Source: Clostridiales bacterium (GTDB lineage: Bacteria > Bacillota > Clostridia > Christensenellales > Aristaeellaceae). Taken from it: 64,000 nt of DNA. The stretch's first letter is position 1. Every line of letters starts with the position of its first letter. The notes beneath the pieces are model-generated. The model searched no databases. It saw nothing but the letters and a program-made list of their open reading frames with translations, and was not told the origin of the DNA. Position numbers and translations under genes: made by a program. This document shows positions 1 through 64,000 of this stretch, in pieces. The stretch spans positions 62,001 to 126,000 of the forward strand of contig SVHA01000001.1 in assembly GCA_015056085.1 (NCBI GenBank), written 5' to 3'.

Positions 1-68
1 AAACAAACAATTTCATTTCTTCCAATCGTATGTCCGGCTTTCCGAAATCAAAAAGGAAGGTGTTTGTA

Positions 69-2147
69 ATGCGGTATATTGCTCCTGATGCACAGGTCCG
101 CGAGGCGTTTCATCAGGGCCAGAATCGTCGTGCGTATGAGATGCTGGGAGCCCATCCCGTTACTCAGGATGGCGTGGAGATGTGGCATTTCGCCGTCTGG
201 GCGCCCAATGCCCGGGCCGTTTCCCTCATCGGCGAATTCTGCTCCTGGGACAGACACGCATGCCCCATGAATAAACAGTTTGACGGCACCTGGGAAGTCC
301 GGCTGCCGGCCACCACCTTTGATATTGCCTCTGACCCCGCCCGCTACAATTATCCCGAAGCGGCGGAGAAGATCAAGACCTATAAATTTGCGGTGCAGCA
401 TCCTGACGGCTCCTGGCACGACAAGTGCGACCCTTATGGCTTCAGGATGCAGAAGCGGCCCGATACCGCCTCCATGATTTGCGACTTGTCTGATTACGTC
501 TGGCAGGACAGCGAATGGATGGCAGCCAGGGCAAACCGGGATGCCATGCGTTCCCCCATGAATATCTACGAACTGCATCTGGGCTCCTGGCGCCGCCATC
601 CTGATGGCTCTATGATGTCCTATGGTGAAATCGCCGATCAGCTCATTCCCTATGTGCTGGAAATGGGCTACACCCATGTGGAACTGCTGCCGGTGATGGA
701 GCATCCGCTGGATATGTCCTGGGGATATCAGGTGATGGGCTATTATGCCGCCACCGCCCGCTATGGCACGCCTCAGGAACTCATGGCGATGATTGACCGC
801 TGCCATCAGGCGGGCATCGGTGTGATTCTGGACTGGGTGCCGGCTCACTTCCCCCGGGATGAAGCCGGTCTGCGCCGCTTTGACGGCACCGCCCTGTATG
901 AGCATCCCGATCCCCGGCGAGGCGATATGGATCAGTGGGGCACCCATTTGTTTGACTACGCCCGGGGCGAAGTGCGCTCCTTCATGCTGTCCAACGCCTG
1001 TTTCTGGCTGGAATACTTCCACGCTGATGGCATCCGTGCCGATGCCGTGGCGGCGCTGCTGCATTACGACTTCTGCCGTGAGCCCGGGCAGTGGCTGCCC
1101 AACTGCTACGGCGGCAGGGAAAACCTGGAGGCCATTTCCTTCCTCAAGATGATGAACGAAACGGTCTACGGCGATTTCCCCGGCGTGATGATGATCGCTG
1201 AGGATTCCACTGCCTTCCCCATGGTCACCCGCCCGGTGTATCTGGGCGGTCTGGGCTTTGGCTTCAAGTGGAACATGGGCTGGATGAATGATATGCTGTC
1301 CTACGTCGAGATGGACCCCATCTATCGCAAGTATCATCACAACAAACTCACGTTCTCCCTGATGTATGCCTTCAACGAGAACTTCGTCCTGCCTTTCTCC
1401 CATGATGAGGTCGTCCACGGCAAGCACTCCATGCTGGACAAGCAGCCCGGCGACCTGTGGCAGAAATTTGCGGGTTTGCGGGCGCTGTATGGCTACACCA
1501 TGGCCCATCCCGGCAAGAAGCTGCTGTTCATGGGCAGCGAATTCGGTCACTTCATCGAGTGGAAGTTTGACGATCAGCTGGACTGGTTCCTGCTGGACTA
1601 TGATCGCCATCCGCAGATGCTGGAATGCGTCAGGCGGCTGAATCACATCTACAAGGAAAACCCGGAATTCTGGGAAGTGGATGACAGCTGGGATGGCTTC
1701 CAGTGGGTGCAGGCCAACGATCAGGATCACTCCATTGTGGCCTTCCTGCGCATGGACAAAAAGGGGACTACCACCCTGGTGGTCACCAACTTCACCCCGG
1801 CCTTCTACGGCCAGTACCGCATCGGCCTGCCCTGCGAAGGCACGCTGACGGAATACTTCAACACTGACCGTATCGAGTTTGGTGGCTCCAACCAGTACAA
1901 CGCCTGGACGGTTCACGCAATTCACCAGCAGTTCAACGAGCATCCCTTCTGCGTCGACATCTGCGTGCCGCCCCTGTCCACGGTGTACTTCCGCTTTGAC
2001 AGGGTGATCCCGCAGGAGCCGGAAATCCCCGCGCCTGCGCCGAAGAAGCGTACCCGCAAGAAGGCTGCTGAAACCACCGCTGAAGCGCCTGCGCCGAAAA
2101 AGCGCACCCGCAAAAAGGCGGAAACCACCACCGGCAATCCGGTCTGA
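69..2147 (+). CDS. glgB: 1,4-alpha-glucan branching enzyme with lysine-rich C-terminal tail
   Basis: GH13 enzyme that makes alpha-1,6 branches in glycogen in the cytoplasm; 692 residues. An N-terminal CBM48-like beta domain precedes the TIM barrel. The catalytic residues are visible: Asp325 in RADAVAALL, Glu378 in IAEDST and the His-Asp pair ending at Asp446 in FSHDEVVHGK. I chose the ATG at 69 because AAGGAAGG lies about 11 bases upstream; the frame stays open upstream to an ATG at 30 without a ribosome site. Residues 648-692 lie beyond the normal enzyme core and contain two copies of a PAPKKRTRKKA unit, the same type of tail as in GlgA. First gene of glgB-glgC-glgD-glgA; the promoter lies outside the window or in its first bases. 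Family assignment is certain; the tail's role is unknown. Confidence 0.97.
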   Translation: MRYIAPDAQVREAFHQGQNRRAYEMLGAHPVTQDGVEMWHFAVWAPNARAVSLIGEFCSWDRHACPMNKQFDGTWEVRLPATTFDIASDPARYNYPEAAEKIKTYKFAVQHPDGSWHDKCDPYGFRMQKRPDTASMICDLSDYVWQDSEWMAARANRDAMRSPMNIYELHLGSWRRHPDGSMMSYGEIADQLIPYVLEMGYTHVELLPVMEHPLDMSWGYQVMGYYAATARYGTPQELMAMIDRCHQAGIGVILDWVPAHFPRDEAGLRRFDGTALYEHPDPRRGDMDQWGTHLFDYARGEVRSFMLSNACFWLEYFHADGIRADAVAALLHYDFCREPGQWLPNCYGGRENLEAISFLKMMNETVYGDFPGVMMIAEDSTAFPMVTRPVYLGGLGFGFKWNMGWMNDMLSYVEMDPIYRKYHHNKLTFSLMYAFNENFVLPFSHDEVVHGKHSMLDKQPGDLWQKFAGLRALYGYTMAHPGKKLLFMGSEFGHFIEWKFDDQLDWFLLDYDRHPQMLECVRRLNHIYKENPEFWEVDDSWDGFQWVQANDQDHSIVAFLRMDKKGTTTLVVTNFTPAFYGQYRIGLPCEGTLTEYFNTDRIEFGGSNQYNAWTVHAIHQQFNEHPFCVDICVPPLSTVYFRFDRVIPQEPEIPAPAPKKRTRKKAAETTAEAPAPKKRTRKKAETTTGNPV

Positions 2148-2228
2148 CGACCGTTTGCATACAGGTATCCCATCAAAAAGGTAACCCATTCCGTACAGGA
2201 ATCACGATTGAAGGAGAGTGTGCCCCCT

Positions 2229-3413
2229 ATGATGAGAAAAAAGACTTGTGTTGCCATGCTGCTGGCCGGCGGTCAGGGCAGCCGACTGGGCGTTCTGACA
2301 AAGAATGTCGCCAAACCCGCTGTGCCCTATGGCGGCAAGTATCGCATCATCGACTTCCCGCTGTCCAACTGCACCAACAGCGGCATTGATACCGTGGGCG
2401 TCCTGACCCAGTATCAGCCCCTGGAACTCAATGCCTACATCGGCAGCGGCGCCCCCTGGGACCTTGACCTTTCCAACGGCGGCGTATTTGTTCTGCCCCC
2501 CTACCAGAAGGCCAAGAGCGGCGAATGGTACCGCGGCACTGCCAACGCCATTTACCAGAACATGGCGTTCATCGAGCAGTACAACCCCGACTATGTGCTG
2601 ATTCTCTCCGGCGATCACATCTATAAGATGGACTACAACGCCATGCTCAACTACCACATCAGCAAGGGCGCTGACGCCACCATCGCCGTGCGTCCCGTAC
2701 CGTGGGAAGAAGCCAGCCGCTTTGGCATTATGAATACCGATGCGGATGACAACATCGTTGAGTTTGAAGAAAAGCCCAAGCATCCCAAGTCCAACAAGGC
2801 TTCCATGGGCATTTACATCTTCACCTGGGAGAAGCTCCGTGCATACCTGACGGCTGACGAAGCCGACAAGAAGTCCTCCAATGACTTCGGCAAGAACATC
2901 ATCCCCGCCATGCTCAACGACAAGCAGGTGATGGTGGCCTACAACTTCGAAGGCTACTGGAAGGACGTGGGCACCATTGAGTCCCTGTGGGAAGCCAACA
3001 TGGACCTGCTCAGTCAGCCCATGCCCATTGACCTGCATGACAAGAAGTGGCGCATCTACGCCCGCAATCCCGGCCTGGTGCCTCACTTCATCGCCAAGGG
3101 CGCCACGGCGACCGACAGCCTGATTACCGAAGGCTGCGAAGTGTACGGCCATGTGAATCACTCCGTGCTGTTCGCAGGCGTGACGGTGGAGGAAGGCGCC
3201 AAGGTGGAAGACGCCGTCATCATGCCCAATGCCATCATCCGCCGTGGTGCGGTGGTGCGCCGTGCCATCGTGGCTGAAGGCGCCGTGGTGGGCGCCGGCA
3301 GCATTGTCGGCGAAGAAACCGGCAACATCGCCGTGGTGGGCCAGAACGTGACCCTGCCCGCAGGCGTCAGCGTCCCCGCCGGTGAACAGGTGGATAAGGA
3401 CACGACCTTCTGA
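2229..3413 (+). CDS. glgC: glucose-1-phosphate adenylyltransferase, catalytic subunit
   Basis: Makes ADP-glucose from glucose-1-phosphate and ATP, the committed step of bacterial glycogen synthesis; 394 residues. The N-terminal nucleotidyltransferase signature [13 protein letters not shown] is intact and is followed by [15 protein letters not shown]. The C-terminal third is a left-handed beta-helix with repeats such as [20 protein letters not shown] chose the ATG at 2229 because AAGGAGAG at 2211-2218 sits 10 bases upstream; a TTG at 2208 precedes that site and is unlikely. It is 81 bases downstream of glgB and 38 bases upstream of glgD, so co-transcription is expected. It probably works as a hetero-oligomer with GlgD, as known for Bacillota. 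Confidence 0.97.
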
Positions 3414-3451
3414 TACTTTCAAACGCCAAGCTGCGAAAGGAATTGAATGAT

Positions 3452-4573
3452 ATGAAGAATGTAATGGGTGTGATTTATACTGGCGAAGCCGATGCCCGCC
3501 TTCGCGAGCTGACCATGACCCGCGCCATCGCCGCGCTGCCCGTGGCAGGCCGCTATCGTGTGATTGACTTCCATGTGTCTTCCATGGTGAACTCTGGTAT
3601 CAAGAACGTGGGCGTCATCATGCAGAAGAACTACCATTCCCTCATGGACCATCTGGGCTCCGGCAAGGAATGGGACCTCCACGGCAAGAATGACGGCCTG
3701 CGTGTGCTGCCGCCCTTCCTGACCCGTGAGAACGTGGGCCTGTACTCCGGCATTCTGGATGCCCTGCGCTCCAATACCAACTACCTGACCCGCTCCAAGC
3801 AGGAATACCTGATCCTGTCCAACTCCAACGTCATCTACAACGCCCATCTGGAAGAGATGGTGCGCTTCCACAAGGAATCCGGCGCTGACATGACCCTCAT
3901 GTACACCAGGCGCCCCGATATGCGTCGCGATGAATTCGGCGCTTACATGACCGTGGGCGAGGACGGCAAGGTGGAAGACTTCGAAGTGGAGCCCACCCAT
4001 CCCACCCAGGAATGCTCCTTCATGGAAGTGCTGGTCATCCGCCGCGAAATGCTCCGCACCCTGGTGGATAAGGCTGTGGCCCATGGCCTGCATGACATGA
4101 ATCACGACGTCATCATGCCCATGGTGCAGGACGGCAAGAGCCGCATCAATGCCTGGGAATACACCGGGCCCTGCTGGCGGATGGATTCTGTGCAGTCCTT
4201 CTTCCGCTTCAACATGGATATGCTCAACCCCGCCATCCGCAAGGAGATCTTCTGCGAGGATCTGCCCGTGTACACCAAGGTCCGTGACGAAATGCCCGCC
4301 CGTTATGGCGAAGAAGCCAGCGTCATCAACTCTCTGGTGGCCGACGGCTGCATCATCGAAGGCACGGTGGAGAATTCCATCCTGGCCCGCGGCGTGCGCA
4401 TTGCCCCCGGCGCCCATGTGAAGAACTGCATCATCATGCAGGATGGTCAGGTGCATTCCGGCGCTGAAATCGAAAACTGCATCCTGGACAAGCAGTCTAC
4501 CATCAAGCGCAACGCCCGCCTCATCGGCCCTGCTGCTTACCCCATTGTCATTGCCAAGAATGTTGTGATATAA
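3452..4573 (+). CDS. glgD: GlgD, regulatory-type ADP-glucose pyrophosphorylase subunit
   Basis: GlgC paralogue of 373 residues. The nucleotide-binding loop is degenerate: IYTGEADARLRELTMTRAIA stands where GlgC has GGQGSRL. This is the hallmark of GlgD, which activates GlgC in Bacillota rather than acting well alone. The C-terminal beta-helix is retained (INSLVADGCIIEGTVENSIL). The ATG at 3452 follows GAAAGG at 3435-3440; a TTG at 3443 is less likely. It follows glgC directly and is separated from glgA by a hairpin at 4581-4613. Confidence 0.95.
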   Translation: MKNVMGVIYTGEADARLRELTMTRAIAALPVAGRYRVIDFHVSSMVNSGIKNVGVIMQKNYHSLMDHLGSGKEWDLHGKNDGLRVLPPFLTRENVGLYSGILDALRSNTNYLTRSKQEYLILSNSNVIYNAHLEEMVRFHKESGADMTLMYTRRPDMRRDEFGAYMTVGEDGKVEDFEVEPTHPTQECSFMEVLVIRREMLRTLVDKAVAHGLHDMNHDVIMPMVQDGKSRINAWEYTGPCWRMDSVQSFFRFNMDMLNPAIRKEIFCEDLPVYTKVRDEMPARYGEEASVINSLVADGCIIEGTVENSILARGVRIAPGAHVKNCIIMQDGQVHSGAEIENCILDKQSTIKRNARLIGPAAYPIVIAKNVVI

Positions 4574-4580
4574 TAGGTCG

Positions 4581-4613
4581 AGCCGCGTCGGAAGTTTTTC
4601 CTCCGGCGCGGCT
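4581..4613 (+). terminator. GC-rich hairpin between glgD and glgA
   Basis: AGCCGCG at 4581-4587 pairs with CGCGGCT at 4607-4613, with partial pairing of the inner TCGGAAG/CCTCCGG around a T5 loop. Only a short TTT follows, so it is a weak terminator at best. It may lower glgA expression relative to glgBCD or mark an mRNA processing point. Confidence 0.45.
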
Positions 4614-4664
4614 TTACCCATATATGATTCTCCGGCGCAAGCCGGAAACGCAGGAGGAAATGCA

Positions 4665-6371
4665 ATGAAAATTCTCTTCACGGCCAGTGAGTGTGTCCCC
4701 TTTGTCAAGACCGGCGGTCTGGCGGACGTGGTGGGCGCACTGGCTCCCGTTCTGGCAAAGGAAGGCCACGACGTCCGGGTGATTCTGCCCCTGTATGCAG
4801 CCATCCCTGAGAAGTGGACCAGCCAGATGACCCATGTCCTTGATTTTGAGGTGCAGCTGGGTTGGCGCCGCCAGTATTGCGGCATTGAAATGCTGGAAAA
4901 GGACGGCGTCAAGTGGTACTTCATGGACAACAAGTATTACTTTGGCCGGCCTTATATCTACGGCCTGGGCGGCGATGAATACGAGCGCTACGGCTATTTC
5001 TGCCGGGCTGTTCTCAACGCCCTGCCCCTGATGAACTTCCAGCCAGACGTCATCCATGCCCATGACTGGCAGTCCGGCATGGTGCCCGCTCTGCTGAAGA
5101 TTCAGTATCAGCACCTGCCTTTCTATGCTGGCATCAAGACCATGTACACCATCCACAACCTGCAGTATCAGGGCGTGTTTGGCATCAAGGAAGTGCAGGA
5201 TGTGCTGGGCCTGGGCGACAGCCTGTTCACCGATGACAAGCTGGAATGCTTCGGCTGTGCCAACTTCATGAAGGCGGCGCTGGTGTATGCTGATCTGATC
5301 ACCACCGTCAGCCCCAGCTATTCTCAGGAAATTCAGACTGCTTATTATGGCGAGCGGCTGGACGGCCTGCTCCGCGCCCGGAAGCATCAGGTGCATGGCG
5401 TGCTCAACGGCATTGATATGGTGGATTATAATCCTGCCACCGACAGCCGCATTCCCGCCCATTATTCCGTGGAAGATATGTCCGGCAAGGCCGCCTGCAA
5501 GCGTGCCCTGCAGGAAAAACTGGGCCTGGAAGTCAACCCCGACATCCCCATGATCGGCATGGTGGGTCGCCTGAGCAGCCAGAAGGGCCTGGACCTTGTG
5601 GATCGCATCATCGCTGAACTGATGGAAGAAAACGTGCAGCTGGTGGTGCTGGGTCAGGGCGAAAGCCGTTATGTCAACCTGTTCTCCTGGGCGGAAGGGC
5701 AGTACCGGGGCAAGGTGGCGGCCCGTTTCGCCATGGACAACAACCTCGCCCATGAAATCTACGGTGGCTGCGATATGTTCCTCATGCCCAGCCAGTTCGA
5801 GCCCTGCGGCCTGAGCCAGATGATCGCTCTGCGCTACGGCACCGTACCGATCGTCCGTGAAACCGGCGGCCTGCGGGATACCGTGCTGAGTTACAACAAG
5901 TACACTGGCGACGGCAACGGCTTCACCTTCTTCAACTACAACGCCCACGATATGCTCAACACCATCCGCCGTGCCATCCGCTATTACTGGAACGACAAGG
6001 GCGTGTGGAACCTGCTGCGTGAGCGCGGCATGAAGGGCGATTACAGCTGGGATAACTCCGCCAAGAAGTATCTGGACCTGTACACCTCCATGTTCGATGT
6101 GAAGGTGGAGGAACCTGCTGAGGCTCCCGCAGCGGAAGAAAAGCCTGCTGCCCCCAAGAAGCCCCGTGCCCCCCGCAAGAAGGCTGAAACCCCTGCTGAT
6201 GGCGCTGCCAAGCCCAAGACCACCCGCAAGAAGGCCGAGCCTGCCGCTGATGCGCCTGAAAAGCCCAAGCGCACCCGCAAGAAGGCGGAAGCCCCTACGG
6301 AGGAAGCCGCTCCGGCTCCTGTCAAGAAGCCCCGTGCGCCCCGCAAGAAGGCGGAAACGCCCGCTGAATAA
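4665..6371 (+). CDS. glgA: glycogen synthase with lysine-rich C-terminal repeat tail
   Basis: GT5 ADP-glucose-dependent glycogen synthase, 568 residues. The N-terminal ADP-glucose loop KTGGLADVVGAL and the C-terminal FEPCGLSQMIALRYGTVPI motif with the conserved Glu are visible. AGGAGG ends 8 bases before the ATG. The usual GlgA core ends near residue 480. Residues 481-568 (6105-6368) are an Ala/Pro/Glu/Lys-rich tail with four copies of a unit like PKRTRKKAE or PRAPRKKAE. The same kind of tail ends GlgB, so it is unlikely to be random read-through. Last gene of the operon; a perfect 14-bp hairpin follows. Confidence 0.97.
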   Translation: MKILFTASECVPFVKTGGLADVVGALAPVLAKEGHDVRVILPLYAAIPEKWTSQMTHVLDFEVQLGWRRQYCGIEMLEKDGVKWYFMDNKYYFGRPYIYGLGGDEYERYGYFCRAVLNALPLMNFQPDVIHAHDWQSGMVPALLKIQYQHLPFYAGIKTMYTIHNLQYQGVFGIKEVQDVLGLGDSLFTDDKLECFGCANFMKAALVYADLITTVSPSYSQEIQTAYYGERLDGLLRARKHQVHGVLNGIDMVDYNPATDSRIPAHYSVEDMSGKAACKRALQEKLGLEVNPDIPMIGMVGRLSSQKGLDLVDRIIAELMEENVQLVVLGQGESRYVNLFSWAEGQYRGKVAARFAMDNNLAHEIYGGCDMFLMPSQFEPCGLSQMIALRYGTVPIVRETGGLRDTVLSYNKYTGDGNGFTFFNYNAHDMLNTIRRAIRYYWNDKGVWNLLRERGMKGDYSWDNSAKKYLDLYTSMFDVKVEEPAEAPAAEEKPAAPKKPRAPRKKAETPADGAAKPKTTRKKAEPAADAPEKPKRTRKKAEAPTEEAAPAPVKKPRAPRKKAETPAE

Positions 6372-6417
6372 TCAGCAGGGTGGGGTGCCTTGCCTGTTAG
6401 TCTTGTACTCATAATAC

Positions 6418-6450
6418 AAACCGACCTATGAGCAAATCATAGGTCGGTTT
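6418..6450. terminator. hairpin after the glycogen operon
   Basis: Perfect 14-bp inverted repeat: AAACCGACCTATGA at 6418-6431 pairs with TCATAGGTCGGTTT at 6437-6450 around a GCAAA loop. The tail is only moderately T-rich (GTTTGTTGCTG), but the position 47 bases after glgA fits transcription termination. Confidence 0.75.
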
Positions 6451-6640
6451 GTTGCTGATTGTTGCGTTTGAACAGTCATCTTTGACCATTGCTACGGAAA
6501 TCTCAACCGCGAGTCGACTAAGGGGATGTTTTTTTCAGACAAAAGCAAAGACTGTTTTGTCCTTCATCAACGGAAGGCCTTTGCATTGTGCAATACTTCT
6601 GCCTAACCTTATCTAATGTACTACAATTTTCTTCAACATC
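6451..6640. other. gene-free stretch upstream of the surface protein
   Basis: No open frame with a ribosome site, tRNA-like fold or repeat was recognised here. It is visibly more AT-rich than the glycogen operon and leads into the promoter at 6641-6669. Confidence 0.6.
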
Positions 6641-6669
6641 TTGCATTTTCCCCTATTATAAATTATACT
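6641..6669 (+). promoter_or_regulatory. sigma-A-type promoter for the surface protein
   Basis: TTGCAT at 6641-6646 and TATACT at 6664-6669 are separated by 17 bases. Transcription would start near 6676, giving a leader of about 110 bases to the ATG at 6786. Confidence 0.6.
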
Positions 6670-6785
6670 GATGTATAGTGACGGAAGAATATCCCTTCCT
6701 GGATGTTTCTGCTGTCAAATTGATACAAATGAAAGTGCCTTGCGTTTTTTTGAAACCCATTGAAATCGGGGCATGGATATGGAAA

Positions 6786-7814
6786 ATGATACATTTATCG
6801 AAGAAGATCGTTTGTATGATGATGACGGCTGTTGTTGTTTTGGCGCTTTTTTCACATTTGCATCTTGCTTTTGCAGATACAGCAACTGACGTGTGGGACG
6901 GAACAAGCGTTGCAAAAGGATTTGCCAGTGGATCAGGTACTGCTGAAGACCCTTTTATCATCAGGACGGCGGCGCAACTGATGTATTTCCGCAACCATGT
7001 CAATGCAACAAAGAATGCGTATCAAGGCAAGCATATCCTCCTCGATGCTGATATCGACCTGAATCATAAAACCTTTGGAGACCCCATCGGGTCAGATACC
7101 CGGCCATTTTATGGACATTTTGACGGCAACGGTCACAGAGTCATCAACATGAAAATGGAATCAGGGGTTTATTTTGTTGGTCTTTTTGGTTATGTGGTTG
7201 AAGCAACGATTGAAAATGTGACCATTGAAAACTCGCTGGTGAAAGCAACTGCTGCTAATGCGAATGCAGGCGCACTGGTGGGTCAGGGCTACGGCTGCAG
7301 AATTTCAAACTGCCACAACATCAACACAAGCGTGACCAAAGAAGATGGAACAACGAGGCAGAACGGTGTTGGTGGGCTGATTGGCCTCGTCGGCGATAAC
7401 GGCAGCGGCAGTTCTCTGAAGAACTCGATCATTGAAAATTGCACGAATTCTGGTAACATTAGGGGATATATTCGTGCGGGCGGCATCTGGGGATGCTCTG
7501 TTGGGTCAACGCAAACCATTGCCTGCACGAACACCGGCAATATCACAGGTGTGGATGAAGCAGCGGGTGGCATCGGCGGATACGATTACGGCACGGGCGT
7601 CATCACAAAATGTGCCAACAAGCAGGGAAACATCAAAGCCGTCAGCACTGCCGGAGGCATTGTTGGCTATGCCCAATACACGCAGATCTCCCGGTGCTAT
7701 AACACCGGCTCCGTCACCGCCTCAGGCAGCTGTGCTGGAGGCATCTGTGGTTCCGCAAATTTCAGCAAAAGCCAGCAGTCACCATCGAAAATTGCTACAA
7801 TACCGGCGCCGTGA
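6786..7814 (+). CDS. GLUG-repeat surface protein, N-terminal fragment (frameshifted)
   Basis: First part of a large extracellular protein, here 342 residues. The N-terminus is a signal peptide: basic MIHLSKK, a hydrophobic core and a likely cleavage after LAFA. The body contains repeated GLUG-type motifs (AGGIWGCS, AGGIGGYD, AGGIVGYA, AGGICGSA) alternating with IENCTNSGNI-like strands, typical of beta-helical adhesins. The frame closes at 7814 in the middle of a repeat, while the next repeat (TIENCYNTGAVKANVYAGGI) continues in another frame. One added A in the run at 7767-7770 would join both parts into about 1546 residues. The start is uncertain: the ATG at 6786 has a weak ribosome site, and a GTG at 6678 would lie at the predicted transcription start. 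Confidence 0.75.
   Translation: MIHLSKKIVCMMMTAVVVLALFSHLHLAFADTATDVWDGTSVAKGFASGSGTAEDPFIIRTAAQLMYFRNHVNATKNAYQGKHILLDADIDLNHKTFGDPIGSDTRPFYGHFDGNGHRVINMKMESGVYFVGLFGYVVEATIENVTIENSLVKATAANANAGALVGQGYGCRISNCHNINTSVTKEDGTTRQNGVGGLIGLVGDNGSGSSLKNSIIENCTNSGNIRGYIRAGGIWGCSVGSTQTIACTNTGNITGVDEAAGGIGGYDYGTGVITKCANKQGNIKAVSTAGGIVGYAQYTQISRCYNTGSVTASGSCAGGICGSANFSKSQQSPSKIATIPAP
7764..7785 (+). other. frameshift site in the surface-protein gene
   Basis: Around the AAAA run at 7767-7770 the GLUG-repeat coding frame jumps. Upstream, GGICGSANFSK is in one frame; downstream, KPAVTIENCYNTGAV is in the -1 frame. Inserting one A gives a continuous NFSKKPAVTIENCYNTG. Causes could be an assembly error, a true mutation or, less likely with only four A, slippage. 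Confidence 0.8.
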
Positions 7815-10800
7815 AAGCAAACGTCTATGCTGGCGGCATATTGGGCAAGCAAGTCAGCAACCCTGGTTCATCGCTGGTGAAACTGCTGAACTGCCATCAT
7901 TTTGGCAGCGTGACCATCACGAAAAGGGGTGATGATTCGGTCGGCGCCCTTCTTGGATGGAGTGCAAACACGACTTTCACCAACTGTCATTATCTTGCCG
8001 GCAGCGCCACGAATGCAAAAGGTGCAGCCATGACGGCCTACGGAAGCGATGCCCGGCAGGGGACGACTTCCCACAGTGCAGAAAAATTCGCTGATGGAAC
8101 CGTCCTTCAGACGCTGCAGAAGTATTGCACTGACAACGTGCAGGGGCAAGTCTGGACACAGAAGATCGGCACGGAGCAATATCCTGTTTTCTATACTTCT
8201 GATAGCGATCCTGCTTCCACGTATATCGTCAAGGTGACATCGGATGGTAACGGTACCGCTTCCGCCGCACCTCAAAGCGGCGCAAGCGGCACGGAAGTCA
8301 CCCTGTGCGCCATTCCTGGCGATAATTATCGCTTCAAGGAGTGGCAGGTGATTTCTGGCGGCGTGTCGATTACAAATAATAAGTTTACCATTGGTACGGC
8401 GGATGTGCACATCAAGGCTGTGTTTGAAGAAATTCCTGTTACGACCCATAAGGTGACATGGCTGAACCACGACGGCACGGTGCTGGAAACCGACGAGGCA
8501 GTTGCATACGGTACGACGCCCACCTATGACGGCGAAACACCCACGAAGGCCAGAGACGCCCAGTACACCTACACCTTTGCCGGGTGGAGTCCGGCTGTTT
8601 CCGCTGTGTCTGGTGACGCTACATACACGGCAACATTCACCGCAACCGTGAACACCTACACCGTGACGTGGCTGAACCACGACGGCATGGTGCTGGAAAC
8701 CGACGAATCAGTTGCATACGGCACAACGCCCACCTATGACGACGAAACGCCTGTCAAGGCACCTGACGCCAAATACACCTACACCTTTGCCGGGTGGAGT
8801 CCGTCTGTTTCCGCTGTGTCTGGCGACGTGACCTACACGGCGACATTCACCGCAACCGTGAACACTTACACCGTGACATGGCTGAACCTCGACGGCACGG
8901 TGCTGGAAACGGATGAGGCAGTTCCCTTCGGCACGACGCCCACCTATGACGGCGAAACGCCTACCAAGGCACCTGACGCCCAATACACCTACACATTTGC
9001 CGGGTGGAGCCCGGCTGTTTCCGCTGTGTCTGGCGACGTAACTTACACAGCGACCTTCACCGCAATCGTGAACACTTACACGGTGACGTGGAAGAATCAC
9101 GACGGTGCGGTGCTGGAAACAGACGAAGCAGTTGCATACGGCACGACACCCACCTATGACGACGAAACGCCTGTCAAAACAGCGGATGTCCAATACACCT
9201 ACACCTTTGCCGGATGGAGCCCGGCTGTTTCCGCTGTGTCCGGCGACGCTACATATACGGCAACGTTCACATCTACCGTAAACTCCTACACCGTGACATG
9301 GCTGAATCACGACGGCTCGGTGCTGGAAACGGATGAGGCAGTTCCCTTCGGCACGACGCCCACCTATGACGGCGAAACGCCCACGAAGGCAACGGATGCA
9401 CAATACACCTATACCTTTGCCGGGTGGAGCCCGGATGTTACCTGTGTTTCCGGCGACGCAACCTACACGTCGACATTCACCGCAATCGTGAACACTTACA
9501 CCGTGACATGGCTGAACCACGATGGTACGGTGCTGGAAACGGATGAGGCAGTTGCATACGGCACGACGCCCACCTATGACGGCGAAACACCTGTCAAAAC
9601 AGCGGATGTACAATACACCTACACCTTTGCCGGGTGGAGTCCGGCTGTTTCCGCTGTGTCCGGCGACGTGACTTACACGGCGACATTCACCGCAACCGTG
9701 AACACTTACACCGTGACGTGGCTGAACCACGACGGCATGGTGCTGGAAACTGACGAATCAGTTGCATACGGCACGACGCCCACCTATGACGGCGAAACGC
9801 CCGCCAAGGCACCTGACGCCCAGTACACCTACACCTTTGCCGGGTGGAGTCCGGCTGTTTCCGCTGCGTCTGGTGATGCAACATATACAGCGACCTTTAC
9901 CGCAACCGTGAACACTTACACGGTGACTTGGCTGAACCACGACGGCATGGTGCTGGAAACCGACGAAGCAGTTGCATACGGCACAACACCCGCCTATGAC
10001 GGCGAAACGCCTGTCAAAACAGCGGATGTCCAATACACCTATACCTTCGCCGGGTGGAGTCCGTCGGTTTCCGCTGTGTCCGGCGACGTGACCTACACTG
10101 CAACCTATAGCGCAGTCGTAAACGCATACACGGTGACGTGGCTGAACCACGACGGCATGGTGCTGGAAACGGATGAGGCAGTTCCCTTCGGCACGACGCC
10201 CACCTATGACGGCGAAACGCCTGTCAAAACAGCGAATGTCCAATACACCTACACATTTGCCGGGTGGAGTCCGGCTGTTTCCGCTGTGTCCGGCGACGCT
10301 ACATATACTGCAACCTTCACATCTACCGTAAACGCCTACACGGTGACTTGGCTGAACCACGACGGCATGGGGCTGGAAACCGACGAAGCAGTTGCATACG
10401 GCACGACACCCACCTATGATGGCGAAACGCCTGTCAAAACAGCGGATGCACAATACACCTATACCTTCACCGGGTGGAGCCCGGCTGTTTCCTCCGTTTC
10501 AGGAGACGCAACCTACACGGCGCAGTTCATCAGCATCGCAAACAAATACACCGTTACGGTTCATGGCGGTATGGGCGGCGGACAGTATGCGGCGGGCGAG
10601 ATCGTAAGCGTTTCGGCAAAGGCTCCCCCAGATGACATGAAGTTCGACAAGTGGCAGAGTGTGAATGGATTGACAATTTCACTGGGCGCTGAAACCACGA
10701 GCACGCTGAATTTCGTGATGCCGGCGCACGACGTCGTGCTCAGTGCTACCTATCAGCCGGTTGAAATCCCTGTGGAGGCCATCTTGCTGAATGCAAATCA

Positions 10801-11425
10801 TGTCGAACTGAATATCGGCGAATTGTATGTAATGAGGGCTGAATTGCTGCCTTCTTCAGCCACGAATCAGAACGTGACTTGGCACAGCAGCAATCCGGCT
10901 GTGGCGACCATCCGCATGGAGCGTGCGGCCAATTTGAAGGTTGTCATCATCGCCCGATCCAGCGGCACGGCAGTCATTTCGACGACCACGGAAGACGGCG
11001 GGCATCAAGCCGCCTGCACGGTCAACGTAGTTGCGGATGTGCCGCCATTGGAAGTGGCGGCAGGGGAGTCTGCAGTTGCCGTTGTGGAGGGCAGCAGGGT
11101 TTTGATGACCGTAACTGCCTGCGGTGGCGATGCGCCCTATCAATATCAGTGGTTTGCGGATGACGGCGACGGATTTGCTCCGTGCGCTGGGGCGAATGAG
11201 GCGACATACACAACGCCGCCGGTGGAATTATCAAACGATGGTGAGCAGTATTTCTGCCGTGTGACCGATCAGACCGGTTATTCGGTTGACAGCGCCATCT
11301 TCGTGCTGAATGTGACTGAGGTGCCGCAAACCGGCGATGAAGCGCCTGCCTTGCTGTGGATGGTGCTGTTCCTCGGCTCTTTGTCTGTGCTGCTGCTTTG
11401 CTACAAAAGCAGGAAATATGGTTAA
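7811..11425 (+). CDS. cell-wall-anchored repeat protein, C-terminal fragment
   Basis: Continuation of the surface protein, 1204 residues from the GTG at 7811, though its frame is meaningful from about 7770. Order of parts: remaining GLUG repeats (1-95); a divergent InlB-type repeat (about 140-210); ten InlB B-repeat/Listeria-Bacteroides repeats of exactly 70 residues (214-913, each with TVTWLNHDG and YTYTFAGWSP); another divergent repeat (914-983); a BIG2-like Ig domain (984-1075, with TWHSSNPAVATI); an Ig-like domain (1078-1165). It ends with the sorting motif VPQTG at 1171-1175, a hydrophobic segment and the basic tail KSRKYG. So it is exported and linked to peptidoglycan by a sortase not in this window. 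Likely an adhesin or glycan-binding surface protein; the ligand is unknown. Confidence 0.85.
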   Translation: MKANVYAGGILGKQVSNPGSSLVKLLNCHHFGSVTITKRGDDSVGALLGWSANTTFTNCHYLAGSATNAKGAAMTAYGSDARQGTTSHSAEKFADGTVLQTLQKYCTDNVQGQVWTQKIGTEQYPVFYTSDSDPASTYIVKVTSDGNGTASAAPQSGASGTEVTLCAIPGDNYRFKEWQVISGGVSITNNKFTIGTADVHIKAVFEEIPVTTHKVTWLNHDGTVLETDEAVAYGTTPTYDGETPTKARDAQYTYTFAGWSPAVSAVSGDATYTATFTATVNTYTVTWLNHDGMVLETDESVAYGTTPTYDDETPVKAPDAKYTYTFAGWSPSVSAVSGDVTYTATFTATVNTYTVTWLNLDGTVLETDEAVPFGTTPTYDGETPTKAPDAQYTYTFAGWSPAVSAVSGDVTYTATFTAIVNTYTVTWKNHDGAVLETDEAVAYGTTPTYDDETPVKTADVQYTYTFAGWSPAVSAVSGDATYTATFTSTVNSYTVTWLNHDGSVLETDEAVPFGTTPTYDGETPTKATDAQYTYTFAGWSPDVTCVSGDATYTSTFTAIVNTYTVTWLNHDGTVLETDEAVAYGTTPTYDGETPVKTADVQYTYTFAGWSPAVSAVSGDVTYTATFTATVNTYTVTWLNHDGMVLETDESVAYGTTPTYDGETPAKAPDAQYTYTFAGWSPAVSAASGDATYTATFTATVNTYTVTWLNHDGMVLETDEAVAYGTTPAYDGETPVKTADVQYTYTFAGWSPSVSAVSGDVTYTATYSAVVNAYTVTWLNHDGMVLETDEAVPFGTTPTYDGETPVKTANVQYTYTFAGWSPAVSAVSGDATYTATFTSTVNAYTVTWLNHDGMGLETDEAVAYGTTPTYDGETPVKTADAQYTYTFTGWSPAVSSVSGDATYTAQFISIANKYTVTVHGGMGGGQYAAGEIVSVSAKAPPDDMKFDKWQSVNGLTISLGAETTSTLNFVMPAHDVVLSATYQPVEIPVEAILLNANHVELNIGELYVMRAELLPSSATNQNVTWHSSNPAVATIRMERAANLKVVIIARSSGTAVISTTTEDGGHQAACTVNVVADVPPLEVAAGESAVAVVEGSRVLMTVTACGGDAPYQYQWFADDGDGFAPCAGANEATYTTPPVELSNDGEQYFCRVTDQTGYSVDSAIFVLNVTEVPQTGDEAPALLWMVLFLGSLSVLLLCYKSRKYG
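8450..10549 (+). repeat. ten tandem 210-bp in-frame repeats
   Basis: Units start every 210 bases from 8450 (8660, 8870 and so on to 10340), without a single indel between them. Each encodes 70 residues of the InlB B-repeat type. Near-identical blocks such as ACCTACACCTTTGCCGGGTG recur in most copies, while other segments differ in a mosaic pattern (for example GCATACGG versus CCCTTCGG after GCAGTT). This pattern points to recombination between copies. Confidence 0.95.
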
Positions 11426-11447
11426 AACAAAGAAAATCGCATGAAAA

Positions 11448-11485
11448 GGAGCTGCTCTCGTGAAAGGGCAGCTCCGATTTTGTTT
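11448..11485. terminator. bidirectional intrinsic terminator
   Basis: GGAGCTGC at 11448-11455 pairs with GCAGCTCC at 11468-11475, followed by GATTTTGTTT. On the minus strand the same stem is followed by TTTTCATGCG. It separates the convergent surface-protein gene and the minus-strand gene ending at 11537. Confidence 0.85.
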
Positions 11486-11536
11486 ATAGTCGTCTGTGAA
11501 AAGAAGGGTCAGTATGGTTTGCGCCGCTGATCAGCA

Positions 11537-12097
11537 TCAGATTTCCTTCTTTTCTTCCGGCGTGTAGGCGGGCGTCGGAATGCGATTCCGCTCGGCTTCC
11601 GCTCGCTTCTTGGCGGCCTTTTTGCCGGAGTTGAAAATCAGGAAGAAAGCGCCCAGTGCGCCGTAGAGCAGGCCAGTGCCCACATCCTGAATGACGGCGT
11701 CGGTGAATTCCGTGTTGTTCATCAGGTCGGGGATGACCTTAACGAAGTATTCCTGCTCCGTCATGGCAAAGTGTTGCTCAAAGGCAGTCAGTTCCGCAAA
11801 GGCCTGCACATAGCCGTCATGGATGTACCAGATGATTTTCAGCAGTTCGCCCAGGATGATCGCCAGCACGAACACCAGCAGGAGCACAACCGTCTTGATT
11901 TTGCCGGGGCGGCCCTTGAGCAGGTCGTAACCCTTGCCGGCCAGAAAGGCGATCAGCAGGCCAACAATGGACGCCTGATAGCCCATCACGCCCACCACGG
12001 CCCAGATGATGGCGCCAATCAGGCCGCCGAGAACAGCACCGATGAGGCCCCTGAAAATGCTGCCTTCCGGCTTTTCGTAAATCTTGTCGTATTCCAT
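11537..12097 (-). CDS. small multi-pass membrane protein of unknown function
   Basis: 186 residues, family not recognised. Near the N-terminus is a glycine-rich pair of hydrophobic segments (GLIGAVLGGLIGAIIWAVVG), then a further segment (SIVGLLIAFLAG), a strongly hydrophobic helix (VVLLLVFVLAIILGELL), an acidic/aromatic outside or cytoplasmic stretch, a last membrane segment (GLLYGALGAFFLIF) and a basic tail (KKAAKKRAEAERNR). The ATG at 12097 has GAGGTGG just upstream; an upstream ATG at 12178 is in frame but has a poor site. It lies 87 bases after recX and is probably the end of the lgt-recX transcript. Confidence 0.8.
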   Translation of the reverse strand: MEYDKIYEKPEGSIFRGLIGAVLGGLIGAIIWAVVGVMGYQASIVGLLIAFLAGKGYDLLKGRPGKIKTVVLLLVFVLAIILGELLKIIWYIHDGYVQAFAELTAFEQHFAMTEQEYFVKVIPDLMNNTEFTDAVIQDVGTGLLYGALGAFFLIFNSGKKAAKKRAEAERNRIPTPAYTPEEKKEI

Positions 12098-12184
12098 GTT
12101 GCCACCTCGTATTGTATTGTCGCAGAGTTGCGTATGGTTGATTGATTCGCCGATGGGAGAGGGATTTCCTTTTTTCATGCTGAT

Positions 12185-12811
12185 TTATTCGTCGATGTCC
12201 TTCAGCACCCTGTCAATGGCCTGACGGGCCACATCCCAGTTAAATCCCCGGCGCACCAGCATCCCTGCAATGCGTTGGGCGGATTTGCGGGGGTCTTCGC
12301 CGGGTTTGATCCGCTGGGCGGCCTTTTCCGCCAGAGAAAGGGCGGCGTCCAACTGCTCTTCGTCGGAAACGTCCTCCAGGGCGGCCTGGGCTTCATCAGC
12401 GGAAATGCCCTTGCGCCGGAGCTCCTGGGCGATTCTCGTGCGGCCCAGTTTGCGACTCAAGCGGGCTTCCACCCACTGCCTTGCGAAGTCTGCGTCGTCC
12501 AGCAGATGTTCCTTTTCCAGCTTGTACAGGACCATCTCGATGGTGCTTGGATGATAGCAGCTGCGGCGCAGCTTGTCCTCGATTTCCTTGCGGCTGTGGG
12601 CCCGGGCAGCCAGCAGTCCTACGGCTCTGTCCAGGGCAGGGCGGTACTGATGAAGCAGCACCCAATGCTCGAATTCTTCCAGGTCGATGTCGTCGCCCTC
12701 CTGCAGGGGGCGCTGACGATACATCGACAGGGGCAGCAACACCTCATCGCATCCGGCGATGGCGATGCGCATCTTGCCCCGCTCTTTGTTCACCGAGAGA
12801 ATCACTGCCAT
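12185..12811 (-). CDS. recX: recombination regulator RecX
   Basis: RecX-family protein (208 residues), which binds RecA and caps or destabilises its filaments. The typical three-helix tandem repeats are visible: AHSRKEIEDKLRRSCYHPS, then VEARLSRKLGRTRIAQELRRKGI, then a C-terminal AQRIAGMLVRRGFNWDVARQ. An N-terminal stretch of about 60 residues precedes them, as in Bacillota homologues. Its start overlaps the end of the upstream serine-hydrolase gene by 10 bases, showing translational coupling. No recA is in the window. Confidence 0.9.
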   Translation of the reverse strand: MAVILSVNKERGKMRIAIAGCDEVLLPLSMYRQRPLQEGDDIDLEEFEHWVLLHQYRPALDRAVGLLAARAHSRKEIEDKLRRSCYHPSTIEMVLYKLEKEHLLDDADFARQWVEARLSRKLGRTRIAQELRRKGISADEAQAALEDVSDEEQLDAALSLAEKAAQRIKPGEDPRKSAQRIAGMLVRRGFNWDVARQAIDRVLKDIDE

Positions 12812-13959
12812 GACGCCATCTCCTTGTTCAGCGCCCAGGCAAGAATGTCCCGGTTGACCAGACCCAGCTTGCCCTGACGAGCCTCGCTGGCGCCGCCGTT
12901 GAGGAAGATGACCTGCCTGCCGTCGAATTCCTCCACAAAGGCGCCATCCACGCAGCCGTAGGCAAAACCCTGATGGCCGTGGAGCATCCGTTTGGAAATC
13001 TTCGGGCGATTCAGCAGCACCAGTCCCAGACCGTACATCCGGGTAGGGGTGGAAGATTGCAGCGCAAGCATAGAGTAGAATGCATCCCTTGACAGGATGC
13101 GCTTGCCTTCAAATTCGCCCTTGTTGGCGATGAGGGTCAGCAGATTGGACAGCGCCGGAGCATTGGCATACATGGCGCCGGCGGTGTGACCGAAGTGTCG
13201 CAGGGGGTCGGGAGTATTCAGCGGCTGACGGCCCAGTCGTGTGATTCGGACATCCTGTCCCTTGCGATAGGGCAGCACCCGGGTGATGGGCATGATGGTA
13301 TTTTCGTCCAGCCGGGTAGCGTCGAGGGTGGCCTTCATGTGCAGGGGCGTGAAGAGCCGCTCGCCGAAAATATCAGGCAGCGCCTTTCCGGTGGCCTGCT
13401 CCATGATGCAGCCCATCAGCCCGAAACCGAAATTGCAGTAGTTCATTTCTTTGCCGGGCTGTTTGAACTGTTGATTCCCCGCCACCAGCACATCGTGGAA
13501 GGTGCGGCCTTCCAGCAGAGCCTTGTCTGCTTCGGAGGTGTCAACAAGACCGCTGGTGTGGCACAGAAGATGTCTTACGGTGACACCGGCAAGCACGTCC
13601 GTGCCGGGGCCCTGGGGCAGCAGTTCAGCCACAGGGGTGTCCAGGGTGAACAGACCTTCTTCCACCATGGAAAGCGCCACCAGTGCCGTGGCCATTTTGG
13701 TGATGGAAGCCACCCGGTACATGGCGTCAGGCCCGGCGGTGTGCCCCGGCACGGAGGTATGCACGGTGCGCACCTTGTCGCCGTTCTTGAGCAGAAGCGT
13801 GGCGCCCATCACATGATGGCGGATAAGCAGCTTTTCATAGCCCTTCAGGTCGTTTAGGGGCAGCCCTTCCGTCTGATGGGTCATCTTCCCCCGGGGAGAC
13901 GGCGCCAGAAAGGGCAGCGCCATGCGGTAAATCAGGTTTTTCAGGGGTGTTCCTGGCAT
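12802..13959 (-). CDS. beta-lactamase-family serine hydrolase
   Basis: 385 residues of the class C beta-lactamase/DD-peptidase-like fold (PF00144). The SxxK catalytic motif is SITK at residues 85-88, a YxN-type motif is in NYCNFGFGLMG, and a HxG element (HGHQGFAYG) replaces KTG. No signal peptide is evident, so it is probably an esterase or peptidase with a cytoplasmic or membrane-adjacent role rather than a resistance enzyme. The start at 13959 follows GGAGG by 8 bases and overlaps the end of lgt by 19 bases. The longer open frame up to 14178 only shadows lgt. Confidence 0.85.
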   Translation of the reverse strand: MPGTPLKNLIYRMALPFLAPSPRGKMTHQTEGLPLNDLKGYEKLLIRHHVMGATLLLKNGDKVRTVHTSVPGHTAGPDAMYRVASITKMATALVALSMVEEGLFTLDTPVAELLPQGPGTDVLAGVTVRHLLCHTSGLVDTSEADKALLEGRTFHDVLVAGNQQFKQPGKEMNYCNFGFGLMGCIMEQATGKALPDIFGERLFTPLHMKATLDATRLDENTIMPITRVLPYRKGQDVRITRLGRQPLNTPDPLRHFGHTAGAMYANAPALSNLLTLIANKGEFEGKRILSRDAFYSMLALQSSTPTRMYGLGLVLLNRPKISKRMLHGHQGFAYGCVDGAFVEEFDGRQVIFLNGGASEARQGKLGLVNRDILAWALNKEMASWQ

Positions 13960-14897
13960 GGGGCAGCCTCCGCTTCTTTGGTGGAAGTGTTCTTGGGAAT
14001 CATCCCGTACAGCACGGCGCCGATCAAGATGGCAGGCGCCACGGTGAGGATGCGGGCAAGGATGCTTGTGTTCATGAGGGTCAGCGCCCATATGACCGCC
14101 AGTGGGATGAGCAGGAGCATCATCAGCGGTCGGGTGCGCATGAGGCGCAGGGCGAAGTAAATCACCACCACACCGCACATCACAAGGCTCAAAACCTGAG
14201 AGATGCGCAGCGTGCCGGACATGAGGCTGTCGGTGCGCAGGCCTTCAATGACGAACCGGCCCGCACCGTAGAGCAGGAAATACCAGCAGGTGAGGTCGCC
14301 GGTCTTTTTGCGGTGCAGCCGTAGCCGGTACAGCGCCAGGAAGGTGAGGAAATTCCAGAAAGATTCATAGAAGAAGGTAGCCTGATGCCACATATCCCCC
14401 AGGGGCGTGGAAATCAGTACGCCGAAGGGGAAGAACTGCCACGCCGGGTCGGTGATGAGCTCGCCGTAGGCTTCCATGTTGAAATAGTTGCCCCAGCGGC
14501 CAATGGCCTGGGCCAGAATCAGCCCGGGAGCGATGATGTCCGTGAGCGTAAAGACAGAAATCTTCCGCTTGATGGAAAAGAGCAGCACGGCGATGAAACC
14601 GCCGATGACGGCGCCGTAAATTGCCAGACCGCCTTCCCAGATGCGGAAAATCTTCGTCCAGTCGGAGGCAAACACATCCCACGCAAAGGCCACATAATAC
14701 AGCCTTGCGCCGATGATGCCCGCAGGCACCGTCCACAGGGCAAGGTCAACGATGGTGTCTTTTTTCAGACCCAGACGCTTTTCTTCCCGCAGGCAATGGA
14801 TAATGGCCACGATAATGCCGGTGACCATCAGCACACTGTAAAAGGGGATGGTGCCGAAAATATACCGGCTGGCAGGTTGGGCAAACTGATTGAGCAT
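13941..14897 (-). CDS. lgt: prolipoprotein diacylglyceryl transferase
   Basis: Membrane enzyme that transfers diacylglycerol from phosphatidylglycerol to the lipobox cysteine of prolipoproteins. 318 residues, multi-pass, with the signature GRWGNYFNMEAYGE (from residue 133, containing the essential Arg134) and WEGGLAIYGAVIGG. The C-terminus is about 25 residues longer than the E. coli enzyme and ends in an extra hydrophobic segment and a polar tail. It has its own consensus promoter and heads the lgt / serine hydrolase / recX / membrane protein transcript. Confidence 0.96.
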   Translation of the reverse strand: MLNQFAQPASRYIFGTIPFYSVLMVTGIIVAIIHCLREEKRLGLKKDTIVDLALWTVPAGIIGARLYYVAFAWDVFASDWTKIFRIWEGGLAIYGAVIGGFIAVLLFSIKRKISVFTLTDIIAPGLILAQAIGRWGNYFNMEAYGELITDPAWQFFPFGVLISTPLGDMWHQATFFYESFWNFLTFLALYRLRLHRKKTGDLTCWYFLLYGAGRFVIEGLRTDSLMSGTLRISQVLSLVMCGVVVIYFALRLMRTRPLMMLLLIPLAVIWALTLMNTSILARILTVAPAILIGAVLYGMIPKNTSTKEAEAAPCQEHP

Positions 14898-14929
14898 CCA
14901 GTGTCCCTCCGATTCTAACAGATATCTGT

Positions 14930-14958
14930 ATTATAGAAGTTTCCTGAGGGGATGTCAA
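14930..14958 (-). promoter_or_regulatory. sigma-A promoter for lgt
   Basis: Read on the minus strand: TTGACA (14953-14958), 17-base spacer, TATAAT (14930-14935). A full consensus match, about 33 bases before the lgt start codon. Confidence 0.9.
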
Positions 14959-15028
14959 GAATACGCCGCGGCTTTGGATGGTAAGCCAAAAAGATTGTTA
15001 CATCCTGAACGAAATGTTTTCACAACGC

Positions 15029-15733
<705 letters not shown>

Positions 15734-15745
15734 GGCAACAACATG

Positions 15746-15774
15746 AGGGAGGAGTCGCTGACTCCTTCCTTTTT
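15746..15774 (+). terminator. intrinsic terminator of upp
   Basis: AGGGAGGAGT pairs with ACTCCTTCCT around a CGCTG loop, followed directly by TTTTTG. Confidence 0.85.
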
Positions 15775-15805
15775 GCGATGAAGCGTTTCAAAAGGAGGTG
15801 AATTC

Positions 15806-16651
15806 ATGCTGACTCAGCGGTTGAATGATCTGGGTTTTGACCCGGTGGTAGTGCTGGATGCGCCTGAAGTTGGCGCAGGGGAGGGCAGCGTCGTGCTGGC
15901 CTTTGTGAAGTACGAGGCGGAACACTGCCCCGACGATGCAGCGTGGATTCACCCCTATTATTACGCTTCCCAGCAGGGGTACGAGGCCGCTAAAGCGCTG
16001 GCGGCTGAACTGAAGGAGGAAGGCGTTTACCTGCGGGATGACATTCTGCTCAAACCCATCTTTGCACGGCTTCCGGGGCTGTCAAGGGGCAGAAACACCC
16101 TGTCCGTGCTGAACGGGTACGGCAGCCGCTTCCATGTGCAGACCTTCGTGACGGAAAAGCGTCTTCCGGCCACCCATCATCTGCTGGACGCCCCTCAGCC
16201 CCTTCATTGCGGCGAGTGCCGACGGTGTATGGAAGCCTGCCCCACGGGCGCCATCACGGAAGAAGGTTTCTGCCGGGAGAAGTGCATCCGCCACTGGCAG
16301 TTGTCGGGCAAGGTTGTGCCGGAAGCCATCCGGCCCCACATGAAGGGCAGTCTGGTGGGCTGCGATGTGTGTCAGGCAGCGTGTCCCCATAATCCCCCGG
16401 TGGAGAAAAGGGGCGTTCCAGACATCTCCCTGCCGCTGCTGCTGACGGACGTAAAATCCGCCTGTGAAACCCTCAAACCCCGCATCGGCGCCAATCTGGC
16501 TATCCCCAACCGGGTGCTGGCCCAGGCGTGTCTGCTGGCGGGCAACAGCGGCGATGCGTCTCTCCTGCCGCTTCTTGCGCCCTTGATGGCGCATCCGTCC
16601 CCTGCGGTGAAGGAACACGCATCCTGGGCTGTCGCCCGACTGAAAAAGTAA
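15806..16651 (+). CDS. QueG-like protein with two 4Fe-4S clusters
   Basis: 281 residues. It resembles the C-terminal two thirds of epoxyqueuosine reductase QueG: a ferredoxin module with Cys135-Cys138-Cys141-Cys145 (CGECRRCMEACP) and Cys186-Cys189-Cys193 (CDVCQAACP), then HEAT-like helices (LLAPLMAHPSPAVKEHASWA). Full-length QueG is usually about 370-390 residues, so both the cobalamin-binding N-terminal region (here about 130 residues) and the C-terminal repeat are short. It may be a diverged QueG acting on tRNA queuosine or an uncharacterised relative. AAAGGAGGTG precedes the ATG at 15806. It follows the upp terminator and ends at its own strong terminator. Confidence 0.75.
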   Translation: MLTQRLNDLGFDPVVVLDAPEVGAGEGSVVLAFVKYEAEHCPDDAAWIHPYYYASQQGYEAAKALAAELKEEGVYLRDDILLKPIFARLPGLSRGRNTLSVLNGYGSRFHVQTFVTEKRLPATHHLLDAPQPLHCGECRRCMEACPTGAITEEGFCREKCIRHWQLSGKVVPEAIRPHMKGSLVGCDVCQAACPHNPPVEKRGVPDISLPLLLTDVKSACETLKPRIGANLAIPNRVLAQACLLAGNSGDASLLPLLAPLMAHPSPAVKEHASWAVARLKK

Positions 16652-16663
16652 CTTGAATTCCCC

Positions 16664-16700
16664 GGCCATTCGCATTCTCTGCGGATGGCCTTTCTTTTTT
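16664..16700 (+). terminator. intrinsic terminator of the QueG-like gene
   Basis: GGCCATTCGCA at 16664-16674 pairs with TGCGGATGGCC at 16680-16690, followed by TTTCTTTTTT. Confidence 0.93.
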
Positions 16701-16733
16701 ACATCTGTAACGCCCCTCACGGCAGGAAAGCCC

Positions 16734-16762
16734 TTGCAGTGCATGGGAAAATGGAGTATAAT
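16734..16762 (+). promoter_or_regulatory. sigma-A promoter for the GH127-like/dus pair
   Basis: TTGCAG at 16734-16739 and TATAAT at 16757-16762, 17 bases apart. The leader to the TTG start at 16824 is about 55 bases and holds a small GGAC/GTCC hairpin near 16789-16800. Confidence 0.85.
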
Positions 16763-16823
16763 TGATGATGGCTTTCTGTGCACTAAACGGACGCAAGTCC
16801 TTATTGATTTGGAGGAAATCACC

Positions 16824-18491
16824 TTGTCTCTTAAACCGATTTATGAAAAAGCCCCGCTGATGACCCTTGCTGCGCTGCCCCTTCGTGCCGGACAATGCCG
16901 CAGTGTGCTGCCCCAGTTGAGGAGGCTCTATGCTCTGGGTCAGGCGGCTCCGGAGAACGTTTGCCTGTGGGAAGGTCTGTTCCGCACGGCGTGTCTGGTA
17001 AAGGATCAGCCCCTTCAGGAGCCTGTGGTGCGCCTGATGAATGAGGCCCTTTCCCGTCAGCAGCCCTCCGGCGAACTGCCCGGCAGCGTCGCCGAACAGG
17101 TGGCGCTGATGCGGGCGGCCTATGCCGTGTATGAATTCGACACTGACCGCGTCCGTCTGGAAAAGATGGCGCTGTGGTGCGGCTGGGCCTGTGAAAACTG
17201 GGAAAACGTGCTGGCGGACCGGGAAGTGCGTGTGCGCCCCGGCGAACTGATGGAACTGCTGTGCAGCCTGTATCGCATCACCGGCAAGGCGGCGCTGATG
17301 GAACTGTGCAAGCGCCTCCGTGCCCAAGGCATGGACTGGACCAGCGTGCTCCACACCTTCAGCCAGCAGCGGCCCCTCATGCGGGAAATGCCTTTTGACC
17401 TGCTTCAGGCCCACATGGCTGATGAGCGGGAGCACGAGAGCGGCTACTATACCCGGCTGTATCTGACCAATCACAGTGAATATCTGGCGGATGGCGTGCG
17501 CAGTGCCGTGACCTGCGGACGCTTCAGCGGCAGCGGCTCGGAACTGTCTGCACCCCGCACCGGCTGGGAGAAAATCACCCGCTATCATGGCGCTGTCTGC
17601 GGCGGTGTGACGGGTGATGAAACCCTGGCGGGCGCTTCTCCCGCGGCAGGCGTATCTGCCGCAGGGCTGGGCGCCTGGGCGGAATCCCTTGCCAGCGTGG
17701 ACGAGCCGTGGGCCTATGACGCCCTGGAAGTGCTTGTGGCCAATGCGCTGCCCGTTGCCGCCGGCGAGGAGGAAATCCAGTGCGTGCAGCAGGTGAATCA
17801 GGTGGGCGAGTCCCGCCGGTATCATCTGGGTGCTGATTTGCCCCTGCGCAGCCTCAACCGCCTGATGCGGGGCTATGCGGCTGTTGCCTCCTGTGCTGTC
17901 ACCCAGCGCCCGGAAGGTCCCGCTGTCAACTTGTATCTGCCCGGCGAATATATCGTTCCCGCCGAAAACGGCGCCATGCTGCTGAAAATCCGGGAAGAGA
18001 AGGGCGAAAAGGTCATCACCGTGCGGGTGAAGGAAGCCTTCCGTGCTGAAATGAAACTCCGTGTTCCCAAGTGGGCCAGGGAAACCACGGTGAGCATCAA
18101 CGGCCTGCCCATGGATGCAGCCTGCGAGAACCTGGAAGTGGAAATCGACCGTGTGTGGGAAAACGGCGACACCGTGACGGTGGCCTTCTCTGCGCCCTTG
18201 CAGGTGCTGGAAGGGTATCATCAGGGCGCCTGCATCATGGCGGGCCCGGTGCTCTATGCCATGGATGCTGCTTCTGACTCTCCCAACAACGTGGCCCTGT
18301 GCGGCGAGCCTGTCATGGATGGCGAAGGCCGCATTACCGCCCCTGTGCGCCTTGTGCCCGACTGGAAGAATACGACCGGCGACATTCCCGTGCTGCCCCG
18401 CACGGAGGGAGACGTGCTCCATGTGGCCCTTGTGCCCTATGCCGACGCCAAGCGACCCGTGGCGCTGTTTCCCCGGGGGAAGCAGGCATGA
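16824..18491 (+). CDS. GH127/DUF1680-like protein, probably catalytically altered
   Basis: 555 residues. The C-terminal half matches the beta-sandwich part of GH127 (DUF1680) beta-L-arabinofuranosidases: LRVPKWARETTVSINGLP, then VEIDRVWENGDTVTVAFSAP and AGPVLYAMD. The N-terminal half is helical, as expected of the (alpha/alpha)6 barrel. In known GH127 enzymes a Cys-Cys pair that binds zinc and supplies the nucleophile stands before a xxNxxR helix. Here that region reads LPLRSLNRLMRGYAAV, so the pair is missing. I infer a non-canonical or inactive homologue. The start is a TTG at 16824, 8 bases after GGAGG; the open frame before it has no ribosome site. The stop overlaps the dus start (ATGA). 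Confidence 0.65.
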   Translation: MSLKPIYEKAPLMTLAALPLRAGQCRSVLPQLRRLYALGQAAPENVCLWEGLFRTACLVKDQPLQEPVVRLMNEALSRQQPSGELPGSVAEQVALMRAAYAVYEFDTDRVRLEKMALWCGWACENWENVLADREVRVRPGELMELLCSLYRITGKAALMELCKRLRAQGMDWTSVLHTFSQQRPLMREMPFDLLQAHMADEREHESGYYTRLYLTNHSEYLADGVRSAVTCGRFSGSGSELSAPRTGWEKITRYHGAVCGGVTGDETLAGASPAAGVSAAGLGAWAESLASVDEPWAYDALEVLVANALPVAAGEEEIQCVQQVNQVGESRRYHLGADLPLRSLNRLMRGYAAVASCAVTQRPEGPAVNLYLPGEYIVPAENGAMLLKIREEKGEKVITVRVKEAFRAEMKLRVPKWARETTVSINGLPMDAACENLEVEIDRVWENGDTVTVAFSAPLQVLEGYHQGACIMAGPVLYAMDAASDSPNNVALCGEPVMDGEGRITAPVRLVPDWKNTTGDIPVLPRTEGDVLHVALVPYADAKRPVALFPRGKQA

Positions 18492-19438
18492 CCACCTTCC
18501 GACTTGCCCCGCTGGCGGGCATTACTGACTGGCCCTTCCGCCTGCTGTGCTTTGAGCAGGGCTGTGACGTCGCTTACACGGAAATGGTCAGCGCCATGGG
18601 ATACCTGTGTGCGCCGAGGAATCACCCGGCGACGGTGTCCCTGCTGGAAAGGCATCCCGACGAGCCAAAACTGATTCTGCAGATTTTCGGCAAGGAGGCC
18701 GACCTGATGGCCCGTGCCGCCCACGAACTGTCACGACTGAGCCGCTATGACGGCATTGACATCAACATGGGCTGTCCGGCCCACAAGGTAGCCTGTTCCG
18801 GCGAAGGCAGCGGCATGATGCGCAACCCCGAAAACGCTGAAAAGATCGTCCGGGAAGTGGTCAAGGCTTCGGCATTGCCGGTGTCCGTGAAAATGCGGCT
18901 GGGCTGGGACGACAAGTCCATCAACGTGCTGGACATGGCGAAAATGTGCCAGGATGCCGGCGTGAGCGAGATTGCCGTGCATGGCCGCACAAGGATGCAG
19001 CAGTACAGCGGCGTGGCCGACTGGGACATGATCACCCGGGTGAAGGAAGCAGTGGACATCCCGGTGCTGGGCAACGGCGACATCTTCACCGGAGAGGACG
19101 GCATCAGAAAACTGCGTTCCTCCGGCGTCGACGGTCTGCTGATTGGCCGGGGCGCTTTGGGCAACCCGTGGATTTTCCGGGATTTGCAGGCCGCTATGAA
19201 GGGCGAGACCCCGCCGGAAATCACCCTGCAGCATCGTATCGATACGGCGTTACGCCACTATGATATGCTTCTTTCCTGGAAGCCCCAAAGGGTTGCCGTC
19301 AATGAAATGCGAAAGCACATCGGCTGGTACATCCACGGCCTGCGGGGAGCGGCGCAGATGCGGGCCCGCATCAACGCCATTGATTCCCCCGACGAAGCCA
19401 AAGAAACCCTGCGGAATTTCGTTTTCTCGCAGGAATGA
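18488..19438 (+). CDS. dus: tRNA-dihydrouridine synthase
   Basis: FMN enzyme that reduces uridines in tRNA; 316 residues. Signatures seen: LAPLAGITDWPFR at the N-terminus, INMGCPAHKV with the catalytic Cys, VSVKMRLGWDD, IAVHGRTRMQQYSG and VLGNGDIFTGED with LLIGRGALGNPWIF. The subfamily looks DusB-like but is not certain. The ATG at 18488 shares ATGA with the stop of the GH127-like gene, so the two are translationally coupled. Confidence 0.95.
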   Translation: MTTFRLAPLAGITDWPFRLLCFEQGCDVAYTEMVSAMGYLCAPRNHPATVSLLERHPDEPKLILQIFGKEADLMARAAHELSRLSRYDGIDINMGCPAHKVACSGEGSGMMRNPENAEKIVREVVKASALPVSVKMRLGWDDKSINVLDMAKMCQDAGVSEIAVHGRTRMQQYSGVADWDMITRVKEAVDIPVLGNGDIFTGEDGIRKLRSSGVDGLLIGRGALGNPWIFRDLQAAMKGETPPEITLQHRIDTALRHYDMLLSWKPQRVAVNEMRKHIGWYIHGLRGAAQMRARINAIDSPDEAKETLRNFVFSQE

Positions 19439-19501
19439 GGGAAACTGAATCGTTGTTTTGATTGAAACCAGATCATCCTGGTTGAAAGGAAGGTGTTATC
19501 T

Positions 19502-20911
19502 GTGGGAAAAAGGCTGATGGCTCTGTTGGCAGCGCTGTTGATGCTTCTCAGTGTCGCCTGTGCAGAGATCACGCTCTTTGACAGCCTCCCGGACACCTGG
19601 CAGGAGGATACCTCCCCCCTGCAAATGAACGTCACCGTGGAAGCGAAGGCCATGTCGGAGTTCGATGAGCCCCGACTGGCGCTGCTCAATGATCTGCTGA
19701 AGCACCTTTCCTTTGAAATCCGGCATCAGCGGCTTATCACGGAAAATCAGAGCCATGTGACCGTGCTGGCGGAAGGCCAGCTTGTGACAGCGCTGGGGTT
19801 GCAGCAGAGTGATGGCTCCGACGCCATGATGCAGCTTTCTGCCTTACCCCATGTCACCTACAGCGGCGCTGACCCGGTGACCTCCCTGCTGGGTGAAAGC
19901 GAAGATGCCTTCTTTGGACTTGATGAAACTTCTTCCTCCTGGCTGGAAGATGGCTATCAGCTGCTGATGGTGCTGGAAGAAACCCTTGGCGAATATTGCC
20001 AGAGCAAGGAAGTCAATACCACCATTGAAGACATGGGCCGTGCCCGCAGGATGGAGGATTACACTGTATCCAAGGAGGATGCGCCCTCTCTGGCGGAAAA
20101 ACTGTCCGCTGTCTGCCCGGAAGGCCCGCTGGGTGAACTGCTGGGTCGCCTGGTGTTCTCCGGCAAGCAGACGCTGCGTGTCTACCGCACCGAGGCCGGC
20201 GTGCCGCTGCGGGTGGAATACAACGGCGCTTGCGGCACGGACGAGGAACACCTGCGGACGGTGCACATTCTGTGGCGACTGCGCCGGGATGATACTTCCT
20301 GGCGGGATGAACTGACCCTGACGTCTCCTGCCCAGAAGGGCAGCGACCGGGATACTCTCAATTACAGCCAGTTGATCACCCCCAAGAACAAGCAGCGCAC
20401 CATGAAGGGCGACTTCAGTTACGCTTCGTCCCGGGAAGGCGTTGTGTCCACCTGGGAAGGGGAGTGGCAACTGAAAACCGCGCCTGCCAAGGACGAAACG
20501 AAACTCTCCGGCGAGTTTTTCATCCGCTATCAGCCCGAAAAGGACGGCGATTGGCAAAAGACCACCTGCACGCCGGATTTCACCCTGTATCACACCGAAG
20601 GCGTGCCCACCCTGTCGGGCACGCTCAACATGAAGACCCACCAGGACAATGTGCTGAAGGAAGAGTACCTGCTGACGGCTGATATCTTCCGCACCGGCTA
20701 CACCAGTTGGTCCATGCGGGAGGAAACGGTCTATCTGGACACCCTTTCCGCCGATGAACTGGCTGACGCTTCCCAAAGCATCACCGAGGCCGTCTCCGGC
20801 GAGTTCCTGCTCAATATCATCCGCTTCGTGCCCCAGGAGGATTTGATGTTCCTCTTCGCTGATCTGCCGGAGGAGACGGTCAACGCTATTATGGATGCCG
20901 CCAAAGAATAA
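19502..20911 (+). CDS. secreted protein of unknown function
   Basis: 469 residues, family not recognised. It starts at the GTG at 19502, 8 bases after AGGAAGG (an upstream GTG at 19493 falls inside that site). It has a signal peptide with a basic start, a Leu-rich core and a probable type I cleavage at ACA-E. SVAC resembles a lipobox only poorly. The mature part is acidic and beta-rich with alternating charged and hydrophobic strands (RTVHILWRLRRDDTSWRDEL, SGTLNMKTHQDN) and no catalytic motif I could identify. The next gene is similar in size, export and style and lies 26 bases downstream; they probably form one operon. Confidence 0.8.
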   Translation: MGKRLMALLAALLMLLSVACAEITLFDSLPDTWQEDTSPLQMNVTVEAKAMSEFDEPRLALLNDLLKHLSFEIRHQRLITENQSHVTVLAEGQLVTALGLQQSDGSDAMMQLSALPHVTYSGADPVTSLLGESEDAFFGLDETSSSWLEDGYQLLMVLEETLGEYCQSKEVNTTIEDMGRARRMEDYTVSKEDAPSLAEKLSAVCPEGPLGELLGRLVFSGKQTLRVYRTEAGVPLRVEYNGACGTDEEHLRTVHILWRLRRDDTSWRDELTLTSPAQKGSDRDTLNYSQLITPKNKQRTMKGDFSYASSREGVVSTWEGEWQLKTAPAKDETKLSGEFFIRYQPEKDGDWQKTTCTPDFTLYHTEGVPTLSGTLNMKTHQDNVLKEEYLLTADIFRTGYTSWSMREETVYLDTLSADELADASQSITEAVSGEFLLNIIRFVPQEDLMFLFADLPEETVNAIMDAAKE

Positions 20912-20937
20912 CCGAGCCTTTTTGAGGAGGTTTTCCC

Positions 20938-22479
20938 ATGAAAAGATTCCTGTGTCTGATGGTCAGCCTGATGCTGCTGGCCGCCGTTGCGTCCGCCCAG
21001 GCGATTACGCTGCCGGAGAAGTTCTCTCATCAGGTGGAACTGGGCAGCGGCGTGAAGGGCTCCTTCACCCTGGACGTCAGCGGCAGTGCGTCCTGGCTGA
21101 ATGTGCTTTTGCCCTTCAATGGCGCTGAACTGCAGCTGCGTTACATTGCGCCCCTGAACGCCAATCAGGACCTTCAGCTCTATCTGGAGGACGAGGATGG
21201 CGTGCAGCACGGCAAGATGCACCTGTCTCTGGCGGAGGATTATGCTGCCTTCACCACGGAGCTGATACCGGACACGGTGTTGACTCTGCCCATGGGCGAA
21301 AAACTTGCCGCTCAACTTTCCGGGAAGACGCCAAATAAGCCCGCTTTTTTCCCGGCGCTGATGGAGATCGTCTCCGCAGCCCGCATGGATACCACCGGTA
21401 CTCTGCCGGATTTCTCCGCCCGGTATGAGGCGGCACTGGAAATCTGGCTGGCGGATTACGCCCATGAGCCGGAGACCATCAAGGACAAAAACAGCGACGC
21501 CCGCCTCGTGCTGCGCCATGACATCCCTGCGGCAGACCTGAAGGATGAAATCAAAATCCTGATGGGTCAGCTGCTCAAGGATGACGCTTTTGTTGCCTGG
21601 CTGCATCAGTATATGGACGCCGATCAGGCTGCGGTGTATCTTAACCCCGATCTGCTGTATTACTACGAAGCGCTGATCGACGCCATGCCGCTGGAAGGGG
21701 AGATTCTCCTCACCAGGCGCCTGACCTCCATGGGCGACGTGCTGTCCACCGACCTCACGCTGCCTCTGCCTGAGGAAACCATGGGTTATTCCTGCCTGAA
21801 GGCTTATGTCACGCCGGAAACTATGCGCCTGAGCCTCACCGGCACGGAAAACACGGTGGAGGTGGAAATGGACACCACCGCCCTCAATGCGGAAACCACC
21901 CAGTGGAGCGGCATCCTGCGGTATCTGCCCGCGGAAGGCGAGAAGTACTCCGCGTTTGTGGATGTGAAGGAAACCCGCACTGTGGAAGGCTATGACGAAA
22001 AGGGTTACAGCCACGAATACATCACCATTGAAGGCAGCGCCCGCCCTGACTTCACCCATCTGGGGGATGATGAAGCCGCCAAGGCTGAATATGCTGATTT
22101 TGCCCCTGTGAGCGCCAAGACCACGATGCATTTCTACTCCAAGAGTCAAAATAACAACCCCACCACCTGCAAGTGGACGCTGGAAGCCGCCTTCCCCGAG
22201 GGCGAAATCGCTTCGGAAGGCACCTTCAAGACCACGAATCAGTGGATCACCACGGCCATCGGCAATGAGGGCGAAGACTTCCTGACCCTTGCCCCTGAAC
22301 GTCAGGAGGAACTCACCAACACTTTCATGGACAACGCCGCCATGACGGTGTTCAACCTCAGCGGTGTGAGTCTGCCTGTTGTCAGCGAACCGCCGGTGAA
22401 GGAACCTGCGGAAGTCCCTGCTGAAACCCCTGCGGAAGATGCTGCAGCAATGCCCACGGACGCTCCTGTGCAGGAATAA
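20938..22479 (+). CDS. secreted protein of unknown function with Pro/Glu/Ala tail
   Basis: 513 residues, not recognised. Clear signal peptide (MKRFLCLMVSLMLLAAVASA, cleavage after ASA). The mature part is acidic; some passages (SGILRYLPAEGEKYSAFVDV, and TTMHFYSKSQNNNPTTCKWT) recall the strand pattern of the upstream protein, so the two may be distant paralogues. The last about 40 residues are a Pro/Ala/Glu/Val low-complexity tail. GAGGAGG lies 9 bases before the ATG. No membrane anchor or sorting signal, so the product should be released or held by its tail. Confidence 0.8.
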   Translation: MKRFLCLMVSLMLLAAVASAQAITLPEKFSHQVELGSGVKGSFTLDVSGSASWLNVLLPFNGAELQLRYIAPLNANQDLQLYLEDEDGVQHGKMHLSLAEDYAAFTTELIPDTVLTLPMGEKLAAQLSGKTPNKPAFFPALMEIVSAARMDTTGTLPDFSARYEAALEIWLADYAHEPETIKDKNSDARLVLRHDIPAADLKDEIKILMGQLLKDDAFVAWLHQYMDADQAAVYLNPDLLYYYEALIDAMPLEGEILLTRRLTSMGDVLSTDLTLPLPEETMGYSCLKAYVTPETMRLSLTGTENTVEVEMDTTALNAETTQWSGILRYLPAEGEKYSAFVDVKETRTVEGYDEKGYSHEYITIEGSARPDFTHLGDDEAAKAEYADFAPVSAKTTMHFYSKSQNNNPTTCKWTLEAAFPEGEIASEGTFKTTNQWITTAIGNEGEDFLTLAPERQEELTNTFMDNAAMTVFNLSGVSLPVVSEPPVKEPAEVPAETPAEDAAAMPTDAPVQE

Positions 22480-22515
22480 GTCCTGCAAATATAAATTACA
22501 GTTAGGTTGATGCAT

Positions 22516-22740
22516 ATGGACCAACATCGAAAGAAAATGCGGGTGCCGATCATCGTCACTGTGCTGTCGGTGTTGTATTATGCTGCATACTTTGGGTTGC
22601 TGATTGCCATGCTGGACGGCATTTGGAAATACCTGCTGGGTTTGTTGCCATTGGCAATATCTGCACTGATGATTGCAGTCTGCCGTGAAAGAATCCGGGA
22701 AATCAAAGGAGGAGAAGAAGATGATCTTAGTCAATACTGA
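22516..22740 (+). CDS. small two-helix membrane protein
   Basis: 74 residues. A basic N-terminus (MDQHRKKMR) is followed by two hydrophobic helices (PIIVTVLSVLYYAAYFGLLI and LLGLLPLAISALMIAV) and a charged C-terminus (RERIREIKGGEEDD). The ATG at 22516 is preferred over 22510 by spacing from TTAGG. It overlaps the next gene by 20 bases, whose AGGAGG site lies inside it. Function unknown; it may partner the YbjQ-family protein. Confidence 0.65.
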   Translation: MDQHRKKMRVPIIVTVLSVLYYAAYFGLLIAMLDGIWKYLLGLLPLAISALMIAVCRERIREIKGGEEDDLSQY

Positions 22741-23032
22741 TTACATTACCGGAAAAGAACTGGAAATGCTGGGTCTTGTGCGCGGAAGCACGATTCAGAG
22801 CAAGCACGTGGGCAAGGACATTTTGCAGAGTTTCAAGACCCTTGTGGGCGGTGAACTCAAGTCGTATAATGAGATGATGAACGAGGCGCGGGCGATTGCC
22901 ACCAAGCGCATGGTGGCTGAAGCCGAGGAACTGGGGGCTGACGCCGTTGTGAATATCCGCTATTCCTCTTCTTCCATCATGCAGGGCGCAGCGGAAGTCA
23001 TCGCCTACGGCACTGCAGTCAAGTTCAAATAA
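22721..23032 (+). CDS. YbjQ/UPF0145-family heavy-metal-binding-domain protein
   Basis: 103 residues matching the YbjQ (PF01906) family: GLVRGSTIQSKHVGKDIL, YNEMMNEARAIATKRM, then GADAVVNIRYSSSSI and VIAYGTAVKF. Family members form pentamers; the biochemical role is not established. The ATG at 22721 follows GGAGGAGAAGAAG. Coupled to the upstream small membrane protein. Confidence 0.9.
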   Translation: MILVNTDYITGKELEMLGLVRGSTIQSKHVGKDILQSFKTLVGGELKSYNEMMNEARAIATKRMVAEAEELGADAVVNIRYSSSSIMQGAAEVIAYGTAVKFK

Positions 23033-23046
23033 CATATTTCGAAATG

Positions 23047-23076
23047 AAAAAAGCCGTTGACATCAACGGCTTTTTT
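23047..23076. terminator. bidirectional terminator
   Basis: AAAAAAGCCGTTGA pairs with TCAACGGCTTTTTT: T-rich on both strands, between the convergent ybjQ-like and ispDF genes. Confidence 0.95.
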
Positions 23077-23083
23077 GATTGTC

Positions 23084-24229
23084 TTAACCTACCTGCACCA
23101 TGCACACTGCCTGAGCGCTGATGCCTTCCTCCCGGCCTTCAAAGTTCAGTTTCTCGGTGGTGGTGGCCTTCACGTTCACAAAGGACACATCCACACCCAA
23201 CGTGTCGGCAATGTTTTTCCGCATCTGCGGGATGTAAGGCAGCAGCTTGGGCTTTTGCGCTACGATGGTTACATCGCAGTTGACAATGTGTGCACCCTTG
23301 CTTTTCAGCAGCGCTGTCACGTGCTCCAGCAGCTTCATGGAGGAAATGCCCTTGTAGGCGGGATCGGTGTCGGGGAAATGCTTGCCGATGTCCCCCAGGG
23401 CCATGGCGCCCAGCATGGCGTCCATCAGCGCATGGAGGGCTACATCAGCGTCGCTGTGCCCCAGCAGTCCCGTGGTGTGGGGGATGTCCACGCCGCAGAG
23501 AATCAGTCTCCGCCCTTCCACCAGACGGTGTACGTCATATCCCTGGCCGATGCGGAAAAGGGGAGCGGTTGAATTCAGATAGGCCTGTGCCACGATCATG
23601 TCCTCCGGTGTGGTGAGTTTCAGGTTCCGTCGGTCGCCCAGCACCAGTTGCACGGGGTGGATTCTCTCCACCAGAGAGGCGTCGTCCGTGCCGGTGAAGC
23701 CATCCTTGTCCGCCTGGGCATACGCCGCTTTGAGCAGGTCAAGGGTAAATCCCTGGGGCGTCTGCATGGCCTGTAAAGTGGCTCTGTCTGGGGTGGAAAC
23801 CACCAGTCCTGCGTCATCCACCACCTTGATGGTGTCCGTGCAGGGGAGGGCCGCCGCCGCTGCGCCTGTTTTCAGCACGCTGTTTTTGACCCGCTGGATG
23901 GTGCCTTCGTCCACAAGACACCGTGCGCCGTCGTGAATCAGCACATGGGTGCAATCAGCGGGCAGCGCATCAAGCCCCTTACGGACGGACTCCTGACGGG
24001 TGCTTCCGCCGCAGCAGATGATGACGTCCCTGTTTTCCCGGGCAAAAAGGGTCTCTATGGCGCTTTTGTCCTCCTGCCGGGAAACGATCACCATGCCATC
24101 CACAAGGCCGTCAAAGGCCCTTGCAGAGCGCAAAATGACCTCTTCACCTTGAAGCGAGAGCAGCACCTTGTTGCCTTTTGCTGCCATGCGGGAACCGCTG
24201 CCCCCGGCGAGGATGATGGCGTACCACAT
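23084..24229 (-). CDS. ispDF: bifunctional IspD/IspF isoprenoid enzyme
   Basis: One 381-residue polypeptide with both MEP-pathway activities. Residues 1-220 are IspD (MEP cytidylyltransferase): [11 protein letters not shown] nucleotide loop, HDGARCLV, and [10 protein letters not shown]. Residues 225-381 are IspF (MEcPP synthase): the metal site DVH at 232-234 with GHSDADV, and [15 protein letters not shown] at the end. The order IspD-IspF is the usual one for natural fusions. GGAGGAG lies 5 bases before the start at 24229; the open frame upstream to 24421 shadows rqcP. The gap of 19 bases to rqcP suggests a shared transcript. Confidence 0.96.
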
Positions 24230-24248
24230 AGGTTCTCCTCCTTCAGGG

Positions 24249-24521
24249 TCAATTGCGCTGGGCGAGTACGCCCTCGTCCTCCGAGAGAATGCGGTACATA
24301 TCCGCAGCGCCTTCCTTGCGGACGGTCTCCTGAATGGCGAGGATTTCATAATGGCCGTATTTATCGCCAAAGCGGATGGACATCTTGTCACCCACCTTGA
24401 CTTCAGCGCCGGGTTTGGCAACCTTGCCGTTGAGGGTCACACGGCCGCCGCTGCAGGCCTCATTAGCCACGGTGCGGCGTTTGATAATGCGGGAAACCTT
24501 GAGGAACTTGTCCAGTCGCAT
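24249..24521 (-). CDS. rqcP: S4-domain RNA-binding protein RqcP/YabO
   Basis: 90 residues beginning [20 protein letters not shown], an S4 domain of the YabO/RqcP (Hsp15-like) family that helps RqcH in ribosome-associated quality control (C-terminal alanine tailing of stalled chains). In B. subtilis yabO follows yabN, and here only hup intervenes. The terminator of hup lies in its leader, so expression depends on read-through or a promoter not recognised. Confidence 0.92.
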
Positions 24522-24557
24522 ATCGATAACTCCTTTGCATGGAAAAGGGGAGGGCTG

Positions 24558-24596
24558 ATAAAAAGATACGCCCGTCAGTGCGAGACTGCGGGCGTA
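24558..24596 (-). terminator. terminator after hup, within the rqcP leader
   Basis: On the minus strand TACGCCCGCAG pairs with CTGACGGGCGTA (one bulge) and is followed by TCTTTTTATC. It should end most hup transcripts and limit read-through into rqcP. Confidence 0.8.
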
Positions 24597-24618
24597 GTGG
24601 ACATAACAGTGCGAAGAA

Positions 24619-24894
24619 TTAGCCGTTGACGGTGTCCTTCAGCGCCTTGCCAGCCTTGAAAACGGGAGCCTTGGAGGCAGCGATTTCAATTTCCTCGTTG
24701 GTGCGGGGGTTGCGGGCGGTGCGGGCGGGACGGTCCTTGATTTCGAAGGAACCGAAGCCGACGATCTGGACCTTCTCACCAGCGGTCAGGGTCTCGGTGA
24801 TCACTTCCACCACGGCGTTCAGGGCCTTCTCGGCTTCCTTCTTGTTCAGGCCAGTCTTGGCGGCCAGAGCAGCAGTCAGTTCGGACTTATTCAT
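24619..24894 (-). CDS. hup: HU-family DNA-binding protein
   Basis: Small nucleoid protein that bends DNA, 91 residues, the standard length. Visible: MNKSELTAALAAKTGLNKKEA, VQIVGFGSFEIKDRPAR and the DNA-binding arm ARNPRTNEEIEI ending in FKAGKALKD. GGAGG lies 9 bases before the start at 24894. It sits between yabN and rqcP, a placement common in Clostridia. Confidence 0.97.
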   Translation of the reverse strand: MNKSELTAALAAKTGLNKKEAEKALNAVVEVITETLTAGEKVQIVGFGSFEIKDRPARTARNPRTNEEIEIAASKAPVFKAGKALKDTVNG

Positions 24895-24967
24895 GGGATA
24901 ATCCTCCTTCATGTATCCATGCGTCTGCATGTTGATTGATTTTACAGCAATGCACCCGAAGGGAACA

Positions 24968-26440
24968 TCACCGGGAAGCTGCATCAGATTTCTGCGCAGC
25001 TTTTACACAATTCCAGTATACATCCATTTCCGATAAAGTCAAGCCCTTCAAGGCTTTTCCGTCCAAAATAATCGCATTTTCCATGGCTGTGAAGCGCCTG
25101 ATGAACTTTTCTGTGGCATTTTTCAGCGCTTCTTCTGCATCCAGGCCGCACAGGCGCACCACATTCACGCAGGCAAAGAGCAGATCGCCCAGCTCTTCAG
25201 CGGGGTCACGCTGCTGATTCAGTTCCTCCAGCACCTCCTGGGCTTCCTCCGTCACCTTGGGTAGCGCCTCCAGTGCCGTGTCCCAGTCAAAGCCCACCTG
25301 AGCCGCTTTCTTCTGCACCTTGGATGCCCGCATGAGCGCGGGCAGACCCTTCGAAACATCCGCCAGCACGGACGCCTGGGTGGTGAGACCCTTTTCCATC
25401 TTTTTGAGTCGCTCCCAGTTGTCGGAGACCTCTTCGGCGGTGGCACAGTGGTCGTCACCGAAAATGTGGGCGTGGCGATAGATCATCTTGGAGCAGATGG
25501 CGCTGGTGACGTCCTGAATGGCGAAAGTGCCGTGCGCCTTGCCCACAGCGGCGTGGAACACCACCTGCAAAAGCACGTCGCCCAGTTCGTCGGCGATATG
25601 ATCCGGGTCGCCTTCATCGATGGCGCCGCCCGTTTCGTAGGCTTCCTCGATGAGATACTTCTTGAGGGATTCGTGGGTCTGTTCCCGGTCCCAGGGGCAG
25701 CCACCCGGTCCACGGAGAATGTCAAGGATTTCCACCAGATCCTCAAAGCAGTAGCGGCGGCGGGCCTTCATGGGCGCAGCGGGGATATAAGCGCACACCG
25801 TGTGATCGTACACCTTCTGGCGATCCAGTTCCATCAGCGGAATCACCTTTGCTGCAGATTTCTTCTCCACAGCGGAAGGGAAGAAGACGATGGGCATTTC
25901 GTCATCGTAGAGGTCAGACAGCCACAGCTTGATGTCTCCCGCCAGCACGCCCTGCCAGATTTCCGTGATCATCACAGGCGTCCGGGGGTCGTGGGGGCTT
26001 CCGGCTGCCGTCATAGCGGGGAGGATGCGCAGGCTGCCCGCATGGGCAAAGTCCGGGGGAAGTTGGCTGAGCCGGGCGTCGCACAGTGTGACGCCGGGGA
26101 GAATGGTCACTTGCGCCCCCTTGGGCAGGGTAGATTGCAGCGCCTTGACGGATTCATCGCTGGCGGCGTCGATCACGCCATAGGTGACGGGGCCGCTGGT
26201 GGCTTCCTGCCACAGGCGTCGGGCCATTTCAGCGTGCATATCATCAAAGTCTTCGAACTGATCGTACAGGGCGTCGAAATCCGCAAATGCGTGTCCCTGC
26301 GCCATCAGATATTCAGCCACTGGGTGCCTCGCTGTGCGGAGAATCAGATTTTCTGCATTTTCCAGCGCCTTGATGGATTGCAGGGTCAGCAGCTCCTCGC
26401 TGCCCGGTCCCAGAGAGACCACGGTGATCATCGGTTTCAT
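24968..26440 (-). CDS. yabN: YabN-type protein: tetrapyrrole methylase-like domain fused to MazG
   Basis: 490 residues. The N-terminal about 220 residues have the SAM-dependent tetrapyrrole methylase fold (VSLGPGSEELLTLQSIKAL at the start). The rest is MazG nucleoside triphosphate pyrophosphohydrolase with two metal-binding helix pairs: EEAYETGGAI with ADELGDVLLQ, and EEAQEVLEEL with AEELGDLLFA, plus GGCPWDREQTHESLKKYL. MazG cleaves (d)NTPs to NMP and PPi and acts as housecleaning. The 4-base overlap (ATGA) with the upstream flippase gene shows coupling. Gene order matches B. subtilis yabM-yabN-yabO. Confidence 0.93.
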   Translation of the reverse strand: MKPMITVVSLGPGSEELLTLQSIKALENAENLILRTARHPVAEYLMAQGHAFADFDALYDQFEDFDDMHAEMARRLWQEATSGPVTYGVIDAASDESVKALQSTLPKGAQVTILPGVTLCDARLSQLPPDFAHAGSLRILPAMTAAGSPHDPRTPVMITEIWQGVLAGDIKLWLSDLYDDEMPIVFFPSAVEKKSAAKVIPLMELDRQKVYDHTVCAYIPAAPMKARRRYCFEDLVEILDILRGPGGCPWDREQTHESLKKYLIEEAYETGGAIDEGDPDHIADELGDVLLQVVFHAAVGKAHGTFAIQDVTSAICSKMIYRHAHIFGDDHCATAEEVSDNWERLKKMEKGLTTQASVLADVSKGLPALMRASKVQKKAAQVGFDWDTALEALPKVTEEAQEVLEELNQQRDPAEELGDLLFACVNVVRLCGLDAEEALKNATEKFIRRFTAMENAIILDGKALKGLTLSEMDVYWNCVKAAQKSDAASR

Positions 26441-28017
26441 GCGTTTGCGCCTTTCTTTCTGCGACGGAGGGAGCGCAGGTCATCAGGGGTAACGGCCTTG
26501 ACTTCCAGAGCAGCCGCCACAAACACAACCACGCCCACAGCGACTTCCACCAGGGTAATCAGCCGGTGCTGGGGCAGAATGTGCCGCATCAGCAGCACGA
26601 CGGCGCCCATGGCGGCGGTGGCGATGCCGGGCCGGACGATCCAGCCCATCCAGTTCATGCGCACCTTGCCGAACTTCAGCACAAAGTAGAGGTTGGGCAC
26701 CAGCGACACGGTATAGCACACAAGGGATGCGATGGGTGCGCCGTGGATGCCGATTTCAGGCGTGCCCACCAGAATATAATTCAGGGCGATTTTGCACACC
26801 ACGCCGGCAATCAGCGTGTACATGGGGATGCGCTGATAATTCAGTCCCTGCAGGATGCTGCTGGTGGCCTGCACCACCGTGAAGAGCACCACCGTCAGGC
26901 TGGATACGCTCAGCAGTTCGCTGGCGATGGTCAGATGCTCAGGGGAGAGGGTCTCAGCATAGAAGAAGGAGACGATTTCCCGGGAGAGAAAACTCATGCC
27001 GATAGAGCAGGGGAAGCCGATGAGGAACGCAAACCGAAGGCCGAGATCGCTCTGGCGGGCCACGGTGTCATAGTCATCCAGCGCCCTCGCAGCGGAAATG
27101 GCGGGTACCAGCGACATCGAAACCGCCAGCGCCAGGGCCGTGGGCACGTTGATCAGCCGGATGACCAGCCCGGAGAACAGACCGTACACAGGCCGGGCCT
27201 GCTCGATGGTCATGCCGGTGGAGAGCATCCGCTCAATGAGCATGGAGGAGTCGATGGTCTGGGACAGAGGCACGATGCAGGCGCTGATGGTGATGGGGAT
27301 GGAGATGAGCATCAGCTGCCTGGCAATGCCCTTGCCGGAGGATTCTTCTTCGGTGGACAACTGGGGAATCTGGCTGAATACATACCTGCGGCGCAGGTAC
27401 AGCATGATCATGTAAACAAGGGCGACAAACTCGACGATCGTGATGCCCAGCAATGCGCCGGCAGCACCGTGGGCGATGCTGATCTGGGCGCCGAAATAGG
27501 CCAGGGGGAGGGAAATAAACACCTTGCCCACCTGTTCGATCAACTGGCTGATGGCCGTGGGCACCATGTTTTGCTGCCCCTGCATGAAGCCTCGGAAGGC
27601 AGACAGCACGCACACCACCGCAACGCAGGGGGCGATCACCTGGAAGCCCAATTGTGCTTCCGGTTGATTGACATGATCCGCCAGCAGAGGGCTGCCGCAG
27701 AGCATCAGCAGCGTGCAGATGCAGCCCAGCGCCGTCAGCAGGCACAGGGCAATGCGGAAGATCTTCTTGGCACTGCGGGGGTCATCGTGGGCAAGGGCAT
27801 GGGAAACCATGCGGCTCACCGCCACAGGCAGACCCGCAGAGGAAATTGTCAGAAGCAGATTATAAGTAGGAAAGACCGCCTGGAACACGCCCAGACCATC
27901 TGCGCCGATGATCCATGTCAGCGGAATGCTGAACAGGACGCCCACCAGCTTGCAGATGATCCCGGCCAGTCCCAGCACGGTCATACCGGCTACAATGGAT
28001 TTCGATTGCTTTCCCAT
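26437..28017 (-). CDS. yabM: MOP-family flippase (SpoVB/YabM-like)
   Basis: Polytopic membrane protein, 526 residues with about 14 hydrophobic segments, of the polysaccharide-export/MurJ-SpoVB superfamily. N-terminal features: GLAGIICKLVGVLFSIPL, then GLGVFQAVFPTYNLLLTIS and GLPVAVSRMVSHA. Relatives move lipid-linked cell-wall or cortex precursors. YabM of B. subtilis is the positional match (after spoVT, before yabN), while SpoVB is a close relative, so the exact name rests on synteny. It has its own promoter at 28050-28077. Confidence 0.88.
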   Translation of the reverse strand: MGKQSKSIVAGMTVLGLAGIICKLVGVLFSIPLTWIIGADGLGVFQAVFPTYNLLLTISSAGLPVAVSRMVSHALAHDDPRSAKKIFRIALCLLTALGCICTLLMLCGSPLLADHVNQPEAQLGFQVIAPCVAVVCVLSAFRGFMQGQQNMVPTAISQLIEQVGKVFISLPLAYFGAQISIAHGAAGALLGITIVEFVALVYMIMLYLRRRYVFSQIPQLSTEEESSGKGIARQLMLISIPITISACIVPLSQTIDSSMLIERMLSTGMTIEQARPVYGLFSGLVIRLINVPTALALAVSMSLVPAISAARALDDYDTVARQSDLGLRFAFLIGFPCSIGMSFLSREIVSFFYAETLSPEHLTIASELLSVSSLTVVLFTVVQATSSILQGLNYQRIPMYTLIAGVVCKIALNYILVGTPEIGIHGAPIASLVCYTVSLVPNLYFVLKFGKVRMNWMGWIVRPGIATAAMGAVVLLMRHILPQHRLITLVEVAVGVVVFVAAALEVKAVTPDDLRSLRRRKKGANA

Positions 28018-28049
28018 AGTACATCCTCACTTCTATTGTGTCACCTTCC

Positions 28050-28077
28050 ATTATACGCCTTCTTTGCCTTTTTGCAA
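28050..28077 (-). promoter_or_regulatory. promoter for yabM-yabN
   Basis: On the minus strand TTGCAA (28072-28077), 16-base spacer, TATAAT (28050-28055), 33 bases before the yabM start codon. Confidence 0.75.
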
Positions 28078-28083
28078 TACCTT

Positions 28084-28641
28084 TTACTGTTCCATCTGAC
28101 GGCCCACGATGCCGGCGGCGGTTTCTGCCACCTTCAGTTCCGTGTCGCCCATGCGGGTGCCCTGTTCACGGGAAAGCAGCAGTACGGCGCCGATGGCCTC
28201 GCCGTCAGCAATGATGGGAGACACCACCTGGGCGGTGTAGTTTTGTCCGTTGTCTTCCTCGGTGGTGACGGCCACGGTGCGTCCGCCGGCCTGGCGGTTG
28301 ATGGCCACCGTCTGGCGTGCGGCAATGGCGGACTCAATGTCGTGGGAAATGGGCTTGTCCCACAGTTCCTTGCGGCTCACGCCGCTGGCAGCCACCACCT
28401 GATCCCTGTCCACAATGCAGGCGATATGCCCCAGAGAGCGGAACAGCGACTCGGTGTAATCCTTGGCGAAGGAAGACATTTCTCCGATGGGGGAGTACTT
28501 CTTGAGGATGACTTCGCCGTCCCTGTCTGTGTAAATTTCCAGCGGGTCGCCTTCCCGAATGCGCAGGGTGCGGCGGATTTCCTTGGGGATGACGATGCGT
28601 CCCAGTTCGTCGATGCGGCGGACGATGCCTGTTGCTCGCAT
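28084..28641 (-). CDS. spoVT: stage V sporulation protein T
   Basis: Forespore transcription regulator, 185 residues. The N-terminal AbrB-type swapped-hairpin DNA-binding domain is residues 1-50 (GIVRRIDELGRIVIPKEIRR), and the C-terminal GAF-like domain is about 53-185. SpoVT modulates sigma-G genes in Bacillus and Clostridium, so the host probably forms endospores. The start at 28641 follows GGGAGG; the open frame before it is non-coding. A sigma-G-like promoter is visible upstream. Confidence 0.95.
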   Translation of the reverse strand: MRATGIVRRIDELGRIVIPKEIRRTLRIREGDPLEIYTDRDGEVILKKYSPIGEMSSFAKDYTESLFRSLGHIACIVDRDQVVAASGVSRKELWDKPISHDIESAIAARQTVAINRQAGGRTVAVTTEEDNGQNYTAQVVSPIIADGEAIGAVLLLSREQGTRMGDTELKVAETAAGIVGRQMEQ

Positions 28642-28674
28642 GAAAATGACCTCCCGATTTTTGAATTTCGACCT

Positions 28675-28705
28675 TAGTATGGTTTTCGGGAGGCAGAATA
28701 TCTCA
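28675..28705 (-). promoter_or_regulatory. possible sigma-G promoter of spoVT
   Basis: On the minus strand CATACTA (28675-28681) matches the sigma-G -10 consensus. TGAGATA sits 17 bases upstream and is a fair match to the -35 TGAATA. spoVT is sigma-G dependent in B. subtilis. No TATAAT-type site competes here. Confidence 0.5.
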
Positions 28706-28849
28706 TAAATTGCATGGAAAGTGATGGAAGAAGGCGTCTTAGTCAGTAAAATCATCTCTGTCAACAGAAAAAATGGCCGTATCTTGTGGCAAAATCACCC
28801 CGATTCGTCGAAAAAACACAATCAGTACAATTTTGGGCACGAAATACGC

Positions 28850-28878
28850 TTGACAATTCCTTTGTGCGGTGCTAAACT
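28850..28878 (+). promoter_or_regulatory. sigma-A promoter of the leader-paaK operon
   Basis: TTGACA at 28850-28855 and TAAACT at 28873-28878, 17 bases apart. Transcription from about 28885 gives a 375-base leader before paaK. Confidence 0.82.
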
Positions 28879-28955
28879 TGCGACAATCGATTCTGGATAC
28901 AATCTTGAAAGCAAGATGATCTTCCGGAAAATGTTTGAACAGGGAGGTGCGGGAA

Positions 28956-29117
28956 ATGAAGGCGATGCTGAGTCGTATTTGTGGAATGTCCCGCAACCAC
29001 TCTGCCCATACCATGAATCTGTTTGCCATGATGGAAGTGCGATTTTATGCGTACTTCTATTTTTACTTTTTTGGCTTTTTTGCAAACAGGACGCAAAGGA
29101 AACCTGCACTTGCCTGA
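28956..29117 (+). CDS. Phe/Tyr-rich attenuation leader peptide
   Basis: Short gene of 53 codons with GGGAGGTGC 6-14 bases before its ATG. Codons at 29043-29081 read FYAYFYFYFFGFF: seven Phe and four Tyr in 13 residues. The rest is unremarkable (MKAMLSRICGMSRNHSAHTM at the start, RTQRKPALA at the end). The hydrophobic aromatic run could be mistaken for a membrane helix, but the position is that of a leader peptide: a strong promoter just upstream, then an antiterminator segment within its last codons and a terminator 37 bases after its stop. I infer that ribosome stalling at Phe/Tyr codons controls read-through into the phenylacetate-CoA ligase gene. Confidence 0.82.
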   Translation: MKAMLSRICGMSRNHSAHTMNLFAMMEVRFYAYFYFYFFGFFANRTQRKPALA

Positions 29118-29185
29118 ACGTGACCTCAAGGTTGCGAGATTGTGAACACAAGCGCGGTTCCCTTTGCGGGGAGCCGCTCTTTTTG
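29092..29185 (+). promoter_or_regulatory. transcription attenuator: competing antiterminator and terminator stems
   Basis: Terminator: 29154-29162 pairs with 29169-29177 (9 bp, one G-U), followed by TCTTTTTG. Antiterminator: CGCAAAGGAAACC at 29092-29104 can pair with GGTTCCCTTTGCG at 29156-29168 (12 of 13 pairs), which removes the whole 5-prime arm of the terminator. The antiterminator's first strand starts 10 bases after the last Phe codon and lies inside the leader gene. A ribosome stalled on Phe/Tyr codons leaves it free (read-through), while a ribosome at the stop codon (29115-29117) covers it (termination). A weak 5-bp protector helix (29101-29105 with 29129-29133) is also possible. Confidence 0.82.
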
Positions 29186-29260
29186 TGGCTGCTGCCCTTG
29201 ACAGGCCGGCGGCAGGAGTACGCTGCAAGAGGGAGACATTACAAAACGGAGGGATCGACC

Positions 29261-30568
29261 ATGGAGAAGCGATATTACCAGCCCGAGATCGAAACCATGC
29301 CGGTGGCTGAGTTGCAAAAACTGCAGTCCGAAAAGCTGGTCAAGCAGGTCCGGCACGTTTACGACAACGTTCCTTACTATCGCCAGAAGATGGACGAGAA
29401 GGGCGTCAAGCCGGAGGACATCAAGGGTATCGAGGACCTGCACAAGCTGCCAACGATTACCAAAGGCGACCTGCGGGAAACCTATCCCTACGGTATGCTG
29501 GCCGTTCCCCTGGAAGATTGCGTGCGCATCCAGTCCACTTCCGGCACCACCGGCAAGCGGGTGATCGCCTACTACACCCAGAAAGACGTGGAACTGTGGG
29601 AAGACTGCTGCGCCAGAGCGCTGGTGGCAGTGGGCGCAACGAAAAAGGACGTCTGCCAGGTGGCGTACGGCTATGGCCTGTTCACCGGCGGCCCTGGCCT
29701 CAACGGCGGCTCCCACAAGGTGGGCTGCCTGACGCTCCCCATGTCCTCGGGCAACACCGAGCGGCAGATCCAGTTCATTCAGGACCTGCAGGCCACCATC
29801 CTTTGCTGCACTCCCTCCTATGCAGCCTACATCGGGGAAACGATGAAGGAAATGGGCATCAAACCAGAGGACAACACCCTCAAGGCCGGTATCTTCGGCG
29901 CAGAGCCCTGGACCGAAGAGATGCGCCGGGACATCGAAAAGTCCCTGGGCATCAAGGCCTACGACATCTACGGCCTGACGGAAACCTCCGGCCCCGGCGT
30001 TTCCTTCGAATGTGAAGCCCAAACGGGAATGCACATCTGCGAGGATCACTTCCTGGCAGAGATCATCGACCCGGACACCGAAGAGGTGCTGCCTCTTGGC
30101 AGCGTGGGCGAACTGGTCTTCACCAGCCTGGACAAGGAAGCCTTCCCGCTGCTTCGGTACCGCACCCGTGATATCTGCCGCCTGACCCGTGAGCCCTGCC
30201 CCTGCGGCAGAACGCACGTGAAAATGTGCAAGCCCATGGGCCGCAGCGATGATATGCTCATCATCCGCGGCGTGAACGTGTTCCCCTCCCAGATTGAAAC
30301 GGTGCTGATCAACGAGGGCTATTCCCCCAACTATCAGATCATCGTGGATCGTGTGAGCAACAACGATACCATTGACGTCAACGTGGAACTTTCTCCCGAA
30401 CAGTTCCACGATACCATCAAGGAAATCGCCAAGCTGGAAAAGAATCTGGAAGCGGCGCTGCGTACTATGCTGGGCATCGGCCCCAAAGTGCATCTGGTGG
30501 CTCCCAAGACCATCGCCCGCAGCGAAGGCAAGGCCAAGCGCGTCATCGACAACCGCAAGCTCCACTGA
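29261..30568 (+). CDS. paaK: phenylacetate-CoA ligase
   Basis: AMP-forming arylacetate-CoA ligase of the PaaK family, 435 residues, the standard length. The P-loop is STSGTTGKR at 92-100. Also seen are YDIYGLTETSGPG, the hinge region YRTRDICRLT and the C-terminal lysine region ARSEGKAKRVID. A CPCGRTH motif fits the family. In anaerobes such enzymes, usually beside an ACT protein, activate phenylacetate or indoleacetate in linkage with arylpyruvate:ferredoxin oxidoreductases, either in breakdown or in reductive synthesis of Phe/Trp. The start at 29261 follows GGAGG by 8 bases. The Phe/Tyr attenuator upstream favours a role in making aromatic amino acids. Confidence 0.93.
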   Translation: MEKRYYQPEIETMPVAELQKLQSEKLVKQVRHVYDNVPYYRQKMDEKGVKPEDIKGIEDLHKLPTITKGDLRETYPYGMLAVPLEDCVRIQSTSGTTGKRVIAYYTQKDVELWEDCCARALVAVGATKKDVCQVAYGYGLFTGGPGLNGGSHKVGCLTLPMSSGNTERQIQFIQDLQATILCCTPSYAAYIGETMKEMGIKPEDNTLKAGIFGAEPWTEEMRRDIEKSLGIKAYDIYGLTETSGPGVSFECEAQTGMHICEDHFLAEIIDPDTEEVLPLGSVGELVFTSLDKEAFPLLRYRTRDICRLTREPCPCGRTHVKMCKPMGRSDDMLIIRGVNVFPSQIETVLINEGYSPNYQIIVDRVSNNDTIDVNVELSPEQFHDTIKEIAKLEKNLEAALRTMLGIGPKVHLVAPKTIARSEGKAKRVIDNRKLH

Positions 30569-30617
30569 TTTTCTCAAGCGTTGCCTGAACGACCCGCTTT
30601 AAGGAAGGAGAATCCTC

Positions 30618-31049
30618 ATGTCAATCCATCAGCTGAACGTATTCGTGGAAAATCAGCAGGGTAAACTCTCCGCCATCACCAATCTTCTGAGCGATAACAA
30701 TATCGACCTCAAGACTCTCGTGCTGGCTGATGCTTCCGACTACGGCGTGCTTCGCCTGATTGTTTCCGATCCCGACAAGGCCATCAGTGTTCTGACCCAG
30801 AATGGTCTGATCGCCTCCAAGATCAAGATCACCCTGGCCCGCATCAAGCATCAGCAGGGCGGCCTCTCCTCGGTGCTCAAACTCATGGACCAGCATGGCA
30901 TCGACCTGTCCTATGTTTACGCCTTTGTGGCTACCGGCGGCCAGGAAGCCTTCGCCGCCATGCGATTTGACGATGCGGACAAGGACAAAGCCCTGCAGGT
31001 CCTCAAGGATAACAACATCGACCTGCTCAATGATATCTCGGAACTGTAA
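30618..31049 (+). CDS. ACT-domain amino-acid-sensing protein
   Basis: 143 residues made of two ACT domains: one begins INQLNVFVE-like (IHQLNVFVENQQGKLSAITN), the second is ITLARIKHQQGGLSSVLKLM. Stand-alone double-ACT proteins are habitual neighbours of paaK in anaerobes and are thought to bind aromatic amino acids and regulate the ligase or oxidoreductase. AAGGAAGGAG precedes the ATG. It lies 49 bases after paaK with no terminator between, so it is under the same attenuator. Confidence 0.92.
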   Translation: MSIHQLNVFVENQQGKLSAITNLLSDNNIDLKTLVLADASDYGVLRLIVSDPDKAISVLTQNGLIASKIKITLARIKHQQGGLSSVLKLMDQHGIDLSYVYAFVATGGQEAFAAMRFDDADKDKALQVLKDNNIDLLNDISEL

Positions 31050-31191
31050 CGCAAGGGAATCCCATTACTTATGTACGCAAGGGACCTTACATTCCTGTGA
31101 ACGAAGACCGTGACGCCATTGCCGCCTTCTCCAGCGAGCAGAATGCACTCGTTCCCTTAACAAATAAAAAACACAAAAAGGAGAAATCACC

Positions 31192-32163
31192 ATGAAGTCC
31201 ACTATCAAGAAGATCATCGCCCTGGTTCTCGCCGCTGTGACCCTTCTGTCTCTGACCGCTTGCGCCACCCCTGAAAAGGAAGACGGCACCTACTCTGTCG
31301 GTATCGTTCAGCTGATGCAGCACGTTGCGCTGGATCAGGCCACCAAGGGCTTCCAGGACGCCCTCACCGCCAAGCTGGGCGACAAGGTCACCTTCGATGT
31401 TCAGCTGGCCTCCGGTGAGCAGACCAACTGCACCACCATCGTCACCAAGTTCATCAACGACAAGGTGGATCTGATCATGGCCAACGCCACCCCCGCCGTC
31501 ATCGCTGCCAAGGAAGCCACTTCCACCATCCCGATCGTCGGCACCTCCGTCACCGACTATGTGGCCAAGGAAGCTGCCATCGTCGCCTCCAATGAGGCTC
31601 CCGGCGGCAACGTCACCGGCTACTCCGACCTGAGCGACATCGCTGCCCACGTGGATCTGAGCAAGAAGCTCTGCCCCGAAGCCAAGACCGTCGCCATCGT
31701 GTACTGCTCCGCCGAGCCCAACTCCGTCATTCAGGGCAATCAGGCTGAAAAACTCTTCGCCGAAGCCGGCTTCACCACCGTCACCCTGACCGCCAGCGAC
31801 GTGACCACCATCGCCAGCGTTGTCAACTCCGCCTGCTCTCAGGCTGACATGATCTACATCCCCACCGACAACCTGTTCGCTGAGAACATGGAAGCCGTCA
31901 AGAACATCGCAGAGCCTGCCAAGGTCCCCGTGATTTGCGGCGAAGGCGGCATGGTGCAGTCCGGCGGTACCGCCACTGTTTCCATCGACTACTACACCCT
32001 GGGCTTCCGTGCCGGTGAAATGGCCTACTCCATCATGGTGGAAGGCGCTGATCCCGCCAAGACCCCCATTGGCTTCATGACTGCTGATGACATGGAACTG
32101 GTCGTGAACGAGGAGAACATGGCGGCTCTGGGCCTGACTGTTCCCGAAGACATGAAGAAGTAA
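31192..32163 (+). CDS. ABC transporter substrate-binding lipoprotein (TrpX-like)
   Basis: 323-residue lipoprotein. Signal MKSTIKKIIA... ends in the lipobox LTAC with Cys24. The fold is the ABC_sub_bind/DUF534 family (PF04392), with VGIVQLMQHVALDQATKGF at the start and IPTDNLFAENMEAVKN later. Members near aromatic genes are annotated as tryptophan/tyrosine transport (TrpX). The ligand cannot be read from the sequence, but linkage to paaK-ACT suggests an aromatic amino acid or aryl acid. AAAAAGGAG lies before the ATG. A strong hairpin follows it. Confidence 0.88.
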   Translation: MKSTIKKIIALVLAAVTLLSLTACATPEKEDGTYSVGIVQLMQHVALDQATKGFQDALTAKLGDKVTFDVQLASGEQTNCTTIVTKFINDKVDLIMANATPAVIAAKEATSTIPIVGTSVTDYVAKEAAIVASNEAPGGNVTGYSDLSDIAAHVDLSKKLCPEAKTVAIVYCSAEPNSVIQGNQAEKLFAEAGFTTVTLTASDVTTIASVVNSACSQADMIYIPTDNLFAENMEAVKNIAEPAKVPVICGEGGMVQSGGTATVSIDYYTLGFRAGEMAYSIMVEGADPAKTPIGFMTADDMELVVNEENMAALGLTVPEDMKK

Positions 32164-32182
32164 TCCCATCAAACAAAATGAA

Positions 32183-32225
32183 AGCAGCACCGTGCGGGAC
32201 TTTGCGGTCCCGTCTGGTGTGCTGT
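32183..32225 (+). other. hairpin between binding-protein and permease genes
   Basis: GCAGCACC...GCGGGAC pairs with GTCCCGT...GGTGTGCTGT around a TTTGCG loop; no T tract follows. Such stems after binding-protein genes often protect the upstream mRNA, giving more binding protein than permease. Confidence 0.6.
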
Positions 32226-32277
32226 ATCCGACCGGGTATTTCGGGCGGATATCATCACCACGGAGGTGTTTCCGACC

Positions 32278-33189
32278 ATGTTTCTGACCCAAATGCTGAA
32301 CATGATGCCTGACGCTGTGGCGCAGGGATTGATCTGGGGCATTATGGCCCTGGGGCTGTACATCACCTATAAGGTGCTGGATTATTCCGACCTGACGGTG
32401 GACGGCTCCATCGTCACCGGCGGCGCTGTGGCAGCCCTGCTGATTTTGAACGGCGTGCCTATGCCCATTGCCATCGCTGCAGCCTTTGCTGCCGGTGCGC
32501 TGGCGGGCCTTGTGACGGGCCTTTTGCATACACGCCTGGGCATCCCGCCCATTCTGTCGGGCATCCTGACGCAGCTGGGACTGTACTCCATCAACCTGCA
32601 CATCATGGGCAAGTCCATGCTGGCTGTCAGCGTGGACAAGTATCCCTTGCTGGTGTCTGTCCGCAATCAGGGGCAGTCCTGCCTGGTGGCTCTGGCCTTT
32701 GTGGTGGTCATCATCGGGCTGATGTACTGGTTCTTCGGCACAGAACTCGGCTGCGCCGTGCGTGCCACCGGCGCCAATGCCGCCATGAGCCGTGCCCAGG
32801 GCATTGACACCAATAACACCAAACTGCTGGGGCTGGTGCTGGGCAACGGCCTGGTGGGCATCAGCGGTGCGCTGTACACCCAGTATCTGGGCAGCGTGAC
32901 GGTGAACATGGGCCGAGGTGCCATTGTGATCGGTCTGGCGGCTGTCATCATCGGTGACGTCCTCTTCGGCAGGCTGTTCTCAAACTTTGCGCTGAAACTT
33001 CTCTCCGTCGTCATCGGCGCCATTCTCTATTATGTGGTGATTGCCCTGGTGATTCAGCTGGGCCTGAACACCGACGACCTGAAGCTGTTCTCCGCTGCCT
33101 TCGTGGCAGTGTTCCTGGCCATTCCTCATCTGAAGGAACTGCACCATGCCCATCATAAGAAGAAGGGAGGTTCCGTCCGCCATGCTTGA
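32278..33189 (+). CDS. ABC transporter permease (TrpY-like)
   Basis: 303 residues, hydrophobic throughout, of the BPD_transp_2 family (PF02653) that includes LivH/RbsC-type permeases. It begins with GLIWGIMALGLYITYKVLDY, followed by DLTVDGSIVTGGAVAALLI, and has an EAA-like loop around RAQGIDTNNTKLLGLVLGNG. GGAGGTG lies 9 bases upstream of the ATG at 32278; an in-frame GTG at 32266 overlaps this site. It overlaps the ATPase gene by 8 bases. Confidence 0.92.
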   Translation: MFLTQMLNMMPDAVAQGLIWGIMALGLYITYKVLDYSDLTVDGSIVTGGAVAALLILNGVPMPIAIAAAFAAGALAGLVTGLLHTRLGIPPILSGILTQLGLYSINLHIMGKSMLAVSVDKYPLLVSVRNQGQSCLVALAFVVVIIGLMYWFFGTELGCAVRATGANAAMSRAQGIDTNNTKLLGLVLGNGLVGISGALYTQYLGSVTVNMGRGAIVIGLAAVIIGDVLFGRLFSNFALKLLSVVIGAILYYVVIALVIQLGLNTDDLKLFSAAFVAVFLAIPHLKELHHAHHKKKGGSVRHA

Positions 33190-33976
33190 TATCAAATCGA
33201 TTTCCAAGACGTTCAATCCCGGCACGGTGAATGAAAAAAAGGCGCTGGACTGTGTGTCCCTGCACCTGAATGAAGGCGAATCCGTGGCCGTCATCGGCGG
33301 CAACGGCGCCGGCAAATCAACCCTGATGAACGCTGTGGCGGGCACCTGGTATGTGGATGAGGGCAACATCACGCTGGATGGCGTGGACATCACCTACCTG
33401 CCGGAACATAAGCGTGCCAAGTATATCGGACGTGTGTTCCAGGACCCCATGATGGGCACCGCAGCCACCATGCAGATTGAAGAAAACCTGGCTCTCGCCC
33501 TGCGCCGTGGGCAGAACCGCACCCTCCGCGGCGGCATCACCAAGGCGGAAAGGGAGCAGTTCCGTGAACTGCTCAAAACCCTTGATCTGGGTCTGGAAGA
33601 CCGCATGACCACCAAGGTGGGCCTGCTCTCCGGCGGTCAGCGTCAAGCGCTGACGCTGCTGATGGCCAGTCTGGTCAAGCCCAAACTCCTGCTGCTGGAC
33701 GAGCACACCGCCGCCCTTGACCCCAAAACGGCGGCGAAGGTGATGGCTGTCACCCGCACCATTGTCAACCGGGACAAACTCACCACGCTGATGATCACCC
33801 ACAATATGCGTGACGCCATCGAGTATGGCGACCGGCTGATTATGCTCTATGAAGGCCGCATCGTGCTGGACATCGCCGGTGAGGAAAAGCAGAAACTGGC
33901 TGTGGAAGACCTGCTGAAACGCTTTGGTCAGGCTACCGGCTCCGACGAAGCCGACGACAAGCTGCTGCTGTCCTGA
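33182..33976 (+). CDS. ABC transporter ATP-binding protein (TrpZ-like)
   Basis: 264 residues. Walker A GGNGAGKST at 39-47, signature LLSGGQRQALTLLMA, Walker B LLLLDEHTAALDP and the switch THNMRDAIEYG. Completes the importer of the two preceding genes. The start at 33182 (GGAGG 11 bases upstream, inside the permease gene) gives MLDIKSISKTF. A GC-rich terminator follows. Confidence 0.95.
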   Translation: MLDIKSISKTFNPGTVNEKKALDCVSLHLNEGESVAVIGGNGAGKSTLMNAVAGTWYVDEGNITLDGVDITYLPEHKRAKYIGRVFQDPMMGTAATMQIEENLALALRRGQNRTLRGGITKAEREQFRELLKTLDLGLEDRMTTKVGLLSGGQRQALTLLMASLVKPKLLLLDEHTAALDPKTAAKVMAVTRTIVNRDKLTTLMITHNMRDAIEYGDRLIMLYEGRIVLDIAGEEKQKLAVEDLLKRFGQATGSDEADDKLLLS

Positions 33977-34003
33977 TGGCATTTCTACCCAACAAAATAT
34001 CAA

Positions 34004-34041
34004 CCGCCCGCCGGACAAATTCATCGGCGGGCGGCTTTTCG
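34004..34041. terminator. terminator after the ABC importer
   Basis: CCGCCCGCCG at 34004-34013 pairs with CGGCGGGCGG at 34025-34034, followed by CTTTTCGTTT. On the minus strand the tail is TTGATATTTTGTTG, so it may also serve the convergent gene ending at 34109. Confidence 0.85.
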
Positions 34042-34108
34042 TTTGCCTGCGGTGGATGGTAATGAAAAGGCGCTGCATAACAGCAACGACTGAAAGGGCA
34101 GGGGAGAA

Positions 34109-35281
34109 TCAGAGGTCGCCGCGGCTCAGGGCAGCCAGCAGCAGGTTACGCAGCTTGCCTACCGCTTCGTGAGCGCAGCACCAGATGGTGTTGTACATCA
34201 CCAGCATGGAGAAGTTCTCCTTGGGGAAGCAGTAGAAATCCGTGCCCAGCATACCGCCCCAGCCGAATTCACCTTCCTTTGCCAGGCCGGGATACTGTGC
34301 GGGATCTACGCACACCCGGGAGAGGCAGCCGAAGCCATGTCCCCACATATGGGGCCACAGGCCGGTCTTTTCCTGCTCGGTGAGGTGGTTGGTGGTCAGA
34401 TACCTGACCGTTTCCGGGGAGAGAATGTGCTTGCCGTTGTAGCAGCCGCCGTTCAGCATCATCTCAAGGAAGTGGCTGTAATCGTCAATGGTGGACACGA
34501 GGCCGGCGCCGCCCGCCTGATAGGCAGGTTCCCGGCTGTATTCACCAATGCCCATGTGCAGGGAATTCCACTCCTGCAGGCCGTCGGGGCTGCAGCTATA
34601 TGCCTTGACGAAGCGATCCTGCTTTTCTTCCGGCACATAGAAGGCGGTGTCCTTCATGTCCAGCGGAATAAAGAATTCATCCCGGAGGAAATCGCCGAAG
34701 CGCTTGCCGCTGGCTACTTCCACCACAGCCGCCAGCACATCGGCGCAGATGGAATACCGCCAAACGGTGCCCGGCTCTGCTGCCATGGGCTGCTGGCCCA
34801 TCATGTTCATCAGTTCCACCGTTGGGATGCCGCCGCCCGCACGGATAGCCTCGTTGGCCTTTTCAAACACGCCCTTGACCAGCAGCCCGGAGGGATCGTC
34901 ATCGGCATAGGCCAGACCGCCGCACATATTCAGCAGATCCCGCAGATTGGGTGTGCGGGAGGCAGGATGGATGGTGCCGTCCGATTCGATGATCTTCGGG
35001 TCACGGAAACCGGGGAGATACTTCTCCACGCCGTCCCGCAGGTCGATCACGCCCCGCTCAGCCAGAAGCATCACAGCGGCGGCGGTAATGGGCTTGGTCT
35101 GGCTGAAAAGGCGGAAAATGTTGTCCCTTTGGAGGGGCTTGTTGGCGCCGATGTCGGAAAGGCCTACCTGGGTATACAGGGCTTCTTTGCCGTTGTGCAT
35201 CACTAGCAGATTCATGCCGGAGCAAAGCTTCCGATCCACCATGTCCTGCATCAGCTGCTGGGCTTGCCTGATCAGTTCCAT
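34109..35281 (-). CDS. beta-lactamase-family serine hydrolase
   Basis: 390 residues, PF00144. SxxK motif SQTK at 60-63 (FRLFSQTKPITAAAV); the YxN position is YSI (WRYSICAD), so the second motif is altered. The C-terminal HGFGCLSRV region has the usual spacing. No signal peptide. Such proteins often act as esterases, which would fit the neighbouring acyl-esterases and glycosidases. The start is the ATG at 35281, spaced 9 bases from AAAGG; an ATG at 35290 directly abuts that site. Probably co-transcribed with the SGNH gene 34 bases upstream. Confidence 0.87.
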   Translation of the reverse strand: MELIRQAQQLMQDMVDRKLCSGMNLLVMHNGKEALYTQVGLSDIGANKPLQRDNIFRLFSQTKPITAAAVMLLAERGVIDLRDGVEKYLPGFRDPKIIESDGTIHPASRTPNLRDLLNMCGGLAYADDDPSGLLVKGVFEKANEAIRAGGGIPTVELMNMMGQQPMAAEPGTVWRYSICADVLAAVVEVASGKRFGDFLRDEFFIPLDMKDTAFYVPEEKQDRFVKAYSCSPDGLQEWNSLHMGIGEYSREPAYQAGGAGLVSTIDDYSHFLEMMLNGGCYNGKHILSPETVRYLTTNHLTEQEKTGLWPHMWGHGFGCLSRVCVDPAQYPGLAKEGEFGWGGMLGTDFYCFPKENFSMLVMYNTIWCCAHEAVGKLRNLLLAALSRGDL

Positions 35282-35315
35282 CACGATCATCCTTTCTTAC
35301 AGGGGAAACGCAGGA

Positions 35316-35978
35316 TCAAAGTTCTTCCAGGAAGTGACCGATGCGGCGGGCCAGCCACTCATGACCAAAGTCTGTGGGGTGGAGGCTGTCCACGGTCATC
35401 TTGCGGAGATTCACGGAATTTTCCGGGTAAAAACCGCTTTCGGAATACAAATCCAGCACCGGCAGGGCGTAAACTTCCGCCACTTCCACCAGAATGTCCC
35501 GGTAGGTTTTCAGCGTTGCGACGCTCAGGGGCTTTGTCAGCGCCTGATCTCCGGTGGGGCTGTCCTCAAATACACGGTGCAGGGGTGTAACGATCACCAC
35601 GGGCTTGCCGGCATAGCGGGTGAGCAGCTCGTTCATCAGATAATGGCAGGCGCCGTAGAAAGTGTCAGGTGTACGGTCCGTGGGAACACCCAGGGGCGCT
35701 TCACCGTGACCGTAATCGTTGGTGCCGCCAAACACCACCACGGCGTCAGCGGATTCATCCATTTGCTCCAGGCGCATACAGAAGTCCTCGTCCGTGGAGG
35801 CCTTCGTTACCACCCGCTGGCGTGCGATGCGGGTGCCTGACTTGCCATAGTTGTTTGCTTTCTTCAGACCGAACATTTTCTCCAGACGACCCACATAGCC
35901 ATTGGCGTGATCGCTGGCGCCCAGCCCTTCGGTGATGCTGTCGCCCAGAAAGTTGACGGTGGCGTTTTTCAGGTTCAT
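35316..35978 (-). CDS. SGNH/GDSL hydrolase (copy 1)
   Basis: 220 residues of the SGNH esterase fold, cytoplasmic (no signal peptide). Block I FLGDSIT with the catalytic Ser, block III GGTND, and block V DSLHPTDFGH with the Asp-x-x-His pair. It is a clear paralogue of the three genes at 37774-39757: shared DESADAVVVFGGTND, PLGVPTDRTPDTFYGACHYL and LLTRYAGKPVV. It likely removes acetyl or other acyl groups from imported sugars or oligosaccharides. Transcribed divergently from the GH43 operon from its own promoter. Confidence 0.9.
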   Translation of the reverse strand: MNLKNATVNFLGDSITEGLGASDHANGYVGRLEKMFGLKKANNYGKSGTRIARQRVVTKASTDEDFCMRLEQMDESADAVVVFGGTNDYGHGEAPLGVPTDRTPDTFYGACHYLMNELLTRYAGKPVVIVTPLHRVFEDSPTGDQALTKPLSVATLKTYRDILVEVAEVYALPVLDLYSESGFYPENSVNLRKMTVDSLHPTDFGHEWLARRIGHFLEEL

Positions 35979-36046
35979 AATGATGCCTTCTTTCGATGGC
36001 AGGGGCGCAATTCAGCCGATTTTGATGCCCTGCCGTTCTGCCTCTT

Positions 36047-36075
36047 ATGATAACAAAAAAATCTGTAATTTGCAA
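36047..36075 (-). promoter_or_regulatory. promoter of SGNH copy 1
   Basis: On the minus strand TTGCAA (36070-36075), 17-base spacer, TATCAT (36047-36052). Only 20 bases separate it from the -35 of the divergent promoter. Confidence 0.6.
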
Positions 36076-36095
36076 CACAAATTGATGGGAATTGA

Positions 36096-36124
36096 TTGAC
36101 AAATAACAGGGAAGGGGATAGAAT
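36096..36124 (+). promoter_or_regulatory. promoter of the GH43-SGNH operon
   Basis: TTGACA at 36096-36101 and TAGAAT at 36119-36124, 17 bases apart. Confidence 0.82.
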
Positions 36125-36192
36125 GAAGGGGACATTGAGACCGGATATTCTTGATATACTTGTATCTGCTTGTGAACAGAAGGAGGCCGCTT

Positions 36193-37755
36193 ATGAAGCA
36201 GCTTGTCAACCCCATTCTCCCCGGTTTTTATCCTGATCCTTCTATCCTGCGGGTGGAGGATGACTTCTACATGATTACCTCCACTTTCTCCTATTACCCG
36301 GGCATTCCGGTATTCCACAGCCGTGACCTGCGCCACTGGGAGCAGATCGGTCATGTGCTGGACAGGCCTTCCCAGATTCCCCTGGACTGGCGCAATATCT
36401 CCTGGGGCATCTATGCGCCCACGCTGCGCTTCCATAACGGCCTGTACTATATGATCACCACCAATATCGGCGGCGGTGACAATTTCGTCTGCACCGCTGA
36501 ACATCCTGCCGGCCCCTGGAGCGAACCCCACTGGATCGCCAATGCCCCCGGTATTGACCCGACCCTGTTCTGGGATGACGACGGCGCCTGTTATATGATG
36601 GCGACCGGGCATGACGAAAAGGGTCAGGGCATCTGGATGAGCCGCTTTGACGATGAAAAGTTCTGCATTGTGGGCGAGCGCCGCATTGTCTGGCACGGCG
36701 CCATGCAGAATCCATGGGCGCCGGAAGCGCCTCATGTGTATAAGAAGGACGGCTGGTACTACCTCATGATCGCCGAGGGCGGCACGGAGCATTATCATTC
36801 CGTGAATATTGCCCGCTGCAAGGACATCATGGGTGATTACACCGGCTATCAGGGCAATCCCATCGTGACCCATCGTCACCTGGGAGACAGTTATGCTATC
36901 TGCAATGTGGGTCATGCCGATCTGGTGCAGCTCAAGGACGGCAGCTGGTACATGGTGTTGCTGGGTTCCCGCACCTATGGCGGCTATCACAAGAATATGG
37001 GCCGTGAGACCTTCATCGCCCCGGTGGACTGGTCCGGCGACTGGCCGGTGGTCAGCCCCGGAACGGGCCGCATTGAGTGGACGTATCCCGCCCCGGAACT
37101 GCCTGACTTCTATGTGGAAAAGAAGGACGAGGACGATTTCACCTCCATGGTGTGGAACACCCTGGGCACGCCGGTGAACCATGAATACCGCGTTGACGGT
37201 GAGAAACTGTACATCCGCTGTCAGGCCAAGGGCGTTGTGCCGCCGGTGGAGGCTCCCCAGGAGCCACTGCCCAACGGCGCTCTGGGCTTCTATGGCCGCC
37301 GCCAGCAGCATATGCACTTCTCCGCTTCCGTCACTGCGACCCTGCCGGAACTGCCTTCTGCCACCTGCGGCATGACGATTCTCCAGCACGACTTCGCCCA
37401 GATTCGTATCGAGATGCTCCATGGCGAAAAGGGCGTCACCGTCCGGGCTGTCAAACAGTACATGACCGGCCAGTGGAGCACCCCCGACTGGAGGCGGGTC
37501 GTGGAAATCAAGGGCGAAACGGTGATTGCTGACGCCACCGCCCGTTTGGAGATCCTCGCTGATGGTCAGGAACATCACCTCATCTGCAATGGTGAAGAAG
37601 TGGCTGTTATCAACGGCGGTTTCCTGGGTAGCGAAAGTTGCGGCGGCTTCGTGGGCGCCTACATCGGCTGCTTTGCCTCCGGCAACGGCGTGGAGAGCAA
37701 CGAGGAAGCGTGCTTTGTCAACTTCAGCTACAAGGGCATCGAAGAAGCGCTGTAA
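36193..37755 (+). CDS. GH43 beta-xylosidase/alpha-L-arabinofuranosidase
   Basis: 520 residues without a signal peptide, so it acts on imported oligosaccharides. The five-bladed propeller contains the catalytic set: base Asp15 in FYPDPS, pKa-modulating Asp122 in GIDPTLFWDD and acid Glu178 in WAPEAPH. The C-terminal about 200 residues form the beta-sandwich typical of GH43 xylosidases (LGFYGRRQQHMHFSASV, then GGFVGAYIGCFASGNG). AGGAGG is 7 bases before the ATG at 36193. First gene of an operon with three SGNH hydrolases, which suggests work on acylated xylan or arabinoxylan fragments. Confidence 0.93.
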   Translation: MKQLVNPILPGFYPDPSILRVEDDFYMITSTFSYYPGIPVFHSRDLRHWEQIGHVLDRPSQIPLDWRNISWGIYAPTLRFHNGLYYMITTNIGGGDNFVCTAEHPAGPWSEPHWIANAPGIDPTLFWDDDGACYMMATGHDEKGQGIWMSRFDDEKFCIVGERRIVWHGAMQNPWAPEAPHVYKKDGWYYLMIAEGGTEHYHSVNIARCKDIMGDYTGYQGNPIVTHRHLGDSYAICNVGHADLVQLKDGSWYMVLLGSRTYGGYHKNMGRETFIAPVDWSGDWPVVSPGTGRIEWTYPAPELPDFYVEKKDEDDFTSMVWNTLGTPVNHEYRVDGEKLYIRCQAKGVVPPVEAPQEPLPNGALGFYGRRQQHMHFSASVTATLPELPSATCGMTILQHDFAQIRIEMLHGEKGVTVRAVKQYMTGQWSTPDWRRVVEIKGETVIADATARLEILADGQEHHLICNGEEVAVINGGFLGSESCGGFVGAYIGCFASGNGVESNEEACFVNFSYKGIEEAL

Positions 37756-37773
37756 CAGACGGGAGGAATGAAC

Positions 37774-38430
37774 ATGGATATCCGCAACACGACCATTAAT
37801 TTCCTGGGGGACAGCATCACCGCCGGCTTTGGCTGCTCCGATTGGTGCAACCGCTTCACCGATTTGCTGGTGAAGGACTACGGCGTGAAGAAGGCCAATA
37901 ACTACGGCATCTGCGGCAGCCGGTTTGCCCAGCAGCTCAACGATAAGGGCGAAGTGGTGGATCAGGACTATTGCATGAGGCTGGAAGAAATGGACGAATC
38001 CGCCGACGCTGTGGTGGTTTTCGGCGGCACGAATGACTTTGGTCACGGCACGGCCCCGCTGGGCGTGCCCACCGACAGGACGCCCGAAACATTCTGGGGC
38101 GCCTGCCATTATCTGATGAATGAACTGCTGACCCGCTATCCCGGCAAGCCTGTGGTGTTCCTCACGCCCCTGCATCGCCTGAATGAAAATGACCCCAAGG
38201 GCGACGGCTCCAAGAAGTTCTCCGTGGCGCCGCTGAAGGTGTATCGGGACATCATCATCGAAGTGGCTGCCCAGTACAGCCTGCCTGTGCTGGACCTGTA
38301 TGCCACCAGCGGTATGCAGCCGGAAAATGAAGCCTGCCGCAATGCACTCATCCCTGACGGTCTGCACCCCAATGATGCCGGTCATGTCATACTGGCAAGG
38401 CGGATCGCCAACTTCCTGGCGAAGGTGTAA
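37774..38430 (+). CDS. SGNH/GDSL hydrolase (copy 2)
   Basis: 218 residues, no signal peptide. Ser in FLGDSIT, GGTNDFGHG, and the DGLHPNDAGH block complete the SGNH set. Most similar to copy 4 (39101): both have TPLHR followed by NENDPKGDG, a KKFSVAPL stretch and YATSGMQP. The ATG at 37774 is 7 bases from GGGAGG; one at 37768 is too close. Probable sugar O-acetylesterase. Confidence 0.9.
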   Translation: MDIRNTTINFLGDSITAGFGCSDWCNRFTDLLVKDYGVKKANNYGICGSRFAQQLNDKGEVVDQDYCMRLEEMDESADAVVVFGGTNDFGHGTAPLGVPTDRTPETFWGACHYLMNELLTRYPGKPVVFLTPLHRLNENDPKGDGSKKFSVAPLKVYRDIIIEVAAQYSLPVLDLYATSGMQPENEACRNALIPDGLHPNDAGHVILARRIANFLAKV

Positions 38431-38445
38431 GGGGAGGGCAGAGCG

Positions 38446-39072
38446 ATGAATCTGACAGGCGCAACCATCAACTTCATGGGTGACAGCATCACCGCCTTCA
38501 GCGAGGAGGGCAAACTCTCCTATGTTGATGTGATGGTCAAGGAATACGGCCTGAAAAAGGCCAACAATTATGCCATTGGCGGCAGCCGTCTGGCGAAGCA
38601 GAAGAACGGCTACCTCGACTGGGATTGCTGCGCGCGAATTCACGACATGGATAAGGACGCCGACGCCGTGGTCATCTGGGCTGGTACCAATGACTGCTCC
38701 AGCGGCGACGCACCTCTGGGCTCTCCTGCGGACAGGACGCCTGCAACCTTCTGGGGCGCCTGCCACTACATCATGAATGCCGTGATGAATGACTTTGCGG
38801 GCAAGCCGATTCTGGTGATTTCCCCCATGCATTGCGGCACGGAACTGAACTACAACGAGTGCAGCAGTGCCCCGCTGACGGTGTACCGGGACATCCTCAT
38901 GGCGGTGGCGGAGTATTACGCCCTGCCGGTGCTGGATATGTATGCGGAAAGCCTGTTGCAGCCTGCCAATGAAACCTGCCGGGAGCGCCTCATGCCCGAC
39001 AGCCTTCATCCCAACGACGCCGGACATACCATGATCGCCCATCGTGTGGCTCATGCGCTGGAAGAACTTTGA
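38446..39072 (+). CDS. SGNH/GDSL hydrolase (copy 3, divergent)
   Basis: 208 residues. The catalytic blocks are kept (FMGDSIT, AGTND, DSLHPNDAGH), but the loops differ from its neighbours: GTNDCSSGDAPLGSPADRT and a shorter region after SPMH. It is the shortest and most diverged of the four paralogues and may have a different acyl substrate. It lies 15 bases after copy 2 with GGGGAGG before its ATG. Confidence 0.9.
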   Translation: MNLTGATINFMGDSITAFSEEGKLSYVDVMVKEYGLKKANNYAIGGSRLAKQKNGYLDWDCCARIHDMDKDADAVVIWAGTNDCSSGDAPLGSPADRTPATFWGACHYIMNAVMNDFAGKPILVISPMHCGTELNYNECSSAPLTVYRDILMAVAEYYALPVLDMYAESLLQPANETCRERLMPDSLHPNDAGHTMIAHRVAHALEEL

Positions 39073-39100
39073 TTTGAGATATTAGAAAGGGGATTTTACG

Positions 39101-39757
39101 ATGAAACTTGAAGGTGCAGTGATTAACTTCCTGGGCGACAGCATCACCCAGGCCTGCGGCGCATCCTGCGAAGAGAAGGGCTATGTGGCCGTGCTGGAAA
39201 AGCAGTTCGGTCTGAAAAAGGCCAACAACTACGGCATCGGCGGCACCCGCTTTGCCAAGCAGACGACCCCCAGCATTTTTGAAGTGTTCGATCTGGATTT
39301 CTGCCAGCGAATGGAAGAGATGGACGAATCTGCCGACGCCGTGGTGGTCTTCGGCGGCACGAATGACTTCGGTCATGGCGACGCCCCCCTGGGCGTGCCC
39401 ACTGACCGCACTCCCGATACCTTCTGGGGCGCCTGCCACTATCTGATGGATAATCTCCTGACACGCTATCCCGGCAAGCCCATTGTGTTCATCACCCCTC
39501 TGCATCGCTTCAACGAAAATGACCCCAAGGGCGATGGCAAGAAGTTCTCCGTGGCGCCCCTGAGCGTCTATCGTGACATCATCATGGAAGTGGCCCAATA
39601 TTACGCCATTCCCGTGCTTGATCTGTATGCCACCAGCGGTATGCAGCCTTCCAACGAAGCCTGCCGCAACCTGCTCATGCCCGACGGCCTCCATCCCAGC
39701 GACGCAGGCCATGCCATTCTGGCCCGCAAGATCGGCAACTATCTGCTGAAGTTGTAA
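39101..39757 (+). CDS. SGNH/GDSL hydrolase (copy 4)
   Basis: 218 residues; FLGDSIT, GGTNDFGHGDAPLG and the DGLHPSDAGH block. Close paralogue of copy 2 and, at the N-terminus (NGYVGRLEK/KGYVAVLEK), of copy 1. Last gene of the GH43 operon before a clear terminator. No signal peptide; inferred intracellular deacylation of oligosaccharides. Confidence 0.9.
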   Translation: MKLEGAVINFLGDSITQACGASCEEKGYVAVLEKQFGLKKANNYGIGGTRFAKQTTPSIFEVFDLDFCQRMEEMDESADAVVVFGGTNDFGHGDAPLGVPTDRTPDTFWGACHYLMDNLLTRYPGKPIVFITPLHRFNENDPKGDGKKFSVAPLSVYRDIIMEVAQYYAIPVLDLYATSGMQPSNEACRNLLMPDGLHPSDAGHAILARKIGNYLLKL

Positions 39758-39786
39758 GGCCGCGCGGTTTTCCCAAAATCAATATT

Positions 39787-39822
39787 GCCTCCTCTGTCAT
39801 TGAACGGCAGGGGAGGCTTTTT
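39787..39822 (+). terminator. terminator of the GH43-SGNH operon
   Basis: GCCTCCTCTG at 39787-39796 pairs with CAGGGGAGGC at 39808-39817, followed by TTTTTG. Confidence 0.9.
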
Positions 39823-39876
39823 GCATGGCAAAAGAAAACCCCTTCGAAATTCACGCAGAGGCAGGGACAACGCAAA

Positions 39877-40626
39877 TCAATATTCGATGCGGTCGCAGTC
39901 CGGCACACGTTCCAGCTCTTCTGCGAAGATGCAGTCGATGTTGGCGTTGAGGTTGGCAGGGCGGGCCACATAGTGGGCGGCGTTGCGGATGATTTTGAGG
40001 ATGTAGGGATATTCCCGGTAGGTGGCGTAGGTTTCATGGCCGGGCTGGAAGTAGAACACCTTGCCGTAGCCACGGCGCCACACGCAGCCGCTTCGGAAAA
40101 TTTCGCCGCTCTGGAACCAGCCGCCGAGGATCAGTTCGTCGGGAGCCGGCACATCAAAGCGCTCGCCGTACATTTCTTCGTGCTTGAGTTCGAAGTAGGG
40201 CGGGATGCCCTGCACGATGGGATGGCCGGGCTCGATGACCCATAGGCGTTCCCGCTCGCCCACATCGTGGCAGCGCAGGGAACAGGAGGTGCCCATCAGC
40301 AGGCGGAAAGGCTTCGAGTAATGGGCGGAATGCAGGGCAATCAGGCCCATGCCCTTCAAAACCTGACGCTGCACCATCTGGGCGATTTCATCAGGCAGAT
40401 CGTTGTGCAGCACATGGGCCCACCAGATCAGCACATCGGTGTTATCCAGAATTTCTTCCGTCAGGCCGCAGTTCTCCTCATACTGGCAGGCGTAGCGGAT
40501 TTCCACGTCCTCGCCGTCAAAAGCCTTGGCCAGGGCGTCATGCATACCGTTGGGATACACTTCCTTTGAGATGGGGTTGAAGCGCTCGTGATAGCCTTCA
40601 TTGAAGATGGTGATACGCAGTGCCAT
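39877..40626 (-). CDS. ThuA-like domain protein
   Basis: 249 residues of the ThuA (trehalose utilization, PF06283) family, a class I glutamine-amidotransferase-like fold. Seen: ITIFNEGYHE at the start, TDVLIWWAHVLHNDLPD, GLIALHSAHYSKPF, then the GGWFQSGEIFRSGCVW and GKVFYFQPGHETY strands. ThuA proteins occur in sugar-utilisation operons; the activity is not well defined. The start at 40626 has AAGGAGG 6 bases upstream. The neighbouring regulator on the same strand suggests joint control. Confidence 0.88.
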   Translation of the reverse strand: MALRITIFNEGYHERFNPISKEVYPNGMHDALAKAFDGEDVEIRYACQYEENCGLTEEILDNTDVLIWWAHVLHNDLPDEIAQMVQRQVLKGMGLIALHSAHYSKPFRLLMGTSCSLRCHDVGERERLWVIEPGHPIVQGIPPYFELKHEEMYGERFDVPAPDELILGGWFQSGEIFRSGCVWRRGYGKVFYFQPGHETYATYREYPYILKIIRNAAHYVARPANLNANIDCIFAEELERVPDCDRIEY

Positions 40627-40729
40627 AGGGATTCCTCCTTGTAATGCTTGTAATATATGTACCATACAACCGCCGGGATTTTCCGGGGTCGTCGATGACC
40701 AGTGGGCAGGGGAGAAACAAGCGTGATTT

Positions 40730-41815
40730 TTACAGCTGGAAAATGTCTGCCGGGAGGCAGATTCGCTCCGTTTTGCCGTTTTCAAAGGCGAGACGATACA
40801 GCAGATTCGCTGCCGCAGCGCCCACGTTTTTCGGCTGCTGATCGATGATGTATGGCCGGGGAGAAAGATAGGGTTCACCCAGGGTAAATTCGTTGTCGTA
40901 GAGCATGAGGGTGATTTCGTTATCGAGGTTGTTTCGCCGGAGGTAGCGCATCAGCGCCCTGGCGTAAGAACGGCTGGTGGAAATGATGGCAGTGGGATTC
41001 ATTTCCCGGATATGGGCGTCCAGCCGCTGCTCCAGATCGGGCGCATCAGGCGGGATGCTCAACTTGAAGGAAGCAGGATAGCCGGGGTCAAAGGCGAGGG
41101 TGGCCTTGTCAAAGCCGTGGCAGCGGTCGGACACAGAGGTGGAGTGCTGCGCCAGATGGCCGATGAAACTGATGCGCCTGTGGCCCTGCTGATAGAGCAT
41201 TTCCACGCCCCGGCGGGTGGCTGCTTCCTGATCGCACCCCACATAACTCAGGGGTAGACCATGAAGGTATCTGTCCACCTGCACCAGCGGGAAGTGATTC
41301 ACTGTCAGCTGCAGCATTTCCTCGCTGTACTGGGTGAAGGCGATGGGGAAGAGGATGATACCGCAGCAATAGACCTGTGCCGTCTGAAGGCAAAGGGCTT
41401 CCTTCTTTTTATCGTTGTCTGTGACCATGATGTAGCATTCCAGATTTCGGCTTTCCAGCGTTTCCCGGATGCCGGCGATCAGGTCGCACATGAAGCTGGT
41501 GTGCAGGAAGGGGACAATCACCGCCACGGTGTTGCCGGAGGAGAGGAAGTTCTGCTGGTTTTCCGGTGACCGCAGAGACACGGCAACTGTGCGGGCCAGC
41601 GGGGCAATGAAAGTGCCCCGGCCCTGCTGGCGGTAGATCAGCCCTTCTTCCAGCAGAAGATCAAGGGCGTGCTTGGCGGAAATACGGCTGGCCTTGAACC
41701 GGGAGGCCAGTTCGTTCTCGCTGGGCAGGCGGAAATCCGGCTCATTTTTGTTTTCCTCAATGAGCTGGCGAAGATAGTCGTAAATCTGCGTATACAGCAG
41801 GTTGCGCTGGGTCAT
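40730..41815 (-). CDS. GntR-type DNA-binding / LacI-type sensor transcription regulator
   Basis: 361 residues. The N-terminal winged helix is GntR-like (YTQIYDYLRQLIEENK, then PSENELASRFKASRISAKHA and LIYRQQGRGTFI). From about residue 85 on there is a periplasmic-binding-like sugar sensor (NTVAVIVPFLHTSFMCDLIA, GHRRISFIGHL, YDNEFTLGEPYLSPRPYIID). This is the AraR-like architecture, usually a repressor released by a sugar. It is transcribed away from the GH38 operon; a 36-bp palindrome and two consensus promoters lie between them. The start at 41815 has AAGGAGG upstream. The sensed sugar is not known. Confidence 0.9.
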   Translation of the reverse strand: MTQRNLLYTQIYDYLRQLIEENKNEPDFRLPSENELASRFKASRISAKHALDLLLEEGLIYRQQGRGTFIAPLARTVAVSLRSPENQQNFLSSGNTVAVIVPFLHTSFMCDLIAGIRETLESRNLECYIMVTDNDKKKEALCLQTAQVYCCGIILFPIAFTQYSEEMLQLTVNHFPLVQVDRYLHGLPLSYVGCDQEAATRRGVEMLYQQGHRRISFIGHLAQHSTSVSDRCHGFDKATLAFDPGYPASFKLSIPPDAPDLEQRLDAHIREMNPTAIISTSRSYARALMRYLRRNNLDNEITLMLYDNEFTLGEPYLSPRPYIIDQQPKNVGAAAANLLYRLAFENGKTERICLPADIFQL

Positions 41816-41888
41816 GGGAACCTCCTTGCGAGGGGAATGAAGTGGGGAGTCCGGAAGGGGCATTGAACGGGTCAAATGTGTCATATTT

Positions 41889-41917
41889 ATTATATGAATT
41901 TTCGAAATAAAAGTCAA
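41889..41917 (-). promoter_or_regulatory. promoter of the GntR/LacI-type regulator
   Basis: On the minus strand TTGACT (41912-41917), 17-base spacer, TATAAT (41889-41894). The spacer contains the palindrome TTTCGAAA (41900-41907). Confidence 0.82.
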
Positions 41918-41948
41918 CTATTTCAACTGACAAAGACGCAAAAATGGG

Positions 41949-41984
41949 AAAAGATGCGTTTCAGTTTGTGAAATGGCATCTTTT
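41949..41984. promoter_or_regulatory. 36-bp palindrome, candidate operator
   Basis: AAAAGATGCGTTTCA (41949-41963) and TGAAATGGCATCTTTT (41969-41984) are inverted copies with one mismatch/bulge around GTTTG. It lies between the two divergent promoters, 32 bases from one -35 and 55 from the other. It could bind the regulator or, as RNA, form a hairpin. Confidence 0.6.
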
Positions 41985-42038
41985 GACACTACGCAACGAT
42001 AAAATCAAAAAAATTGTGGCAATATGCCGAAATTGCCC

Positions 42039-42067
42039 TTGACATCCCTTCCAGAAATCGTTAGAAT
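42039..42067 (+). promoter_or_regulatory. promoter of the glycan-utilisation operon
   Basis: TTGACA at 42039-42044 and TAGAAT at 42062-42067, 17 bases apart; leader of about 75 bases to the start at 42148. Confidence 0.85.
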
Positions 42068-42147
42068 AAAGTACGGAAGACTGGGCGATTACGCCTTGTT
42101 ATGCTTGCAATAAAACAACTAAATCAACTTAAAACGGGAGGACGACA

Positions 42148-44712
42148 ATGGCTGACATCAGATACCATGCGGTGGACGGTTATCACGGCGGTACCTACGG
42201 TCATATGCCCCTGGGATCCTGGCGTGATATTCTCACCTGCCTCAAGCGGTGCCCCGACTGGAAAATCTCCCTGGATATCGAGCCTGTTTCTTATGATGAC
42301 CTGAAGCTGCGCGACCCCGCTGCCTACCTTGAACTGAAGGAAATGCTCAAGGACACCAGCGTCAATGCCCGGCTGGAAATCGTTGCGCCTACCTATGCTC
42401 AGCCCTATCCCTGGATCACCGATGGCGAGAGCCTGATCCGGCAACTGCGGTTTGGACACATGAAGCTGGCGGAGCACTTCCCCTGGATCAAGCCCGAAAC
42501 CTATTCCGTGCAGGAGCCCTGCTGGACCAGTGCCATGCCCCAGGTCCTGAAGTCTTTTGGCTACAAGCGGGCCGTCCTGAAGGACCCCTCCACGGCTTTC
42601 GGCGGCTATCACAAGGGCGTCGACTCCGAGCTGATCACCTGGGTAGGCCCTGACGGCACGAAGATCCCTGCTGTTCCGCGCTACGCCTGCGAAGAACTCT
42701 GGCGCACCTGGCAGACGGAATCCTGCGTGGGCGACTTCAAGTTCACCGATAAGTGCCACGAGCATGGCATTCATCATCCCGCCGGAATGTGGTATCAGGA
42801 CCTTGGCTGGTATGCCAATCCTTACCCGCACACCTTCAACCACGAGCGCCCCGGCAGCGAGCCCACCATCCCCGGCGATGACATCCGTCACACCACCTGG
42901 CGGGAATACATGACCGAGTTTGCTCATCTCCCGGCGCCGGAAGTGCGCCTCTCTCAGGAAGACCTGCAGGTCACCCTGCCCTGGGGCGAACAGGAATTCA
43001 GCCGCATGGCCCGGGACGTGCGCCGCTGCGAGCTTGCCATCCTGGACGCCGAAAAGGCCGACACCCTGTCCAAACTCTGGGCGGACCGCACCAACAAGAC
43101 CACCCTCATGGACGCTTCTGTGCGCCTGATGCTCGCCCAGCATCACGACGCCTGGATCTGCTCCCCCGTGGGTTGGGCCCAGCAGTCCATCGCCCGCGTG
43201 GCAGGCGCCCAGCATACCATCAAGGAAGACAACACCAAGGCCCTGATCGCTATCAGCGATGCCCTGTATCCTGACGTGACGCCCAGCGAATCCGAAGAAA
43301 CGGTGCTGGCCGTCAACATGACCGGCCGCAAGGATGACGCCTATGTTACTATCCCTGTCACCCTGCAACCCGGTTACTCCTCTGTGGGCGTGTATCAGAA
43401 CGGCAAGCGTCTTGAAAGCCAGCTCATCCCCAGCCGCTTTTATGGCGACGGTGTGAAGCGTCCCGGACTGAGTGCAGTGGGAGGCCCCGTCTGCGCCGGT
43501 GAAGTGCTGGTGTATGCCGGCATGGAAGGCTTCGGCGTGATGCCCCTCACCCTTAAATCCGAAGAAGTCGCCCCTGAAACCCCCGCCATCGCTACCGCTC
43601 AGGTGGAAGGCGATACCGCCGTGATGGAAAACGACCTGTATCGTGTCACCTTCGACCTCACCCGCGGCGGCTGCATCACCTCCATGATCTGCAAGGCCGA
43701 CGGTCGCGAGGTGGTGGACGCTTCCAACGAACTGCCCTTCAACGGCTATCGTGGTTACTGGGGCGACGAAGAGCGCTTCGCCTCCAGCACGGAACATCCC
43801 GCCACCGCCAAGGTGCTTCTGGACGGTCCCCTGATGGCGGTCATCCGCATCACCGGCAAGGTGGGCACGGCGACCTATACCCAGGACCTCACCCTGCGGG
43901 CCCACGATCCGCTGCTCCACTGCAAGGCGCACTTCCTCTATCCGGAAGATGATGAGACCTGGTTCGGCGATCCTGTTAAAATCGTGGAAGAGCATGATTT
44001 CTATAACAAGCGTCATCGTTCCTATCACGACGGCTCCTACAAGCTCAACGCCTATTTCCCCACGACCTTCGCTCAGAAGAATCTGTACAAGGATGCTGCC
44101 TTTGACGTCTGCCAGAGCCAGCAGGAGGATACCTTCTTCCAGGGCTGGGATGAGATCAAGCACAACAACCTCATCTCCTGGGTGGATGTGGCTGATGAAA
44201 CTCAGGGCCTGACGGTGATGACCGATCAGACTGCGGGCTATGTCCACGGCAAGGAAACGCCTCTTGGCCTGACCATCAGCTGGGGCGGCGACGCCGGATA
44301 CTGGTGGGGCCATAAGATTCTCCGTGGTCATCACGAGATGTGCTATGACATCATGCCCCACACCGGCACCTGGAAGGACGCCAACGTCTGGCATGAGAAC
44401 GAAAAGCGCCAGCACGTGCCCATGGTGCGCCGCATCGGCGGTGTGGCGGAAAATGCCGCCAATGTGATCGCTCTGCGCGTCACCGGCGGCCAGGTGGAAC
44501 TGTCCTATGTCGGCCTGGACGACGACGACTGCATGATCGCCCGTGTGTTCAACCCCGGCGACGAAACCACCGTCACCCTGCAGCTGCCCAAGGACACCGA
44601 AAAGGCTCAGATGGTGGAACTGGACGGCCGTGTGGTGTGCGACCTGCCCGTGGTTAGCGGCGCTGTCACCTTTGAGATTCCCGCTTTCGGCCTGCGCACC
44701 GTGCGCATCTGA
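42148..44712 (+). CDS. divergent GH38-like protein
   Basis: 854 residues, no signal peptide. Overall organisation follows GH38 alpha-mannosidases: N-terminal catalytic barrel, a helical section (ILDAEKADTLSKLWADRTN with LAQHHDAW, the zinc-ligand His-Asp region) and C-terminal beta domains ending in a typical EIPAFGLRTVRI. However, the barrel's nucleophile loop (usually xDxFGH) reads YSVQEPCWTSAMPQV here, with Gln122-Glu123 where Asp is expected. The N-terminal HxD zinc motif is HAVDGYHGG. It may act on another glycoside, use Glu, or be non-catalytic. GGGAGG is 8 bases from the ATG. First gene of the large operon. Confidence 0.75.
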   Translation: MADIRYHAVDGYHGGTYGHMPLGSWRDILTCLKRCPDWKISLDIEPVSYDDLKLRDPAAYLELKEMLKDTSVNARLEIVAPTYAQPYPWITDGESLIRQLRFGHMKLAEHFPWIKPETYSVQEPCWTSAMPQVLKSFGYKRAVLKDPSTAFGGYHKGVDSELITWVGPDGTKIPAVPRYACEELWRTWQTESCVGDFKFTDKCHEHGIHHPAGMWYQDLGWYANPYPHTFNHERPGSEPTIPGDDIRHTTWREYMTEFAHLPAPEVRLSQEDLQVTLPWGEQEFSRMARDVRRCELAILDAEKADTLSKLWADRTNKTTLMDASVRLMLAQHHDAWICSPVGWAQQSIARVAGAQHTIKEDNTKALIAISDALYPDVTPSESEETVLAVNMTGRKDDAYVTIPVTLQPGYSSVGVYQNGKRLESQLIPSRFYGDGVKRPGLSAVGGPVCAGEVLVYAGMEGFGVMPLTLKSEEVAPETPAIATAQVEGDTAVMENDLYRVTFDLTRGGCITSMICKADGREVVDASNELPFNGYRGYWGDEERFASSTEHPATAKVLLDGPLMAVIRITGKVGTATYTQDLTLRAHDPLLHCKAHFLYPEDDETWFGDPVKIVEEHDFYNKRHRSYHDGSYKLNAYFPTTFAQKNLYKDAAFDVCQSQQEDTFFQGWDEIKHNNLISWVDVADETQGLTVMTDQTAGYVHGKETPLGLTISWGGDAGYWWGHKILRGHHEMCYDIMPHTGTWKDANVWHENEKRQHVPMVRRIGGVAENAANVIALRVTGGQVELSYVGLDDDDCMIARVFNPGDETTVTLQLPKDTEKAQMVELDGRVVCDLPVVSGAVTFEIPAFGLRTVRI

Positions 44713-44741
44713 CCAACACGAGGAAGAGGGAAGGCGGACTC

Positions 44742-45845
44742 ATGCGCATCCTGTTGATTCTCCTGTTACTCCTGCTGATGATTCCAACAGCAGCTTTTGC
44801 CAAAACGGAATGGACCTGGCGGGAAGACATCGTGCCGATCCACCCCGGCAGCGGCGCCTATCCCCGGATGATTGAACTGGCGGACGGAACGCTGCTTTGT
44901 GGGTTTGATGCTGCCATCAATTCCAATAAAAGCAACATTTGGATCGTCCGCAGTACGGATCAGGGTGAAACCTGGTCAGAGCCCATTCTTGCGGGCTTCC
45001 GCAACGGATTCAACTGCGCCAACGCCAACCTGATTCAGCTGGATAACGGCGACATTCTGCTGGCATACCGGGCCATTGCCAATCGAAATGGCAAAACGGA
45101 CGCAAGACTCATTTGCCGCATCAGCTCCGACGGAGGCTATACCTGGAAGACCCACTCCACCATCGTCAAGACCCTGGGTCAAGGCGGCGTGTGGGAGCCC
45201 CACTTCGTCCGTGTGGGTGATCAGATTCTGGTGTTCTACGCCAACGATTCCGAATCGGCGGTGGGGAATACCGGCTATCAGAACATCGAGTACCGAATCC
45301 TGCAGGGCGATTCCTGGTCAGAGGCGGTCATCGCCTCTGATGGTCAGCAGACCCGCTCCCGGGACGGAATGCCCGTGGTGGATCGCCTCTCCGATGGCCG
45401 CTACGTCATGGTTGTGGAAGCCAACCAGTTCCCGGATTACGTCTTTATCGTGCAGATGAAGTTCTCACCCGATGGACTGGACTGGTCCGAACCTTTGCAG
45501 ACCATCTACGTTCCCACCCTCAAGGGGGCAGGGAAGAAGGCGGGTGCACCTTATGTGACGGTGCTGCCGGGGGATGTGCTGGCGGTGTCCTTCCAGACGG
45601 ATGAAGACGCCACCGACTGCGGCGATCACGTCTCCACGATGAAAATTATCTTCTCCCATGACCTGGGCAAAACGTGGAGTGAGCCCTATGAACCCTTCGA
45701 CACGCCGGACGGCTATAGCGCCGTGTGGAACGGCATGTACTACACCTCCGGCAAGCTCTTCGCCCTCACCAGCCTGAACTACGCTGGCGGCGGCATCCAG
45801 GCCCGCATCGCCGATGTAGCCTGGGACGAAAACCTTCCGAACTAA
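44742..45845 (+). CDS. secreted sialidase-fold (BNR/Asp-box) protein
   Basis: 367 residues with a signal peptide (Leu-rich core, cleavage near AFA-K). Three Asp-box repeats mark a six-bladed propeller: STDQGETWSEP, SSDGGYTWKTH and SHDLGKTWSEP. An early RMIELADGTLL and VWEPHFVRV fit exo-sialidase/GH33- or GH93-like proteins. Whether it cleaves sialic acid, arabinose or another sugar cannot be told; the FRIP arginine triad was not located with certainty. It is an exported member of an otherwise mostly intracellular operon. Confidence 0.8.
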   Translation: MRILLILLLLLLMIPTAAFAKTEWTWREDIVPIHPGSGAYPRMIELADGTLLCGFDAAINSNKSNIWIVRSTDQGETWSEPILAGFRNGFNCANANLIQLDNGDILLAYRAIANRNGKTDARLICRISSDGGYTWKTHSTIVKTLGQGGVWEPHFVRVGDQILVFYANDSESAVGNTGYQNIEYRILQGDSWSEAVIASDGQQTRSRDGMPVVDRLSDGRYVMVVEANQFPDYVFIVQMKFSPDGLDWSEPLQTIYVPTLKGAGKKAGAPYVTVLPGDVLAVSFQTDEDATDCGDHVSTMKIIFSHDLGKTWSEPYEPFDTPDGYSAVWNGMYYTSGKLFALTSLNYAGGGIQARIADVAWDENLPN

Positions 45846-45907
45846 TGCGCATCTGCGCTTAGGAAATAATGAATGAAACCTGACTGAAATGAAAGGTGGA
45901 CACAATC

Positions 45908-48670
45908 ATGGATCAGAAACTGCTGAACCTGGAAAAGAAAGTTGGCAGCCGCAATGATTCCCGACTGATGATGGAACTGCACTATGCCCGTCACATCTCT
46001 GCGACCGAAGAGGGCAAGTATGACGAACTGGTCACCTCTGCGCTGGACTTCGCCAATGGCTGGATGAACGAAAAGCGCGGCACCGTGGAAGAACTCACCG
46101 CCAAGGTGGAAGAAATGCTCGCTCCCATGGTGGAAGACTGCAAGAAGTACACCTGGATCCGTGTGGGCCATGCTCACATCGACATGAACTGGATGTGGGA
46201 CTACAAGGAGACCAGCGCCATCGTGCTGGACACCTTCCGCACCATGCTGAACCTGATGAAGGCTCATCCTGATTTCGTCTTTGCCCAGTCCCAGGCTTCC
46301 ACCTACAAGATCGTGGAAGATCTGGAGCCCGAAATGCTGGACGAAATCCGTGCTGCCATCAAGCGCGGACAGTGGGAAGTGACTGCCTGCAACTGGGTTG
46401 AACCTGACCGCAACACGCCCGCTCTGGAGTCCGAAATCCGTCACCCCCTGTATGCCAAGCGCTATCTGTCCAAGCTGCTGGACATCCCCATGGATGCCAT
46501 CACTGTGGACTATGAGCCCGACGCTTTCGGCCACAACGCTTCCATCCCCAACGTGATGCCCGAAGCCGGCGTGAAGTTCCTCTACCACACCCGTGCTGAA
46601 ATCCAGAACGGCCTGTACCGCTGGGTGGGCGAGTCCGGCAACGAGATCATCGCCTTCCGTGACGGCGGCGGCTACAATGGCAGCGGCTACATGTTTGAGA
46701 ATCTGGTGCGTGTGCCCCACTTCTGCAAGAAGCTGCACATGCCCTGCATGCTCTCTCCCTTTGGTGCCGGCGACCACGGCGGCGGCCCCACCAACCGTGA
46801 CCTGTACCGCATTGAGGACTGCATGACCTGGCCCATTTTCCCCACGGTGAAGTTCGGCACCTATGCTGAATTCTTCGCTGCGGCTGAGGCCAACAAGGAA
46901 TACCTGCCCGTGCTGACCGGCGAGCGCAACTTCATCTTCACCGGCTGCTACACCACTCAAAATCGCATCAAGCGTGGCAACGCCATCTCCGAGCGTCTGC
47001 TGAACAAGGGCGAAATGTTCAACGCCTTCGCTCACACCGAGGCCGGCGTCAACTACTATCGTGAAAAGGCCGAAGAATCCTGGCGCAAGGTGCTGTTCAA
47101 CCAGTTCCACGACATCCTGACCGGCTCCGGCGTGCGTGACACCCGTGAGTACGCCATGGGCGCTTATCAGCAGGCCCAGGCTCAGGCCAATGCCATGCGC
47201 CGCTCCGCCTACAACGGCATCGGCAATGCTATCGACACCAGCAACATCCACACCTACATCCCCGAGGATTCCGAGGGCGTGGGCGCCGGCGTGGGCTTCG
47301 GCTGCGGCGACGGCGGCTGCGTGGGCGCTGTGGGCGATTACCGTCTGGCGGCTGTCAGCCGTGGCGCCGGCAAAACCCGTATCTTCCACGTGTTTAACAA
47401 CCTGCCCTATGACCGTGAAGAAGTCACCGAAGTGGTGGTCTGGGACTACCGTGAGGACTTCGACTCCATGCAGTTCACCGATGTCAACGGCAATGAACTG
47501 GAATGCCAGCCCGTCGACGGCGGCCACAACTGGTACTGGATGCACGACTATGTGCGTGTGCTGGTGAAGGTGAAGGTGCCCGCCTGCGGCTACACCACCA
47601 TCGTGCTGCGCAACAAGGACGCCAAGGGCTTTGCTGATCCCATGGCCTGCTGGAACAACGGCCTGCTCCACGAGCCCTTCAAGATGGAACTGGAAAACGA
47701 TCTGGTCCGTGTGGAGTTTGATCCCGTCAGCGCCCGTGTGAAGAAGATCATCAACAAGAAGACCGGCGAGAACGCTATCTGCGACGCTGGCTTTGACTTC
47801 ATCACCGAGCAAAACGAGGGCATGTCCTCCTGGATTGTGGGCCGCTACATGACCGTGGCTCCCGTTGCCACCAACGTCAAGGTGGAGCGCAACACCATGG
47901 GCGGAATCCGCAACTGCTACAAGGTTTCCACCAAGGTGGGCAACGGCACCGAGATCGAGTACTTCGTCCATCTGGACAAGGGATCTGACAAACTGGTGTT
48001 CACCACCAATGTTGACTGGCGTGAAATCGGCAATCACCGTGAGACCAAGCAGCTGTCCTTCTCCGTGAAGCTGCCCGAAGCTGCCGAGAATTTCACTTAT
48101 CGCATCCCGGCCGGCGAGCGTGACCGTGCGGGCGAGGCGCTGGATAAGCCCTCTCTGGGCGGCATCACCGCCAAGGGCGTGACTCTGATGTGCGACAGCC
48201 GCTCCGGCTTCCGTGGCGACGGCGACGTGATGCGCGTCACCCTGATCCGCGGCTCCAACGACCCCGACAAGATCCCCGAGATCGGCGACAACCGCTTCAA
48301 TGTGGCGATTGGTCTGCTGGGTGACAAGTCCCTGACCCAGAACATCGAGAACTTCGCTCAGCCCTTCGACGTCATCAGCGGCACCACCCACGAAGGCAAG
48401 CTGCCCCAGGAGAAGTCCTTCCTGACCCTGGAAAGCGGCGATGTGGAAATCAACGCCGTGAAGATGGCTGAAGACAGCGAAGACATCATCGTGCACATCA
48501 ACAACCGTCTGGCTGAAAAGCAGACTGCCGTGCTGGTGATGGACGCCACCTCCGTGGAAACCGTCAACCTGCTGGAAGAGCCCGTGGAGAACATCGCCCG
48601 CATCGAAGGCGGCAAGATCTACGTGGAACTGGGCGCCAAGCGCATCTGCGGCCTGAAGATCCGCAAGTAA
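45908..48670 (+). CDS. alpha-mannosidase, GH38
   Basis: 920 residues, no signal peptide. The canonical zinc and catalytic residues are present: GHAHIDMNWMW with His90 and Asp92, nucleophile Asp205 in YEPDAFGHNASIP, and NQFHDILTGSG in the helical domain, followed by C-terminal beta-sandwiches. It should release mannose from alpha-mannosides of N-glycans or mannans in the cytoplasm. The start at 45908 follows GAAAGGTGG. Compared with the upstream GH38-like protein it keeps every signature. Confidence 0.95.
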   Translation: MDQKLLNLEKKVGSRNDSRLMMELHYARHISATEEGKYDELVTSALDFANGWMNEKRGTVEELTAKVEEMLAPMVEDCKKYTWIRVGHAHIDMNWMWDYKETSAIVLDTFRTMLNLMKAHPDFVFAQSQASTYKIVEDLEPEMLDEIRAAIKRGQWEVTACNWVEPDRNTPALESEIRHPLYAKRYLSKLLDIPMDAITVDYEPDAFGHNASIPNVMPEAGVKFLYHTRAEIQNGLYRWVGESGNEIIAFRDGGGYNGSGYMFENLVRVPHFCKKLHMPCMLSPFGAGDHGGGPTNRDLYRIEDCMTWPIFPTVKFGTYAEFFAAAEANKEYLPVLTGERNFIFTGCYTTQNRIKRGNAISERLLNKGEMFNAFAHTEAGVNYYREKAEESWRKVLFNQFHDILTGSGVRDTREYAMGAYQQAQAQANAMRRSAYNGIGNAIDTSNIHTYIPEDSEGVGAGVGFGCGDGGCVGAVGDYRLAAVSRGAGKTRIFHVFNNLPYDREEVTEVVVWDYREDFDSMQFTDVNGNELECQPVDGGHNWYWMHDYVRVLVKVKVPACGYTTIVLRNKDAKGFADPMACWNNGLLHEPFKMELENDLVRVEFDPVSARVKKIINKKTGENAICDAGFDFITEQNEGMSSWIVGRYMTVAPVATNVKVERNTMGGIRNCYKVSTKVGNGTEIEYFVHLDKGSDKLVFTTNVDWREIGNHRETKQLSFSVKLPEAAENFTYRIPAGERDRAGEALDKPSLGGITAKGVTLMCDSRSGFRGDGDVMRVTLIRGSNDPDKIPEIGDNRFNVAIGLLGDKSLTQNIENFAQPFDVISGTTHEGKLPQEKSFLTLESGDVEINAVKMAEDSEDIIVHINNRLAEKQTAVLVMDATSVETVNLLEEPVENIARIEGGKIYVELGAKRICGLKIRK

Positions 48671-48689
48671 TCAGTAATAATCGGAGTCC

Positions 48690-48726
48690 GAGCCGGCTGC
48701 GGAAGGCATCCAAGGCCGGCCGGCTC
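48690..48726 (+). other. intercistronic hairpin
   Basis: GAGCCGGC at 48690-48697 pairs with GCCGGCTC at 48719-48726; no T tract. Likely an mRNA stability or processing element between the mannosidase and esterase genes. Confidence 0.5.
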
Positions 48727-48748
48727 CTCCCAGAAGGGAAGGACCTGT

Positions 48749-50089
48749 ATGTTCGTCAAGGTGGAAAATCTGGCAAACAGTCAGATCATCCAGCAGGTGA
48801 ATGGGTTTGCGGATATCACCGTAAAAGGAACCGTCGAAGACTATGTTCCTGACCCTGCACAACCAGGCGCGGTGATGGTTGGGATCTTCCGCGAAAACAA
48901 TCTCAGCTGCGTGATCCCCTATACCTTTGCTGAAATGGACGGCAACCGCTTTACGGTCACCTTCAAGGATGTACCTGCCGGCGGTCTGTACACCCTGCGT
49001 ACCAAGTACAGCCCGTTTGATTCTCTGGACTGTGACTTGAACGGTGAAGTGATTCATCACATTGGCGTAGGTGACATCTGGGTCATCGCTGGTCAGTCCA
49101 ATGCCGTGGGTTACGGCAAGACGCCGGTAGTCAATGTGCCCGATCCCCGGGTGCGCCTGTTTTCCCTCAGGGGATTCTGGCGTGACGGAACCGTTCCGCT
49201 GCATGATGATTTCACCACCGAAGGCTTTCTGACTGGCTGCTCGCCCTTTGTCAGTTTCGCCAATGAACTGGTGGACGCCCTCAATTACCCCATCGGCCTG
49301 ATTCAGACCGCCTGGGGCGGCACGCCCATCGAGGCCTGGGCCAAGGGCCAGGGCCTGTACAACCGCATGATGGAATGCATCCAGAAGGCAGGTGGCAAGG
49401 TCAAAGGCATTGCCTGGCATCAGGGCTGCAGCGACGCTGACAGTGAGAAGGCGGACAAGTACCTGGAACGCTTCACCCAGTTTGTCAAGGACGTGCGTGC
49501 CGACCTGAACGACCCCGACCTTCCCTTTGTCACCTGTCAGCTCAATAAATTCGTGGCTCTCTATGACGGCGAAGCGGATCATTGCTTCGGCAAGGTCAAG
49601 GACGCCCAACGCAGAGCGGCTCATGAGATTCCCAATGTGTTTGTCACTGTTTCCCACGACCTGCCGCTGGTGGACTTTGTCCACAACAACGGCGTGGCCA
49701 ATGAGGAACTGGGACATCGCATGGGCTGGTCGGCGCTGGAAGGCGTCTACGGCAAGAAGTATCTGGGTCATGCTCCGGAAGCCAGCAAACTGGTGTATTC
49801 CGGCAAGACCCTGACCATCACCTTTGACCATGTGTATATGTGGTTTATGCAGCGCTGGGCTCCGGCGAAGTACTTTGACCTGGTGCTGGAGGATGACGCA
49901 GGCGAGTTGACAGCCGTCAACGCCAAGTGCGTCAAGAATCAGTGGATTGTGGAAATGGATAGAGAAGTGGAGGGCAAGCTGCTTTGCTCCTACGCTCCCT
50001 GGCGGCTCAATAACGGCCTGATGCCCTATGATTTCGCCACGGGAATGCCCCCGCTGAGTTTCTATCGGATGGAGGTAGCTTGTGAATAA
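48749..50089 (+). CDS. sialate O-acetylesterase-like protein (SASA family)
   Basis: 446 residues, no signal peptide. The SASA/SGNH signature GVGDIWVIAGQSNAVGYG contains the catalytic Ser. Also WGGTPIEAWAKG, IAWHQGCSDADS and, near 330, HRMGWSALEGVYG. The family removes acetyl groups from sialic acids, xylan and other sugars. The substrate is not fixed, but a sialidase-fold protein and mannosidases nearby suggest host-type glycans as one option. Its stop overlaps the start of the kinase gene by 8 bases. Confidence 0.87.
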   Translation: MFVKVENLANSQIIQQVNGFADITVKGTVEDYVPDPAQPGAVMVGIFRENNLSCVIPYTFAEMDGNRFTVTFKDVPAGGLYTLRTKYSPFDSLDCDLNGEVIHHIGVGDIWVIAGQSNAVGYGKTPVVNVPDPRVRLFSLRGFWRDGTVPLHDDFTTEGFLTGCSPFVSFANELVDALNYPIGLIQTAWGGTPIEAWAKGQGLYNRMMECIQKAGGKVKGIAWHQGCSDADSEKADKYLERFTQFVKDVRADLNDPDLPFVTCQLNKFVALYDGEADHCFGKVKDAQRRAAHEIPNVFVTVSHDLPLVDFVHNNGVANEELGHRMGWSALEGVYGKKYLGHAPEASKLVYSGKTLTITFDHVYMWFMQRWAPAKYFDLVLEDDAGELTAVNAKCVKNQWIVEMDREVEGKLLCSYAPWRLNNGLMPYDFATGMPPLSFYRMEVACE

Positions 50090-51098
50090 TCGTGGTATCG
50101 CCATTGCCGGCAACATGCTGGTGGACAACGTCAAAACCGTTGACACCTTCCCCAACATCGGTATGCTGGCCAACATCACCGGTGTTCAGCGCGCCGTGGG
50201 CGGCTGTGTGCCCAACACCATCATCGACATCGCCAAGATGAAAGCGGGCATTCCCCTGACCGCCATCGGTCTGGTGGGCGAGGACGAGCCCGGTCAGTAT
50301 GTCATCGATATGCTGGCTGCTGACGGCGTGGATACAACCCTGGTCAGCCGCACCAACAAGGCGCAGACCTCCTTCAGCGACGCCATGTGCGCCCTGGATA
50401 CCGGCGAGCGCACCTTCTTCCACTATCGTGGCGCCAATGCTCTGTTCTCCCCGGAATACATTCCGCTGGACAAGCTGGACTGCGATATCCTCCACATCGG
50501 CTACATCCTCCTGCTGGACGCCTTTGACGCCAGGGATGAGGAGTACGGCACGGTGATGGCCCGCTTCCTGCACGAGGTGCAGCAGCGCGGCATCCGCACC
50601 TCCATCGATGTGGTGAGCGACGAATCCGGCAAGTTTGCCGAGACCGTCGTTCCGGCGCTGAAGTACTGCGACTACGCCATCATGAACGAGATTGAGGCCG
50701 GCTCTGTCTCCGGCCTGCCCGTGCGTGATGAATCCGGCAAGCTGATTGCGGAAAACATCCGCAAGACCCTGGAGCAGTTCATGGCCCACGGCGTGAAGCA
50801 TCGTGCCATCATTCATTGCCCCGAGTGCGGCTTCTGCATGGACGCCGAGGAAGGCTTTGTGGCCGTTCCCTCCCTGAACCTGCCCGAAGGCTACGTCAAG
50901 GGAAGCGTCGGTGCGGGCGACGCCTTTGCCGCCGGCTCTCTGTGCGCTATCTATCAGGAAATGACCGCTTCTGATATGCTGGCCTACGCCTCTGCGGCGG
51001 CTGCTGCCAACCTATCTGCGGCGGATTCCGTCAGCGGCATGAAGGTCGCTGATGAACTCAAAATAATGATGAACGAATGGGAGAGGAAAACACTATGA
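50082..51098 (+). CDS. PfkB-family carbohydrate kinase
   Basis: 338 residues of the ribokinase/PfkB family. The anion-hole motif GAGDAFAAGS is intact, though the usual DT before it is GSV here. The N-terminal GNMLVDNVKTVD and AVGGCVPNT (substrate Gly-Gly) are typical. Phosphorylates a sugar such as fructose, tagatose or a phosphorylated form; the aldolase two genes on suggests fructose-type substrates. It starts at a GTG (50082) after GGAGGTAGC and overlaps both neighbours, so tight coupling is likely. Confidence 0.9.
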   Translation: MNNRGIAIAGNMLVDNVKTVDTFPNIGMLANITGVQRAVGGCVPNTIIDIAKMKAGIPLTAIGLVGEDEPGQYVIDMLAADGVDTTLVSRTNKAQTSFSDAMCALDTGERTFFHYRGANALFSPEYIPLDKLDCDILHIGYILLLDAFDARDEEYGTVMARFLHEVQQRGIRTSIDVVSDESGKFAETVVPALKYCDYAIMNEIEAGSVSGLPVRDESGKLIAENIRKTLEQFMAHGVKHRAIIHCPECGFCMDAEEGFVAVPSLNLPEGYVKGSVGAGDAFAAGSLCAIYQEMTASDMLAYASAAAAANLSAADSVSGMKVADELKIMMNEWERKTL

Positions 51099-51634
51099 AG
51101 CGCAGTGAAATGAACCGTTGCGTCGAAAAGGCGCTGACTTACTACGAGAAGGCCAACATCATCCTGACCGACGCCGAGAAGGCCAACATCGAAGTGGCTG
51201 ATTTCGGCCTCAACCGTGTGGAAAACGTGGGCCTGCAGCTGCTGACCTACATCAATACTGACCGCGTCTGCGCCAAGGAAATGGTGCTGTTCCCCTATCA
51301 GTCCTGCCCCGAGCATCGTCATGTGGGTACCGGCACTGAACTGGGCAAGGAAGAATGCTTCCGCTGCCGCTACGGCAAGGTGCTGCTGTATGTGGAAGGC
51401 GAGGGCAAGGCTGAAGACATCCAGGGCCGCATCCCTCAGACCGACGTGACCGTGTTCCACGAAATCGTCCTCAATCCCGGCGAGCAGTACGTCATCTATC
51501 CCGGCACCCTGCACTGGTTCCAGGCTGCTGAAGAAGGCGCTGTGATCTCCGAGTTCTCCACCCATTCCACCGATGAAACCGACGTGTTCACCGACAAGGA
51601 CATCGTCCGCATCCCCACGATTGAAAACGACTAA
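51095..51634 (+). CDS. D-lyxose isomerase-family cupin
   Basis: 179 residues of the D-lyxose isomerase family (PF07385), a metal-dependent cupin. Metal ligands are visible in CPEHRHVGTG, EECFRCRYGKVLLYV and PGTLHWFQA. Characterised members interconvert D-lyxose/D-xylulose and also D-mannose/D-fructose. Next to two GH38 genes, a mannose isomerase role is my inference. The start at 51095 shares ATGA with the kinase stop; the preceding frame to 51077 is not needed. Confidence 0.85.
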   Translation: MKRSEMNRCVEKALTYYEKANIILTDAEKANIEVADFGLNRVENVGLQLLTYINTDRVCAKEMVLFPYQSCPEHRHVGTGTELGKEECFRCRYGKVLLYVEGEGKAEDIQGRIPQTDVTVFHEIVLNPGEQYVIYPGTLHWFQAAEEGAVISEFSTHSTDETDVFTDKDIVRIPTIEND

Positions 51635-51652
51635 TGAAAGGCGGTTCACCCA

Positions 51653-52504
51653 ATGCTTGTCAATATGAAGGAAATGCTGGCCCATGCCCGCGCCAATAAG
51701 TACGCTGTGGGTCTGTTCAACACCATGGATACCGATATGCTCGAAGGCGTTATCAATGCTGCTGAAAAGCTGCGTTCCCCCGTTATCATCGGCACTGCCG
51801 AGGTTCTGCTGCCCTACGGCGAACTGAAGCTGCTGGCTCCCTCCATCATCGCCGCTGCCAAGCGTGCCACCGTGCCCGTGGTTGTGCATTTCGACCATGG
51901 CACCACCTTTGAGCGCACCCTGGAAGCCCTGCAGCTGGGCTTCTCCTCCGTGATGTTTGACGCTTCCACCAAGCCCTATGAGCAGAACGTGGCCGAGACC
52001 CGTGAAATCGTGAAGATTGCGCATGCCATGGGCGCCACCGTGGAAGGTGAGATCGGTCATGTGGGCGTTGCCAACAATCCCGACGATGTCACCGGCGACA
52101 ACTACACCACCGTGGAAGAAGCCGCTCAGTTCCTGGCTGATACCGGCGTGGATGCTCTGGCTGTGGCTGTGGGCACCGCTCACGGCGCTTACAAGTCCAA
52201 GCCCAAACTGTCCTATGACCGCACGCGTGAGATCCGTGAATCCGTGGATGTGCCGCTGGTGCTCCATGGCGGCTCCGGCCTGTCTGATGACGAATTCCGC
52301 GGCCTGATCGAAAACGGCATCAGCAAGGTGAACATCTTCACTGACCTGTGCATCGCCGCCATGACCGCCAAGCCCGCCGGCGAAGCGGCCGACCTGAACT
52401 TCACCGACTATATGTCCCTGCGCAAGATGAAGGTGGATGCCATCCAGGCTGCGGCTGAAAAGAAGATGTCCCTGTTCGGCTGTGCCGGCAAGGCTGACAT
52501 CTAA
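51653..52504 (+). CDS. class II ketose-bisphosphate aldolase
   Basis: 283 residues. The zinc-site sequence VVVHFDHGTTFE, GEIGHVG, VGTAHGAYK, and the phosphate-binding LVLHGGSGLSDDE with GISKVNIFTDL are all present. Splits fructose- or tagatose-1,6-bisphosphate (or fructose-1-phosphate) into trioses. In line after the kinase and isomerase, it completes an isomerise-phosphorylate-cleave route. AAAGGCGG lies before the ATG. Confidence 0.93.
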   Translation: MLVNMKEMLAHARANKYAVGLFNTMDTDMLEGVINAAEKLRSPVIIGTAEVLLPYGELKLLAPSIIAAAKRATVPVVVHFDHGTTFERTLEALQLGFSSVMFDASTKPYEQNVAETREIVKIAHAMGATVEGEIGHVGVANNPDDVTGDNYTTVEEAAQFLADTGVDALAVAVGTAHGAYKSKPKLSYDRTREIRESVDVPLVLHGGSGLSDDEFRGLIENGISKVNIFTDLCIAAMTAKPAGEAADLNFTDYMSLRKMKVDAIQAAAEKKMSLFGCAGKADI

Positions 52505-52546
52505 GCGTAAATCCTGCCCGCAAGCAAACAATTCGGAGGTGCCTGC

Positions 52547-53578
52547 ATGAAGAAATTGCTTTTCCTGATACTCGCGTTGATGAGCTTGCTGCTTGCGGTA
52601 GGAATGGCCCTGGCGGCCGATGGGGGAGAGGCGACGTTCTTTAACCCCATCGCCTACACGGGTAGTGATCCCTTCCTCACTTACGATAAAGAAGACCAGT
52701 GCTACTACTATTGCTACACCACCTACAACTCCGTGCGTGTGGCGAAGGTGGATGACCCTACCGTGCTCAGGCGGAACCTGACCCGATCTAAGCAGGTGTA
52801 TATCGGCGTCATGGGCAGCGAGTTGACCAAGGAATTCTGGGCGCCGGAGCTGCTGAAAATCGACGGCACATGGTACATTTACTTCACTGCTTCCAGCGAC
52901 ATCACCAACACCCATAAGATGTTTCTGCTGCGCTGCACCGGCGATAAGCCCACAGACCAGTTTGAACTGGTGGGCGAAGTCGATACCGGCTTCTGCAACT
53001 GGAGCATCGACGGTACCATGTTCGAGTATGGCGGCGAGAGGTACTTTGTCTGGGCAAGCTACGGTCCGCTGGCAAGTGGCATTGCGCTGTACATGGCCCA
53101 CATGGACAGCCTTACCTCCATTGACACCGAGCCCATTCTTCTGTCCAGCGCCACGCAGGATTGGGAGCAAAAAGCCGCTCTGGTCAACGAAGGCCCCCAG
53201 CCGCTTTTCAAGGGGGATACGCTGCACATCGCCTTTAGCGCCAATGACGGCAATACCGATCATTACTGCCTTGGTCTGTTGACGTACCGCCCCGAGCAGG
53301 GCGACATCCTCGATCCCAACGCCTGGATTGAATCCGATGGTCCAGTGTTTTCCTCTGTGGATGGCTCCACCGGCCCCGGACACAACAGCTTCACCACTTC
53401 TCCTGACGGCACGGAAGACTATATTGTCTATCATGCTAACATTGTGTCCGGCACCGGATTTTCAGGGCGCAGCGTCCGGATGCAGAAATTTACCTGGGAC
53501 GGCGATATGCCCGTCTTCGGTGAACCTGCCCGCCCTTATGAAGCCTTGCCAATTCCATCCGGTCTGGTGGTGGACTGA
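52547..53578 (+). CDS. secreted GH43-like protein (copy A)
   Basis: 343 residues with a signal peptide (cleavage near ALA-A). GH43 signs: base candidate Asp41 in GSDPFLTYD, SIDGTMFEY for the middle Asp, and VNEGPQPLFKGDTLHIAFSA for the acid Glu; the C-terminal GPGHNSFTTSPDGTEDYIVY block is typical of exo-arabinofuranosidase-type GH43. No lipobox, so released outside or retained by charge. Forms a tandem duplicate with the next gene. CGGAGGTG precedes the ATG. Confidence 0.85.
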   Translation: MKKLLFLILALMSLLLAVGMALAADGGEATFFNPIAYTGSDPFLTYDKEDQCYYYCYTTYNSVRVAKVDDPTVLRRNLTRSKQVYIGVMGSELTKEFWAPELLKIDGTWYIYFTASSDITNTHKMFLLRCTGDKPTDQFELVGEVDTGFCNWSIDGTMFEYGGERYFVWASYGPLASGIALYMAHMDSLTSIDTEPILLSSATQDWEQKAALVNEGPQPLFKGDTLHIAFSANDGNTDHYCLGLLTYRPEQGDILDPNAWIESDGPVFSSVDGSTGPGHNSFTTSPDGTEDYIVYHANIVSGTGFSGRSVRMQKFTWDGDMPVFGEPARPYEALPIPSGLVVD

Positions 53579-53660
53579 CCCAGGCGTTCCACATTCTGCG
53601 AATTTGCTGATGTAAAACTGCAGTGAGCCTGCAGAAGCAAATGATTTCGGAGGTGTTCAG

Positions 53661-54683
53661 GTGAAATATGCTATGACGTTGATGATCCTGCTGATGAGTC
53701 TGTTGCTGCTCACAGGCGTCGCCATTGCCCAGGAGGAAGAGACCACCTTCGTCAATCCTATTGCCCCCACCGGCAATGATCCCTTCCTTGTCTATGACGA
53801 GGAAACGGAGGTCTACTACTACTGCTTCACCGTGGATAACGGAGTGCGGGTGTCCAAGGTGGATGACCCCACCGTGCTCAGGCGGAAAATCACCCGATAC
53901 AAGAACGCCTACATCGCCCGCAACAACTCGGATGTCGCCCATGAATTCTGGGCGCCGGAACTGCTCAAAATTGACGGCACCTGGTACATCTACGTCACCG
54001 CCAAGAGCGAGAGCGCTGCAACCCACAAGATGTATCTGCTGCGCTGCACCGGCGAAAAACCCACTGATCCTTTTGAAATGGTGGGCGAGGTGGACACCGG
54101 CTTCTGCACCTGGAGCATTGACGGCACCATGTTTGAGTATGCCGGCGAAAGATACTTCGTCTGGGCAGGCTTCGGCCCTCTGGCGCAGGGCATTGCGCTG
54201 TACATGGCTCACATGGACAGCCTCACCACCATTGACACCGAGCCCATCCTGCTCTCCTGCGCCACGGCGCCCTGGGAAAGCAAGGCCGGTCTGATTAATG
54301 AAGGCCCCCAGCCGCTGTTCAAGGGCGACACGCTGCACATCATCTTCAGCGCCAATGACAGCAACACCGACCACTACTGCCTGGGCCTGATCACCTATCG
54401 CCCCGAACAGGGCGACATCATGGATCCCAACGCCTGGATCAAGTGCGATGGCCCCGTTTTCTCCTCTGTGGAAGGCGCCACGGGCCCCGGCCACAACAGT
54501 TTCACCACCTCGCCCGACGGCACGGAAGACTACATCGTCTATCATGCCAACATCGAGGCGGGCACCGGCTGGAGTGGACGCAGCGTCCGGATGCAGAAGT
54601 TCACCTGGGACGGCGATATGCCTGTCTTCGGTGAACCTGCCCGCCTGGATGAACAGCTGCCCATGCCTTCCGGCCTGAAATGA
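53661..54683 (+). CDS. secreted GH43-like protein (copy B)
   Basis: 340 residues starting at a GTG after GGAGGTG. Signal peptide with cleavage near AIA-Q. Same motifs as copy A (GNDPFLVYDEE, SIDGTMFEYAGERYFVW, LINEGPQPLFKGDTLHI, GPGHNSFTTSPDGTEDY), and most of the mature sequence is alike, so the pair arose by recent tandem duplication. Differences cluster in the strand after PTVLRR and in the C-terminus. Confidence 0.85.
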   Translation: MKYAMTLMILLMSLLLLTGVAIAQEEETTFVNPIAPTGNDPFLVYDEETEVYYYCFTVDNGVRVSKVDDPTVLRRKITRYKNAYIARNNSDVAHEFWAPELLKIDGTWYIYVTAKSESAATHKMYLLRCTGEKPTDPFEMVGEVDTGFCTWSIDGTMFEYAGERYFVWAGFGPLAQGIALYMAHMDSLTTIDTEPILLSCATAPWESKAGLINEGPQPLFKGDTLHIIFSANDSNTDHYCLGLITYRPEQGDIMDPNAWIKCDGPVFSSVEGATGPGHNSFTTSPDGTEDYIVYHANIEAGTGWSGRSVRMQKFTWDGDMPVFGEPARLDEQLPMPSGLK

Positions 54684-54722
54684 TGACTGATCGATCAAAC
54701 AAAAGAAGGAAGTGACCTGCTG

Positions 54723-55595
54723 ATGACAAACCTCGTTATGGAAAACGAGTTCCTTCGGGTGGAGGTCAGCCCCCTGGGTGCCGAGATGCACAGCATCTGG
54801 TGCAAGCGCACCGGATGTGAGCAACTCTGGCAGGGCGGAGACCCAAAGGTGTGGAAGGATCACGCGCCCTGGCTCTTTCCCCTGATCGGTCAGCTGAAAG
54901 ATGACCACTACCTCTGGCAGGGCAAGACATACACGATGCCCATGCACGGCTTTGCCAGCGGCAAGGAGTTCTCCGTGGTGGAAGCGTCCCCAAAGGCCGT
55001 CACCCTGCGCCTTGAGGACACCCCCGAAACTCTGAACATGTACCCCTTCCGGTTCACGCTGGACATCACCTACACCCTGGAGGGTGAATCCCTCAAGGTG
55101 AAGGCGGATGTCACCCCCCGGGAGACCGATGAAATTTACGTTTCCCTGGGCGCTCACCCCGGCTTCTACTGCCAGGAGGGCGATGTGCTGGAACTGAATG
55201 CTCCCGCACCCCTTCAGTGCCGCCGACTGTGCCTGGACAATCACCTCCTGCAGCCCGGCACCGAGGAGTTTGCTCCCGACAAGCTGGTGCTCAAGGGCAG
55301 CCTGTTCGACAACGACGCCATGCTTCTGGAAAATCCTGACATAGACGGCGTGACGCTGACCCGACATAATGGCACAAAAGTGGAAATTTCTTTCACAAAA
55401 GTGCCGTGGCTGGGAATTTGGTCCAGAACCGGAGCAGGACTTCCGTACATTTGTGTCGAACCTTGGTATGGTGTGGATGATCCCATTGACGCTGATGGCC
55501 GCTTGGAAAAGAAACTGGGTATTGAGCGTCTCAAGAAGGGAGAACACCTGACGCTGGAGTTGGGGATCCGTTCCATTCCTGCAGTCCAGGGGTGA
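54723..55595 (+). CDS. aldose 1-epimerase-family protein (LacX-like)
   Basis: 290 residues, cytoplasmic. Galactose-mutarotase fold: VEVSPLGAEMHSIWCKRTG at the start, APWLFPLIGQLKDD, MHGFASGKEF, and the catalytic His in LGAHPGFYCQ. Would interconvert anomers of released sugars or hexose phosphates. Last of the sugar-metabolism genes before the transporter module. Confidence 0.9.
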   Translation: MTNLVMENEFLRVEVSPLGAEMHSIWCKRTGCEQLWQGGDPKVWKDHAPWLFPLIGQLKDDHYLWQGKTYTMPMHGFASGKEFSVVEASPKAVTLRLEDTPETLNMYPFRFTLDITYTLEGESLKVKADVTPRETDEIYVSLGAHPGFYCQEGDVLELNAPAPLQCRRLCLDNHLLQPGTEEFAPDKLVLKGSLFDNDAMLLENPDIDGVTLTRHNGTKVEISFTKVPWLGIWSRTGAGLPYICVEPWYGVDDPIDADGRLEKKLGIERLKKGEHLTLELGIRSIPAVQG

Positions 55596-55655
55596 CATCA
55601 TCGTTTTTTAAAACATTTTCATTGAACTCTTCAGGCAGTTTTGCCTGTTGATATA

Positions 55656-55683
55656 TGCGTCATCTGGCGTATCGGGTGACGCA
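55656..55683. other. inverted repeat before the solute-binding protein gene
   Basis: TGCGTCA (55656-55662) and TGACGCA (55677-55683) flank 14 bases. A second small stem CAGGCA/TGCCTG lies at 55632-55647. No good promoter hexamers were found in the 141-base gap, so this is an operator or RNA-element candidate only. Confidence 0.4.
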
Positions 55684-55736
55684 GACAGCCTTGATGCTGC
55701 AATCGTTCAAAATAGCAAGCAATAGGAGGAACAGTC

Positions 55737-58688
55737 ATGAGGGCCAAAGCCGGAATTGATCAAACCAGACTGCATCCCGAAAGGAAAGCAGGGGAGAACC
55801 GCTTTGCCGCCGCCCGGTCCATCAAATTCATGATGGCGCTGGTGCTGCTGCTCAGCATCGTGTTCTCTGTGGTGAGCGTGGCCAGTGCAGGTGTTCTGGA
55901 AGACCTGTATTTGAAGCGCGGACCCAAGACTTCCTACGCCATCTATGAGGCGTATGTGACCAGCAAGGTGCCCGTCTACGACGGGGAGCCCATCGTCTTC
56001 GAATTGACGGAAAACAATCAGTGCGAAGTCGGCGGGTCCATCACCTTCACGGTGGAAGTTCCCTCCAGCATGTTCGTGTACCCCGTTTTCACGTATAACA
56101 TGACGGGCGAGAACATTCTGGACAACATCTATACCATGAAGGTGGACGGCGCTTTCCCCTATGACGAGGCAAGCGCTCTGGAGCTGGACACCTACTGGGT
56201 GCAGGCTGAGGAAAAGAGTTACGACCGTTACGACAACGAAGTCATCGCTATGCCCACCAAGGACATGGGCACGATCACCTGCCGTATGCTGGGCCGTGAC
56301 GGTATGTACAGCAAGGGCCTGGGCATCTTCCTCTCCCAGGGCGCCCATGAAATCACCCTGAGCTGCCGCGAGGGTGCTTTTGTGCTGCATTCCTTTGCGC
56401 TGGAAGCTCCTGTGAAGCCCCAGCCCGCTGTGACCGGCGAGATGGAAGGCAGCTACATCATTTCTCTCCAGGGCGAGGAAATGACCAAGCGCAACAACCC
56501 CAACATTCATGCCGGCTCTGACTTCAACATTCAGCTTACGCCCTATGACGTGGAGAAGAAGGTCCTCAACTATGTGGAAGAGGGCTCTTATGACACTGCC
56601 GGTGACCTGATCACTTACACCTTCACGGTGGAGCAGGAGGGCAACTACGCCCTGGCCCTGCGGATGCGTCAGACCTCTCTGACTGACTTCCCTGTGCGCC
56701 GCACTTTCTATGTGGATGGCGTCATTCCCGGCCCCGCCTTTGAAGAAGCCGATTTTGATTACAACACCGGCTACTCCAACGTGACTGTGCTGGACGAAAA
56801 CGGCGCCCCCGCGCTGATTCACCTCACGGCCGGCGAGCATACCCTCGGCATCCAGACGGTGCTGGACGATCTGCGTCCTGCCCTGAACCTGATGGAACTC
56901 ATCACCGAGGAAATGGCTGATCTGTCTCTGGAAATCACCAAGATTACCGGCGGCAACACCGACCGATTCCGTGACTTCAACCTGAAGGAATTCGGCTTTG
57001 ACGTCGAGAAGGATCTGACCAACTGGGCCAAGCAGCTCCGTGAAGTCATGGCCTATCTGGTGGCCCGCTGCGACGGCAACGAGAACGCCGGCTCTCTGAG
57101 CACCCTGACCCTGGCTATCAACACCCTTGAACTGCTGGCTGAGGAACCCAATGACCTGCCCAAGAAGCTGGGCCAGTTCACTCAGGGCAACTCTTCTGCC
57201 TACAACTATATCGTCAACACCATCAACGCCTTCACCCTCAGCCCCATGGCCCTGGACAGCGTGCATCTCTACACCGATGAAGCCCTGCTGCCCCAGGAAA
57301 AGAGCGGTTGGGAGCAGTTCGTTGACACCATCAAGCGCTTTATTGCTTCCTTCAACACCCAGAGCTACGAAGCTGTTGAAACCCAGGGTGACGGCCGCCT
57401 GCAGGTGTGGGTGAACCGTTCCCGCCAGTACATCGAAATCATGCAGCAGATGGTCGACTCCGACTTCACCAAGAAGACGGGCATTCCGGTTGACCTCTCC
57501 ATCATGACCGATGAATCCAAACTGACCCTGTCCTATGCCTCCGGTTCTGCCCCTGACTGCGCCCTGGGCGTGTCTCACGGCAAGAACTTCGAAATGGCCA
57601 TCCGTGGCATGCTGAAGGATCTGCGTGAGTACAACGGCGAAGGCGAGTATGCTGATCTGCCCACCTTCCAGGAAATCGCCGGCCGCGTTCCCGCCGGTCT
57701 GCTGATTCCCAACGTTCTGGAAGACGGCGTCTACGCTCTGCCCGAGACCGCTGACTTCTTCGTGCTGTTCTACCGCACCGACATTATGGAATCCCTGGGC
57801 CTGGAAGTGCCCAACTCCTATGAAGATGTTCTGAATATGCTGCCCACCCTGCAGCGTTACGGCATGAACTACAACAACCATTCCGCCAACGGCCTGGGCG
57901 TGCAGAACTTCTCCACCATGATGCCCTACATCTTCCAGTGCGGTGGCGCTACCCACGAAACCGGCAACATCAAGACCATCATCGGTTCCGAAGAAGCCAT
58001 GAAGGGTCTGACCATCATGGCTGAAAGCTTCCTGATGTACGACATGGACTACATCGTGGCCAGCTTCTATCAGTCCTTCCGTGATGGCACCCTGCCCATC
58101 GGTACCGGCAACTCCGGTATGTACACCCAGCTGCTCAACGCTGCCCCTGAACTGGCTGATAAGTGGGATGTGGCCCTCTATCCCGGCATCACCGATGAAA
58201 ACGGCGACGTGCAGCGCTGGACCAGCGGCGCCGCTTCCACCTGCATCATCTTCGGCAACACCGAGATGGACAAGGAAGCCTGGCAGCTTCTGGACTGGTG
58301 GATGAGCGACGAAGTGCAGACCGAGTTCGCTTTCCGCCTGCAGTCCTCCCTGGGTAACGAATACCTGTGGCTGAGCGCCAACACCGACGCCTTCAGGGCG
58401 TCTCCCTGGCCGGCTGAGCACAAGGACATCATCGTGGAACAGCTCAACTGGATCTACGAAGTGCCTCGTGTGCCCGGCAGCTACATGGTGGAACGTGAAA
58501 TGTCCAACGCCATGATTTCCGCCTGCACCGGCGGCGAAAACCTCCGTGCAGCCCTGGACGTGGCCATCCTGCGTATTGACCGCGAAGTCGAAAAGAAGCT
58601 GGAAGAATTCGGCTACCTTGTGGACGGCGTGCTTGTCAAGGAATTCATTGTGCCCGATATTGATACTGTGAGGGGGTGGTTGGAATGA
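55737..58688 (+). CDS. very large sugar ABC transporter substrate-binding protein
   Basis: 983 residues, over twice the usual length. About 30 polar/basic residues precede one hydrophobic segment ([17 protein letters not shown]). No lipobox is present, so it is either cleaved and secreted or anchored by this helix. Residues about 55-540 hold beta-rich, CBM-like regions ([40 protein letters not shown]). From about 550 a typical solute-binding domain begins ([18 protein letters not shown]) and ends with [19 protein letters not shown]. It probably captures an oligosaccharide for the permeases at 58685 and 63820. AGGAGGAA precedes the ATG; the stop overlaps the next start (ATGA). Confidence 0.85.
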
Positions 58689-59611
58689 CAAACACTAAGG
58701 CGATGAAGCGCGGCCTCGGTTTCCGCCGCAGCCTTACCAATCAGCCTGAAGGTTACCTGTTCATGGCGCCCTATGTGCTGATGTTCACGCTGTTCATCAT
58801 CATTCCTGTGGTCATCGCCATGGGCCTGTCCTTCACCAATTTCAATACCATCGAGCTGCCCGATTTCGTGGGCCTGAGCAACTACATTGGCCTTCTGACC
58901 CGTGATAGCATCTTCATGCAGTACGTCGTGCCCAACACCGTGCTGTATGCGGTGATCGTCGGTCCCGGCGGCTACCTGCTGTCCTTCCTCCTGGCATGGT
59001 GCTTGAGCCAGGTCACCAAGGGCCCCCGTACCATCCTGGCCCTGCTGATCTACAGCCCCTCCATGACCAGCGGCGTGGCCATGAACGTTGTGTGGAAGAT
59101 CATCTTCTCCGGCGACGAGCGTGGTTACATCAACGCCTTGCTATTGAACGCGGGCGTCATCTCCGAACCAATCGCCTTCCTGACGTCGGCTGAATACCTG
59201 ATGCCCGTCATGATTCTGGTGGCCCTGTGGTCCTCCATGGGCATCGGCTTCCTGGCCATGCTGGCAGGCGTGATGAACATCGACCAGAGCATGTACGACG
59301 CTGCCGCCATCGACGGCGTGCGTAACCGCTTCCAGGAAGTGTTCTACATCACCATCCCCCTGATGAAGCCCCAGATGCTCTTCGGCCTGGTCATGGCCGT
59401 GGTGAACACCTTCCAGGGCGGCGGCATCGGCGTGGCGCTTTCCGGCTCCAACCCGACGCCTAACTACGCAGGTCAGTTGATCGTCAACATGATCGACGAC
59501 TACGGCTTCATCCGCTACGAGATGGGCTACGCTTCTGCGGCGTCTGTGGCGCTGCTGCTGCTGATTTACTTCCTGACCAAGTACTTTGGCCGGCTGTTCC
59601 GTGATGATTAA
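58685..59611 (+). CDS. sugar ABC transporter permease (MalF-type)
   Basis: 308 residues with six membrane segments, starting [20 protein letters not shown]. The EAA loop that contacts the ATPase is [23 protein letters not shown]1-family importer subunit. Coupled by ATGA to the binding-protein gene. No ATPase gene lies nearby; a shared MsmK-type ATPase elsewhere is the usual arrangement in Bacillota. Confidence 0.93.
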
Positions 59612-59625
59612 GGGGGGACGAGAGC

Positions 59626-61641
59626 GTGAATAAAATCAAAGCAACACTGGCTCTTCTGCTGTGTGTGATGCTGATGCTCCCGTGCTTTGCACAGGCACTG
59701 GAAGCCCCTTATCACACCATGACGGAAGACTATCAGGGTCGCCTGGTCTATTCCCAGACCGGCTATCTGCCTGACCTTGCCTTCTTCGAGTTTGACGGCG
59801 AGGAACTCAAGCGTCCCTCCGACCTGTTCGTGGATGAAGATGACAACCTCTTCATCTCCGACACTGGCAATACCCGTATCGTCTACTGCACGCCGGAAGG
59901 CGAACTGCTGGGCGTTTACGGTGAGGACGACCTGAAGTCCCCTGGCGGTATCTTTGCCCGCAACGGCAAGCTCTATGTCACCGACATCAAGCTGGAAAAG
60001 GTGCTGGTGTACGATGTGGCCACCGGTGAACTGGTGGACGAACTCGTGCATCCCAAGACGCCCCTGTACGGCCTGAGCAACGTCTTCCGCCCCCTGAACG
60101 TGGCAGTTGACGACGCCGGCGGTATGTACGTCATCAGCAAGGGCAACAACAACGGTATCGCTCAGTTCGATGCCCAGGGCGACTTCCTTGGCTACTTCGG
60201 CGCCAACGAAACCACCCTGTCCTTCACTGAAAAGATGCAGCGCATTTTCCTGAGCGAGGAACAGAAAAAGCAGTTGCTGGCCAACATTCCTTCCACCCCC
60301 ACCAACGTGGATATGGACTCCCGCGGCCGCATCTACACCGTGACCGCCGGTATCCAGGGTGTGAAGCGCTTCTCCATCTCCGGCAACAACAACATGGGCG
60401 GCGTGTCTCAGGGCTTTGACGGCGCCAAGGACGTTTGCGTCGGCGAGTATGAGACGATCTTCGTCATCAACCAGCAGGGCTACATCATGGAATACACCCG
60501 TGATGGTCGTATGCTGTTCTACTTCGGCGGCGAAGACGCTGACCGTACCCACGCCGGCCTGTTCGTTTCCGCTGTGGCTATCGACGTGGACAGCCAGGGC
60601 CGCCTGTACGTGCTGGATCAGGACAAGGCCACCGTGCAGCGCTTTGAAATCACTGAATACGCCAAGCTGGTTCATCAGGCACTGGATCTGTACCAGCAAG
60701 GCTTCTACGACAAGAGCCGCGAGCCCTGGGAAGAAGTGCTGCGCTCCAACAGCCTGTTCGACTACGCTCACATGGGCCTGGGCCGTGCATACGCCAAGCT
60801 GGGTATGTACGAAGAGGCCATGAACGCCTCCCGTAAGGGCGGCGACAAGGACGGCTACAGCGATTCCTACTGGGAAGTGCGTAACGAGTGGGTCAGCGAC
60901 AACATCGTGACCGTCATCATCGTTGTGATCGCTTTCGTCATCCTCAAGAAGCTCTGGCAGATGGCCAAGCGCAAGACCAAGTGGGCCAAGGCCATCGTCA
61001 ATGGCTGGCAGAAGTTCTGCGATATCAAGTTCGTCAGCGATATGCGGTACATGATGATGTTCCCCAAGAATCCCGCTGACTGCTTCGATAACGTGCGCCG
61101 CCGCAAGAAGGGCACCGTGGTCACTGCCACGCTGTTCTACCTGATCTTCTTCCTGATTTACATGATCACCAAGTACTCCAGCGGCTTCCTGTTCAAGACG
61201 GTCCGCGACGGCGAGTATGAAGTGATGATGGACCTGACGCTGGTCTTCGGCGGCATTGCGCTGTTCCTAATCGCCTGCAACCTGATCTGTAATATCCGTG
61301 ACGGCGAAGGTACCTTCAAGCAGATGTATGTCGGTTTGTCCTACGCCTTCATGCCCTACATCGTCCTCAAGCCCATCAGCTACCTGCTGACCTTCGTGCT
61401 GACCAACAACGAAGCCTTCCTGGTGTCCATGATCGACCTGGTGGGCATTGCTGGCTGCGTGGTCCTCATCTTCATGATGGTCAAAACGATTCAGGATTTC
61501 ACCTTCGGGCAAACAACGGTCAACCTGCTTCTCACCCTGTTCACCATGCTGATGATTGCCATTGCAATGGTGGTCTGTGCTGCCATGATCACTCAGCTGG
61601 CTGACTTCGTGGTAGCGGTCTGGAAGGAGGCGCGTTACTGA
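59626..61641 (+). CDS. NHL-propeller / TPR / Yip1-domain membrane protein
   Basis: 671 residues starting at a GTG after AAGGGGGGA. Order: signal peptide (cleavage near AQA-L); an NHL-type beta-propeller, about 60-335, with repeats such as RPSDLFVDEDDNLFISDTGN and VAIDVDSQGRLYVLDQDKA; a TPR-like section, about 345-400 (LYQQGFYDKSREPWEEVLRS, AKLGMYEEAMNAS); a membrane helix at 426-445; a basic linker; and a Yip1-like domain with four or five helices from about 495 to the end. The propeller and TPR should lie outside the membrane. Fits a glycan-binding or scaffold role beside the importer; no function is established. Confidence 0.85.
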   Translation: MNKIKATLALLLCVMLMLPCFAQALEAPYHTMTEDYQGRLVYSQTGYLPDLAFFEFDGEELKRPSDLFVDEDDNLFISDTGNTRIVYCTPEGELLGVYGEDDLKSPGGIFARNGKLYVTDIKLEKVLVYDVATGELVDELVHPKTPLYGLSNVFRPLNVAVDDAGGMYVISKGNNNGIAQFDAQGDFLGYFGANETTLSFTEKMQRIFLSEEQKKQLLANIPSTPTNVDMDSRGRIYTVTAGIQGVKRFSISGNNNMGGVSQGFDGAKDVCVGEYETIFVINQQGYIMEYTRDGRMLFYFGGEDADRTHAGLFVSAVAIDVDSQGRLYVLDQDKATVQRFEITEYAKLVHQALDLYQQGFYDKSREPWEEVLRSNSLFDYAHMGLGRAYAKLGMYEEAMNASRKGGDKDGYSDSYWEVRNEWVSDNIVTVIIVVIAFVILKKLWQMAKRKTKWAKAIVNGWQKFCDIKFVSDMRYMMMFPKNPADCFDNVRRRKKGTVVTATLFYLIFFLIYMITKYSSGFLFKTVRDGEYEVMMDLTLVFGGIALFLIACNLICNIRDGEGTFKQMYVGLSYAFMPYIVLKPISYLLTFVLTNNEAFLVSMIDLVGIAGCVVLIFMMVKTIQDFTFGQTTVNLLLTLFTMLMIAIAMVVCAAMITQLADFVVAVWKEARY

Positions 61642-61642
61642 T

Positions 61643-63823
61643 ATGAAGAAATTGCTGATTCTGTTGGTGCTGCTGCTGTTCTTGCCGCTGGTTGCATCTG
61701 CAGAGATTCATACGGTGGAGAATGACAAGCTCATTCTGGCCATCGACACCGAAACCCTTGATTTTACTGTGACCGATAAGGCCACCGGCGGCGTCTTCAG
61801 CAGCCATGCTGAGACTTCCACCATGCCTGATCGCAGTTCCTGGAAGGGCTTCATGTCCTCCACTCTGTCCATCGACGTGGCAGAGACCTCCAAGACGGCC
61901 ACCAAGCGCTATGACATGATGACCGCCGAAACTACCCTGGAAGTGACCACCCGTCCCGACGGCGTGGACGCCACGGTGGACTTCACCGCCATTGGTATCC
62001 GTGTGGGCTTGGAAATCCGTCTTGAAGACGACAGCATTTCCATCACCATGCCCGGTGACAGCATCTACGAATATCCGGCGTCCCTTGGCTTCAAGAAGAA
62101 CAAAAATGCCAAAGAGGGCGAACCGGACAAGATTGAAGAGTTCACTGATAACGGCGTGACCGGCGTGTATCTGGCTCCCTGCTTCGGCGCGACCACGCTG
62201 ACCGAAAAGGCTGGCTACATGTTCGTGCCTGAAGCCGCCGGCGCCATCATCAACCTGACGGACGGCCGCGGCATCGGCCAGACTCCTTACAGCAAGAAGT
62301 TCTACGGTACCAACGTGGGTGTGGAACGCACGATTCTTGCCAAACTCAACAAGGAATCCGAAAAGGTGACCATGCCCATCTTCGGCATGGCATACACCGA
62401 TGAGAAGTTGGGCTTCCTGGCAGTGGTGGAAAACGGCGCTGAGTCTGCGGATATCCTGGCATATCCCGGCGGCGTTATCACCGACTACAACTGGATCACC
62501 GCCCATTTCCTGGTGCGTGACCAGTACGTCATGCAGACCTCCCGTACTTCCGGCCTGAATCGCCGCGAAGTCAAGGGCTATATGCGTGACATGACCATCC
62601 GCTACTACATTCTTAGCGGCGATCAGGCCAACTACACCGGCATGGCGCAGCGCTATCGTCAGCTGCTGGAAGAAGAAGGCAAGCTCGTCAAGCGCGACAC
62701 TGCCTATCGTCCCCGCATCGACTTCCTGGGCGCTGAAGCGTCCCAGTTCCTGATGTGGTACACCGTGGTGCCCATGACCAGTTTCGACCAGGCGCTGGCG
62801 ATTCTGGAAGAGTGCAAGGAACATGGCCTCACTTCTCCTCTGGTGGTCTACAAGGGCTGGCAGGCCGGCGGCATGAGCCTGGCCTACGGCACCGCCACCA
62901 CTGCCATTGACGGCTCCGTCGGCAACCGCGGCTCTCTGGAAAACCTCCAGACCTGGGTTGAGGAAAACGGCGGTAAGTTCTATCTGGGTCAGGAAGGCGC
63001 GATGGGCAACACCACCCGTACCTACGACACCCGTGAGGAAGTCGTGCGTACCGTCGGCCAGGTGGAAGCCACCGTTACCACCGGTATGCATCTGTTCCCC
63101 GTCATGTACTACATGACGCCCTACTGGTCCCAGAACATGATCAACTACCACCAGGATTCCTACGAAGATGTGGGCGGTCTTGCCCTGTTCGGTATGCCCA
63201 ATGTGCTCTACTCCCGTTATTACAACGGCGAGACTATCACCCGCGGCGATACCATGCAGGCCTACTATGACGTCTTCAAGAGCCTGGAAGATGAAGACCT
63301 GGCGCTGGAACTGCCCTTTGTGCAGTACTGGGATATGACTGACGTCTATCTCGACCTACCCATGGGTACCACTTCCTACTCCTTCCTGGCAGCGGAAGTT
63401 CCCTTCCTGCCCATGGTCCTCAGCGGCTACATTCCGTATTACAGCACCTACAACAACTCTGACGCCAACGAAACCCGCCAGATGCTCAAGCAGGTGGAAT
63501 ACGGTGCGTACCCCTCCTACTTGATCACTCACGAAGACGTTCAGGCTCTGAGCAACACCAACTCCAGCGAGTATTTCTCCGGCACTTGGAATTCCATCAA
63601 GGAAAACGTCTACCAGCGTGACGCTGAGCTGCGTGCTTACTACGCTGAGCTGGAAGGCGCTCACATGGTCGCCCATGAGATTCTCAAGGAAAAGGTTGTC
63701 AAGACCACCTGGAGCAACGGCACGGAAGTGATCGTCAACTACACCGAAAAGCCTTACACCTATGAGGACACGGTGGTTCCCGCAATGGATTACACGATGC
63801 TGAAAGGAGAGAACACGCTGTGA
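61643..63823 (+). CDS. exported DUF5696-type protein, possible glycoside hydrolase
   Basis: 726 residues with a signal peptide (cleavage near ASA-E). The N-terminal about 350 residues are beta-sandwich-like (IHTVENDKLILAIDTETLDF). A TIM-barrel-like region follows (FLMWYTVVPMTSFDQALAIL, SPLVVYKGWQAGGMS, then GKFYLGQEGAM), with strands ending in Asp/Glu. I assign DUF5696 from the domain layout and company (Yip1, sugar permeases); glycosidase activity is inference. Starts one base after the NHL-Yip1 gene ends and overlaps the next permease by GTGA, so the three are translated together. Confidence 0.72.
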   Translation: MKKLLILLVLLLFLPLVASAEIHTVENDKLILAIDTETLDFTVTDKATGGVFSSHAETSTMPDRSSWKGFMSSTLSIDVAETSKTATKRYDMMTAETTLEVTTRPDGVDATVDFTAIGIRVGLEIRLEDDSISITMPGDSIYEYPASLGFKKNKNAKEGEPDKIEEFTDNGVTGVYLAPCFGATTLTEKAGYMFVPEAAGAIINLTDGRGIGQTPYSKKFYGTNVGVERTILAKLNKESEKVTMPIFGMAYTDEKLGFLAVVENGAESADILAYPGGVITDYNWITAHFLVRDQYVMQTSRTSGLNRREVKGYMRDMTIRYYILSGDQANYTGMAQRYRQLLEEEGKLVKRDTAYRPRIDFLGAEASQFLMWYTVVPMTSFDQALAILEECKEHGLTSPLVVYKGWQAGGMSLAYGTATTAIDGSVGNRGSLENLQTWVEENGGKFYLGQEGAMGNTTRTYDTREEVVRTVGQVEATVTTGMHLFPVMYYMTPYWSQNMINYHQDSYEDVGGLALFGMPNVLYSRYYNGETITRGDTMQAYYDVFKSLEDEDLALELPFVQYWDMTDVYLDLPMGTTSYSFLAAEVPFLPMVLSGYIPYYSTYNNSDANETRQMLKQVEYGAYPSYLITHEDVQALSNTNSSEYFSGTWNSIKENVYQRDAELRAYYAELEGAHMVAHEILKEKVVKTTWSNGTEVIVNYTEKPYTYEDTVVPAMDYTMLKGENTL

Positions 63824-64000
63824 AAAAGCTTCGTATCGGGCTTGTGACCCGGCGTGAGTTGAAGGGCTGGATCTTCCTGGCTCCCTGGGTCATTGGTTTC
63901 ATTGCCTTCTTCCTCTATCCCATCGTGCAGTCTGTTATTTACAGCTTCCATTCTGTGAAGATCACTGCTATTGCGCGTGAAATGCATTATGTTGGCACCT
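63820..64000 (+). CDS. sugar ABC transporter permease, partial
   Basis: First 60 codons of a second permease, cut by the window edge. It starts at a GTG (63820) inside GTGA with AAAGGAGAG upstream. The N-terminus WIFLAPWVIGFIAFFLYPIV is the first membrane segment of CUT1 permeases. It should pair with the permease at 58685, although two unrelated genes separate them. Confidence 0.88.
   Translation, partial: MKKLRIGLVTRRELKGWIFLAPWVIGFIAFFLYPIVQSVIYSFHSVKITAIAREMHYVGT

Follow-up and report, generated by a model that had tools for sequence, protein, structure and literature searches.

Leader attenuators with a Phe-rich peptide control pheA and pheST in Gammaproteobacteria. Leader peptides of this general kind also occur in Bacillota. 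His leader peptides replace T-boxes on the same gene family in Bacillus hisS*/hisZ (PMC2965389), and a Leu-rich leader attenuator of Staphylococcus aureus ilv-leu is supported by mutants (PMC5794164). In addition, the uORFC-13-1 motif before Acholeplasma aroF was proposed to be a Phe uORF with an adjacent terminator and 'at least one' Phe codon (PMC8632094). On the metabolic side, rumen bacteria have long been reported to form Phe from phenylacetate (PMC7356843, citing Allison 1965), and a 2026 paper argues for synthesis in Bacteroides from ligase energetics (PMC13285125).

The window analysed here is a stretch of 64,000 nucleotides from a Clostridiales bacterium that belongs to a group of uncultured gut Clostridia. 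Upstream of its paaK gene, the region 28850-29185 contains the following elements, all on the + strand:

28850..28878, +, sigma-70-type promoter TTGACA-17-TAAACT (consensus scan, 10/12)
28942..28947, +, Shine-Dalgarno sequence GGGAGG of the leader gene (read directly)
28956..29117, +, leader peptide gene of 53 codons (ORF; similar leaders in 11 relatives)
29030..29061, +, hairpin where the aromatic run begins, candidate pause hairpin (fold; putative pausing role)
29043..29081, +, sensor of 13 codons, 7 Phe and 4 Tyr (leader codons 30-42)
29092..29104, +, antiterminator strand 2, within the leader gene (also present in relatives)
29119..29136, +, small hairpin between strands 2 and 3, right behind the stop codon (fold)
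29156..29168, +, strand 3, partner of strand 2: extends from the terminator 5′ arm over the loop to the first bases of the 3′ arm
29154..29185, +, intrinsic terminator: hairpin 29154-29177 and U-run

In the promoter, the spacer is 17 nt, a TG precedes the second hexamer and TAAACT ends at 28878. The leader peptide reads MKAMLSRICGMSRNHSAHTMNLFAMMEVRFYAYFYFYFFGFFANRTQRKPALA up to the stop codon at 29115-29117, and its sensor codons 30-42 spell FYAYFYFYFFGFF. Strand 2 begins 10 nt past the last Phe codon (codon end 29081, strand start 29092). Strand 2 (CGCAAAGGAAACC) and strand 3 (GGTTCCCTTTGCG) are complementary at 12/13 positions, with one A.C mismatch, and the terminator hairpin 29154-29177 has 10 pairs followed by TCTTTTTG. 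Because both structures use 29156-29168, antiterminator and terminator are mutually exclusive. The original prediction had named a consensus promoter, a leader gene with a ribosome site and 7 Phe plus 4 Tyr codons in 13, an antiterminator pairing 12 of 13 bases between 29092-29104 and 29156-29168, and a mutually exclusive terminator at 29154-29185; every one of these was recovered at the positions listed, the promoter by its 10/12 score and the antiterminator by direct reading.

At equilibrium, free RNA 29082-29185 adopts the terminator fold at -35.2 kcal/mol. The segment 29091-29170 with strands 2 and 3 paired reaches -30.1, and would be the first to form during transcription. As the terminator fold is favoured at equilibrium, antitermination would depend on the co-transcriptional sequence of events. 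The window has what an attenuator is expected to have: a short ORF with a ribosome site, a run of regulatory codons and predicted translation; an intrinsic terminator ahead of the first structural gene; an antiterminator that shares a strand with the terminator and is suitably placed relative to the leader stop; and, in relatives, a conserved leader and helices with compensatory changes in helix 2:3, which are weaker in the uncut alignment described below. The T-box family RF00230 had no match in the window at the gathering score and, with E values up to 10 admitted, none in 28800-29300. Rfam gave only two sub-threshold snoRNA matches in 28800-29300, and a reading of the leader as a T-box or as another Rfam element was rejected for want of a significant match.

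We consider it very probable that a ribosome-mediated attenuator that senses aromatic-tRNA charging, for Phe and probably for Tyr as well, controls paaK, and that it serves a phenylacetate-to-Phe route. With charged tRNA in good supply, the ribosome would run to the stop codon at 29115-29117 and hide part of strand 2, and the terminator at 29154-29177 would form. A ribosome at this stop codon should cover the 3′ half of strand 2. When charged tRNA is scarce, the ribosome would halt on codons 30-42; given the spacing from 29081 to 29092, strand 2 should lie beyond the reach of a ribosome held there and stay free. The free strand 2 would pair with the 5′ arm and loop of the terminator, and RNA polymerase would continue into paaK. 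The ligase would activate scavenged phenylacetate or 4-hydroxyphenylacetate, from which an indolepyruvate-type ferredoxin oxidoreductase (IOR) working in the carboxylating direction would make phenylpyruvate, and hence Phe. Such control suggests a ligase that builds amino acids rather than degrading them.

Downstream of the leader, the following genes lie on the same strand:

29261..30568, +, paaK-like arylacetate-CoA ligase, 435 aa
30618..31049, +, double ACT-domain protein (PF19571)
31192..32163, +, TrpX-like substrate-binding protein, possibly in the paaK operon
32266..33189, +, ABC permease
33146..33976, +, ABC ATPase, whose start may be further in

The ligase matches PF00501 and PF14535 but scores 534.8 bits against the PaaK equivalog TIGR02155, below the curated cut-off of 646.3, so that it is a member of the family for which phenylacetate is one candidate substrate among the arylacetates. 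Similarly, the substrate-binding protein scores 238.5 bits against the TrpX equivalog NF041285, below the cut-off of 390. No promoter-like or terminator-like sites were found on the + strand in 30500-34300, so paaK through the ABC genes may form one operon, and the attenuator probably also governs the ACT protein and the ABC transporter. An ABC substrate-binding gene beside paaK was seen in no other locus examined, many of which have short flanks. Elsewhere in the same genome (L104, G000 C5:35896-39141), a T-box read as UGG (Trp) directly precedes a TrpX-like gene with 29% identity to the window's 31192-32163; with this relative under a Trp T-box, Phe, Tyr or arylacetates are the likelier substrates of the transporter that follows the aromatic leader. 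A search for prephenate dehydratase (PF00800) that matched 14/14 control genomes had no match in the window's genome, and chorismate synthase is present there. As the genome is 94.84% complete, the absent dehydratase may sit in a gap. The window also has two very long open frames at 26566-28677 (+) and 35755-39054 (-), of 703 and 1099 codons, the former antisense to a 526-codon frame; both are probably a by-product of base composition.

A search for PaaK in the 308 genomes of the window's GTDB family (E up to 1e-100) gave matches in 216. Window-type leaders were not found elsewhere upstream of the window's own PaaK subfamily among the paaK regions examined. They were found upstream of a second subfamily that shares 56-59% identity with the window PaaK, at first in 5 of 20 upstream regions. 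Searching with one second-subfamily PaaK (60/308 genomes at E up to 1e-200) showed them at 11 of the best 30 loci (L295-L304, L310), which agrees with the conservation of the short gene and its stems upstream of paaK on which the original prediction had staked itself. A twelfth locus, L305, has the terminator on a contig that ends 127 nt upstream. An aromatic-rich frame was present at 15/30 loci, of which L311, L316, L322 and L323, without a terminator, were dismissed by eye; a further check of these four agreed. The peptides of the relatives align with that of the window at 16-36% identity (for example, MKQRSNLYSVFSLYLSAVMENAARFFEGLFFWFFGFIFTCLPIRKKQLA), and several have residues in common outside the aromatic run as well, for instance a basic C terminus. 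All keep the window's geometry: strand 2, within the ORF or at its end, is complementary to a stretch that runs from the terminator's 5′ arm through the loop into the beginning of the 3′ arm. The letters of the strands differ, being CCCATCCGAAAGA with TCTTCCGGATGGG in L295 compared to CGCAAAGGAAACC with GGTTCCCTTTGCG in the window.

Helix 2:3 was compared in 10 distinct rows including the window, L296 and L297 being identical to L295. In a hand-cut alignment, for which the register of the window, L303 and L304 was chosen by hand, 9/13 pairs are changed on both sides and 86.8% of the cells are paired; 0/500 shuffles match this, and a one-column slide destroys the pairing. In the uncut MAFFT alignment, which misaligns the window row, 4/13 pairs are changed on both sides (62/500 shuffles have as many) and the covariation score is equalled by 42/500 shuffles, with 80.6% of the cells paired (12/500 shuffles) against at most 61.3% in slid registers. 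When the ten relatives are taken singly, strand-2 pairing is above shuffles in 10/10, with 0 to 9 per 1000 shuffles as high. The terminator helix, uncut in 12 rows, has 96.9% of its cells paired and one pair changed on both sides (82/500 shuffles); cut to seven pairs, it has two such pairs, and 63/500 shuffles do as well. Compensatory changes were to be looked for in both stems: they are present in helix 2:3 of the hand-cut alignment and weaker in the uncut one, whereas the terminator helix is conserved but hardly covaries.

A second family of attenuators emerged from 192 oriented regions upstream of paaK that were scanned for three-strand attenuators. In this set L173 duplicates L044, the pairs L027/L165, L042/L172, L040/L170, L074/L192, L075/L187 and L078/L194 each represent one contig twice, and L144 and L145, from two genomes, are identical over the last 250 nt. 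A further 11/80 upstream regions could not be oriented and stand outside the 192; scanned on both strands, they gave no attenuator match. The scan was a relaxed one, stricter versions (short loops or eight contiguous strand-2 pairs) having missed most cases. It also returned loci without an aromatic leader; the final 25 were chosen by eye, and L157 was added by eye. Thus defined, a three-strand attenuator with an aromatic leader occurs in 25/192 paaK regions, namely the window and 24 others, and these 24 have Phe-run leaders with the residues AMD at the end or inside.

The AMD-family leaders are mostly short (MYSAAFFFSSIAMD, MKSFAAIFFFTKSAMD, MRLYTAFFFTRSAMD, MFSNYFYFYFTKAMDCCIDRA and similar), with 14 to about 30 residues depending on the start chosen, and what stays constant among them is the aromatic run together with the strand-2 codons. 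Strand 2 is GCGATGGAT in nearly all of them. Its place within the ORF varies from the stop codon itself to about nine codons ahead of it, and as judged by eye it starts mostly 6-9 nt past the last Phe codon. Strand 3 is ATCCACCGC or ATCCATCGC, and strand 4, with U's behind it, usually reads GCGGTGG or GCGATGG. The hairpin between strands 2 and 3 keeps its pairing while its letters vary, by eye, among GCGC/GCGC, ACGC/GCGT, GCGT/ACGC and GCAC/GTGC. One position of the terminator stem, C-G in most loci, is a T-A pair in L031 and an unpaired C.A in L044. Rfam leader-peptide families gave no match in the window, nor in nine AMD-family loci (E up to 0.01).

Across the 308 family genomes, the AMD attenuator pattern occurs at 27 places in 25 genomes, compared to one match of a reversed control among the genomes listed. 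A leader is present at 23 places: paaK follows at 19 of them and a prephenate dehydratase gene at three, and the remaining one (L253) lies at the end of a contig; L264, L265, L266 and L268 have no leader and were taken as chance matches. At L269 (leader MRPYVSGFFFSRSAMD) the attenuator precedes a prephenate dehydratase confirmed by Pfam, with a DAHP synthase in the next open frame (Pfam). At L245 and L252 (leaders MFANSYYYFYSPAMDG and MFAYSYFYFYSIAMDS) it precedes a fused chorismate mutase-prephenate dehydratase, recognised by Pfam as CM_2 and PDT; the next frame resembles AroB by eye, and Pfam on 90 residues gave sub-threshold Fe-ADH matches only. Phe-run or Tyr/Phe-run AMD attenuators at L245, L252 and L269 offer a compact marker of an aromatic biosynthesis regulon in these Clostridia.

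In other relatives the same genes carry T-boxes. A T-box lies directly upstream of ten other paaK genes, at L002, by Rfam at L169, L176, L179, L186, L196, L203 and L238, and by the motif only at L189 and L190, and the specifier is UUC (Phe) in 10/10. The motif accepts GGTGG and AGTGG forms, and missed L186, an Rfam T-box. The 192 paaK regions divide by upstream class into attenuator (25), T-box (10), iorB directly upstream (84), other (71), too little sequence (1) and duplicate (1), the 71 having neither a recognised regulator nor iorB. Before ior-paaK operons, the specifier of the T-box motif was read as UUC in 11/80 loci, with UUU (also Phe) possible in some; these ior-operon T-boxes were identified by the motif only, except for L002 and the one in the window's own genome. 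Among 12 genus-level regions there is one T-box with a UUC specifier and one with UAC. The genome of the window itself (L121, G000 C23:124000-136500) has a T-box read as UAC (Tyr) ahead of an acyl-CoA ligase, an SSS symporter, iorA and iorB, a predicted tyrosine or 4-hydroxyphenylacetate branch. With IOR under a Tyr T-box and paaK under the leader, two parts of the predicted pathway in one genome would respond to aromatic tRNA via different RNA devices. According to the original prediction, known Phe-type leaders are mostly proteobacterial and Bacillota usually use T-boxes; the His and Leu leader peptides are precedents in Bacillota.

Five genomes have two PaaK copies each: G159, G345, G372 and G493 (L203, L196, L189, L176 and L138, L139, L204, L137), and G007 (L086, L095). 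In the four g6 genomes (G159, G345, G372, G493), one copy has a Phe T-box directly before it; the second copy lies behind iorB in G159, G345 and G493, and is without a recognised neighbour or regulator in G372. In addition, a 6S RNA match (62.8 bits) lies about 108 nt upstream of a same-strand T-box at L103 (G000 C10:341469-344672).

Three other readings of the window leader were weighed against control by tRNA charging. That an aromatic-rich frame merely happens to lie in a U-rich stretch beside an ordinary terminator has a very small probability. Phe codons do arise from U-rich tracts, yet 11 F/Y per 13 codons were reached in 0/2000 dinucleotide shuffles of 28765-29260, with a shuffle maximum of 6, and a chance ORF was rejected on this ground. 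When the window was divided into 500-nt tiles, two tiles scored 11 F/Y and the runners-up 6. Six consecutive F/Y codons, frame ignored, match at 6 places in the 2.08-Mb genome, two overlapping here and four in a single poly-T tract; the backwards control of this pattern, with 8 matches in the genome, speaks for chance. So does the 12/13 complementarity of strands 2 and 3 taken alone, which is moderately unusual, being equalled in 33/5000 shuffles. As it is not so rare by itself, this part of the case is carried by conservation in relatives, 11 of which have similar leaders and rebuilt helices. A less far-fetched, though still improbable, reading is an arrest peptide, in which the nascent chain with bound phenylacetate or free Phe would stall the ribosome in the manner of TnaC and Trp, and the ligase would be induced by its substrate. 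The AMD leaders, much shorter and constant in the aromatic run and the strand-2 codons, argue against it; in its favour are the length of the window leader (53 codons), the residues that several relatives share outside the aromatic run, and the action of the paaK product on an arylacetate. Moreover, the AMD attenuator before prephenate dehydratase genes and the Phe T-boxes that replace the attenuator elsewhere both fit tRNA charging.

Marginally less probable than the arrest peptide is a catabolic role, in which PaaK and IOR would yield arylacetates by oxidising aromatic amino acids, and the leader would have another role such as translation coupling or operon shut-off. T-boxes reading Phe or Tyr precede paaK and ior, however, and in transcriptional T-boxes uncharged tRNA raises expression. 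One attenuator family is also common to paaK and prephenate dehydratase genes. PMC13285125 has points for either side: IOR is oxidative in fermenting organisms, whereas AMP-forming ligases favour acyl-CoA synthesis and Bacteroides IOR with an AMP-forming ligase may be biosynthetic. Control by aromatic tRNA charging had been taken at the outset to mark a biosynthetic ligase, and the Phe T-boxes on paaK together with the attenuator common to prephenate dehydratase genes lend support to this view.

To follow the history of the attenuators, we placed 22 attenuator rows on a tree of 94 PaaK proteins, none of them from the second subfamily. Four changes are needed, at least three of which are forced by well-supported branches, and the attenuators fall beside L004 (the window), in the L031-L044 pair and in a large clade of mostly genus g4. 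This history may be one gain with losses. Nevertheless, GCGATGGAT is common to distant PaaK branches and to prephenate dehydratase genes, and the window-type leader to two PaaK subfamilies, from both of which attenuators seem to move between genes. A broader picture, which we regard as evenly balanced between right and wrong, is a whole arylacetate-to-amino-acid regulon, in this family of Clostridia, wired to aromatic tRNA charging by interchangeable RNA devices. Upstream of paaK and ior, Phe/Tyr T-boxes and two leader attenuators without shared strand sequences would stand in for each other; one of the two attenuators would also act on prephenate dehydratase genes, and the attenuators would travel as cassettes. 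The window organism, in which no prephenate dehydratase was detected, would take Phe from the phenylacetate of its neighbours, and its ABC transporter would import Phe, Tyr or arylacetates, not Trp.

The pairs of IOR and arylacetate-CoA ligase in gut bacteria may serve either to make aromatic amino acids or to break them down. Control by Phe/Tyr tRNA charging, through T-boxes and two kinds of leader attenuator, would be independent evidence of synthesis. A gene-by-gene test becomes possible, as the leader or T-box would indicate both direction and amino acid. The findings also give two leader-attenuator families in Clostridia, and add cases of exchange between leader peptide and T-box on one gene, as reported for the hisS family (PMC2965389). 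In the literature searched by title and start of abstract, neither arylacetate-CoA ligases nor IOR were described as targets of a T-box or of a Phe/Tyr leader attenuator, with subscription journals mostly outside its range, and a word search of the main text of a T-box survey (PMC2494555) gave no phenylacet- or ior-. With the mechanism known, including the His and Leu cases of Bacillota, and the target unreported in the literature searched, paaK would be an informative new target for a known mechanism.

Compared to the pheA and pheST attenuators, the window shares the Phe-rich leader and the mutually exclusive antiterminator and terminator, but differs in its lineage (Bacillota), its mixture of Phe and Tyr codons and its arylacetate-CoA ligase target. 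It resembles the Bacillus hisS*/hisZ leaders as an ordinary Bacillota leader peptide that replaces T-boxes, differing in amino acid and genes, and the S. aureus ilv-leu attenuator in leader-peptide transcription attenuation in Bacillota, which there concerns branched-chain amino acids. With uORFC-13-1, a proposed case, it has in common a Phe uORF and a terminator before an aromatic biosynthesis gene, whereas the one-Phe minimum, the gene and the lineage are different. The Phe/Tyr T-boxes (RF00230) bind tRNA directly and have no match in the window; nevertheless, they share with the window leader the tRNA-charging signal and, in relatives, paaK and ior as targets.
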